Part shown: in pieces, positions 1 to 25,919 of the stretch | How positions within the stretch are numbered: position 1 is the first letter of the stretch | Layout of the letters: each line of letters starts with the position of its first letter | Origin: a virus | Virus record (IMG/VR): IMGVR_UViG_3300025086_000207 | Location: 1 to 25,919 of that record | Direction: 5' to 3' (one strand) | Length of the DNA: 25,919 nucleotides | The notes under the pieces: generated by a model | Seen by the model: only the letters and a program-made list of their open reading frames with translations | The model's database searches: none | What the model was told of the DNA's origin: nothing | Position numbers and translations under genes: made by a program

Positions 1-2
1 CA

Positions 3-155
3 GGTGTATCTGACTTTGCTGGTTGGAAAGAAGATCATTATGGGGTGCAACAAGTATCTCGTGAGATGTTTGTCATACCACTTGTAAAGGCAGTACAAGA
101 ACTGTCAACCAAACTAGATGCAGCACTTGCTCGTATAGCAACCCTAGAAGGTTAA
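3..155 (+). CDS. C-terminal end of a tail fibre/spike-like protein (5' truncated)
   Basis: An open frame enters from the left edge and stops at TAA 153-155, giving the last 50 residues of a longer protein. The end contains PLVKAVQELS followed by heptad-like KLDAALARIATLEG. This resembles the C-terminal tail of intramolecular-chaperone (peptidase S74/endosialidase-type) domains, which trimerise phage fibres and are then cleaved off. That assignment is family knowledge applied to a short fragment: the catalytic Ser/Lys of an S74 domain would lie upstream of the window. The oxygenase-like gene begins 3 bp after the stop, so the two are probably co-transcribed. It could instead be the end of another coiled-coil structural protein. 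Confidence 0.55.
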   Translation, partial: GVSDFAGWKEDHYGVQQVSREMFVIPLVKAVQELSTKLDAALARIATLEG

Positions 156-157
156 GC

Positions 158-799
158 ATGGACCTAATACAAAGAAACTTTCCTAATGTAGGGGTTGTTG
201 AGGGACAACTCCCAGAGGACGTTGTGGACAACATATGGAAAGTTGTGAACGAAGCACGAGAACAACCAGAGGACATGAAGCCTGAACTCGCAGGTAATAT
301 CAGTACGTCTATCAGGCTGGATGGTGACTCACCCCTGCTCAAGGAGTTTGTGACTGAGCTACTGCCCTCGTTTATACAGAGCCACATTGAGGCGTATGGC
401 GCACCGTGGCGTGAAACTATGCGTGAGGGTGAAGGTTGGAACTTGGAAAGTCTCTGGGTAAACTTCCAGAAGCAGCATGAGTTTAACCCACCACATGACC
501 ACAGTGGCGTCTACAGCTTTGTCATATGGATGCAGATACCTACGTCCTACGCAGAGCAAAAGAAACTTCCTATTTGTGCCAACTCGAATGCAGATAACCA
601 CATATCTAACTTTGCATTTAGCTACACAAATACGTTGGGCAGGGTGTCAACCTTTGCGTACAACATGGAAAAAGAAGCAGAGGGTTACATGGTTATGTTT
701 CCATCAACTATGCTTCATCAGGTGTTTCCCTTTTATGATAATGATGGGGAACGTATATCAATCTCAGGCAATATCAACATTGCAAACCTAGAAGGATAA
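158..799 (+). CDS. 2-oxoglutarate/Fe(II)-dependent oxygenase-like protein
   Basis: 213 aa. The double-stranded beta-helix signature is visible: an iron-ligand-like HDH at residues 113-115 inside NPPHDHSGVYSFVIW, a distal His at H187 (MLHQVFPF) and an Arg at R199 (GERISISGNI) suited to binding the 2-oxoglutarate carboxylate. The family couples decarboxylation of 2-oxoglutarate to hydroxylation of a substrate. Similar proteins are frequent in cyanophages and other marine phages, and their substrate is mostly unknown. The ATG is preceded by GAAGG about 8 bases upstream. It sits between the fibre end and small virion-region genes, so a role in modifying a virion or host surface molecule is possible but is inference. 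HxH instead of the textbook HxD leaves open which residue is the second ligand (D114 or H115). Confidence 0.7.
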   Translation: MDLIQRNFPNVGVVEGQLPEDVVDNIWKVVNEAREQPEDMKPELAGNISTSIRLDGDSPLLKEFVTELLPSFIQSHIEAYGAPWRETMREGEGWNLESLWVNFQKQHEFNPPHDHSGVYSFVIWMQIPTSYAEQKKLPICANSNADNHISNFAFSYTNTLGRVSTFAYNMEKEAEGYMVMFPSTMLHQVFPFYDNDGERISISGNINIANLEG

Positions 800-804
800 A
801 CACA

Positions 805-1074
805 ATGGCAAGAGAAGCAGATCAAATCGCACAGGACCACGCAGCAATGCTGGGCAGTGTGTCAGTAATTAATAGTGTTATCGCTACCCACGCTAAAGGC
901 AGTGATGCAACTAGTGAAGATTTCGGACATGACATGACGCATGACGAAAAGAAAGAGCGTGTAGCGCGAAGCAACGGCTATCTCGTTCACATGAAAGCAC
1001 TCGAAGATTGGGGCAGTGAAAGTTTTACAGAAATAGACAAAGCTATTACTGCGGCTAATTCATTTACTGCATAA
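805..1074 (+). CDS. small phage protein of unknown function (89 aa)
   Basis: An 89-aa, mostly helical, charged protein that begins MAREADQIAQDHAAMLGS and has no membrane segment, cysteine pair or catalytic motif. The middle (about residues 32-52) is rich in Asp, Glu, His and Lys. I have a general impression of similar short proteins beside tail genes in uncultured marine phages, but no function is known to me. It starts 5 bases after the oxygenase-like stop, where only a weak purine-rich stretch (GAAGGATAA) can serve as ribosome-binding site. The next gene follows after 23 bases, consistent with one operon. Confidence 0.7.
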   Translation: MAREADQIAQDHAAMLGSVSVINSVIATHAKGSDATSEDFGHDMTHDEKKERVARSNGYLVHMKALEDWGSESFTEIDKAITAANSFTA

Positions 1075-1097
1075 ATTTAACTTAAAAGGAGATCACG

Positions 1098-1334
1098 ATG
1101 GCTGAAGAAAAAAAGGCTATGACGTTCAACATAGACGGCACTGAGTACACAGAAGACCAACTGAGTGACCAATCTAAAATGTGCATAAATCACATAAATT
1201 CGTTGCAGCAAAAAATTGCTTCTGCTGAATTTAATTTAGACCAACTTAGAGTGGGCAAAGAGGCTTTCGTCAATATGCTGAAAGGTTCACTTGAAGCTCC
1301 AATCGAAGCGGAAGAAACAGAAGAAGAGGAGTAA
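1098..1334 (+). CDS. DUF6447-like small coiled-coil protein
   Basis: 78 aa with an excellent AAAAGGAG ribosome-binding site 8 bases before the ATG. The N-terminus (about residues 8-20, TFNIDGTEYTEDQLS) followed by a long helix (about 25-65) with heptad-like Leu/Ile spacing matches what I know of DUF6447, a family of short phage proteins near tail genes. The last 12 residues are almost all Glu, so the tail is strongly acidic. Function is unknown; the helix suggests oligomerisation or a chaperone-like partner of a tail component. The 24-aa basic ORF starts 4 bases downstream, so the pair is likely translated together. Confidence 0.65.
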   Translation: MAEEKKAMTFNIDGTEYTEDQLSDQSKMCINHINSLQQKIASAEFNLDQLRVGKEAFVNMLKGSLEAPIEAEETEEEE

Positions 1335-1338
1335 AATA

Positions 1339-1413
1339 ATGCCAAAAGGAATGGGAACTTACGGAAGTAAGAGGGGACGCCCACCTAAAAAGGGTAAGGG
1401 TACAAAAAAATAG
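1339..1413 (+). CDS. 24-aa highly basic micro-protein
   Basis: The ORF runs from ATG 1339 to TAG 1411-1413. It encodes MPKGMGTYGSKRGRPP followed by KKGKGTKK: 9 of 24 residues are Lys or Arg, and the RGRPPKKGKG core resembles an AT-hook. Tiny Lys/Gly-rich proteins starting MPKGMG are, to my knowledge, recurrent in marine podovirus and siphovirus genomes. It starts 4 bases after DUF6447-like stop, with GAAGAGGAG as ribosome-binding site, and the operon terminator begins 9 bases after its stop. A DNA- or RNA-binding role is inference. It is too short for statistical gene calls, so position and composition carry the argument. Confidence 0.6.
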   Translation: MPKGMGTYGSKRGRPPKKGKGTKK

Positions 1414-1422
1414 TAATAAATT

Positions 1423-1459
1423 CAGAGGCGGCTCATGTCGCCTCTGTTGTTATTTTATT
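1423..1459 (+). terminator. intrinsic terminator closing the tail-fibre operon
   Basis: An 8-bp perfect stem, CAGAGGCG (1423-1430) with CGCCTCTG (1439-1446), is followed by the T-rich run TTGTTATTTTATT. G-T and C-G pairs inside the loop can extend the stem to 10 bp, leaving a TCAT tetraloop. It has the same design as the terminator after the capsid gene. The promoter TTGTTA overlaps its T-run. Confidence 0.85.
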
Positions 1460-1476
1460 GCTTAATGTGCTATAGT
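1447..1476 (+). promoter_or_regulatory. sigma70-type promoter for the virion operon
   Basis: TTGTTA (1447-1452), an 18-bp spacer and TATAGT (1471-1476), with TG at 1468-1469 making an extended -10. Expected start is near 1483, about 25 bases before ATG 1508. The same TTGnTn-18-TATAGT arrangement occurs at 25159-25188. The -35 lies in the T-run of the preceding terminator, giving a compact operon boundary. Confidence 0.6.
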
Positions 1477-1507
1477 CCGATTAGTTTAACTCCGCATTGA
1501 GGTCTGT

Positions 1508-2989
1508 ATGCCATTAATCCCATTAGATATACCCGCTGGTATTTACAGAAACGGAACTGATTTTCAATCTAATGGGCGATGGCGTGACGCCAATTTAGTG
1601 CGTTGGGTTGATAATACAATGCGTCCTATGGGTGGCTGGCGTACAAGGTCAACGACTGCTGCCAATGCTCAAATACGCGGCATGAAAACTTGGGTTACAA
1701 ATAATAATCTTAGATTTATAGCTGGCGGTACTTACAATAAATTATATGCTTGGAATGACGCTGGTGTGCGCTACGACATAACGCCCACAAGCTTTACTGC
1801 TGGTCGCATTGATGCTGTGGCTTTTACGGGTTATGGTGGAGGTCTTTATGGCAGTTACGCTTACGGCGTGGCGAGGCCGGACACAGTTCGCATTCAGCCA
1901 GCAACATCTTGGGCTTTGGATACGTGGGGTGAGTATCTCGTAGGATGTACTGAGGATGACGGCAAGTTATACGAATGGCAATTAAATACATCTAATCCGG
2001 CTGCTGTTATTGCTAATGCTCCAACGAGCAATAGGTCAATGGTTGTCACTGAGGAAAGATTTTTATTTGCCCTTGGCGCAGGCGGCAACCCCAGAAAGGT
2101 GCAGTGGTGTGACCGCGAAAATAACACAACTTGGACGCCAGCAGCGACGAATGAGGCTGGAGATCTTGAGCTAAATACAAGCGGGCAGATTATGAAGGGC
2201 GTCAAAGTTCGAGGGCAAACTCTCATACTGACAAGCACCGACGCACACGCTGCTAATTATATTGGACCGCCATATGTGTATGGCATTGAGCGCGTAGGTA
2301 CATCTTGTGGTTTGGCTGCAAATGAGGCGGTGGCGGTGGTTGACGCTGGTGCGTTCTGGATGGGGCCACACGCGTTTTACAGTTACACGGGAAGTCTGGT
2401 ACAAGAGGTGCCAAGTGACGTTGCAGACCATGTATTTAACGATATGAACCGCGCCCAAATCAGTAAAGCTTTTGCAGTTACAAACAGCAATTACGGTGAG
2501 ATCTTTTGGTTTTATCCATCTGCCGATTCAACTGAAAATAACCGATATTGCGTATATAATTATATTGAAAATACTTGGTATATTGGTTCTTTACCACGAA
2601 CCGCTGGCGTTGATCGTGGCGCATTTAGAAGTCCTATCTGGGCAGACGCGTCTAACTATAAAATATACGAGCATGACATTGGTTTTGATTATGGCACCCT
2701 ATCGCCGTTTGTTGAGAGTGGCCCAATCGTAATTGGTTCTGGTGATACAGTCACTTCGGTCACCGAAATGATACCAGATGAAAAAACTAAGGGTGATGTT
2801 AACGTAACGTTTAAAACGCGTTTCTATCCGAATGGAACAGAGCGAGATTACGGGCCGTTTAATATGTCAACTCCAACGTCTATGCGATTTACGGGGCGTC
2901 AATTTAGAATGCGAATTAACGCGGTTTCCCTTGGAGATTGGCGGGTCGGCGTCAATAGATTAGATGTTGTTTCTGGCGGGCGTAGATGA
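1508..2989 (+). CDS. tail/packaged-DNA stabilisation-like structural protein
   Basis: 493 aa, first gene of the virion operon, with TGAGG as ribosome-binding site 5 bases before the ATG. The N-terminus (MPLIPLDIPAGIYRNGTD, then GRWRDANLVRW and RPMGGWR) is the hallmark of a large family in marine podoviruses that I know as a structural, gp10-like 'stabilisation' or tail protein. The rest is rich in Gly, Trp and Tyr, with repeated short beta-strand units (about residues 50-420), as expected for a beta-propeller-like or beta-sandwich virion protein. It overlaps the next gene by 4 bases (ATGA). The position on the tail or neck is inferred from the family. Confidence 0.7.
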   Translation: MPLIPLDIPAGIYRNGTDFQSNGRWRDANLVRWVDNTMRPMGGWRTRSTTAANAQIRGMKTWVTNNNLRFIAGGTYNKLYAWNDAGVRYDITPTSFTAGRIDAVAFTGYGGGLYGSYAYGVARPDTVRIQPATSWALDTWGEYLVGCTEDDGKLYEWQLNTSNPAAVIANAPTSNRSMVVTEERFLFALGAGGNPRKVQWCDRENNTTWTPAATNEAGDLELNTSGQIMKGVKVRGQTLILTSTDAHAANYIGPPYVYGIERVGTSCGLAANEAVAVVDAGAFWMGPHAFYSYTGSLVQEVPSDVADHVFNDMNRAQISKAFAVTNSNYGEIFWFYPSADSTENNRYCVYNYIENTWYIGSLPRTAGVDRGAFRSPIWADASNYKIYEHDIGFDYGTLSPFVESGPIVIGSGDTVTSVTEMIPDEKTKGDVNVTFKTRFYPNGTERDYGPFNMSTPTSMRFTGRQFRMRINAVSLGDWRVGVNRLDVVSGGRR

Positions 2990-3348
2990 CCCAGCAGCAA
3001 AGACCACCAGAACCGCGAGGCGAAGATTGGAAGACTTGGGGTCGTAGGATGATGCAATTCATGTCTCAGACGCGCTCCGCCTTGGTCCAGCAAACTGGTG
3101 GTGAGAATGCTGCCGACGATGGAACTATTATGTGGGATAGGGGCGGAAAATACCCTGTTGTAAGTAGATCTCAATTATTTAGTGAAATTGTATTAAAAAA
3201 TGCTACTCCTGCGTCTAGCGTTGGAGCCTCTGGAGATAAGGCTGGCTTGATAGCTTGGGATGCAAATTATATTTATGTGTGTGTCGGCTCACATGATGGC
3301 TCTGCCCATATCTGGAAGAGAGTAACTTTAGTTGGTGGTTCGTGGTGA
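2986..3348 (+). CDS. fibre/tail accessory protein (120 aa)
   Basis: The N-terminal half (residues 1-50) is charged and predicted helical. The C-terminal part (about 82-115) carries GDKAGLIAWDANYIYVCV and then GSAHIWKRV. This short beta module occurs at the ends of many phage fibre or appendage proteins (pattern GDxxGxIAxDxxYlYvCv...WkRv), by my family knowledge. Translation is coupled at both ends: its ATG overlaps the previous stop and its stop overlaps the next start. A small adsorption-apparatus or adapter role is inference. No catalytic motif is visible. Confidence 0.6.
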   Translation: MTQQQRPPEPRGEDWKTWGRRMMQFMSQTRSALVQQTGGENAADDGTIMWDRGGKYPVVSRSQLFSEIVLKNATPASSVGASGDKAGLIAWDANYIYVCVGSHDGSAHIWKRVTLVGGSW

Positions 3349-3710
3349 GTTTAAAAGAAATAAAAAGATGTAAGAAGTGGATTGAGGCGGCTTTAGAGTA
3401 TTCCGGCGGCACTCACGCTTTTGAAGATGTTGCAGATGGTATTAGTAAAGGTGTCATGCAGCTTTGGCCTACGCCAAGGGGGTGTATTGTTACGGAAATC
3501 GTGGTATATCCCAAAAAGAAAGTATTAAACGTCTTCTTAGGCGGCGGAGAATTGGACCAGATTTTGGATATGCATAACGATGTGATACAATGGGCAAAAG
3601 TTCAAGGATGTTCGTCACTGTCAATGTCCGGCAGATTTGGATGGAAGAAACCACTAAAGGCGCATGGTTGGGAAGCTCAACATGCGTCATATGTTAAGGA
3701 GTTTGCGTAA
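3342..3710 (+). CDS. GNAT/internal-virion-protein-A-like protein
   Basis: 122 aa with a GTG start at 3342 (GTG 3345 is equally possible) overlapping the preceding stop. The core segments ALEYSGGTHAFEDV, then GCIVTEIVVYPKKKVLNVFL, then GWKKPLKAHGW resemble a family of phage proteins with an acetyltransferase-like fold, found near ejection proteins and likened to T7-type internal virion protein A. No acetyl-CoA loop (Q/RxxGxG/A) is evident, so enzymatic activity is doubtful. It lies directly before four large ejection-type genes, which fits an assembly or internal-virion role. The stop overlaps the next ATG by one base (TAATG). Confidence 0.5.
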   Translation: MVSLKEIKRCKKWIEAALEYSGGTHAFEDVADGISKGVMQLWPTPRGCIVTEIVVYPKKKVLNVFLGGGELDQILDMHNDVIQWAKVQGCSSLSMSGRFGWKKPLKAHGWEAQHASYVKEFA

Positions 3711-4744
3711 TGGCTGGCGGTAAGGGCGGTTCAACGTCATCAACAGTAACGATACCTGAGTACATTGAGGAGGCGGCGCGCCGCAATCTCACTAAGGCTG
3801 AAAAAATTTCTCAACTAGGTTATGTGCCTTACTACGGCCCAGACGTAGCGGCCTTTACGCCTATGCAAGAGGCTTCATTCCAAAACGTTGCCGACACTGC
3901 GTCCGCATTTGGATTAGCTGCTCCAGTTACGCAGGCGGACATCATGGGCGGTATGCAGAAGCCGACTGAATATGCTGGCGGCGTAAGGGGTTATTCTTCG
4001 GCTCCAATGTATCAGGCTTCATTAGATCGCCTTGCTGCGGAACGTCCCGCGCAAAAATCATACATGGATAGTTTCTTTATTAATCCATACACAGGAGAAT
4101 ATGCGTCTCCGCTTACCGACTACAGCCAGTTTAACACTCTGTCAGATGAAGCTGCACTGGATCGCGCAAATAGATTGGCTATCGCGCAGGCGGGCGCCGA
4201 CGGTGGTGGTATGGGTGGCGGGGTTAACGAGCCTGCCATTATTTACAATCCAACTTACACAACTTACGGCGGGCATCAGGATGTTGCCCACAACGCTATC
4301 GACACTGCGTTTTCAGATTACGGGCAAAATATTCAAACTCTTGGGCAAACATCAAACCCAGCTTACAACGCAGAAGTTGCTGCGGCTTATGCGGGTATGC
4401 CAGTGACTTATACTAACGAAGATTCTGGAATGGTGGTTACTAAACCAGCAGGCGAAATAACTACTAGTGATTTTGATGCGGCTAATAAAGCAGACCAAGG
4501 CGCGTTAGCAGCAGCTACTATGCTTGCCGCTGGCATTAAGAATATTGGCGGTGGCTACAATCAGAATGACCCAACAACGGGATTGCTGGGTGGCGTTAAG
4601 GATGTCTTTGGAAATGTAGTTGAGACTGTTGCGGACGCTCCCTTCCTTGGGCTTCTAAGTACGGTAGCGGATGCATTTGATAAGCCGGATTCTACATATA
4701 CTACTGGCGCAAGTGAAATGTTTAACAGAGGTGGCCCAAGATAA
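3710..4744 (+). CDS. putative internal virion/ejection protein (344 aa)
   Basis: 344 aa, rich in Ala, Gly, Tyr and Ser. It starts MAGGKGGSTSSTVTIPEYIE and has a good AAGGAG site upstream. Gly-rich linkers lie near residues 163-172 and 279-284, and an Ala/Gly/Leu segment around 262-310 could touch membranes. I recognise the style rather than a specific fold: the first of four consecutive large, low-complexity genes before the portal, as in podoviruses where such proteins are packed in the capsid and ejected ahead of DNA. No enzymatic motif was found. A 34-bp gap with AAAGGGCG separates it from the next gene. Confidence 0.55.
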   Translation: MAGGKGGSTSSTVTIPEYIEEAARRNLTKAEKISQLGYVPYYGPDVAAFTPMQEASFQNVADTASAFGLAAPVTQADIMGGMQKPTEYAGGVRGYSSAPMYQASLDRLAAERPAQKSYMDSFFINPYTGEYASPLTDYSQFNTLSDEAALDRANRLAIAQAGADGGGMGGGVNEPAIIYNPTYTTYGGHQDVAHNAIDTAFSDYGQNIQTLGQTSNPAYNAEVAAAYAGMPVTYTNEDSGMVVTKPAGEITTSDFDAANKADQGALAAATMLAAGIKNIGGGYNQNDPTTGLLGGVKDVFGNVVETVADAPFLGLLSTVADAFDKPDSTYTTGASEMFNRGGPR

Positions 4745-4778
4745 TTGGTCATATTATTAATTTAAAAAGGGCGTAGAG

Positions 4779-6191
4779 ATGGCTGGGCAAGAATTTACAC
4801 AGTACACGTTTAATCAACCTAATGGTCAGCAGAGCATTCAGACAGCTTCGAATTTAGAAGAGGCCAAGCAAAAAGCTTTGGATTGGTATCAGAGAAATGG
4901 TTACGCTCCACCAGATCTTTCAAACGTTACTCAAAAGCCTGCTGATGCTTCTTATTATAGGGCTATGAGATTACCACTTCCGGAATCTTTAGCGGCGCCA
5001 GCGCCAGTAGCTGCGCAATCTTCGCAGCCAATGGCCCCAATAGCTCCAATTCAACAACAATTACCGCAGGCCACTTTATACGCTGACCCTCAATTAGCGC
5101 CTCCCCCAGCACCAATGGCACCACCAGCACCAATGGCACCACCAGCCCCTGCGCCAGCACCTGCACCAATGCCAGCGCCTCAAGCGCAGCCAATGGCGCC
5201 AAATAAAGGCGGAGTTTCGGGCGTTCTTCCTCAAGCGGCGTCACAGGTGGCTGCAATGCCAATGGCTCAAAACAAAGGCGGCGTTGCTGGCGTCCAGCCA
5301 CAGGCATCACCTCAAGCAAACCCACCCCAATACCAACCAATGCCTGCACCAACTCCTCCACTAGCACCAACAGCAGGTTTTAACATAAACCAAGCTTCTG
5401 CCGGAGCATTGCAACAAGCAATGACAAACGCTCAAACTGGTATGGGATTTCAAGCGCAAGATGTTTCGGCTGTGGGTTACACTCCAGCCCAGCAGGTTGC
5501 GCAGCAAGTGGCGGGATCAGATTTGACCCCATACACGAATCCGTATGAAACTCAGGTTGTAGATCAAGCTTTGTCGGATATTGCTAGGCAGCAAGAACGC
5601 GCCCTAAATCAAATGGGTGCGCAGGCGACAGCAGCGAGAGCCTTTGGCGGATCTAGGCAAGGCGTTGAGGCGGCAGAAACCCGCAGATTATATGATGAGC
5701 AGGCCGCTAGGACGGCGGCAAATTTACGTCAGGGAGGTTTTGATCGCGCAATTGGCGCCGCACAGTTTGACGTTGGCCAACGCGCCTCTGCCGAAGCTGC
5801 AAACGTTGCGGCCAGAACTGGCGCATCACAATTTGGCGCACAAAGCATGATGGACGCACAACGCCAGAATGTGGCAAATAGAATGGCTGCGGAGAGTATG
5901 CGTCAAGGCGCTGGCGCCCGACTTGGCGGGTATGGGGGGCAAGCTTTTGATATTGGTCGCTCAATACAGCAAGACCAAGCAAATCAGGGATTATTGCAGC
6001 AGGGCATACAGCAAGCGCTCATTGACGCCGCGAAGGGCCAATATTCTGGGTACACTGGTGCGCCTATGTCTGCACTTGGGGCGCCTCTGGCTGCACTTGG
6101 GGCGACGCCAAGCCAATCCACCACAACTGACACTTATAATCCGGGCTTATTCAGTTACTTACAATCCTTCGCTCAATTACCTAAATTTTAG
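4779..6191 (+). CDS. putative ejection protein with Pro-rich repeats and Gln/Ala helical domain (470 aa)
   Basis: 470 aa in three parts. Residues 1-55 form a small charged domain. Residues 68-205 are dominated by Pro, Ala, Met and Gln, with PAPMAP units and a duplicated block built round NKGGVSGV and NKGGVAGV. From about residue 245 to 435 is an Ala/Gln/Arg-rich helical region starting TPYTNPYETQVVDQALSDIA, a module I know from internal or ejection-type proteins of marine podoviruses. The Pro-rich stretch is probably a disordered spacer. A copy-number change there is likely between relatives because the underlying DNA is tandemly repeated. No catalytic residues are evident. It sits in the ejection-protein block. 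Confidence 0.6.
   Translation: MAGQEFTQYTFNQPNGQQSIQTASNLEEAKQKALDWYQRNGYAPPDLSNVTQKPADASYYRAMRLPLPESLAAPAPVAAQSSQPMAPIAPIQQQLPQATLYADPQLAPPPAPMAPPAPMAPPAPAPAPAPMPAPQAQPMAPNKGGVSGVLPQAASQVAAMPMAQNKGGVAGVQPQASPQANPPQYQPMPAPTPPLAPTAGFNINQASAGALQQAMTNAQTGMGFQAQDVSAVGYTPAQQVAQQVAGSDLTPYTNPYETQVVDQALSDIARQQERALNQMGAQATAARAFGGSRQGVEAAETRRLYDEQAARTAANLRQGGFDRAIGAAQFDVGQRASAEAANVAARTGASQFGAQSMMDAQRQNVANRMAAESMRQGAGARLGGYGGQAFDIGRSIQQDQANQGLLQQGIQQALIDAAKGQYSGYTGAPMSALGAPLAALGATPSQSTTTDTYNPGLFSYLQSFAQLPKF
5109..5144 (+). repeat. two perfect 18-bp tandem units in the Pro-rich coding region
   Basis: The unit AGCACCAATGGCACCACC occurs at 5109-5126 and 5127-5144. It encodes six residues per copy, and degenerate GCxCCA repeats continue to about 5185. 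It lies inside the 470-aa ejection-protein gene and underlies its (Pro/Ala/Met) spacer. Confidence 0.85.
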
Positions 6192-6211
6192 TAAATAAGA
6201 AAGACGATAAG

Positions 6212-7246
6212 ATGGCATTAAGTTTTCCAAATCTGGGTAGAAACAATCCGATGAATAGCGCCAGTAATTTTTCTTTAGGCACTCCAGTTAACCAGCCAAT
6301 TCCAGCGCCAATGCCAATGCCAATGCCAGCGCCAAGATCTAAATCTATGTTCGGTGGAGTTTTGGATTATATGGGGCAAGTAAATCCGCAGACGGGTTTA
6401 AGTCGCGGGGAAAGTTTTGCTGCGGCTCTTGATCCTCTTGTTATGCCAAGGATGAGGGGTGGTGAGGCAATACGTCAGCGCGGCGCTCAGAGGATGGCTT
6501 TATCTCAGGCTAATAAGACTGTTGAGTGGCTTCGTAAAAATGGATACGCGGAACTGGCCACTGTTGTGGAAAATAATCCGGCAATGGCTCCGGCTGTTAT
6601 GAGTGAAGTTTTAAAAAAGAGAATGGAGGGGCCACCACCAGTTGGGGGTGATTTCAAAGACGCTCAGGCTTTGCGTAAAGAATTTACAAGCTTACCTAGA
6701 ATTAAAAACTTTTCAGATGTGTCAGAAGCTTACACTCGTATTGTGGCTTCCGCTAAAGATCCAAGCCCCGCTGGTGATCTTTCATTAATCTTTAACTACA
6801 TGAAGGTTCTCGACCCCGGATCAGTGGTTCGTGAAAGCGAATTTGCTGCTGCTGCAAAATCAGGTGCGCTGGGCGCCCGCATTCAAGCAGCAGTCGATCA
6901 AATTGAAAAGGGAACTAGACTTTCTTCAAGCCAGCGCGCAGACTTTGTTGATCGCGCAACTAGGCTGTATAAAGCCCAAGCGGATTTGTCCCAACCTATT
7001 TATGATACATATTCATCTGTAGCAGTAGCGCGTGGCTTTGACCCCGCAAAAGTTATTCCTCAATTTGGGTATAGTGGAGAACTTGCAGAAATTGCGCCTG
7101 AGTTTGAGCCTATGCCTATACCTCCAATGCCGCAGGGCGCCAGTGCCGATGGGGAACCATTAACGCAAGCCGTCTGGGAGAGGATATGGAGCCAAGCATC
7201 AGAGGAAGAACGTAGAAACTTTATGGAAACTGGGAGTTTTGAATAA
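6212..7246 (+). CDS. putative internal virion protein (344 aa)
   Basis: 344 aa. A Pro/Met-rich linker (residues 29-41, PIPAPMPMPMPAP) echoes the one in the upstream neighbour. The C-terminal two thirds (about 140-320) is helical and contains AGDLSLIFNYMKVLDPGSVVRE, continuing into EFAAA. This motif recurs in large phage structural or internal virion proteins, by my family knowledge. The C-terminus (PLTQAVWERIWSQASEEERRNF) is amphipathic. The ribosome-binding site is weak (AAGAAAGA). The stop overlaps the next ATG by one base (TAATG), so the two products may be made in matched amounts. Lytic-transglycosylase motifs were looked for and not seen. Confidence 0.6.
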   Translation: MALSFPNLGRNNPMNSASNFSLGTPVNQPIPAPMPMPMPAPRSKSMFGGVLDYMGQVNPQTGLSRGESFAAALDPLVMPRMRGGEAIRQRGAQRMALSQANKTVEWLRKNGYAELATVVENNPAMAPAVMSEVLKKRMEGPPPVGGDFKDAQALRKEFTSLPRIKNFSDVSEAYTRIVASAKDPSPAGDLSLIFNYMKVLDPGSVVRESEFAAAAKSGALGARIQAAVDQIEKGTRLSSSQRADFVDRATRLYKAQADLSQPIYDTYSSVAVARGFDPAKVIPQFGYSGELAEIAPEFEPMPIPPMPQGASADGEPLTQAVWERIWSQASEEERRNFMETGSFE

Positions 7247-9162
7247 TGGTTGATTTTACAAAATATCTTAATAGATCAACCGAAGTCCCAACGCAACGTT
7301 TTCGTACTTTTTTGCAGGGCGTTACATTTGGCTTTGCAGACGAAATTGAAGCTAGGATTAGGTCTATAGGAAGCGGAGAGTATGATAAGTTGGTTGCTGA
7401 GGTTAGGGGTGCTTTGAAAGATTACCAAGAAGATAACCCAATGGAGTCTTTAGGTTTTGAAGTTGGTGGCGCTGCTCTCCCAGCCCTTATCGGAGCTATA
7501 TTTACTGGCGGCGCTGCGGGTGCAGCAACGTTTGCAAATTTAGCTTCAAAATATCCTACTATTGCAAAAGTTGCAAAAGTTGCGGGAACTACAATGCCAA
7601 AAAGCCTTATTGGTGCAACTGCTGTTGGAGCTACGCAGGGCGCACTCACTGGCGCAGGTAAAGGCGAAGACTTTGGAAGTCGTTTAACTGGTGGCGTTAT
7701 TGGTGCGCCAGCAGGCGCAGTTTTAGGCGCAGGAACTTTTGCCGTGACTGAGCCTATCAAGCGCTTGGGAGTTGGCGTTATTGATTTTGCCCGCAGGAGG
7801 TTAGGCGGGCGTGGCGGAAAGATTGTTGAAACTGAATTGCAGCGTTTAGCATCCGAAAGCGGTAAAAGTATCGACGAAATTGTTGAGGACGTTTCTAACG
7901 GAACTATAATGGCGGAGAATAGAACACTCTTAGACGCCGTTAGAGGGTTTAGATCAACTGGTGGCCCCGCAGCAACGGCATTGCGTGAATCACTTGAACG
8001 GCGCCCAGAAGCCGGACGCAAAGCTGCGCTAACAGGGATGCAGCAAAACTTATCTCAATTTGATGATCCAAACGTGTTGCGCGCTATGAGCGCAGATGAC
8101 TTAGCTGCGAGGGCGGCGGAGAAAACTGCTTACGAACCATTTAAAACGCAAGTTGCGCCGCAAGAAGTTTTGAACGAACTGTCTGAAGCATTGCGCAGGG
8201 TTCCATCCGCTGCGGATGAGGTTAAAGAGGCTTTTCTTGCCGAAACTGGTAAGAAGCCTTTTTTCTCAGTGTCGAAGAGTGGTGAAGTTACATTTAATAG
8301 GCCACCGACTGTATCGGAAGCTGAGTCGGTGCGTAGGGCTTTACAGGGTGTTGCGTCAGCCAGATATAGGGCTGGTCAGGGTCTTTCTGGGGAAGCAATA
8401 TCTGAATTAGAAGGTGGCTTGAGGACTAGGCTTGATGAGTCTGCCGAAGGGCTGCAAGCTACGAGGGCGCAGGCAAGTGTTGTGCGCTTGTCGCGCGAAG
8501 CATTTAAAAATGGACAATCCGCATTATCTAAAAATGCTGACGCCGTTGAGGTTGAATTTGCAGAAGTAATGAAAAATGGTCCAGAGGTTGTGAAAGCATA
8601 CCGCGCTGGAGTTATGCAGGCATTTAGGAATAAAATGGGTATGGGTTCCAGAAAAAGTTTAATGGGAGCCTTGGCAGACTCTGAGAGAAAAGAAAGCAAA
8701 ATACTTAAAATTGTTATGCCGGAAGACCAGTTAGATGATCTTATGTCTATAATTAATCGTGCCGCTGGATCTCAAGCTGCGGCAACAAAGGTTTTAGGTG
8801 GATCTGACACTGCTATTACAAGTTCACTGCAAGCACGTCAGGGAATGGATATTGGCGCTGGTGAAATAGCAGAAGCAATTTCGTCTCCAAATCCAATGAA
8901 TTTATTGAGGTTACTTGGTAAAATTACGAAAAGGGCCGCGCCGCAATTATCCGACGCAGATAGAAAGAAAGTTGTAGATGTTTTAATATCTGAAGATGCT
9001 GACTTCGTGAGTCGAGCGTTGAGAGATGAAAGTGGCTTGGCGCAACTCCAATCAAGGGTTCAGTCTTTAGCAAATTTCGTTCAAGCTGGCCCACAACGCG
9101 CGGCACCAATTATGTCAATGGATGTTTACAATAATTATAATAGAATGAACCAGCCACAATAG
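7246..9162 (+). CDS. large internal virion/DNA-ejection protein with Gly/Ala membrane-like region (638 aa)
   Basis: 638 aa. The N-terminal part contains TFGFADEIEARIRS (residues 27-40) and GEYDKLVAEVRGALKDYQ (44-61). A glycine-zipper-like Gly/Ala hydrophobic stretch follows (about 70-170), of a kind able to insert in membranes. The remainder (about 180-638) is a long charged helical region. This arrangement is typical of podovirus ejection proteins that form a conduit through the host envelope. The function is inferred from composition and position before the portal. No peptidoglycan hydrolase motif is visible. It is the largest of the four ejection-block genes, and the portal starts 9 bases after its stop. 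Confidence 0.6.
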   Translation: MVDFTKYLNRSTEVPTQRFRTFLQGVTFGFADEIEARIRSIGSGEYDKLVAEVRGALKDYQEDNPMESLGFEVGGAALPALIGAIFTGGAAGAATFANLASKYPTIAKVAKVAGTTMPKSLIGATAVGATQGALTGAGKGEDFGSRLTGGVIGAPAGAVLGAGTFAVTEPIKRLGVGVIDFARRRLGGRGGKIVETELQRLASESGKSIDEIVEDVSNGTIMAENRTLLDAVRGFRSTGGPAATALRESLERRPEAGRKAALTGMQQNLSQFDDPNVLRAMSADDLAARAAEKTAYEPFKTQVAPQEVLNELSEALRRVPSAADEVKEAFLAETGKKPFFSVSKSGEVTFNRPPTVSEAESVRRALQGVASARYRAGQGLSGEAISELEGGLRTRLDESAEGLQATRAQASVVRLSREAFKNGQSALSKNADAVEVEFAEVMKNGPEVVKAYRAGVMQAFRNKMGMGSRKSLMGALADSERKESKILKIVMPEDQLDDLMSIINRAAGSQAAATKVLGGSDTAITSSLQARQGMDIGAGEIAEAISSPNPMNLLRLLGKITKRAAPQLSDADRKKVVDVLISEDADFVSRALRDESGLAQLQSRVQSLANFVQAGPQRAAPIMSMDVYNNYNRMNQPQ

Positions 9163-9171
9163 GATAGTAAA

Positions 9172-11250
9172 ATGGAATTAAAACCAAAATCACGCACTGA
9201 GGTTGAGAGCATTGTGCAGGATGCCATATCATCTGCCGTGGATTTTGTGGAGTCTGAGATAAGCCAAATCAGAATAAAATCACAACGTTACTACGACGGC
9301 GAAGTTGATTTAGGTTACGAGGATGGTCGCAGTAAGGTTGTAGCCACAAAAGTACGTGATACCGTACGTGCGGTAAAACCAAGTTTAATGCGCATTTTTC
9401 TTAGCTCCACAAAGCCAGTGGAATACGTTCCAAATGGTGCAGAAGATGTAGCAATGGCGGAGCAAGCTACTGAGTTTATGCAACATGAATTTGCTAGGCT
9501 AAACGGTTACCGCGTTTTAAATGACGCTTTCCACGACGCGTTAATTAAAAAGCAAGGTATTGTGAAAGCATATTGGAAGACAACGCCGCGCGCAGAAATT
9601 CACACGTACACAGATTTATCTGACGATGAATATACTTTTCTGGTGGCTGAAGATGACATTACCGTTCTTGAGCATACAATGGAAATGTCACTGTCAATGG
9701 ATGAAATGGGTATGGAAGTTGAAATGCCATCCCACAGTGTCAAACTCAGTCGGCAGGAGGAAGACGGCGAGTTAGTAATTGAAAGCGTACCTCCCGAAGA
9801 GTTCTTCATAGATAGATCCGCACGTATGCTATCCGACGCGTATGTGGTTGTGCATCGCACAGAAATGCGCGCCGGAGATGTAATTGAAATGGGCTTTGAT
9901 CCAGACGTTGTTACAAACCTTGATAGCTTTGATAGTGGCTCAGAAATGACTGAGGCTGAAGCACATGAGCGCCAAGGATTTGACAGTGATTTTGATCAAG
10001 ATGAACAAGATCCGGCAATGAAAAACGTGACAATCTCAGAAGCCTTTATGCGGATTGATGTGGATGGAACTGGTGTACCAGTTTTGCATAAAATAATATG
10101 CGGCGGTACGAGTTACGAAATGCTTGATTTTGAACGGTGCGATGAGTTGCCGTTTGCCAAAATGGAGATTGACCCAGAGCCACACACTTTTTACGGCAAG
10201 TCATTAGCTGATTTAATTATGGATGACCAAGACGCAGCTACTTCGATAATGCGTGGCATTTTAGATAATGTAGCAATGACGAATAATCCAAGAATTGGTA
10301 TCATTAGCGATTCAGTAAACATAGACGATGTGCTAAATAATGAAATTGGCGCCATTGTCAGAATGCGTACCGCTGGCGCAGTGCAAGACTTGTCAGTGCC
10401 ATTTGTTGCCGGACAAACACTGAGCGCGCTCACTTACTTAGACAGTGTAGTAGACCAGAAAACAGGTGTTACGCAGAACGTAGCCCTAAACCCTGACGCC
10501 ATGCAGTCAACAACTAAGGCTGCTGTGCAGGCGACTGTAGAGGCTGCCGCTGGTCAGGTTGAGGTTATGGTGAGAAATCTTGCGGATGGGGTGAAAGACC
10601 TATTCGGAATAATGCTGAGATTAATGAGCAAGAACGTAGACGAGGAAAAGATGATGAGAATGAATGGTATGTTCATTCCCGTTGACCCACGCGTTTGGGA
10701 TCAGTCTATGGATGTTGCCATTAATGTGGGTCTTGGCACAGGGCGCGAGGCGGAAAAGGTTGCCGCGCTTGGCCAAGCCCTGCAAATGCAAACAATGGTA
10801 TATCAAACTTACGGCCCGCAAAATGGTTTGGTTTCACTCACAAACATTAGAAACACATTGGCAGACCAATTAACTGTTTCCGGAATACGAAATGCTGACA
10901 GATATTTTGCGCCAATAACGCCAGAGATTGAGGCGCAAATGTTGCAAATGCAACAGCAGGCGCAGCAAGCGCAAGGGCAGCAACCAGATCCAAATGCTGC
11001 ATTCTTGCAGGCAGAGCAAATGAAAGCTCAATCTAAGATGCAATCAGATATGGCCAAGCTGCAACTGGACGCACAAAAAGCTGCTGCCAATGATGATTTG
11101 AAGCGAGATCAAATGGCGCAAGATCTTCTGGTAGACGCCGCAAAGGTTTACGGTGAATACGGAACTGCGGTAGACGTTGCTAGGATACAAGCTGAACAGG
11201 ATAAAATGAGAATGATTGGTGGAATTGCTCAAGGGCAGCAGCCACAATGA
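9172..11250 (+). CDS. portal protein (SU10/P22-like podoviral type)
   Basis: 692 aa. The portal is the dodecameric ring at the capsid vertex through which DNA is packaged and ejected. Recognisable family segments include RYYDGEVDLGYEDGRSKVV with VRDTVRAVKPSLMRIF (residues 43-78), a VPPEEFFIDRSAR clip-like region near 206-218, FYGKSLADLIMDDQDAATSI (340-359) and the GVTQNVALNPDAM loop (about 433-445). The C-terminal about 120 residues are Gln/Ala-rich helix, matching the long barrel seen in P22-like portals. Length is in the usual range for podoviral portals. The stop overlaps the next gene by 4 bases. Family membership is the firmest structural call together with the capsid. Confidence 0.88.
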   Translation: MELKPKSRTEVESIVQDAISSAVDFVESEISQIRIKSQRYYDGEVDLGYEDGRSKVVATKVRDTVRAVKPSLMRIFLSSTKPVEYVPNGAEDVAMAEQATEFMQHEFARLNGYRVLNDAFHDALIKKQGIVKAYWKTTPRAEIHTYTDLSDDEYTFLVAEDDITVLEHTMEMSLSMDEMGMEVEMPSHSVKLSRQEEDGELVIESVPPEEFFIDRSARMLSDAYVVVHRTEMRAGDVIEMGFDPDVVTNLDSFDSGSEMTEAEAHERQGFDSDFDQDEQDPAMKNVTISEAFMRIDVDGTGVPVLHKIICGGTSYEMLDFERCDELPFAKMEIDPEPHTFYGKSLADLIMDDQDAATSIMRGILDNVAMTNNPRIGIISDSVNIDDVLNNEIGAIVRMRTAGAVQDLSVPFVAGQTLSALTYLDSVVDQKTGVTQNVALNPDAMQSTTKAAVQATVEAAAGQVEVMVRNLADGVKDLFGIMLRLMSKNVDEEKMMRMNGMFIPVDPRVWDQSMDVAINVGLGTGREAEKVAALGQALQMQTMVYQTYGPQNGLVSLTNIRNTLADQLTVSGIRNADRYFAPITPEIEAQMLQMQQQAQQAQGQQPDPNAAFLQAEQMKAQSKMQSDMAKLQLDAQKAAANDDLKRDQMAQDLLVDAAKVYGEYGTAVDVARIQAEQDKMRMIGGIAQGQQPQ

Positions 11251-11489
11251 GTACGGAAATCCGCATAGAGGCTGATGAAGCGCGCCGTTTAAAAAACGAT
11301 ACCGCGTTTAAGACTTTTATGCAGAGTGTCCGCGAGAATCAAATGTCGATTTTTGCGGGCAGCAGTGCGTCCGAAGTGGACGTGCGCGAAGAGGCACACG
11401 CAATAATGCGCGCGCTAGATCAGATCGAAGCAACCCTCGACGCCGCTGTTATGGCAGAGGCGCTTTTAGATCGCAAACAAAGGAAGTAG
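11247..11489 (+). CDS. small protein between portal and scaffold (80 aa)
   Basis: 80 aa, highly charged and predicted all-helical (IRIEADEARRLKND, then VREEAHAIMRALDQIEATLD), without cysteines or membrane segments. ATGA overlap with the portal stop implies translational coupling. Small helical proteins in this slot are common in portal-scaffold-capsid blocks of podoviruses. They may be assembly factors or minor head components, but I know of no demonstrated role. The scaffold gene follows 5 bases later. Confidence 0.65.
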   Translation: MSTEIRIEADEARRLKNDTAFKTFMQSVRENQMSIFAGSSASEVDVREEAHAIMRALDQIEATLDAAVMAEALLDRKQRK

Positions 11490-11494
11490 TACCG

Positions 11495-12475
11495 ATGGAA
11501 TCGACTACCCTAGAAGCAGCAGCAGAAAGCCTGCTGACACCACTCCCAGAGCAATCTGGAGAAGATAATCTAAGTAAAGCTGTAGACGAAATTACCGCGC
11601 CCGATGAAAATCAGGTCGAGGAAGTTGAGGCTGCAACTGAAAGCGAAGATGACGTTGAGGCATCCAGCGAAGATCTTGATGATCTTGATGATGTAGAAAT
11701 TGACGACGAAGACCTAGTAGAAGCTACTGAAGACACCAATCTTATCCCCGTCAAAGTTGACGGAAAAGAAGAGAATTGGACACTGGATCAGCTCAAGCAA
11801 TCTGCTGCGGGACAAGCGGCAATTAATAAGCGGTTCCAAGAGGTTGCTGAGATGCGCAAGCAAACTGAGCAAACTCAAGCCGCATTGCAACAGCAGCAAC
11901 AACAATTTATGCAGCTATACCAACAAGCACAACAAAACGGAGTGCAGGCACCCGTCCCACCATCTAGAGAGTTATTTGAAAATGATCCCATTGGGTTCAT
12001 GGAGCAAAAACTTAAATACGATGAGGATAAGGTGCAATATGACTCCCAAATGCAACAGGTCCAACAAATGCAGCATCAACAGCAGCAGCAGCAGGCGCAG
12101 GCGCATCAAGCGTATCTGCAAGAGCAAGCTGAATCTCTTGTGAAGCATATTCCAGAATTGGGTAACCCTGAGAGCAGTGATAAAGTTAAATCGGCTCTCG
12201 TAGAAACTGGCATTGAATATGGCTTCACTGCCGAAGAGATGCAAATGGTTACGGATAGCAGATATGTGCGGGCGTTAAATGACGCACGTAAATATAAGCA
12301 ACTGGTTGCGAAGCGCAAACAAGCGCAGAAGAAGGGCGAGAATGTTCGTCCCGTTGTTAAGGCTGGTGTGGCCAAGCGTAAAGATGGAGATGCTGTGGCT
12401 CGTAAGAAAGCGCAAACGCGCTTGCAGAAAACTGGCTCAATCGATGATGCATTGAGCTTGATCTTAAACCAGTAG
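11495..12475 (+). CDS. capsid scaffolding protein
   Basis: 326 aa located directly between the portal block and the capsid gene, the classic scaffold position. The N-terminal 95 residues are very acidic, with repeated Asp/Glu/Asp-Asp stretches. A Gln-rich coiled-coil region follows (about 122-212), including runs of five or six Gln. The C-terminal third is basic (KRKQAQKKGENVRPVVK), as expected for a capsid-binding end. Scaffolds steer procapsid assembly and leave before maturation. Sequence conservation of the family is low, so composition and synteny carry the call. The poly-Gln codon runs (CAG/CAA) are prone to length variation. A GGAAG site precedes the ATG. Confidence 0.8.
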   Translation: MESTTLEAAAESLLTPLPEQSGEDNLSKAVDEITAPDENQVEEVEAATESEDDVEASSEDLDDLDDVEIDDEDLVEATEDTNLIPVKVDGKEENWTLDQLKQSAAGQAAINKRFQEVAEMRKQTEQTQAALQQQQQQFMQLYQQAQQNGVQAPVPPSRELFENDPIGFMEQKLKYDEDKVQYDSQMQQVQQMQHQQQQQQAQAHQAYLQEQAESLVKHIPELGNPESSDKVKSALVETGIEYGFTAEEMQMVTDSRYVRALNDARKYKQLVAKRKQAQKKGENVRPVVKAGVAKRKDGDAVARKKAQTRLQKTGSIDDALSLILNQ

Positions 12476-12493
12476 TCTTGAAAGGACAAAATA

Positions 12494-13453
12494 ATGGCAC
12501 AGCCATCAAATACCTTTGACTCCTATGATGGAGTCAATTCAATACGTGAGGATCTCTCAGACGTGATCCATAACGTGTCGCCGGAGGAAACTCCATTTTA
12601 CAGCAAAAGTAAAAAAACATCTGCCAGCAACACTTTGGTAGAGTGGCAGACGGCTTCGCTGAGAAGCAGTGCAGCTAACGCACATATTGAGGGTGACGCA
12701 ACAACTGCTGAAGCTCGAACTGCAACAACAAGATTGAACAATTCAACTCAAATCTTCAAAAATGCAGTCGTGGTTCCTGATACAGATGAAGGTCTTAATC
12801 TCGCGGGTAAAAGTCGTGAAATTGCATATCAGACCTTGCTGATCGCCAAAGAGCAAAAGTTAGACATCGAAAAAGCACTTTTCGACAATAACGCTAAAGT
12901 CGCTGGTAATGCTACAACTGCAAGGGAACTTGCAGGCGCTCCAGCTTGGATGACCACCAACGTGAACTTTGTTTCTGCAAGTTCTGGTGCTAATCCTAAC
13001 GGAACAGGCAGCAACGCACGTACCGACTCAGGCGCTCCTACAGCGTTTACTCAGGCTAAATTTGACACAGTTATGCAGTCAATTTGGGAAGAGGGCGGCA
13101 AGCCAGACACAGTGTATCTATCAGCGTTCCAGATGAACGTTGCTCTAGGCTTCACTGGTAACAATAACCAGCGTTCATCAGTGCAAGCTGGCGACGAGCG
13201 TGTTGTTAAGTCATTGGCTGTCTATGTAACTCCTTGGGGAAGCGTAGAGTTTATGCCAAGTCGTGAAAATCGTTCGCGTGACGTTTTCATAATGCAGGAT
13301 AATATGTGGGAAGTCGCAATGCTGCGTCCAACCAAAAATGTTGCATTGGCAAAAACGGGTGACAACACAACTCGACAAATTACTACAGAACTTACATTAG
13401 TCTGTAAAAATGAAGCTGCGTCTGGAATTATTGCAGATAACACAACTTCATAA
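12494..13453 (+). CDS. major capsid protein (SU10-type, DUF5309)
   Basis: 319 aa. The N-terminus reads TFDSYDGVNSIREDLSDVIH, then VSPEETPFYSKSKK and LVEWQTASL. This is the signature of the SU10-like HK97-fold capsid family (DUF5309). The remaining length is typical for this family, and no prohead-protease cleavage extension is evident. An AAAGGAC ribosome-binding site lies close to the ATG. A strong terminator starts 11 bases after the stop, which suits a highly expressed last gene of the head operon. Together with the SU10-like portal it places the virion in the short-tailed lineage, though host and genome type need not match phage SU10. Confidence 0.9.
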   Translation: MAQPSNTFDSYDGVNSIREDLSDVIHNVSPEETPFYSKSKKTSASNTLVEWQTASLRSSAANAHIEGDATTAEARTATTRLNNSTQIFKNAVVVPDTDEGLNLAGKSREIAYQTLLIAKEQKLDIEKALFDNNAKVAGNATTARELAGAPAWMTTNVNFVSASSGANPNGTGSNARTDSGAPTAFTQAKFDTVMQSIWEEGGKPDTVYLSAFQMNVALGFTGNNNQRSSVQAGDERVVKSLAVYVTPWGSVEFMPSRENRSRDVFIMQDNMWEVAMLRPTKNVALAKTGDNTTRQITTELTLVCKNEAASGIIADNTTS

Positions 13454-13464
13454 TATAACAATTT

Positions 13465-13492
13465 TAGGGGCGGCAATAGTCGCCCCTATTTT
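13465..13492 (+). terminator. intrinsic terminator after the capsid gene
   Basis: Stem TAGGGGCG (13465-13472) with CGCCCCTA (13481-13488), followed by TTTTC. G-T and C-G pairs within the loop extend it to 10 bp with an AATA tetraloop. The inner GGCGGC-4 nt-GTCGCC layout is the same as in the 1423 terminator. The U-run is short (4), so partial read-through into the post-capsid genes is plausible. Confidence 0.8.
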
Positions 13493-13509
13493 CAATTTAG
13501 GAGTTATTT

Positions 13510-13812
13510 ATGCAAAAAGTTATAGTTAACAGAATTAAAATTCTGTGCAGCAAGGGTAGAATAGAAAAAGGTGAAACTGTCATTCTGCCGGAAAGTGAAG
13601 TTGAGCAATTAAACTCACTGCGCGGCGATACGGTAACAATTTTAGAAACTGTGAGTGAGGCGCCAAAGGTTGCGCGGGCAGTTAAAAAGGTTGCCACCAA
13701 AGCCACTGAGAAAATCGGCACGAAGCGCAAACGTGCGCGCAATGCAGACGGCACTCTCAAGGGCGATGACCCGTCAACACCAGATGTGAATGAGGCTTGG
13801 GATGAGTCTTAA
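13510..13812 (+). CDS. post-capsid small protein (100 aa)
   Basis: 100 aa. The N-terminal half has the pattern VNRIKILCSKGRIEKGETVI and then LPESEVEQLNSLRGDTVTIL, resembling small beta-rich head-associated proteins found after capsids. The C-terminal half is strongly basic (KKVATKATEK, GTKRKRARN) and ends NADGTLKGDDPSTPDVNEAW, a tail motif I associate with marine phage proteins in this slot. A head-completion or decoration role is inference. TAGGAG lies ahead of the ATG and directly downstream of the terminator, so expression would depend on read-through or an unseen promoter. It overlaps the next gene by 11 bases. Confidence 0.65.
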   Translation: MQKVIVNRIKILCSKGRIEKGETVILPESEVEQLNSLRGDTVTILETVSEAPKVARAVKKVATKATEKIGTKRKRARNADGTLKGDDPSTPDVNEAWDES

Positions 13813-14107
13813 TACATCAACTAAAATTTCAGAAAAGGTTTCTTTTGAAGGTGATAATATGATCATCAAGAAAACCTTTGACGGTTCTCAAATGCTTAAA
13901 GACGCGGCCCACGCGCGTGAAATTACGCAAAATAGTTTTGGGTCTGATTATAAGCACATTGGTCATGTTGATTTTGCGTTGTTGGGTGTGTGGTTAAAGG
14001 AAGCTGGTGTTGAGTGGACGGATACACAAGCAATCAAAGATGTGTTAAAAAAGAAATTAATGAGCAACGAATTTAGCGACCTACGCGTCTGGCAGGGTAG
14101 TTACTAA
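13802..14107 (+). CDS. small phage protein of unknown function (101 aa)
   Basis: 101 aa from ATG 13802. I prefer it over ATG 13790 because GAGG lies about 6 bases before it and the shorter overlap (11 bases) with the previous stop is more usual. A third option is ATG 13859. Soluble and charged, it includes FDGSQMLKDAAHAREIT, DYKHIGHVDFALLGVWLKEAG and a helical C-terminus. I do not recognise a family. It sits between head and lysis genes, so it could belong to either module. The stop overlaps the next start (TAATG). Confidence 0.6.
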   Translation: MSLNTSTKISEKVSFEGDNMIIKKTFDGSQMLKDAAHAREITQNSFGSDYKHIGHVDFALLGVWLKEAGVEWTDTQAIKDVLKKKLMSNEFSDLRVWQGSY

Positions 14108-14328
14108 TGGAAATGGATATGATCTGGAGTGCAATTTTAACTTTAGGCATAGCGTTTGTGGGTTTCGTTTTGCGTGGTTATATTTTGGAGCTTCAGCGGC
14201 TCCAAATTTTAATCAATAAAACGAGAGAAGAATATGTAACTAAACCTGACAATAACACTGCAATGGATCGTGTGATTGCAAGGCTCGACGCACTAGACTC
14301 TAAAATGGACCGAATGCTAGAAAGATAG
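14107..14328 (+). CDS. small membrane protein with coiled-coil tail (73 aa)
   Basis: 73 aa. One hydrophobic helix (about residues 5-24, IWSAILTLGIAFVGFVLRGY) is followed by a charged helix ending in a heptad-like stretch (about 55-73, VIARLDALDSKMDRMLER). This layout is seen in many phage lysis-region proteins (holin-like, antiholin-like or spanin-like) but is not specific. It begins the membrane-protein cluster that leads to the holin and endolysin, and starts at the TAATG overlap with the previous gene. A lysis accessory role is inferred from position only. Confidence 0.6.
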   Translation: MEMDMIWSAILTLGIAFVGFVLRGYILELQRLQILINKTREEYVTKPDNNTAMDRVIARLDALDSKMDRMLER

Positions 14329-14345
14329 ATTGAAAGGGCGCGGCA

Positions 14346-14822
14346 ATGATTGATCCTATCTCGTGTATTGCCGCTGCCACCGCTGGCTACAATGGAATAA
14401 AAAAAGCTGTTGAAGTTGGGAGGGAAATTTCTAGCTTTACTGGCGCAATTTCTCAGTTTGCTAAAGCTTCTTCTGATATAGATTTCCTTGAGAAACAATC
14501 TAAAAACCCGTCACTTTATCATAAATTGTTTTCTAACACAGAGGCCAACGCGCTCGACATATGGTCACAAAAACAAAAACTAAAAGAAATGAGAACTGAA
14601 TTACAGAACCACATTAGTTTTGTGTACGGCCCTTCTGCATGGAAAGAAATTCTTAAAATAGAGGCTGACCAGAGAAAACAACAAAGAGCTTTGGTTTATG
14701 CGAAAAAAGAAGCCATAGACAATTTAATTAATACAACAATTATAATAGTTTTTGGATTGATTGGTGCTTCTATTCTTGGTGGCATACTTTGGTTTATTGG
14801 AAAATCGCAGGGCAAATGGTGA
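14346..14822 (+). CDS. conserved membrane-anchored phage protein (158 aa)
   Basis: 158 aa starting MIDPISCIAAATAGYNGIKK, then VGREISSFTGAISQFAKASS, a charged helical middle with WSQKQKLKEMRTELQNHI and SFVYGPSAWKEIL, and one C-terminal transmembrane helix (about 129-152). I know this arrangement from many uncultured marine phages, where it lies near lysis or tail genes and has no established function. The topology suggests a large N-terminal domain attached to the inner membrane. A spanin-like or structural role is possible. GAAAGGGCG precedes the ATG. The stop is directly followed by a 39-aa gene. Confidence 0.65.
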   Translation: MIDPISCIAAATAGYNGIKKAVEVGREISSFTGAISQFAKASSDIDFLEKQSKNPSLYHKLFSNTEANALDIWSQKQKLKEMRTELQNHISFVYGPSAWKEILKIEADQRKQQRALVYAKKEAIDNLINTTIIIVFGLIGASILGGILWFIGKSQGKW

Positions 14823-14942
14823 GTGAAATTATTTCAGAGGGAAACAAAATACGTTGTATATGACAAACGTGGAAAAGTAGTTATAATAACGCGAGACAAA
14901 AATTGCGCGATTGATTACGCGAGGAGTTTAACAGATGACTGA
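14823..14942 (+). CDS. 39-aa protein with GTG start
   Basis: The ORF opens with GTG 14823, the base after the previous stop, and ends at TGA 14940-14942, overlapping the next ATG (14935) by 8 bases. The product MKLFQRETKYVVYDKRGK continues with VVIITRDKNCAIDYARSL, a credible beta-beta-alpha mini-fold. Reasons to accept it: it fills the otherwise empty 112-base gap exactly, keeps the pattern of overlapping genes, and has sensible residue composition. Reasons for caution: a GTG start without a clear ribosome-binding site. Function unknown. Confidence 0.55.
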   Translation: MKLFQRETKYVVYDKRGKVVIITRDKNCAIDYARSLTDD

Positions 14943-15234
14943 ATATGATTTGAACAGTAACGGCAAGATTGATCCAGATGAACGTGAGTTGATGTTAGAG
15001 GATCGTCGCCTGCGCATGGAAGACGCTGACCACAAACGAGATGCACAACTCAAAATGACGTGGTTTGCTTTGTTTGGTTTGTTGATTTACCCATTTGGCA
15101 TTGTTGCTGCGGATCTCATTGGTTACGACACTACGGGTCAATTGTTAGCAGATATTGCCCCTACATACTTCATAGCAATTTCTGGACTTGTTGCTGCGTT
15201 CTTTGGGTTCTCTGCGCTGGGATCTAAGAGATGA
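14935..15234 (+). CDS. two-helix membrane protein with N-terminal EF-hand loop (99 aa)
   Basis: 99 aa. Residues 5-16 (DLNSNGKIDPDE) form a canonical 12-residue EF-hand calcium loop: D1, N3, N5, G6, I8, D9 and E12 are all in place. A charged helix (about 16-40) leads into two transmembrane segments (about 42-63 and 73-95). GAGGAG lies 9 bases upstream of the ATG. The gene overlaps the holin by 4 bases, so a holin-partner or antiholin role is plausible. Calcium binding by a lone loop is not assured, since EF-hands usually act in pairs, although oligomerisation in the membrane could supply the partner. Confidence 0.65.
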   Translation: MTEYDLNSNGKIDPDERELMLEDRRLRMEDADHKRDAQLKMTWFALFGLLIYPFGIVAADLIGYDTTGQLLADIAPTYFIAISGLVAAFFGFSALGSKR

Positions 15235-15608
15235 GTATTATTGCAAGCTTAATTGGCCCAGCCACAGAAATTGCTGGCAAATTCATACAAGACAAAGATA
15301 AAGCTGCGGAGTTAGCCCACAATCTAAGTACGATGGCTGACAGACACGCGCAGGAGGCTATGCTGGCGCAGATAGCGGTTAATACAGCAGAGGCTAAGGG
15401 AAACTGGTTTCAAGCATCGTGGCGCCCTCTGTGTGGCTATGTGTGTGTGCTAGGCTTGATGGTTAACTTTCTTATATCTCCTATTTGTGCGGGGTTTGGT
15501 TTTATAATTCCGCAGGCAGAAATGTCGGTTATGATGCCGATCTTAACAGGTATGTTAGGTCTGGCCGGAATGAGAAGTTTTGAAAAAGTTAAGAAGGTAA
15601 GCAAGTAA
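15231..15608 (+). CDS. holin, GTA-type three-helix family
   Basis: 125 aa. It carries the SWRP motif at residues 63-66, followed by hydrophobic segments (about 68-93 and 99-115). An N-terminal amphipathic part (SLIGPATEIAGKFIQD, then a helix with ADRHAQEAMLAQIAVNTAEA) completes the pattern of the 3TM holin family known from gene transfer agents and many phages. Holins form the inner-membrane lesion that lets the endolysin reach peptidoglycan. The endolysin gene follows about 600 bp downstream after three small genes. It overlaps the previous gene by 4 bases and the next by one (TAATG). Confidence 0.8.
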   Translation: MSIIASLIGPATEIAGKFIQDKDKAAELAHNLSTMADRHAQEAMLAQIAVNTAEAKGNWFQASWRPLCGYVCVLGLMVNFLISPICAGFGFIIPQAEMSVMMPILTGMLGLAGMRSFEKVKKVSK

Positions 15609-15868
15609 TGAAAGAAGATCCTAGATTAGCGCGGGCTGGTGTGTCTGGTTTTAACAAACCCAAGCGCACACCTAACCACAAAACAAAGTCACACGTTGTC
15701 GTCGCTAGGTCCGGCGACATGGTAAAAACCATTAGATTTGGCCAGCAGGGTGTGTCTGGTTCGAAAGATGGAACAGCCCGAAACAAAGCATTTAAAGCGC
15801 GCCACGCAAGTAATATCGCTAAAGGAAAAATGTCTGCGGCGTATTGGGCTAATAAAGTTAAGTGGTAA
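15608..15868 (+). CDS. DUF6321-like basic phage protein (86 aa)
   Basis: 86 aa, strongly basic. Contains RAGVSGFNKPKRTPNHKTKS, HVVVARSGDMVKTIRFGQQG, VSGSKDG and the closing FKARHASNIAKGKMSAAYWA, then NKVKW. This is a widespread phage family (DUF6321 in my recollection), often found near head or lysis genes and with no proven role. The RFGQQGVSG and KARHAKNI-type motifs are its most conserved parts, and both are present. Nucleic acid binding is suggested by charge only. TAATG overlap with the holin stop. Confidence 0.75.
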   Translation: MKEDPRLARAGVSGFNKPKRTPNHKTKSHVVVARSGDMVKTIRFGQQGVSGSKDGTARNKAFKARHASNIAKGKMSAAYWANKVKW

Positions 15869-15886
15869 TTAGGAAAGGAGAAACAA

Positions 15887-16066
15887 ATGAAAGGTGTAAA
15901 ACACTATACAGCAAACGGTAAACTTTACACTGGTGCTACGCATAAAATGAAAAATGGTACGTTGCACTCAGGCAAGACACATACGCCTGCTAGTAAAAAA
16001 TTATTTCATTATAGTGGATTGTCAAAAACAGCACAGGCAAAAACTAGAATAAAAAAAGGAAAGTAA
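15887..16066 (+). CDS. 59-aa basic phage protein
   Basis: ATG 15887 to TAA 16064-16066 with an AAAGGAGAAAC ribosome-binding site. The product starts MKGVKHYTANGKLYTGATHK, contains NGTLHSGKTHTPASKKLFH and ends AKTRIKKGK. It has 15 Lys/Arg and 5 His in 59 residues. Similar short 'VKHYTxxGKxYTGxTHK...G.lHSGkTHt.sSkkLyH' proteins are frequent in marine phages to my knowledge, and their function is unknown. The stop codon is immediately followed by the next ATG. Confidence 0.75.
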   Translation: MKGVKHYTANGKLYTGATHKMKNGTLHSGKTHTPASKKLFHYSGLSKTAQAKTRIKKGK

Positions 16067-16210
16067 ATGAGTTTGTATTCAAATATTCATAAAAAACGTG
16101 CAAGAATTAAAGCTGGTTCTAATGAAAAAATGCGTAAAGTTGGGTCTAAAGGCGCACCCAAAGCAAGCGCATTTAAAGCTGCTGCAAAAACGGCAAAGAA
16201 AAGAAAATGA
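16067..16210 (+). CDS. 47-aa basic phage protein
   Basis: ATG 16067 directly follows the previous stop; TGA 16208-16210 overlaps the endolysin ATG (16207). The product begins MSLYSNIHKKRARIKAGSNE and continues KMRKVGSKGAPKASAFKAAA. It is about one third Lys/Arg. 'MSLYxNIHkKRaRIkaGSgEKMRkpGsKGAPta..F' is a recurrent phage micro-protein family by my knowledge, of unknown role. The Ala/Lys tail resembles nucleoid-type or capsid-internal basic proteins, which is only a compositional remark. AAAGGA upstream may serve as ribosome-binding site. Confidence 0.75.
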   Translation: MSLYSNIHKKRARIKAGSNEKMRKVGSKGAPKASAFKAAAKTAKKRK

Positions 16211-16827
16211 GCAATGCAATGCGAAAATTACAGACGAAGATTGGCGTTTCTGCCGATAATTCGTTTGGGCCAAATACGGCGCGCGCAATCGCCAAGCATT
16301 ACGAATTATCTAACAAGCGCGCCGCGCATTTAATGGGGCAGGCTCACCACGAATCCGGCGGGTTTAAATTAACAAAAGAAAACCTAAGTTACTCTGTCGA
16401 GGCTATGATGCGGGTTTGGCCGCGTCGGTTTCCCACCAAGGAAAGCGCGGAGCCATTTGCGCGCAATCCAAAAGCTTTAGCTGAAAACGTGTACTTTGGG
16501 CGTATGGGCAATGATACGAAAGAAAAAGCCAGCCTCTACTTGGGGCGCGGATTTTTACAATTGACGGGATACAACAACGTCAAAGCATTTGCTTCTGATA
16601 TGGGTTTGCCGGAGGTTATAGAAGATCCTTCACTGCTAGAAGAAGAATACGCGTTTGAAACGGCTGTGTGGTTTTTTAACACTAACGGGTTGTACAAGAT
16701 TGCGGATACTGGTGTTGATGGTGAAGTTATTCGTGCAATAACAAAGCGTGTGAATGGTGGTTATCACGGAATCGACGATAGGATATACCAAACCACAAAA
16801 ATCCATACTTGGTTAGAAAGTGCTTAA
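16207..16827 (+). CDS. endolysin, glycoside hydrolase family 19 (chitinase-like lysozyme)
   Basis: 206 aa, cleaving the glycan strands of peptidoglycan. The GH19 core is clear: the catalytic Glu in GQAHHESGGF (E49), ENLSYSVEAMMRVWPRRFP (58-76), NVYFGRMGN (94-102), LGRGFLQLTGYNNV (112-125) and the closing RVNGGYHGIDDR (181-192). The first about 30 residues (RKLQTKIGVSADNSFGPNTARAI) look like the remnant of a peptidoglycan-binding repeat fused to the catalytic domain. No signal peptide or anchor is present, so release depends on the holin. ATGA overlap with the micro-protein upstream; the next gene starts at the base after the stop. Confidence 0.9.
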   Translation: MSNAMRKLQTKIGVSADNSFGPNTARAIAKHYELSNKRAAHLMGQAHHESGGFKLTKENLSYSVEAMMRVWPRRFPTKESAEPFARNPKALAENVYFGRMGNDTKEKASLYLGRGFLQLTGYNNVKAFASDMGLPEVIEDPSLLEEEYAFETAVWFFNTNGLYKIADTGVDGEVIRAITKRVNGGYHGIDDRIYQTTKIHTWLESA

Positions 16828-17217
16828 ATGCACGATCAACTGGCCCGCGCGAGTATTGGGCGCGCTGGTGAGTATTTGGCACTCAGCAGGATTTCGAGGT
16901 ATGGTCATAAGTGCAATTTAATACACGGCAGTGTTGACGATGCCTACATTAAAACAATTGATGGCTTAATACTAACGCTGCAAATAAAAACTGCATCCGC
17001 ACCTCCCGCCGGACGTAGGTCTTACTCATTTCACACCAAAACTATAAAAAACCATAAAAGATCAGATGTTTGGGCTTTTGTTGTATTAGATTTTGAAAAT
17101 ATATTTTTTTGTCGTGGAGACAGTCCAATAATACAAAAATTCCAAACACGCCTTAAACCTGCTATGTTTTTAAACGAAAAAACATCAATGAAAGAAGTTT
17201 TTAACTCTTTCTCCTAA
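16828..17217 (+). CDS. PD-(D/E)XK-like nuclease-fold protein (129 aa)
   Basis: 129 aa. The pattern RASIGRAGEYLALSRISRYGHKC followed by DAYIKTIDGLILTLQIKTA matches the PD-(D/E)XK fold: E15 in helix 1, D46 (TIDGLI) and Q52-I-K54 in the place of (E/D)xK. A later strand, SDVWAFVVLDF, also fits. Members with Q in place of E/D are known in this superfamily, so activity is uncertain. It begins right after the endolysin stop and ends the late block; the early-type promoter/operator follows. A DNA-processing or host-DNA role is inference. No terminator was seen after it. Confidence 0.55.
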   Translation: MHDQLARASIGRAGEYLALSRISRYGHKCNLIHGSVDDAYIKTIDGLILTLQIKTASAPPAGRRSYSFHTKTIKNHKRSDVWAFVVLDFENIFFCRGDSPIIQKFQTRLKPAMFLNEKTSMKEVFNSFS

Positions 17218-17225
17218 TTTACCTC

Positions 17226-17253
17226 TTGTAATAGTATATAAAATATATATACT
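17226..17253 (+). promoter_or_regulatory. AT-rich promoter with 21-bp palindromic operator (copy 1)
   Basis: TTGTAA (17226-17231), a 16-bp spacer and TATACT (17248-17253). A 21-bp palindrome (17233-17253; arms AGTATAT and ATATACT, 7-nt centre) covers the spacer and -10, so a bound repressor would block RNA polymerase. The whole 28-bp element aligns without gaps, 21 of 28 identical, with 20008-20035. It precedes the early small-gene run, whose first ATG is at 17281 behind AGGAGG. Confidence 0.6.
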
Positions 17254-17280
17254 AGGCATATAAACAGGAGGAAATTTAAA

Positions 17281-17523
17281 ATGGAACAAGTAACAATGTT
17301 TGATGCTGAGGGCAAAGAGTTTGAAATGAAACGAGTAACAATTGAAAATCTCGAGCGTCAATTAGCATTAGGTCCTAACTGTGAGTTTGTCATTGGTGTT
17401 GCTCTTAGTTGCTCTAACCATGAGGAGTTTCACAGCCATTGCTGGCGGCGTGTGTCCGGCCCAGAGCATGGTAAGGCCGTGTATGATCGTATCCACGCTG
17501 CCAAAGATGCTGAATATGCATAA
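17281..17523 (+). CDS. early small protein (80 aa), Cys/His-rich middle
   Basis: 80 aa with the strongest ribosome-binding site in the window (AGGAGGAAA, 9 bases before the ATG), first gene after the palindromic promoter. Residues 34-56 carry C34, C44, H47, H51, H53 and C54, which could bind a metal, but no named zinc-finger spacing is met. I recognise no family. Strong translation signals and position suggest an early, abundant product such as a host-takeover factor; that is inference. A UUCG hairpin follows its stop within 7 bases. Confidence 0.65.
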   Translation: MEQVTMFDAEGKEFEMKRVTIENLERQLALGPNCEFVIGVALSCSNHEEFHSHCWRRVSGPEHGKAVYDRIHAAKDAEYA

Positions 17524-17529
17524 TCGATG

Positions 17530-17550
17530 GGGGGGCTTCGGCTCCCCTTT
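17530..17550 (+). terminator. UUCG-capped hairpin, weak terminator or mRNA-stabilising element
   Basis: Stem GGGGGGC (17530-17536), loop TTCG (17537-17540) and GCTCCCC (17541-17547), with one G-T wobble, then TTTAACTT. The extra-stable tetraloop and a T-run of only 3 suggest partial termination or 3'-end protection of the 80-aa gene's mRNA, lowering expression of the genes downstream. Confidence 0.7.
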
Positions 17551-17577
17551 AACTTATTGTCCAGAAGGAAAATCCAA

Positions 17578-17778
17578 ATGAAAATTAAAGTAAGCGTTAC
17601 AATTGATGTTGACCCAAAATCATACGCTGAATGCTATGATGAAGAATACACTAAAAACCACAACCAAGTTATTAAAAATGATGCCACGCATTGTGTTGAG
17701 CAATCTTTGACTGATTGGTTTGATCGAATTGGCTTTGAAGGTAAAGTCGTTAACCCTAAATTTATAGAGGCAGTGTAA
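17578..17778 (+). CDS. small early protein (66 aa)
   Basis: 66 aa from ATG 17578, chosen because AGAAGG lies upstream at good spacing; the upstream in-frame ATG 17527 would place the UUCG hairpin inside the coding region. It starts MKIKVSVTIDVDPKSYAECY, with alternating hydrophobic residues like an edge beta-strand, and continues with a Thr/Asn/Lys-rich helix and VEQSLTDWFDRIGFEGKV. The shape recalls small DUF proteins of early phage regions, and no function is known. The stop overlaps the next start (TAATG). Confidence 0.65.
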   Translation: MKIKVSVTIDVDPKSYAECYDEEYTKNHNQVIKNDATHCVEQSLTDWFDRIGFEGKVVNPKFIEAV

Positions 17779-18098
17779 TGGAACTTGCCGTAACAATCGA
17801 AAAGACTGATGTAAAAATTTACACAGTGCAATGCTCCATCAACATGGATGACGTGATCAAGTTTGTGGATGCAAGCTACGGATCATATCACGAAAATGAA
17901 ATTGAAACCTTAGATGATCCAATGGATGAGCCGGAATGCACTGAGGATGAATATTATGAGCATCACATAGGTGAGTATATGGATTATCAAGATGCAGATC
18001 TTTTGCTCACTGATAATTGCCACAGTTACAAAGTGTATCACTTAGAAAGTGAGGAATGTTCACTTAAATCATTTAGCAAAATTGAGGAGGAAGCCTGA
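17778..18098 (+). CDS. acidic early protein (106 aa)
   Basis: 106 aa with a markedly acidic centre (residues 38-75, many Asp/Glu and several Tyr/His, for example ETLDDPMDEPECTEDEYYEH) and an estimated strongly negative charge. The N-terminus (LAVTIEKTDVKIYTVQCSIN) is beta-like. Highly acidic small early proteins are often DNA mimics or inhibitors in phages, but there is no sequence motif here to show that. Both ends are coupled by TAATG/TGATG overlaps. No family recognised. Confidence 0.65.
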   Translation: MELAVTIEKTDVKIYTVQCSINMDDVIKFVDASYGSYHENEIETLDDPMDEPECTEDEYYEHHIGEYMDYQDADLLLTDNCHSYKVYHLESEECSLKSFSKIEEEA

Positions 18099-18424
18099 TG
18101 GCATCTACTCGATACGCAATACATGCTTCAAGCACTAAGCTTTTTAAAAACTCAGATAATTTTGACTTTAAACAGGGCTGGTATAACGGCAGGATGGTAT
18201 ATGACCCAAACATAATTAAAATTGTGAAAACCATTAGAAAAGATTTGCAAAAAACTTTTGTTGACGAAGCCAGCGCAACAGATTTTATCAAAACGCTGCC
18301 CCAAAATAGGCTTACAGACACGTCTATTACTGCTTACACTTACAAAGTTTTAAAAATTGAAGCCTTGCCAACTCCAGAGGAAAAGCTTCTTCGGGCAATA
18401 TTTGGTGAGAAAGAGGAGGCGTAA
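18098..18424 (+). CDS. early protein of unknown function (108 aa)
   Basis: 108 aa, soluble and Lys-rich in the middle (IIKIVKTIRKDLQKTF), with a Glu-rich end. The ribosome-binding site is GAGGAGG, lying within the end of the upstream gene. Starts MASTRYAIHASSTKLFKNSD. No recognised domain. The next gene also begins MAST after a 2-base gap, but the two do not otherwise look alike, so I see no duplication. Confidence 0.6.
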   Translation: MASTRYAIHASSTKLFKNSDNFDFKQGWYNGRMVYDPNIIKIVKTIRKDLQKTFVDEASATDFIKTLPQNRLTDTSITAYTYKVLKIEALPTPEEKLLRAIFGEKEEA

Positions 18425-18426
18425 TT

Positions 18427-18735
18427 ATGGCATCTACGACAATAGATTTAACTGAAATTAATGATGAAAACATTTTTGAGATTGCAGAAAAACACGCTGA
18501 TAAAAAGATAACTGGCGATTGGTTAACTGGCGATTGCGAGATTAGAAACTTTGTTAATAAAAGATGCAATCAAGCTTTTATCGCTGGGATAATGTTTGCA
18601 ATGGAAAACATTACGACAGAGATTGATGGCGTCAACGTTTTCACAACCTTATTAACTGACGTTGAGGGTGATGATTGGACCGACATGGTTTTTAAGAGCC
18701 ACTCTATTTTATTGCAAGAAGAGGAGGAGTTTTAA
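18427..18735 (+). CDS. early acidic protein of unknown function (102 aa)
   Basis: 102 aa with GAGGAGG ahead of the ATG. Contains ENIFEIAEKHADKKITGDWL, a Cys-containing segment DCEIRNFVNKRCNQAF and an acidic end (LLQEEEEF). Soluble; no motif or family recognised. The stop shares a base with the next start (TAATG), so it is translationally coupled to the 36-aa membrane protein. Confidence 0.6.
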   Translation: MASTTIDLTEINDENIFEIAEKHADKKITGDWLTGDCEIRNFVNKRCNQAFIAGIMFAMENITTEIDGVNVFTTLLTDVEGDDWTDMVFKSHSILLQEEEEF

Positions 18736-18845
18736 TGAAAAAGTTTTTCAAACGACTTGAAGAAAACCCAGCGGCAGAACTCGTGGGAGCCATTGCGCTT
18801 GTTGCCGCGTTAGTAGTGTCACTATTCTTTGGGCAACCAATTTAA
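18735..18845 (+). CDS. 36-aa single-pass membrane micro-protein
   Basis: ATG 18735 to TAA 18843-18845, overlapping the upstream stop by one base and preceded by GAGGAGGAG. The product is MKKFFKRLEENPAAELVGAI followed by ALVAALVVSLFF. A basic N-terminus, then a hydrophobic helix (about residues 15-33), indicates a single transmembrane segment with the N-terminus inside by the positive-inside rule. Phage micro-membrane proteins often act in superinfection exclusion or on host membrane enzymes, but nothing here identifies a target. Confidence 0.65.
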   Translation: MKKFFKRLEENPAAELVGAIALVAALVVSLFFGQPI

Positions 18846-18860
18846 ACGGGAGAGAAGTTA

Positions 18861-19037
18861 ATGCTTAAAATTAAATTAATAGATTGCCCAGAATGCTCTG
18901 GAGAAGGTGAAGCAACATATGAGCGCGTTGTCGCCCAAGGGTTTAATAATCCTTTTCCAGAATATGAGGATTATAAAACTGAATGTGAAAACTGTTACGG
19001 TGTGGGGCAAATAGAGCCTCTGGAGGAGGATGAATAA
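18861..19037 (+). CDS. 58-aa DnaJ-type zinc-ribbon protein
   Basis: ATG 18861 behind GGGAGAG; TAA 19035-19037 overlaps the next ATG. Two CxxCxGxG motifs, CPECSGEG (C9/C12) and CENCYGVG (C42/C45), flank about 30 residues, the layout of half a DnaJ central zinc domain. In DnaJ such motifs bind zinc and help hold unfolded protein. Stand-alone versions occur in phages and may be protein- or RNA-binding adaptors. Zinc binding is a strong inference from the four cysteines; the partner is unknown. The acidic end (PLEEDE) contains the ribosome-binding site of the next gene. Confidence 0.7.
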   Translation: MLKIKLIDCPECSGEGEATYERVVAQGFNNPFPEYEDYKTECENCYGVGQIEPLEEDE

Positions 19038-19789
19038 TGACCCATATTGATGAAGAAACATTTGTTGAGCAAATTAAAATGGCCGCTGGTGCTGGGTTGT
19101 CACAAACTCAAATTGCAGAATTGTTTTTTGAAACTTCAAGTAAAATTCACAGAATATCTAAAAAACATAATATTCAATTTAATGCAAAAAGGATTAAAAG
19201 AAATGTCAAAAAATCAGAAAGTAAAAATGTTAATTGCGAGATTGGAGCGCACGACGGACATCATGTTGATGCAGGCGGAGATGCGCGGCAGACCGAACTT
19301 TTTCCAAAGTCTCGAAGAGCAAAAGCAAATACAGAAAATGTTAAAAGAAGAAGTTTACAAGATATTAAAGCTGAACTGATACGGCTTTGCGCGGCAACGA
19401 AATCGAAACAAGAAAGAGAGGAATATCTTGGCAGGGCAATGCTTGAGTACGAGCGTAATACTTGGCTCGATAAAAAACACGACCACTTTCCAAAAAACTT
19501 TAATGGGAAAGAGTTTATTAGCAAAAGTGTAAAAATTGCTGAAATTCAACGGCAAAAATATAATAAAAAACAAATGCAAAGATTGCTGGATGTGTTTCCT
19601 GACGAAGCAGAATTGTCATCGACTGAAGTTGCGGCACTGGTCGGTGAAAGTGTGTCACGCACCAGCAGCTACCTAAACAAATTGGTGGATAATGACATGA
19701 TTATTCGTGAAAGACGTTTGGTTAACGTCGATCAAAACTATGGGCGCGGTAAGAAACAGCACCGCTGGATTTATTGGAAAGATAAGTAA
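19037..19789 (+). CDS. helix-turn-helix plus winged-helix DNA-binding protein (250 aa)
   Basis: 250 aa. Residues about 7-48 form an HTH (EQIKMAAGAGLSQTQIAELF, then KIHRISKKHNIQF). A basic linker (55-105) follows, then a helical middle (106-175) and a C-terminal winged helix (about 185-250), including LSSTEVAALVGESVSRTSSY and LNKLVDNDMIIRERR. Two DNA-binding ends suggest a regulator or a replication initiator-like protein; it lies just before the replication module. The linker residues 56-105 look atypical, and another frame codes a plausible 58-aa protein across them (19203-19379). The protein may therefore be a fusion, or the junction may hide a frameshift. Confidence 0.65.
   Translation: MTHIDEETFVEQIKMAAGAGLSQTQIAELFFETSSKIHRISKKHNIQFNAKRIKRNVKKSESKNVNCEIGAHDGHHVDAGGDARQTELFPKSRRAKANTENVKRRSLQDIKAELIRLCAATKSKQEREEYLGRAMLEYERNTWLDKKHDHFPKNFNGKEFISKSVKIAEIQRQKYNKKQMQRLLDVFPDEAELSSTEVAALVGESVSRTSSYLNKLVDNDMIIRERRLVNVDQNYGRGKKQHRWIYWKDK
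19203..19379 (+). CDS. nested 58-aa ORF in the +1 frame (candidate overprinted gene)
   Basis: Lies wholly inside the 250-aa DNA-binding gene. AAAAAGGA ends 9 bases before its ATG, a better site than many accepted genes here. The product, MSKNQKVKMLIARLERTTDI then MLMQAEMRGRPNFFQSLEEQ and KMLKEEVYKILK, is a credible amphipathic helical protein. The main frame over the same bases gives a Ser/Asn/Asp/His-rich stretch less like folded protein. Genuine overprinting, a past fusion of two genes with a third between, or chance are all possible. Confidence 0.4.
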   Translation: MSKNQKVKMLIARLERTTDIMLMQAEMRGRPNFFQSLEEQKQIQKMLKEEVYKILKLN

Positions 19790-20004
19790 TGTATTGGATC
19801 GTTTTAATTTTAACTTACTATGTCGAGGAAAACCCAATTCATAGTTATATTTATTTTAGAGATATGGAAACTTGTTACTCCGCGAGTGATAAAATTTATC
19901 CAATAATTTATGAAAATTATAAATCATCAATGTCGCGGTGCAGGCAAACTGATTTAATGCAGAACTCTTACAAACAACGTCCAAAATTAAGAAAAAACAA
20001 TTAG
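19789..20004 (+). CDS. small protein with hydrophobic N-terminus (71 aa)
   Basis: 71 aa, starting MYWIVLILTYYVEENPIHSY, with a short hydrophobic beginning that could be a signal anchor, then CYSASDKIYPIIYENYKSSM, SRC and a basic end. Two cysteines (C29, C50) could form a disulphide if exported. TAATG overlap with the upstream gene. Phage proteins that start with a short hydrophobic stretch and carry paired cysteines are common, but I recognise no family. It is the last gene before the second palindromic promoter. Confidence 0.5.
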   Translation: MYWIVLILTYYVEENPIHSYIYFRDMETCYSASDKIYPIIYENYKSSMSRCRQTDLMQNSYKQRPKLRKNN

Positions 20005-20007
20005 CGG

Positions 20008-20035
20008 TTGTGTCAATATATAAAAAATATATTGT
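20008..20035 (+). promoter_or_regulatory. AT-rich promoter with 21-bp palindromic operator (copy 2)
   Basis: TTGTGT (20008-20013), a 16-bp spacer and TATTGT (20030-20035). A palindrome (20014-20034; arms CAATATAT and ATATATTG around five A) spans spacer and -10. Ungapped alignment with 17226-17253 gives 21 of 28 identities; several differences are paired so that each copy stays palindromic. It lies 20 bases upstream of the ribbon-helix-helix gene, a natural candidate for autoregulation. The -10 is weak on its own. Confidence 0.55.
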
Positions 20036-20054
20036 TTGATGGAAGGGAAGATTT

Positions 20055-20219
20055 ATGTACGATAAAAAGATATTAATTAGTCTTAGTGAGACGCAGCACG
20101 ACGCAATCACTGATGCCGCACGAAAGATGGGTCTAAGTTTCACGGCGTTTGTGCGTGTCGCCGCAATCGGTATGGCTGCGGATCAGGGTGTCGAAGTCAA
20201 GCAGCCACGGGCCGACTGA
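20055..20219 (+). CDS. ribbon-helix-helix (Arc/CopG-like) regulator (54 aa)
   Basis: ATG 20055 behind GGAAGGGAAG; TGA 20217-20219 overlaps the next ATG. MYDKKILISLSETQHDAITD followed by AARKMGLSFTAFVRVAAIGM shows the RHH layout: a short beta strand (KKILISL), helix A, the G-L-S turn and helix B. RHH proteins dimerise, read the major groove with the strand and usually repress from inverted repeats. A 21-bp palindrome overlaps the promoter just upstream, with a second copy at 17233-17253. Repression of both early operons is therefore a specific, testable inference. It heads the recombination/replication module. Confidence 0.75.
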   Translation: MYDKKILISLSETQHDAITDAARKMGLSFTAFVRVAAIGMAADQGVEVKQPRAD

Positions 20220-20608
20220 TGGTTAACAGTAGAAACAAGGGCGCCGGATTTGAGCGTGAGGTATCATCATACCTCTTCGATGAGACAGGCATAAAGTTCA
20301 AAAGAGATCTCGAACAGTATAGAACTGGTGGCCACGCTGATTTAATTCCAGACGATCCAGACTTTCCGTTTACACTTGAGTTGAAACGCTACAAAGACGC
20401 GCCAATCGGTGGAGCGCCTGCGTGGTGGGATCAAGTTAAATTTGCGGCAGATCGTGAGGGCAAAATACCTTGCCTGATTTACAAATATGATCGCAAGCCA
20501 ATTCGTTGCGTCATACCCCTCAATTCAATTATGGCGGGCGGTGAAGATTATAGGGTGGAAGTTGATTTTCCTGCGTTCTGTTTTATTGTGCGGGAACTCA
20601 TGTCGTGA
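20219..20608 (+). CDS. PD-(D/E)XK endonuclease, Holliday-junction-resolvase-like (129 aa)
   Basis: 129 aa. Motifs: NKGAGFEREV (residues 6-15, catalytic Glu in helix 1), D41 in GGHADLI, E54-L-K56 in LELKRYK, and WWDQVK (69-74). This is the small Hjc/archaeal-type resolvase layout common in phage recombination modules, resolving branched DNA. All active-site residues seem intact. The ATG overlaps the RHH stop and the gene overlaps the next nuclease by 4 bases. A role with the RecE-like exonuclease and SSB downstream is inferred from synteny. Confidence 0.7.
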   Translation: MVNSRNKGAGFEREVSSYLFDETGIKFKRDLEQYRTGGHADLIPDDPDFPFTLELKRYKDAPIGGAPAWWDQVKFAADREGKIPCLIYKYDRKPIRCVIPLNSIMAGGEDYRVEVDFPAFCFIVRELMS

Positions 20609-21027
20609 ACAGGACGTTATACGAAACGCGGTTAGACCGCAGCAAAGAAATAAACGCCATCGAAAAGTTTATTGAAAATTTTGGTGGTGGTGCGGGTTAC
20701 GTTAAACTTCCAATTCAGTATAAGATGGATTTCTGCGTCACCCGAAATAAATTTGCCACCAGCTTTGTCGAGGTGAAATGCAGAAACAATAAAATGGAAG
20801 CCTACCCAACTTACATGATTTCACTATCCAAAATACTTTCCGCAGCGCAGTACAGAGATTTTGGCATTAACTGCATTTTACTTGTGCAGTGGACTGACAA
20901 GATGGGCTGGGTGCGAATGCCAAATAAGGAATGGCTTACCAAGGTGGGCGGTAGGAAAGATCGTGGGGATTGGCAGGACGTAGAACCAGTAACCCACATA
21001 CCAATTTCAGAATTTAAAATTATCTAG
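20605..21027 (+). CDS. second small PD-(D/E)XK-like nuclease (140 aa)
   Basis: 140 aa with a GTG start overlapping the previous stop (GTGA). Motifs in order: E16/E20 in helix 1 (SKEINAIEKF), D42 in YKMDFCV, E56-V-K58 in SFVEVKCR, then a helix with YPTYMISLSKILSA. This fits a VRR-NUC/PD-(D/E)XK fold distinct from the neighbour (different spacing and surroundings), so it is not a simple duplication. The substrate is unknown; branched or damaged phage DNA is plausible given the module. GCACCGG-type specificity domains or methylase partners are absent, arguing against a restriction enzyme. Confidence 0.6.
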   Translation: MNRTLYETRLDRSKEINAIEKFIENFGGGAGYVKLPIQYKMDFCVTRNKFATSFVEVKCRNNKMEAYPTYMISLSKILSAAQYRDFGINCILLVQWTDKMGWVRMPNKEWLTKVGGRKDRGDWQDVEPVTHIPISEFKII

Positions 21028-21037
21028 GGAGCGAGAT

Positions 21038-21835
21038 ATGACAATTATAAAATCAGACGCCATGTCAAATGAACAGTACCACGAAGATCCAGCGTTTTCC
21101 TCAACTGATGTAAAAATGGTGAGCAACAAAAGTTTAGCGCATTGGGCTGGCAACGTAAGAAAAGAGAGCCACGCCTTTGACCTTGGCTCCAGTGTTCATG
21201 CACTCTTATTGGAACCCGAAAAAGATTTAGTTATTCGCGGGCCGGAGACGCGGCGCGGAAAGGCTTGGGCGGAGCTAAAAGAGGAAGCCGATAACACTGG
21301 AAAGATATTACTCACTGAATCTGACTTCGACCTCGCATCAGATATGGCGGAATCTTGCCTAAAAAATGAGATGGCAAATCACTTGTTAACCAACGATGAT
21401 TTGCTGGCGGAAGCATCATTTTTTGCAACCGACCCAGATATTGATATTCCACTCAAAACGAGGCCGGACGGATTATTGAGGAATAGCGGTATTGTGATTG
21501 ACATTAAAACCTGCCAAGATGCCAGCCCGCGAGGGTTTGAAAGAGCCGTCAGATCGTTCGGGTATGATTTGCAGGCGTCTCTATATTTACATATTTTAAG
21601 ATTAAATAATATTAAGGTTAAAAATTTCATTTTTATTTGTATTGAAAAGGATAAGCCGCACGTAATCGCCTGCCATGAACTGAGTGAGATGTATTTGAGA
21701 CACGCGCACAACAGAGTTACTGAAACTCTTATAAAAATGAAAAATGCCATTGACACTAATGATTTTGGAACTGGCTACCCAGACATAAACACAATTCATC
21801 TGCCCGCGTGGATGGAAAGTGAAAATTCTTTTTAA
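21038..21835 (+). CDS. RecE-like PD-(D/E)XK exonuclease
   Basis: 265 aa. The start MSNEQYHEDPAFSSTDVKMV (residues 9-28) and GSSVHALLLEP (50-60) are hallmarks of the RecE C-terminal exonuclease family. Active-site residues: H54, E125 (LAEASFF), D144 (RPDGLL), D155-I-K157 (VIDIKT) and Q179 (YDLQASLY). RecE degrades the 5' strand of duplex ends, exposing 3' single strands for annealing. The SSB-like gene next door fits that job. GGGAGCG precedes the ATG. A hairpin (21845-21861) separates it from the SSB-like gene. Confidence 0.85.
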   Translation: MTIIKSDAMSNEQYHEDPAFSSTDVKMVSNKSLAHWAGNVRKESHAFDLGSSVHALLLEPEKDLVIRGPETRRGKAWAELKEEADNTGKILLTESDFDLASDMAESCLKNEMANHLLTNDDLLAEASFFATDPDIDIPLKTRPDGLLRNSGIVIDIKTCQDASPRGFERAVRSFGYDLQASLYLHILRLNNIKVKNFIFICIEKDKPHVIACHELSEMYLRHAHNRVTETLIKMKNAIDTNDFGTGYPDINTIHLPAWMESENSF

Positions 21836-21844
21836 GAGATCCCA

Positions 21845-21861
21845 GCGTGGGGGTGCCACGC
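21845..21861 (+). promoter_or_regulatory. GC-rich hairpin in the exonuclease-SSB gap
   Basis: GCGTGG (21845-21850), loop GGGTG, CCACGC (21856-21861). No U-run follows (AAAACC), so it is not a standard terminator. It sits 10-22 bases before the AAGGAG ribosome-binding site of the SSB-like gene and could set mRNA stability or translation level. Confidence 0.5.
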
Positions 21862-21883
21862 AAAACCAAGAAGGAGTTGCAAA

Positions 21884-22519
21884 ATGCAACATATGATTAC
21901 CAATGTTTTCGCAAAATATCCGCGATTAAACTCAACCTATCGTTTCGATAATGCAGAAAATAATTCTGTTAAATGTGACCCAATGGACGACGGCGCCGCG
22001 TATGAAACTTCATTCGTTATGGACGATGCCACGGCAAAAGACCTGCACAACATATGCATGGAGTCTTACAGAAACGCAGCATCGCTTGATTCCAAGCGTA
22101 AGTGGCCTGAGAAGCCAACCTATTTGCCGTATAAGCGTGATGAAGAGGATAGGGTTGTCGGTAAGACAAAGCTAAAGGGCAGCTACGGCGGAGAAAAAAC
22201 TCAGGCGCCAAAGCAAGTTGACGCCGCAAGAAATAAACTGCCAGACGATTTTATGTTAACTTCCGGCAGTAAAATAAATCTGGCGGTGACAATTGTTCCA
22301 TACAACACAGGATCAATAAATGGTGTGAGCCTGAGATTGCGCGCGGTGCAAGTGCTAGAGCTTCAAGAGTTGGCGCAGGGTACAGATCCGTTTGACCAAA
22401 TCGAAGGTGGTTACGTGGCTAAACAGGAGGAAGACCCTTTTGCGGTGCCAAAGGAAAATGGTGTGGTTTCTGACGTTGCGAAAAGCAGCGTGGAGCTTGA
22501 TGACGAAATCCCGTTTTAA
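21884..22519 (+). CDS. single-stranded DNA-binding protein (gp2.5/DUF2815-like)
   Basis: 211 aa. The OB-fold-like body contains TNVFAKYPRLNSTYRFDNAE at the start, then FMLTSGSKINLAVTIVPYNT and GVSLRLRAVQVLELQEL (about residues 124-167), as in T7 gp2.5-type or DUF2815 phage SSBs. The last residues, SSVELDDEIPF, closely match the bacterial SSB tip (DDDIPF), the acidic tail that recruits host and phage replication proteins. The protein would coat single strands made by the RecE-like exonuclease and the helicase. AAGGAG precedes the ATG at good spacing. Confidence 0.8.
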   Translation: MQHMITNVFAKYPRLNSTYRFDNAENNSVKCDPMDDGAAYETSFVMDDATAKDLHNICMESYRNAASLDSKRKWPEKPTYLPYKRDEEDRVVGKTKLKGSYGGEKTQAPKQVDAARNKLPDDFMLTSGSKINLAVTIVPYNTGSINGVSLRLRAVQVLELQELAQGTDPFDQIEGGYVAKQEEDPFAVPKENGVVSDVAKSSVELDDEIPF

Positions 22520-22524
22520 ATGAA

Positions 22525-22558
22525 AATATGCCCAGCGTGTCCATTCGCTGGGCATATT
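22525..22558 (+). terminator. 13-bp perfect hairpin between SSB and primase-helicase genes
   Basis: Arms AATATGCCCAGCG (22525-22537) and CGCTGGGCATATT (22546-22558), 8-nt loop. It is the longest perfect stem I found. The 3' side lacks a proper U-run (AACAGG follows), so termination would be weak; it may protect the abundant SSB transcript's 3' end. The sequence before it (CCGTTTTAAATGAAA) is T-rich on the other strand, but no minus-strand gene is supported here. Confidence 0.55.
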
Positions 22559-22602
22559 AACAGGAGCGCCCCTAAAAACCCATGAAAAAAAGGAGCAGGG
22601 AA

Positions 22603-24498
22603 ATGGTAGCAAAATCAATTAAAGAAAGCAAGTTCCCCATTGCGTATTGGTCGGAATATAGCCAGCCAATCATATCAAGCCTAGAATTAAAAAAAACAAG
22701 TCAGGGAGAATTTCATGGGCCGTGTCCAAATTGTTCCGGCGTGGATAGGTTTTGGATTAAAGAATTTAATGGTGAAGTTTTAGTAAATTGCAGGAAATGC
22801 CAAGACTATAAAGCAATTAAAGACAAATTAAAGGATATGTCTTTGTGGCCGACGCAATCAAGTAAGCCGCCAGAAATTGCAGTGCAGCCAATCAATTGGC
22901 CGGAAAGTAACGATATGTCCAAGCATCCATACTTACAAAAAAAGAAACTCAGCCTGCACAATGCAAAAATCGAAGGCGATAAACTTGTAATATCTATCAT
23001 AGATGTGACGGGTAAGCGCGTCGGCTACCAGTATATCGACGCGGAGGGCGATAAGAAGTTTAGCTATAATATGCCCGTGGCGGGTCATTTTAGCGTCATA
23101 GGTGGCCCAATTAAGGATTTCGCTTACATCACTGAGGGGTGGGCAAATGCGGCGACAATACACGAAGCCACAGACAAACCCGCAATATTTGCATTGAGCG
23201 CAAATAATATACCGTCAGTGGTTGATGCAATATCTCAGTCAAAACCCAAGTGTGAGCTTGTAGTTGCCGGAGATAACGACGAGGCGGGCCGTAAGGCGTG
23301 TGAAGCTACGTTTGAGCAACACGGCGTGGAATATATTTTACCAGAGCAGGAGGGCTGGGATTTCTCAGACCTGTGGGTCATCCAAGGCAGGGAAGCCACC
23401 AGAAAGGCGTTAACCGTCGCTAACGTGATGGACCAAATATTTATGCCGGAGGATGCAGTACCGCAACTCTCAAGGAACTACCTTATAAAGAGGTGGCTGA
23501 CGGAGGGCGGTATGTCCGTCATTTACGGGCAATCAAACGTGGGCAAATCTTTCTTCGCGCTGGATATGGGCTGGCACGTCGGCGGAGATAACGATTGGAA
23601 CGGCAGTAAGGTAAATGGCGGATCTGTATTATATTTAGCGACTGAGGGGGGTATGGCGTTCCACAATAGGGTCGTAGCCCTAAAACAGCATTACCCTAAC
23701 CAGAACAACGTTAAATTGGCTGTCAGGCCGTCTCCAGTAAACTTATTAGACCCAGATGTTGACATGGCGTCACTCATAAAACTTTGCGCAGAAATATCTA
23801 AACGACACGGCCCACTCAAAATGATCGTAGTTGACACGCTCAGTCGCGCAATGTCGGGCGGCAATGAGAATGCACCAGAGGCGATGACAAGTGTTATCTC
23901 GAATTGCGATAAACTCAGGGTTATTACCAAGGCGCACGTCTCAATTGTGCATCATTCGGGGAAGGATAAAGCCGCTGGTGCGCGTGGGCATAGCTCACTT
24001 CGTGCGGCTACCGATTCTGAGATAGAGCTAGAACACGACGAAGTTACGGGGCTGCGCACAGCGAAAGCCACCAAGCAGCGCGATATGGAAACTGGAACAG
24101 TCTTTACGTTTAAGCTTAAAGTGGTTGAGCTTGGCATTGATGAGGACGGAGATGCCGTCACAACGTGTGTCATCCATGAGGCCAGCGAGAGTGAAATTGC
24201 CGAAGCCAGCAAGCCAAAGATAAAGGGCAAGAACCAGCTTATCATGCGCAACGCATTTACCCAACTTAGGGGTGAGGGCGTGGGTCAGCCAAATCATGCG
24301 GGGGCTGGATTCCCAGAACCAAGAACGTATTGGATGATAAAGGAAGAGGATCTCAGAAACCATTTCTTGGGTAAGGTGACGAACGCCAGCAATCCAAGAT
24401 CTAGCTACAAGCAGGCGATTGATGCGCTGATGAGTGCCGGACATTTGGTGCAAAACGATGGATTTGTGTGGTTTTTGGATAGTGAGGGGAAATGCTGA
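22603..24498 (+). CDS. primase-helicase (zinc finger, TOPRIM, RecA-type ATPase)
   Basis: 631 aa from ATG 22603: AGGAG at 22591-22595 sits 7 bases before it, whereas the in-frame ATG 22582 would include that site in its own codons. Zinc finger C41xxC44...C63xxC66 (CPNC, CRKC). TOPRIM: ITEGWANAAT (176-185) and AGDNDEAGRK (222-231). RecA/RepA-like ATPase: Walker A GQSNVGKS (309-316), Walker B MIVVDTLSRA (407-416), HHSGKD (450-455) and GARGHSSL (459-466). It would prime and unwind phage DNA like a fused gp4/DnaG-DnaB. The C-terminal about 90 residues look like a winged-helix. An origin-like repeat cluster begins at its stop. Confidence 0.9.
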   Translation: MVAKSIKESKFPIAYWSEYSQPIISSLELKKTSQGEFHGPCPNCSGVDRFWIKEFNGEVLVNCRKCQDYKAIKDKLKDMSLWPTQSSKPPEIAVQPINWPESNDMSKHPYLQKKKLSLHNAKIEGDKLVISIIDVTGKRVGYQYIDAEGDKKFSYNMPVAGHFSVIGGPIKDFAYITEGWANAATIHEATDKPAIFALSANNIPSVVDAISQSKPKCELVVAGDNDEAGRKACEATFEQHGVEYILPEQEGWDFSDLWVIQGREATRKALTVANVMDQIFMPEDAVPQLSRNYLIKRWLTEGGMSVIYGQSNVGKSFFALDMGWHVGGDNDWNGSKVNGGSVLYLATEGGMAFHNRVVALKQHYPNQNNVKLAVRPSPVNLLDPDVDMASLIKLCAEISKRHGPLKMIVVDTLSRAMSGGNENAPEAMTSVISNCDKLRVITKAHVSIVHHSGKDKAAGARGHSSLRAATDSEIELEHDEVTGLRTAKATKQRDMETGTVFTFKLKVVELGIDEDGDAVTTCVIHEASESEIAEASKPKIKGKNQLIMRNAFTQLRGEGVGQPNHAGAGFPEPRTYWMIKEEDLRNHFLGKVTNASNPRSSYKQAIDALMSAGHLVQNDGFVWFLDSEGKC

Positions 24499-24674
24499 AG
24501 TGTATGAAAAGTGTATGAATTGGGGTTGTAATAAAAACAATGACTTAGACGGCCAATTCATACGTTTCATACGTTTTCCTACAGTAATTCCTACGAAACC
24601 ATAAAGTGTATGAATGTAGGAATATACCTTTAGGTATTCCTACAATTCCTACAATGGGCAGATTGGAGTTTAAT
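24499..24674 (+). other. candidate replication origin (heptamer-rich non-coding region)
   Basis: A gene-free 176-bp gap directly after the primase-helicase. It holds ten GTA(T/G)GAA heptamers in both orientations (24502-24652), an AT-rich stretch (24528-24545) and an imperfect palindrome (24615-24644). Dense short iterons next to the helicase loader/helicase gene are typical of phage and plasmid origins. Binding by the HTH/winged-helix protein or the primase-helicase itself is inference. Confidence 0.55.
24502..24652 (+). repeat. ten-copy GTAKGAA iteron cluster
   Basis: Forward copies: GTATGAA at 24502, 24513, 24608; GTAGGAA at 24616. Reverse copies: TTCATAC at 24557, 24566; TTCCTAC at 24576, 24588, 24637, 24646. 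Within each group the start-to-start spacing is 8-12 bp, near one helical turn. Flanks are also shared (AAGTGTATGAA three times). An inverted pair, TGTAGGAATATACC with GGTATTCCTACA, could form a hairpin (24615-24644). Confidence 0.85.
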
Positions 24675-24851
24675 ATGAGTGAGGCGAGGACGTTTGATGA
24701 GAAGCTTAACTCTTGCCGCGATATTGAAGAGCTTGAGGGTTTCGCTAACCGCCGTCGCTTTAATCCTGCGTTGCCCAAGTGGTCGGAGGATGAAAGACGA
24801 AAGATAATATTTAGAAAAGCGGAAATGATAAACAAAAGGAAAAAGAAATGA
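24675..24851 (+). CDS. small basic protein (58 aa)
   Basis: 58 aa from ATG 24675, chosen over in-frame ATG 24606 because the latter would run through the iterons and TTGGAG sits 5-9 bases before 24675. Starts MSEARTFDEKLNSCRDIEEL, continues with FANRRRFNPALPKWSEDERR and ends in Lys/Arg (NKRKKK). A two-helix, DNA-binding-like small protein; no family recognised. ATGA overlap with the next gene. Confidence 0.6.
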   Translation: MSEARTFDEKLNSCRDIEELEGFANRRRFNPALPKWSEDERRKIIFRKAEMINKRKKK

Positions 24852-25162
24852 ACGACAAGGTTATACCGACTGAGAAGAAAATTGTTTTGCCGGAAAATGT
24901 AAGGTCGAGCGTTTTGCTTGAGGCTGGTGAACTTATCAATGGTGCGCGCCAAATACATTACGGACAGCCAAAAGAAAACTTTGAAACGACTGCCGCATTA
25001 TTTGGTGCATACTTGGGGTGTGATATTAGCGCCGCAGACGTGTGTCACCTAATGGCGCTTCTCAAAATTGCGAGGCTGCGCAATGGTGGCCATAGGGATT
25101 CGAGCGTGGACAGTTGTGGGTATATGGCGCTGGGTGCGGAAATGTCAGACGCGGGGACTTGA
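24848..25162 (+). CDS. DUF6378-like protein (104 aa)
   Basis: 104 aa. Contains LLEAGELINGARQIHYGQPK, ENFETTAALFGAYLG, then ADVCHLMALLKIARL and GHRDSSVDSCGYMALGAEMS. This matches the phage family DUF6378, whose helical pattern, with acidic residues spaced for metal (E26, E43, D96-type positions), recalls MazG-like nucleotide pyrophosphohydrolases. The MazG link is a family-level suspicion, not shown here. It may tune nucleotide pools during replication. The stop overlaps the -35 of the promoter for the structured RNA. Confidence 0.7.
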   Translation: MNDKVIPTEKKIVLPENVRSSVLLEAGELINGARQIHYGQPKENFETTAALFGAYLGCDISAADVCHLMALLKIARLRNGGHRDSSVDSCGYMALGAEMSDAGT

Positions 25163-25188
25163 TGTGAGGCTCTCTGGTGGGGTATAGT
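25159..25188 (+). promoter_or_regulatory. sigma70-type promoter for the leader RNA
   Basis: TTGATG (25159-25164), an 18-bp spacer, TATAGT (25183-25188). Spacer and -10 equal those of the virion-operon promoter at 1447. Expected start is about 25195, the first base of the structured RNA. The -35 overlaps the stop codon of the DUF6378-like gene. Confidence 0.6.
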
Positions 25189-25194
25189 GGTCGT

Positions 25195-25293
25195 GCGGGG
25201 TTGTTTCCTCCCAAACCTGTTTTGCATCTTCCACCCGCGAAACAGCTAACTCCGACAACTAAGCCCGCGTAAATAATACGTGGGCTTTTTTTT
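25195..25293 (+). ncRNA. structured leader RNA/attenuator candidate (about 99 nt)
   Basis: Bounded by a promoter and an intrinsic terminator. P1: 25195-25204 (GCGGGGTTGT) pairs with 25255-25259 (ACAAC) and 25264-25268 (CCCGC), ten pairs with a 4-nt bulge and possible wobbles outside. P2 inside it: CTGTTTTGC (25217-25225) with GCGAAACAG (25237-25245), nine pairs, 11-nt loop. A C-rich strand TTTCCTCCC (25204-25212) stays unpaired. P1 uses bases of the terminator's 5' arm, so the two cannot coexist. It may be a riboswitch-like attenuator of the 68-aa gene or a free small RNA. No known riboswitch class was recognised. Confidence 0.55.
25261..25293 (+). terminator. strong intrinsic terminator ahead of the 68-aa gene
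   Basis: AAGCCCGCGT (25261-25270) pairs with ACGTGGGCTT (25278-25287) over ten positions with one G-T wobble, loop AAATAAT, then an eight-T run (25286-25293). TGGAG, the ribosome-binding site of the next gene, follows at once. A terminator 9 bases before a start codon is the classic place for attenuation. Confidence 0.9.
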
Positions 25294-25302
25294 GGAGAAA
25301 GC

Positions 25303-25509
25303 ATGGCATACGAATTAAAATTAGTTTTAAATTTAAAGTGTGAAGATAATGAAGAGCAGATGGATGAGACTGAAATGCTAACGAGTTATTTAGGTGAGAG
25401 ATTGGTAAATAATGCTGACCCAAATAGGTTGATGCAAAGCCTTGCGGAAGCTTTGATTGAAATGGACAGCGAGGATATATTTAAAATAGATGCAAGGACA
25501 ATGCATTGA
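25303..25509 (+). CDS. small acidic protein under attenuator control (68 aa)
   Basis: 68 aa with GGAG just before the ATG. Starts MAYELKLVLNLKCEDNEEQM (a beta-strand then an acidic stretch) and ends with helix-rich LMQSLAEALIEMDSEDIFKI. No family recognised. It is the only gene between the leader RNA and the dif-like region, so its level would be set by read-through of the terminator. It may be a regulator or the first gene of a transcript reaching the terminase. Confidence 0.6.
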   Translation: MAYELKLVLNLKCEDNEEQMDETEMLTSYLGERLVNNADPNRLMQSLAEALIEMDSEDIFKIDARTMH

Positions 25510-25681
25510 GTTGCTGTTGTGCTATATGTCCTCTGCAAGACGCACCGACAGCAAAGCGCAGGCGCGCGCGAGTAAATCATTTTGTGGGGTACGTCAATAC
25601 CCCAAAAGCTTTACCAAGGGCTTTCATATGCGACATTGATACCCCAGAAATAGCTATGTCATTGTTTCCATTACATAATAA
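25510..25681 (+). other. gene-free region left of the dif-like site, with TACCCCA repeats
   Basis: No convincing gene. TGGGGTA (25585-25591) and TACCCCA (25598-25604) form a 7-bp hairpin with a 6-nt loop; a further TACCCCA lies at 25640-25646. Two open frames (TTG 25506-25709 and a 37-aa one near 25525) have odd composition and no ribosome-binding site. Its length (about 170 bp) is similar to that of accessory sequences beside plasmid Xer sites, but it lies on the XerD side here. Confidence 0.45.
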
Positions 25682-25709
25682 ATTTAACATAATGCGTATT
25701 ATGCGATAA
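25682..25709 (+). other. XerCD dif-like recombination site
   Basis: Left arm ATTTAACATAA (25682-25692), 6-bp centre TGCGTA, right arm TTATGCGATAA (25699-25709). On the opposite strand this reads TTATCGCATAA, TACGCA, TTATGTTAAAT. The E. coli dif arms are GGTGCGCATAA and TTATGTTAAAT: the XerD arm is identical at 11 of 11 bases, and the XerC arm keeps the inner CGCATAA. The centre differs from chromosomal TGTATA, as in known phage-borne sites such as that of CTXphi. No recombinase gene is present in the window, so host XerC/XerD would be needed. Possible uses are integration at host dif or resolution of genome multimers. Confidence 0.8.
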
Positions 25710-25855
25710 TGGCGCAAAATTACCCCCCCCCGCCAAAGATTTTGCTAGGGTTTGTTTATGTATAATCCGACGCACACGCTTGCCCCCCGCCACCCCCCCC
25801 CTTGCCTTACTGCGCAGGCTTAATGTAAAATTTTAAAAAAACTGGAGTTTATTTA
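25710..25855 (+). promoter_or_regulatory. terminase upstream region: poly-C tracts and TATAAT box
   Basis: No gene. C9 at 25723-25731, then TATAAT at 25761-25766 (no convincing -35), then C6-GCCA-C9 at 25783-25801. The opposite strand is therefore G-rich and could form a quadruplex. A transcript from the TATAAT box would carry the second C-tract in its leader. CTGGAG (25842-25847) is the ribosome-binding site of the next gene. Confidence 0.5.
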
Positions 25856-25919
25856 ATGGCAGGCAGAGCTTTACGGCGCAGAATTTTAGGTGAGATTAAG
25901 AGCAAGGGCGGCGCAGATT
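25856..25919 (+). CDS. start of probable terminase small subunit (3' truncated)
   Basis: Only 21 residues are in the window: MAGRALRRRILGEIKSKGGA then D. The start is clear (CTGGAG 8 bases upstream). A basic opening followed by ILxEIxxKGG resembles the first helix of HTH-type small terminase subunits or other phage HTH proteins, in which an HTH for pac/cos recognition follows. The absence of terminase genes elsewhere in the window and the end-of-early-region position support this, but the fragment is too short for certainty. Confidence 0.45.
   Translation, partial: MAGRALRRRILGEIKSKGGAD

Follow-up and report, generated by a model that had tools for sequence, protein, structure and literature searches.

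The P4 α protein is a single polypeptide with a primase, a helicase and a C-terminal origin-binding domain. The oriV of the IncQ plasmid RSF1010 contains iterons together with hairpins that are used for priming. In the SaPI Rep and Cch2 systems, the C-terminal domain of the protein binds iterons located directly 3′ of the helicase gene (PMC7581432). In PLE, replication requires that RepA and ori be a cognate pair, and swaps of the origin have been connected with attack by a nuclease directed at the origin (PMC8263062).

Here we describe an array of heptamers that follows the gene for a primase-helicase (PH) of a marine phage. The array is very probably the replication origin of the phage, and comparison of relatives points to the PH winged helix as the part that would bind the heptamers, base 1 being recognized by residue 606 and base 5 by residue 611. 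Like the helicases of SaPI rep-ori and SCCmec Cch2 (Staphylococcus), PH would be a self-loading helicase; its gene has short iterons directly on the 3′ side and encodes a C-terminal DNA-binding domain, the latter according to a structural model. The SaPI Rep and Cch2 helicases have DUF927 or D5_N/Primase_Cterm domains, whereas PH has an RSF1010-RepA-like AAA_25 helicase. Unlike them, the phage helicase has a Toprim or different primase part fused at its N terminus, and the phage array has 8–18 sites in a fixed inverted layout with an IHF-type site and a palindrome of conserved core. As in PLE, a group of Vibrio cholerae phage satellites, the DNA-binding domain covaries with the origin, but PLE RepA is a different initiator that acts with three semi-palindromic iterons of ~30 bp, and its covariation involves a few whole-domain alleles rather than single residues and single bases in dozens of lineages. 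RSF1010 has a related helicase, RepA (1g8y, E 8e-8), which is the sole PDB relative of PH by sequence. In that plasmid a separate RepC binds the iterons and the helicase and primase are separate, whereas in PH the helicase, the primase and the proposed reader are in one chain. P4 α has a similar one-chain arrangement of primase, helicase and C-terminal origin-binding part but belongs to a different helicase superfamily and has different repeats. The helicase family, the IHF site, the palindrome and the residue-to-base rule make the phage system new relative to SaPI Rep/ori and PLE RepA/ori. No previous account of this array emerged from the open PMC papers searched, and the palindrome core appeared only in unrelated papers among the matches listed.

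Structure of the Array

The window analyzed is the complete IMG/VR record IMGVR_UViG_3300025086_000207 (25,919 bp, classed as linear). It contains podovirus-type structural genes, including an SU10-like portal (Pfam) whose nearest relative, at 46%, is in an Octadecabacter phage, and a replication block in which the last gene encodes PH. Because the proteins examined include no recognized terminase, the record is probably a fragment of a phage genome, and the first-pass annotation, which placed the array in a gap of "the genome," overstated its extent.

That annotation described ten GTAKGAA heptamers, four forward and six reverse, in 151 bp (24502–24652); its positions and strands are exact, and a recount confirmed the two variants, five GTATGAA and five GTAGGAA, and the start-to-start spacing of 8–12 bp within groups. 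The sites form four blocks. Block 1 (24502–24519, plus strand) has two forward GTATGAA sites at 24502 and 24513 and is placed alike in relatives. Block 2 (24557–24594, minus strand) comprises four reverse sites, GTATGAA at 24557 and 24566 and GTAGGAA at 24576 and 24588. Block 3 (24608–24622, plus strand), with GTATGAA at 24608 and GTAGGAA at 24616, lies at the left arm of a palindrome, the right arm of which corresponds to block 4 (24637–24652, minus strand), with reverse GTAGGAA sites at 24637 and 24646. The proposed count over the whole record gave 14 matches as compared with 5.8 in shuffled sequences, and none of 100 shuffles reached 14. The four matches outside the array are all single and scattered over the record, and the array is the sole heptamer cluster in the 25,919 bp; ten sites in 151 bp have a Poisson probability of ~5e-22 per window of that size. 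One short word is thus present in many copies in a single intergenic cluster (10 in 151 bp), as in an iteron origin. The region had also been called AT-rich, which is correct (33.8% GC in the array and 38% in the spacer as compared with 44.7% in the record) but mild, since ~5% of 151-bp windows are equally low; a clear separate AT-rich unwinding element is not apparent. The GC skew, computed to place the origin, follows the gene strand and is uninformative.

Two features are present in addition to the heptamers. An IHF-like site, AAACAATGACTTA (24535–24547, plus strand), with one mismatch to WATCAANNNNTTR, lies within the 37-bp spacer that separates block 1 from block 2. The palindrome TGTAGGAATA-TACCTTTAGG-TATTCCTACA (24615–24644, inverted repeat I10) has the core CC-TTTA-GG, which recurs in relatives.

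Structure of the Primase-Helicase

PH (22582–24498, plus strand) has 638 residues and consists of a Zn-ribbon, a Toprim domain, a RepA-like hexameric helicase of the AAA_25 family and a C-terminal winged helix; the Pfam matches are AAA_25 (3e-34), Toprim_3 (2e-8) and Zn_Ribbon_Prim (0.001). AlphaFold2, supplied with 47 aligned relatives, models the C-terminal 104 residues (535–638, encoded by 24184–24495, plus strand) as a winged helix, at a mean pLDDT of 91. The model comprises helices and a two-stranded wing, and its recognition helix spans residues 605–618 (24394–24435, plus strand), including Arg606 (24397–24399) and Gln611 (24412–24414). The same recognition helix is present in a model of full-length PH of lower confidence (pTM 0.49). 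A Foldseek search with the C-terminal domain returned no solved structure below E 0.001. The VIA list for the domain is headed by ORC1 winged helices with a Z of 8.9, a value close to the most that unrelated folds typically reach, and we therefore make no claim as to its family. PH is the proposed initiator and the putative iteron reader.

In phages such as CRP-831 and CRP-811 (L048, L050 and L132–L155), a related helicase and winged helix follow an N-terminal part that is longer and of another type, apparently through exchange of the primase half.

The Array in Relatives of PH

Relatives of PH were drawn from viral contigs and phage isolates. In most, an array is located immediately 3′ of the PH stop codon, and the word differs by lineage: GTATGAA, GTATAAA, CTACAAA, GTACCAA, ATACCAA, GTAACAA, ATAACAT, TTAACAT, GTCCTAA, GTCGGAA, GTAGAAA, GTGTAAA, ATGTGAA and others. 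The common layout is two forward sites, ~46 bp, four reverse sites, two forward sites, the palindrome and two reverse sites, with sites starting near positions 1, 11, 57, 66, 76, 88, 108, 117, 136 and 144 after the stop codon. Additional sites are present in some lineages and one or two are missing in others; the arrays have 8–18 sites, and the geometry and place of the sites are common to many lineages whose words share little sequence. The first-pass annotation had made the origin reading depend on conservation of the heptamers in relatives with the same gene order. They are retained at 95–100% PH identity, but at 41–63% only the place and layout are kept, the word and its presumed reading residue in PH being replaced together. 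In one close relative (L014), the third block is changed.

A group of relatives at ~73% identity has no array directly after the PH gene. That this group lacks the array was considered and rejected, because in the contigs checked an array with a matching word is located elsewhere, ahead of the same small gene as in the window. This small conserved gene (24675–24851, plus strand) encodes an ELEGFANRR motif and lies 3′ of the array; its homologs were used to locate the separated arrays. It follows the array in many lineages, even where the array is distant from the PH gene. The longer frame of the small protein (24606–24851) matched no Pfam or PHROGs family. Farther downstream, 24848–25162 encodes a DUF6378 protein (1e-25); PHROGs labels a related family phosphofructokinase, and the relative in CRP-831 is annotated as a dATP/dGTP diphosphohydrolase.

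The company of the array and the small gene raises the question of whether the array is an operator through which PH or another protein regulates that gene, or through which PH regulates itself, with replication starting elsewhere. Many iteron initiators do autoregulate, as is established for iteron plasmids. An operator would hardly need 8–18 inverted sites, an IHF site and a palindrome, however; promoter-like sites in the region do not exceed chance, the array in the PH-adjacent layout is downstream rather than upstream of the PH gene, and the proposed reader is the replicative helicase itself. We consider an operator unlikely and an iteron origin, as first proposed, the best reading of the array.

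The IHF-type site also recurs. With up to one mismatch it is present in the first spacer of 19 of 26 spacer lineages, as compared with a mean of 1.8 and a maximum of 7 in 2000 shuffles and a maximum of 11 for scrambled versions of the consensus. The sites are mostly at one distance from block 2; the consensus is loose, and some lineages have weak matches only.

A palindrome with the core CC-TTTA-GG or one similar to it separates blocks 3 and 4 in most lineages. The stems vary in sequence among lineages but remain complementary, which is also what a transcription terminator or RNA element would show, with the repeats a by-product of the hairpin. There is no T-run, terminator-like site or Rfam match at this position, and 6 of the 10 sites are outside the palindrome, so that this explanation was discarded as scarcely credible. 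A few lineages have other cores, for example GTGTCT-GAA-AGACAC. Close relatives can differ in having CC-TTTA-GG or GTGTCT-GAA-AGACAC and similar cores (L014, L225 near 6400, L250 and L253), as if the palindrome block had been swapped as a unit.

Comparable clusters were seen beyond the close relatives. Arrays of CGGTACA in Idiomarinaceae phage 1N2-2 (L255:4581–4880) and of GGGGACA in Salicola phage CGphi29 (L256:4572–4850), each with a palindrome, follow genes for distantly related primase-helicases. In Rhizobium phage 16-3, which has been studied for a long time (L259:4014–4400), fourteen copies of CGTGACA are located directly 3′ of the RepA-like gene p101 and represent a candidate origin. 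PH-type arrays are present in several alphaproteobacterial and other genomes, and word clusters follow RepA-like helicase genes in Acidocella, Skermanella, Pseudolabrys, Acetobacteraceae and other bacteria (L267, L269, L271, L272, L274–L278, L280 and L281), several with palindromes that have CC..GG cores. Four other phages with AAA_25 proteins (Salmonella, Microcystis, Caulobacter and BcepGomr) have no significant word cluster directly downstream, and the layout is therefore not universal in the AAA_25 superfamily.

Coupling between the Recognition Helix and the Word

The consensus words were aligned on the common pattern XTNNNAA, in a register set partly by hand and blind to residue 606. Among 102 distinct PHs, all 54 with Arg (47), Lys (5) or His (2) at position 606 have G as base 1 of the word. 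The other 48 all have A, T or C: Asn is paired with A (16), Ser with A (14), T (2) or C (1), Trp with T (7), Asp with C (7) and Thr with C (1). There are no exceptions to this split in the 102 PHs. In 37 lineage representatives of <90% identity, the division of Arg/Lys/His against G is 24/0/0/13 (Fisher, 3e-10). Column 606 ranks first of 245 alignment columns for base 1, with a normalized mutual information of 0.82 as compared with 0.36 for the next. When the tree was computed from the helicase part only, leaving out the winged helix, residue 606 and base 1 each change 15 times, and nine of nine independent pairs on supported branches agree with the rule (p 0.004). Column 611 leads the 245 columns for base 5: in the 37 lineages, Arg611 is paired with C in 14 of 14 cases and Asp or Glu with G in 4 of 4, pairings that would fit contacts to the opposite strand. 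The pairings Arg-G, Asn-A and Asp-C are those expected for direct contacts.

Two groups of near-identical proteins show the relationship most directly. Those with NPNQSY or NPSQSY accompany ATGTTAT sites and those with NPWQSY accompany ATGTTA-not-T sites; similarly, NPRSTYKQA is found with GTATKAA and NKSQVYKQA with TTATGAT. One or two residues of the recognition helix predict which word each phage uses. Most phages have PH and the array side by side, so joint inheritance as a cassette could account for some of the coupling. Against pure linkage, only column 606 within the linked C terminus is coupled, and the coupling holds when PH and the array are apart.

The first-pass annotation named both PH and a 250-residue HTH protein (19037–19789) as candidate binders. 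If the latter or some other factor read the heptamers, the coupling to PH would be mere linkage. The HTH protein has a winged-helix-like C terminus, to judge from weak Pfam matches, and in the separated group a homolog of 27–30% identity adjoins the PH gene. No homolog was found in the CRP genomes examined, however, and only three of the 34 array loci with upstream sequence of 3.5 kb or more yielded one. The word is coupled instead to one column of the PH recognition helix in many lineages, and this coupling survives separation of the PH gene from the array. The HTH protein was rejected as the reader because it was not found at most array loci examined; a reader other than PH is very unlikely, and of the two candidates PH is favored. 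Two binding proteins had been suggested for the T and G variants, with one protein of relaxed specificity as the alternative. The variants differ at base 4 of a single word, which is less tightly coupled to the helix, so that one relaxed reader suffices and a second is unsupported.

Prediction of Words at Separated Arrays

Predictions for contigs of the ~73% group were written before the contigs were fetched, and the arrays were then found through the small gene and not through the word. They fitted all seven phages in which an array could be located, two with Ser606 (L102 and L113) and five with Arg606 (L068, L073, L116, L127 and L129); in each, the array is distant from the PH gene. Of these, L113, L068, L116 and L127 were not named in advance but were covered by the rule as stated beforehand, and L073, L116 and L068 were not fully blind, because a pattern search before the fetch had shown pairs of GTATGAA. 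An array could not be found in seven further predicted or added contigs (L103, L090, L092, L123, L122, L107 and L066). Three loci that were not used in building the rule also fit it: L264 (Ser606, with C or A as the first base), L265 (Lys606, GTCCTAA) and the near-identical pair L300/L301 (Ala606, with T more than G).

A Model for Initiation

We infer that replication starts at the array. The assignment of PH as its cognate initiator comes from comparison, in which the word covaries with residues 606 and 611. The most economical model is that of a self-loading helicase-primase whose C-terminal winged helix would enable it to recognize its own origin. (i) The winged helix would bind each heptamer through contacts of residue 606 with base 1 and of residue 611 with base 5, the latter probably on the opposite strand. 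(ii) Across the spacer, blocks 1 and 2 point toward each other, and bending of the DNA at the IHF site would bring them together. (iii) Helicase rings would form on the array and be loaded onto the opened DNA. (iv) Priming by the fused primase, perhaps at the palindrome, would follow, and a host polymerase would then take over.

DnaA boxes are common, although not universal, in iteron-type theta origins. In 37 arrays they show no excess over shuffles, which fits a helicase that loads itself. No family-A DNA polymerase was found in 24 records, so that such a polymerase was rejected as an explanation of which phages have arrays. The takeover by a host polymerase is proposed because neither DnaA boxes in excess nor a family-A polymerase was found.

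The origins of most environmental phages are, to our knowledge, unknown. Here the putative origin, its proposed reader and the likely contacts for two bases were readable from sequence alone and could be predicted beforehand, and the rule offers a means of typing phage origins in metagenomes. Swaps of single residues and single bases would be a direct test of origin specificity across these widespread phages and prophages. A more tentative proposal, which we regard as possible but less probable than not, is that these phages use an open-ended address code for origins, in which a few helix residues read the word by a simple rule of residue to base and lineages repeatedly rewrite word and reader together, giving many mutually exclusive types. 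That a replication origin should be rewritten so often raises the question of what drives the change; if there is such a code, the pressure may come from satellites, from other phages in the same infection or from nucleases directed at the origin.

Follow-up and report, generated by a model that had tools for sequence, protein, structure and literature searches.

A conserved structured RNA with an exposed pyrimidine motif, linked to a small acidic protein gene in a family of phages

What role is played by the short RNA that a promoter-like sequence and a terminator delimit immediately upstream of a small acidic protein gene in this phage? The window, which is the whole stretch of DNA that was analysed, is a 25.9-kb virus record (25,919 nt; IMGVR_UViG_3300025086_000207) from a phage whose portal is of the SU10 type. 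The nearest cultured relative of its portal is from Octadecabacter Antarctic DB virus 2 (46% identical) and a related terminase (84%) sits on a contig binned as Rhodobacteraceae. Because the portal relative infects Octadecabacter and because of this terminase assignment, the host is probably, though not certainly, a Rhodobacteraceae bacterium. The RNA is flanked upstream by a gene coding a 104-residue DUF6378 protein (24848–25162, + strand; Pfam PF19905, E 1.2e-25), and a DUF6378-like protein is also encoded directly 5′ of the RNA in relatives L316 and L317. Downstream lies the gene of a 68-residue acidic protein (25303–25509, + strand), identified with its family by alignment, whose ribosome-binding site (RBS) GGAG is found at 25294–25297. 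Uncultured marine phages have so far provided few examples of structured regulatory RNAs.

A sigma70-type promoter, TTGATG-18-TATAGT, is predicted by consensus scan at 25159–25188 (+ strand), its -35 box overlapping the 3′ end of the DUF6378 gene; none of 200 shuffles of the region scored equally high. Its -10 box and spacing are, as the original prediction had it, those of the virion promoter (TTGTTA-18-TATAGT, ending at 1476) that precedes the virion gene at 1508, and TTG-type -35 boxes recur at a similar distance in most groups of relatives. Transcription from this promoter would yield an RNA of about 99 nt (25195–25293, + strand), whose fold of -34.7 kcal/mol compares with -19.5 +/- 3.1 kcal/mol for shuffled sequences (z -4.8). 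In the minimum-energy structure three helices stand together. The outer helix P1 joins CGGGGUUG (25196–25203) to UAACUCCG (25247–25254), with pair probabilities of 0.90–0.99 for seven of its eight pairs. It encloses the motif UUUCCUCCC (25204–25212), which is unpaired in the fold, and P2 (25217–25245, pairing 25217–25225 with 25237–25245), the 9-bp inner hairpin that had already been noticed and that folding recovers. The single-stranded linker ACAACU (25255–25260) then leads to the strong intrinsic terminator proposed earlier (25261–25293), which combines an 11-bp stem (25261–25287) and a U-run and at which transcription would end in vivo. GTTTCCTCCC is found once in the window.

The original prediction had proposed another P1, in which GCGGG pairs with CCCGC and GUUGU with ACAAC in competition with the terminator. 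This structure can be drawn, yet it reaches only -22.7 kcal/mol against -34.7 kcal/mol and its pair probabilities in the full RNA are below 0.005. GCGGG/CCCGC, with part of GUUGU/ACAAC, is the minimum only for transcripts cut at 75–85 nt. The favoured P1 coexists with the terminator, and mutual exclusion between an antiterminator and a terminator is not supported. The folds portray the proposed antiterminator as a transient alternative that is not conserved, and this energy deficit of 12 kcal/mol together with its non-conservation led to its rejection as a conserved helix.

Relatives were collected by anchoring on the 68-residue protein gene and on terminase genes. Among the IMG/VR matches listed, the gene family has at least 89 distinct upstream regions, which form 18 sequence groups. 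All 89 share a common layout. A promoter is followed by P1, in whose loop a UCCUCCC-type motif is unpaired, then by an ACU linker (seen by inspection of group representatives) and a second hairpin. In most cases a U-run comes after this hairpin; two groups (20 sequences) have none. The pyrimidine motif is present in 89/89 relatives, against a background frequency of 2.2% in 70-mers drawn at random from these phages. Representatives of all 18 groups fold as P1, motif and second hairpin, the motif being mostly unpaired (60–100%). When the 3′ arm of the terminator was left out, P1 was still the minimum in 12/18 representatives. Pairing between the 5′ strand and the 5′ arm of the terminator replaced P1 in only three of them: the window, L006, which is its sister group, and one further group; this is modelling evidence against a conserved switch, and is not proof that the phage of the window has none.

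The covariance model R1, built from 11 relatives with the group of the window left out, matches the window at 25193–25293, over its full length and at the expected place and strand. This is the only one among the matches listed there and its E-value of 0.34 in 405 kb is weak by itself. Because the window was among the sequences from which a second model, R2, was built, the 43 bits that R2 gives there carry no independent weight. Each of 74 loci is recovered a single time by R2, which in near-complete phages gives one match per record where the element is detected, apart from one record with a weak second match. Four of 12 near-complete records gave no match; since the element is visible in loci from several of these, R2 is not fully sensitive for some groups. 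Alignment A6 has two-sided changes in 14/16 modelled pairs, including 9/9 of the second helix, a count that is biased upward because A6 was fitted to the model; its covariation score is 0.67 versus 0.18 when shuffled and at most 0.13 when slid. The unfitted MAFFT alignment A5 shows two-sided changes in six of nine second-hairpin pairs and none in P1, so support for P1 comes from the wider set and from independent folds with unrelated P1 sequences. P2 is kept in L006, where CUGUUU/AAACAG becomes CUGCUU/AAGCGG with one two-sided change, and the P1 of L006 is shorter than that of the window. The GUUGU/ACAAC pairing of the P1 in the original prediction is broken in L006 (GUUAU).

Present in a family of marine, uncultured phages, the element is a member of an RNA family that is absent from Rfam and was previously uncatalogued. 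An Rfam search with the window and 11 relatives gave no match at the gathering score, in agreement with the earlier statement that no known riboswitch class is recognised. Matches to the Betaproteobacteria toxic sRNA (RF02278, 20 bits) and to Leu_leader (RF00512, 25 bits), whose cut-offs are 50 each, were driven by the terminator with little well aligned beyond it and were judged to be due to chance. Neither the region nor two distant 66-residue proteins had a BLAST match among 50,697 phage records. Chromosomal homologs were sought in 295 Rhodobacteraceae genomes with stricter filters, by which weak homologs could be missed. Apart from a match in G179 that was judged to be due to chance, all matches lay on phage contigs binned with G001.

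The RNA is linked to the small gene in this phage family. Conservation of a structured RNA tied to this gene, anticipated for the window, holds for 89/89 upstream regions of the gene family. As these regions were found via the gene, a reverse search covered 1.29 Mb of DNA from related phages in which the gene had not been detected. It gave three matches, two of which proved to be gene-bearing and one of which is likely due to chance. The encoded proteins are 64–69 residues long and acidic, and most members end in T-x-H. The AF2 model of the 68-residue protein (pLDDT 80.5) is mainly composed of two helices, and the protein has no significant match in Pfam, PHROG or PDB (by fold and by profile). 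In L145, L183 and many other relatives a second terminator, GCCCGGCGCGGTGGCCGGGC, is found directly 3′ of the 66-residue protein gene, so that RNA and gene make up a self-contained unit.

The explanation to which we give moderate credence is that the element is a phage-encoded regulatory base-pairing sRNA, functionally like alphaR8 and CcsR RNAs rather than a demonstrated member of either family, and co-encoded with the small protein. The RNA would be transcribed from its own promoter and end at the intrinsic terminator. P1 would hold the UCCUCCC-type pyrimidine stretch open, for which compensatory changes and the folds of 18 groups give support. Judged from its letters, this exposed motif is an anti-Shine-Dalgarno sequence; since it is complementary to Shine-Dalgarno sequences, the RNA most likely pairs with mRNA ribosome-binding sites and would lower their translation. 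The model for such pairing is provided by alphaR8 and probably also by the CcsR RNAs of such hosts. The small acidic protein would be made by readthrough and is probably part of the same circuit. The riboswitch logic that had been proposed, in a description that omitted the motif, is at odds with a conserved core that is an exposed anti-Shine-Dalgarno pyrimidine motif and not a ligand pocket. General features of phage base-pairing sRNAs are present: an own promoter, an intrinsic terminator (with the two groups that have no U-run as exceptions) and a conserved accessible seed.

The main rival, which we hold to be possible but doubtful, is a cis-acting leader of the 68-residue protein gene that controls readthrough or translation, perhaps via the protein product or a host protein, and that is no classic riboswitch. 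The gene is accompanied by the RNA in 89/89 regions, and the search of the 1.29 Mb turned up no case of the RNA alone; this strict one-gene linkage counts against a free sRNA in that it also fits a cis role. The second hairpin ends near the start codon, and the two groups that have no U-run fit a 5′ UTR better, as the RNA would there be part of the mRNA. The motif also pairs better with the RBS of the 68-residue protein gene than with that of the DUF6378 gene in 10/13 groups. Against a leader, the motif is a generic anti-Shine-Dalgarno sequence common to host trans-acting RNAs, there is no conserved alternative fold, and the gene's own RBS is not a preferred partner among all genes of near-complete phages. 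The latter comparison used duplex energies between the RNA and all called start regions in genomes with an identifiable member of the 68-residue protein gene family; the gene caller is simple and favours starts with good Shine-Dalgarno sites, which makes the controls conservative. No phage start region was consistently best: among 41–59 genes the 68-residue protein gene ranked 4th–39th and the terminase small subunit gene (terS) 1st–42nd. The own RBS was accordingly discarded as a conserved target, as was the terS RBS as a general one because its rank drops to 42nd outside L220. The L220 terS start is an outlier, with about -27 kcal/mol and several CUCCCA/UGGGAG or CUCCCG/CGGGAG matches. Note that the terS 5′ UTR sequence CGGGAGAUAGGAGAAC, found in L220 and also in the L231 group, is complementary, over ~14 pairs, to the RNA of the same phage, the strongest pairing found in the L220 genome. 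Under the base-pairing sRNA reading, the RNA may act on mRNAs or partner sRNAs of the host and not on a single gene of the phage.

Late control of the type seen at lambda pR'-tR', in which the transcript of a constitutive promoter is short and terminated and a phage-encoded antiterminator opens the late genes, would suit the location of the element between replication genes and the terminase and the terminator placed ~100 nt from the promoter; we regard it as improbable, as the conserved P1 and anti-Shine-Dalgarno motif are not needed for it, two groups have no U-run, the element is 1.1–1.4 kb upstream of terS in some relatives versus 0.6 kb, and terS has a promoter-like site of its own. This site, TTGCCT-18-TAAAAT (25802–25831, + strand; consensus scan), precedes the terS ATG at 25856, and a GTAAAAT-type -10 box is found upstream of terS in most relatives. 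The terminase had been named as a possible target of the element; with a promoter-like site of its own, it could be expressed here without readthrough. The weakest account is the attenuator or riboswitch in which ACAAC and CCCGC are captured by the 5′ end so that the terminator cannot form, very unlikely in spite of being the minimum for cut transcripts, given its lower stability with the complete terminator, the rarity of an equivalent pairing (two of the three cases being the window and its sister L006), the broken pairing in L006 and the lack of an Rfam class.

The region between the small gene and terS has features of its own. The window is noncoding for ~350 nt (25510–25855) and a similar block is found upstream of terS in many relatives. 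It carries an inverted repeat of the TTTAACATAATACGNATTATG type together with long C-runs that differ in length between near-identical contigs, and is possibly a packaging site or origin. Relatives without the cassette (L192, L195, L197, L201, L206) have an AT-rich perfect hairpin, e.g., TATTATTATTATTTATCTCTGATAAATAATAATAATA, at a similar distance from terS.

The RNA family described here is widespread (the distinct versions counted above being those among the IMG/VR matches listed), has strong covariation support, is not in Rfam and is locked to one small protein without recognised relatives. The RNA exposes a sequence that could cover ribosome-binding sites and in every case precedes the same small gene, which suggests that these phages employ an RNA regulator similar to those found in their bacterial hosts. 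Two host RNA families have active cores that this motif matches, and this makes phage takeover of host riboregulation directly testable. We make no claim of common ancestry with alphaR8 or CcsR from these sequence matches, because convergence on an anti-Shine-Dalgarno sequence would give the same sharing.

Caulobacter alphaR8 RNAs were shown to act through an unpaired UUUCCUCCCU core (PMC12559287). Like alphaR8/mmgR (RF00519; SisA-D of Caulobacter), the window RNA is short, ends in an intrinsic terminator, exposes an unpaired UUUCCUCCC core and has ACU before the terminator. The 10-nt single-stranded alphaR8 core is matched in the window at 25204–25212 in 9/10 letters, the last one being A, and the window motif shares GUUUCCUCCC with the Rhodobacteraceae alphaR8 copies found in this analysis. 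The alphaR8 core lies downstream of a weak hairpin whereas that of the window is inside the P1 loop, and the RF00519 scores (13.3 bits for the window, 20.3 for L198) stay below the gathering cut-off of 41. An FGase gene adjoins alphaR8, namely the single copy of most species and not all copies (PMC12559287), whereas the neighbours of the window RNA are the DUF6378 and 68-residue protein genes.

CcsR/cuckoo RNAs likewise have stem-loops exposing CUCCUCC-type motifs. The L220 group shares UCUCCUCCUCCC with CcsR/cuckoo-type loops of Rhodobacteraceae, and the phage RNAs of L231, L299 and L316 carry pyrimidine motifs in both hairpin loops, as do host CcsR/cuckoo units. We take the Rhodobacteraceae arrays to be CcsR/cuckoo RNAs because their CCUCCUCCC stem-loops come in pairs and because the reading frame before them has a DUF1127-like end. 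CcsR/cuckoo units have two stem-loops with CCUCCUCCC-type loops, whereas the window RNA has one motif and a terminator loop without it, does not form a tandem array, adjoins a DUF6378 gene upstream instead of a DUF1127 gene and has a sigma70-like promoter. It may be, and we put this forward only tentatively, that the RNA of these marine phages mimics or competes with the host anti-Shine-Dalgarno regulators alphaR8 and CcsR and, paired with a dedicated protein, reprograms host translation during infection. AgvB and AsxR come from prophages of enterobacteria. Likened by description only, these and other prophage sRNAs resemble the window RNA in being phage-encoded, and they act on host RNA networks, AgvB and AsxR as anti-sRNAs (PMC12559287).

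Follow-up and report, generated by a model that had tools for sequence, protein, structure and literature searches.

A putative host XerC/XerD recombination site beside the terminase genes of tailed phages

Site and Gene Neighbourhood

The window, that is, the whole stretch of DNA that was analysed, is an IMG/VR virus contig (G000) of 25,919 bp that lacks terminal repeats and, therefore, does not represent a whole genome. Between its replication module, which includes genes for RusA, an exonuclease, an SSB-like protein, the primase-helicase, and a DUF6378 protein, and its packaging module there is a gap in which a dif-like site lies. The main features of the window are as follows:

9172..11250, plus strand: portal protein (phrog_1216)
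12494..13453, plus strand: major capsid protein (phrog_1328)
20219..20608, plus strand: RusA-like Holliday junction resolvase family protein
22582..24498, plus strand: primase-helicase, last gene of the replication module
24530..24549, plus strand: second copy of an IHF-like motif, AATAAAAACAATGACTTAGA, directly after the primase-helicase gene and about 1 kb from the Xer site
24848..25162, plus strand: DUF6378 protein (PF19905), a neighbour common to many relatives
25303..25509, plus strand: 68-aa ORF on the opposite flank of the site, kept in several relatives
25653..25672, minus strand: IHF-like accessory motif, AATGGAAACAATGACATAGC, a degenerate copy located 9 bp beyond the XerD arm (consensus ATGCAATGNWATCAATGACTTAGC)
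25682..25709, minus strand: dif-like XerC/XerD site of 28 bp, TTATCGCATAA TACGCA TTATGTTAAAT, predicted from the match of its arms and from the position and orientation kept in relatives
25682..25692, minus strand: XerD-type arm, TTATGTTAAAT, identical to that of E. coli dif at 11/11 positions
25693..25698, minus strand: central hexamer, TACGCA, which differs from the chromosomal-type NNNATA centre
25699..25709, minus strand: XerC-type arm, TTATCGCATAA, of which the inner 7 of 11 positions equal E. coli dif
25723..25731, plus strand: C-tract on the terminase side of the Xer site, read from the sequence
25783..25801, plus strand: second C-rich tract, before terS, read from the sequence
25856..25919, plus strand: start of the terminase small subunit gene (terS), cut by the end of the window

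The near-identical contig L115, which overlaps the window, continues past its end into terS (Sf6-type, PF20901) and then terL, and the site lies 146 bp upstream of terS. The plus-strand letters at positions 25682-25709 are ATTTAACATAATGCGTATTATGCGATAA. Two 11-bp arms resembling those of host dif surround a 6-bp centre, and the site agrees with E. coli dif at 18/22 arm positions and at 20/28 positions overall. An arm score of 18/22 was reached by one of 500 order-2 Markov sequences, each of the length of the window, and the site is the single match in the whole record. The region is non-coding, save for a spurious 67-aa TTG frame. Thus, the dif geometry, the extent of both arm matches, and the non-coding position by the terminase, all of them claimed by a sequence-only reading of this DNA, were borne out, and so was the absence of an integrase, as a search of the window record for tyrosine recombinases (PF00589) found none. 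The podovirus-like virion proposed by the same reading fits the portal and major head proteins, which are related to those of LUZ24/phiM5-type phages; the closest named capsid is that of Octadecabacter Antarctic DB virus 2 (68%), followed by those of the LUZ24/phiM5 type.

Roseobacter CRP-8xx phages were considered as relatives and discarded, since they have in common with the window only part of the primase-helicase, and the site is absent from them. In the comparison of the window with L115, register is lost at the poly-C run (from window position 25731 onwards), and these differences in C-tract length may be either an assembly error or real.

Recurrence of the Site in Other Phages

A scan of IMG/VR with the pattern CGCATAA-N6-TTATGTTAAAT, that is, with exact arms and a 6-bp centre, gave at least 120 matches. 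As controls in the same scan, the reversed pattern gave no match, a 5-bp spacer gave two, and a 7-bp spacer gave 53, none of which (0/53) is near a terminase and 38 of which, like filamentous phages, code for a Zot-like protein. Among the 120 matches listed, TerL or TerS is encoded at up to 2.5 kb from the site in 61, and two unrelated terminase families are involved. In 39 of the 120 listed, a terminase like that of the window follows at most 2.5 kb downstream, and all except one of these sites (38/39) have the same orientation; in another 22 the site adjoins an unrelated TerL of the phrog_2 type.

The genes that flank the sites in relatives are often just 30-80% identical to those of the window, and the 28-mer, when compared across related phages as the sequence-only reading had suggested, is kept at one genomic position in these diverged relatives. 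Across a set of 25 non-redundant terL1 sites, the inner positions of the centre (2-4) carry 0.06-0.16 bits and are nearly free, the flanks carry about 0.1-0.23 bits per position, and the final base of the centre is A in all of them; the arms, unlike the centre and the flanks, were set by the search pattern and, therefore, their conservation in this set is not independent evidence. An independent set of records, gathered by capsid relationship regardless of the site, contains a related site in 9 of 46 relatives of the major capsid protein, many of these records being fragments. The site is absent from some related phages, namely Octadecabacter DB virus 2, phiM5, and HTVC010P-type isolates, and the exact site was found in none of five phage isolates searched (HTVC010P, MEP301, Greip, Skadi-2, and Hodr). 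Arms come in three versions among the phage sites, and the third class, TTATGACAAAT, is also located beside terminases and has variable centres.

The exchange of modules at the site was considered as well. A first comparison seemed to show a drop of identity in some pairs of phages, and a systematic search left a single pair (L114/L174), in which the drop is probably due to an insertion, since the L114 site lies about 640 bp farther from terS. In the alignment of L163 and L191, homology runs on beyond the site, and module exchange is not proposed here.

Other arrangements were also observed. The 61,867-bp contig G016 has two sites (at 21294 and 57433), 36 kb apart and in different phage contexts, and could be a chimera or consist of tandem genomes. 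Extra half sites similar to the XerD arm (TATTATGTTAA) occur tens of bases past the XerD arm in L163, L191, and L168. Five contigs of 73-155 kb (L089, L107, L110, L149, and L164) carry dif-like sites with non-chromosomal centres, and that of L089 is near a replication protein gene.

Flanking Motif and C-Tracts

The motif found next to the Xer site has a consensus of about ATGCAATGNWATCAATGACTTAGC, and contains WATCAANNNNTTR, the IHF consensus. The strict motif consensus is present at up to 150 bp from 27 of 57 non-redundant sites, as opposed to 4.3% of 300-bp windows taken at random. When a weight matrix was trained on these phage sites and used at a level above 98% of the background, it detected the motif at 10 of 44 sites that did not belong to the training group, at 0 of 16 filamentous-phage sites, and at 3 of 46 genome sites. 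No more than two copies of the motif occur in the long contigs examined and, wherever it is present, one copy is situated no farther than about 60 bp from the site; G014 and G009, like the window, have another copy roughly 1 kb upstream. Moreover, a weak motif was noticed 11-13 bp from the XerD arm of alphaproteobacterial chromosomal dif in L354, L355, L359, L360, and L281. Since it occurs by some chromosomal dif sites, the motif may belong to dif itself as an accessory element.

C-tracts accompany the site on its terminase side, at up to 150 bp, in 36 of the 57 non-redundant cases, compared with 0.5% of background windows. The usual order among the C-tract-bearing sites is motif, Xer site, C-tract, and terminase, even when the Xer site is reversed, and in the phage C72C1 the motif, a 15/18 dif-like site, and C-tracts are all located between terS and terL. 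The pelagiphage isolates HTVC010P (L598) and Greip (L600) have C-tracts upstream of terL and lack the dif-like site; therefore, the C-tract probably belongs to packaging.

Arms and Centres Compared with Chromosomal dif

Two metagenome-assembled genomes (MAGs) include both a phage site and a chromosomal dif. In the Reyranella MAG, the phage contig carries TTATCGCATAA CATGCA TTATGACAAAT, and the chromosomal dif, which adjoins mazG-, tatD- and metG-like genes, is TTATCGTATAA TATATA TTATGACAAAT. In the Rhodobacteraceae MAG, the phage contig carries ATGTCCGATAA TGTATA TTATGTTAACT and the chromosome ATATCCGATAA TATATA TTATGTTAACT. The arms of phage and chromosome agree at 21/22 positions in both pairs, the unusual ones included, with the proviso that the bins may hold mis-binned contigs, and the centres differ at 3/6 positions in the Reyranella pair and at 1/6 in the Rhodobacteraceae pair.

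Phages with the CCGATAA/TTATGTTAACT arms gave at least 120 matches, and 69 of those listed are by a terminase. Within these 69 terminase-adjacent sites listed, the centre is TGTATA in 49 and TATATA in one, so that the commonest phage centre of this type is one base off the chromosomal TATATA. The latter centre was found in 3/3 genomes of the genus of the Rhodobacteraceae MAG with a perfect match to the CCGATAA/TTATGTTAACT chromosomal arms. As a caution, 198 Rhodobacteraceae genomes yielded matches whose centres are different, TCAGTA being one example, and part of these matches may represent chromosomal dif. In this family dif-like sites with centres like TCAGTA and TCAATA are frequent, several of these sites having similar downstream ORFs, and chromosomal centres may be less uniform.

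As regards the window arms, the centre ends in ATA in 121 of 134 gammaproteobacterial chromosomal sites and, among the matches listed, in 3 of 61 terminase-adjacent phage sites (Fisher p of about 7e-33, ignoring relatedness). Zot-encoding filamentous phages from the same scan have a chromosome-type centre in 8 of 12 cases among the matches listed. Since the site is kept at one conserved position in diverged relatives and its arms track those of the chromosomal dif in two pairs, the 28-mer of the window is very probably a site for the host XerC and XerD.

Lifestyle and Alternative Explanations

An element that merely resembles dif could serve as a pac or cos site, or as a regulatory site for TerS or another phage protein. 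C-tracts and IHF-like motifs are familiar around packaging sites, and both surround the element at its terminase-side position; likewise, HTVC010P and Greip have C-tracts ahead of terL without any dif-like site. However, a site unrelated to Xer recombination would hardly explain why the arms vary along with the host dif arms, why the element stands beside two unrelated terminases in either orientation, and why the spacing is strictly 6, which makes this explanation very improbable. The sequence-only reading had regarded the site as a possible attP or resolution site, and of this claim the host-XerCD type of the site has stood, given its conserved position and its arms, whereas lysogeny by Xer integration at the host terminus has not. 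Integration by XerCD recombination with the chromosomal dif, with a partly mismatched centre being tolerated, would be in line with the match between phage and chromosomal arms and with the single-base difference in the CCGATAA-type phages. In addition, integrase genes are mostly absent: as in IMEX, which have no integrase of their own, no PF00589 protein is present in 47 of the 49 records that bear the site, and among these 47 are G049 and G089, which have exactly overlapping contig ends (123 and 127 bp, respectively) and look complete. Integration keeps some probability since VGJphi, which inserts although four bases of its centre, those close to the XerD side, are not the same as in dif1, shows that a partial mismatch of the centre need not forbid it (PMC5357621). 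Nevertheless, the 6-bp centre must pair in strand exchange, and the phage centres are systematically unlike the chromosomal ones; they differ on both sides of the hexamer, are very diverse, and do not have the compatibility with chromosomal dif expected of an IMEX, whereas chromosome-type centres do occur among the filamentous phages of the IMG/VR scan. Moreover, neither the scan of GTDB genomes for TerL nor a sample of 385 alphaproteobacterial genomes revealed a prophage bounded by two dif sites. Chromosomal prophages with a related TerL in large contigs (G346, G440, G386, L231, L236, and L240) are devoid of a dif-like site next to the terminase, and that of G440 has an integrase gene 12 kb from terL. 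Integration is thus not supported by the centres, and we consider it improbable.

A narrower form of the intramolecular role favoured below, tied to lysogeny, is that of a phage-plasmid, in which the prophage would persist as an extrachromosomal circle and the site would resolve its multimers, as cer, psi, and the loxP of P1 do. The logic would be the same as for the divergent centres between replicons (PMC2533119), the conserved flanking motif is reminiscent of the accessory sequences found at Xer sites of plasmids, and site-bearing contigs occur free. Phage-plasmids would, however, be expected to carry partition genes, and ParA-type proteins (PF13614) passed the cut-off in 0 of 38 site-bearing records, so that the search for a tyrosine recombinase or partition genes suggested by the sequence-only reading was negative on both counts, in the window for the former and in these records for the latter. 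No lysogeny genes were recognised among the ORFs sampled in G014 and G049, and the relatives sought by TerL among the plasmids of PLSDB never exceeded 37% identity. An extrachromosomal prophage, therefore, seems rather unlikely. G049 also encodes a GcrA-like protein (PF07750; L548:16392-16943), which points to an alphaproteobacterial host.

Comparison with Known Systems

In P1, which offers the nearest model, loxP is near pac, and recombination by the self-encoded Cre circularises the genome and resolves dimers, the prophage being a plasmid. The phages described here are similar to P1 in that a site of the tyrosine-recombinase type, suited to recombination between genome copies, is near the packaging locus of a tailed phage, as found in the 61 terminase-adjacent matches among the 120 listed. 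However, P1 has its own Cre, whereas the window phage is devoid of a tyrosine recombinase and its site matches the host XerCD; furthermore, P1 is a plasmid prophage, whereas lysogeny would be hypothetical in the present phages. CTXphi, VGJphi, TLCphi, and the gonococcal island insert at dif via XerCD, and they share with the phages described here a dif-like site without an integrase of their own. Nevertheless, Zot-encoding filamentous phages mostly have either a chromosome-type centre or a 7-bp spacing, and the tailed phage sites have neither.

In multichromosome Proteobacteria, non-homologous replicons have divergent dif centres, and chromosome fusion has been proposed as the penalty for identical ones (PMC2533119). 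The dif sites of second chromosomes, such as dif2 of V. cholerae and others, are similar to the phage sites in that host-type arms are combined with a centre diverged from that of the main chromosome (PMC2533119); however, dif2-type sites are located at the replication terminus, whereas those of the phages adjoin the terminase. At cer and psi, host XerCD resolve extrachromosomal DNA with an accessory sequence beside the core, which is what is predicted here. However, cer has an 8-bp centre and requires PepA and other accessory proteins (PMC5357621), whereas the phage centre is 6 bp long and its flanking motif is IHF-like.

Proposed Role and Biological Significance

The layout of the locus, with an IHF-like motif, an Xer site, a C-tract, and terS-terL, is consistent with a host-XerCD recombination site at the phage packaging locus, which probably serves intramolecular recombination, either circularisation or multimer resolution. 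The arms, which copy those of the host dif, would be bound by the host XerC and XerD, and the diverged centre would allow the site to recombine with its own copies and to avoid the chromosomal dif. A core unlike the site of the host chromosome suggests that the enzymes are borrowed for the phage's own genome and not for insertion. The likeliest use would be the recombination between two copies of the site within one DNA molecule. Thus, if the genome is terminally redundant and each of its ends includes the site, it could be circularised after injection, or multimers could be resolved. If headful packaging started inside terS and ran away from the site, however, a packaged molecule would not have a copy of the site at each of its two ends, which counts against this use. 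The binding and recombination by XerCD, the intramolecular reaction, the terminal redundancy, and the step of the phage cycle that they might serve are what we infer from sequence comparison.

A broader proposal can be made more tentatively. In integrase-less marine tailed phages of several lineages, this could be a composite packaging-end locus at which the host XerC and XerD circularise or resolve the genome in the lytic cycle, with centres selected to avoid the host dif. If this were true, the host machinery for chromosome resolution would be a lytic host factor for such phages.

Documented cases of the hijacking of Xer recombination involve filamentous and other small phages as well as plasmids and islands, and no report of Xer borrowing by tailed phages at the terminase was found in searches of open-access papers. 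This conserved variant of Xer-site borrowing in tailed phages is real and apparently undescribed. With a conserved site for host recombinases at the packaging end, XerC and XerD would count as host factors of tailed phages. Moreover, arms that track the host dif would provide a sequence-based clue to the hosts of uncultured phages, and the phage sites would offer a natural test of how the divergence of centres keeps replicons apart.
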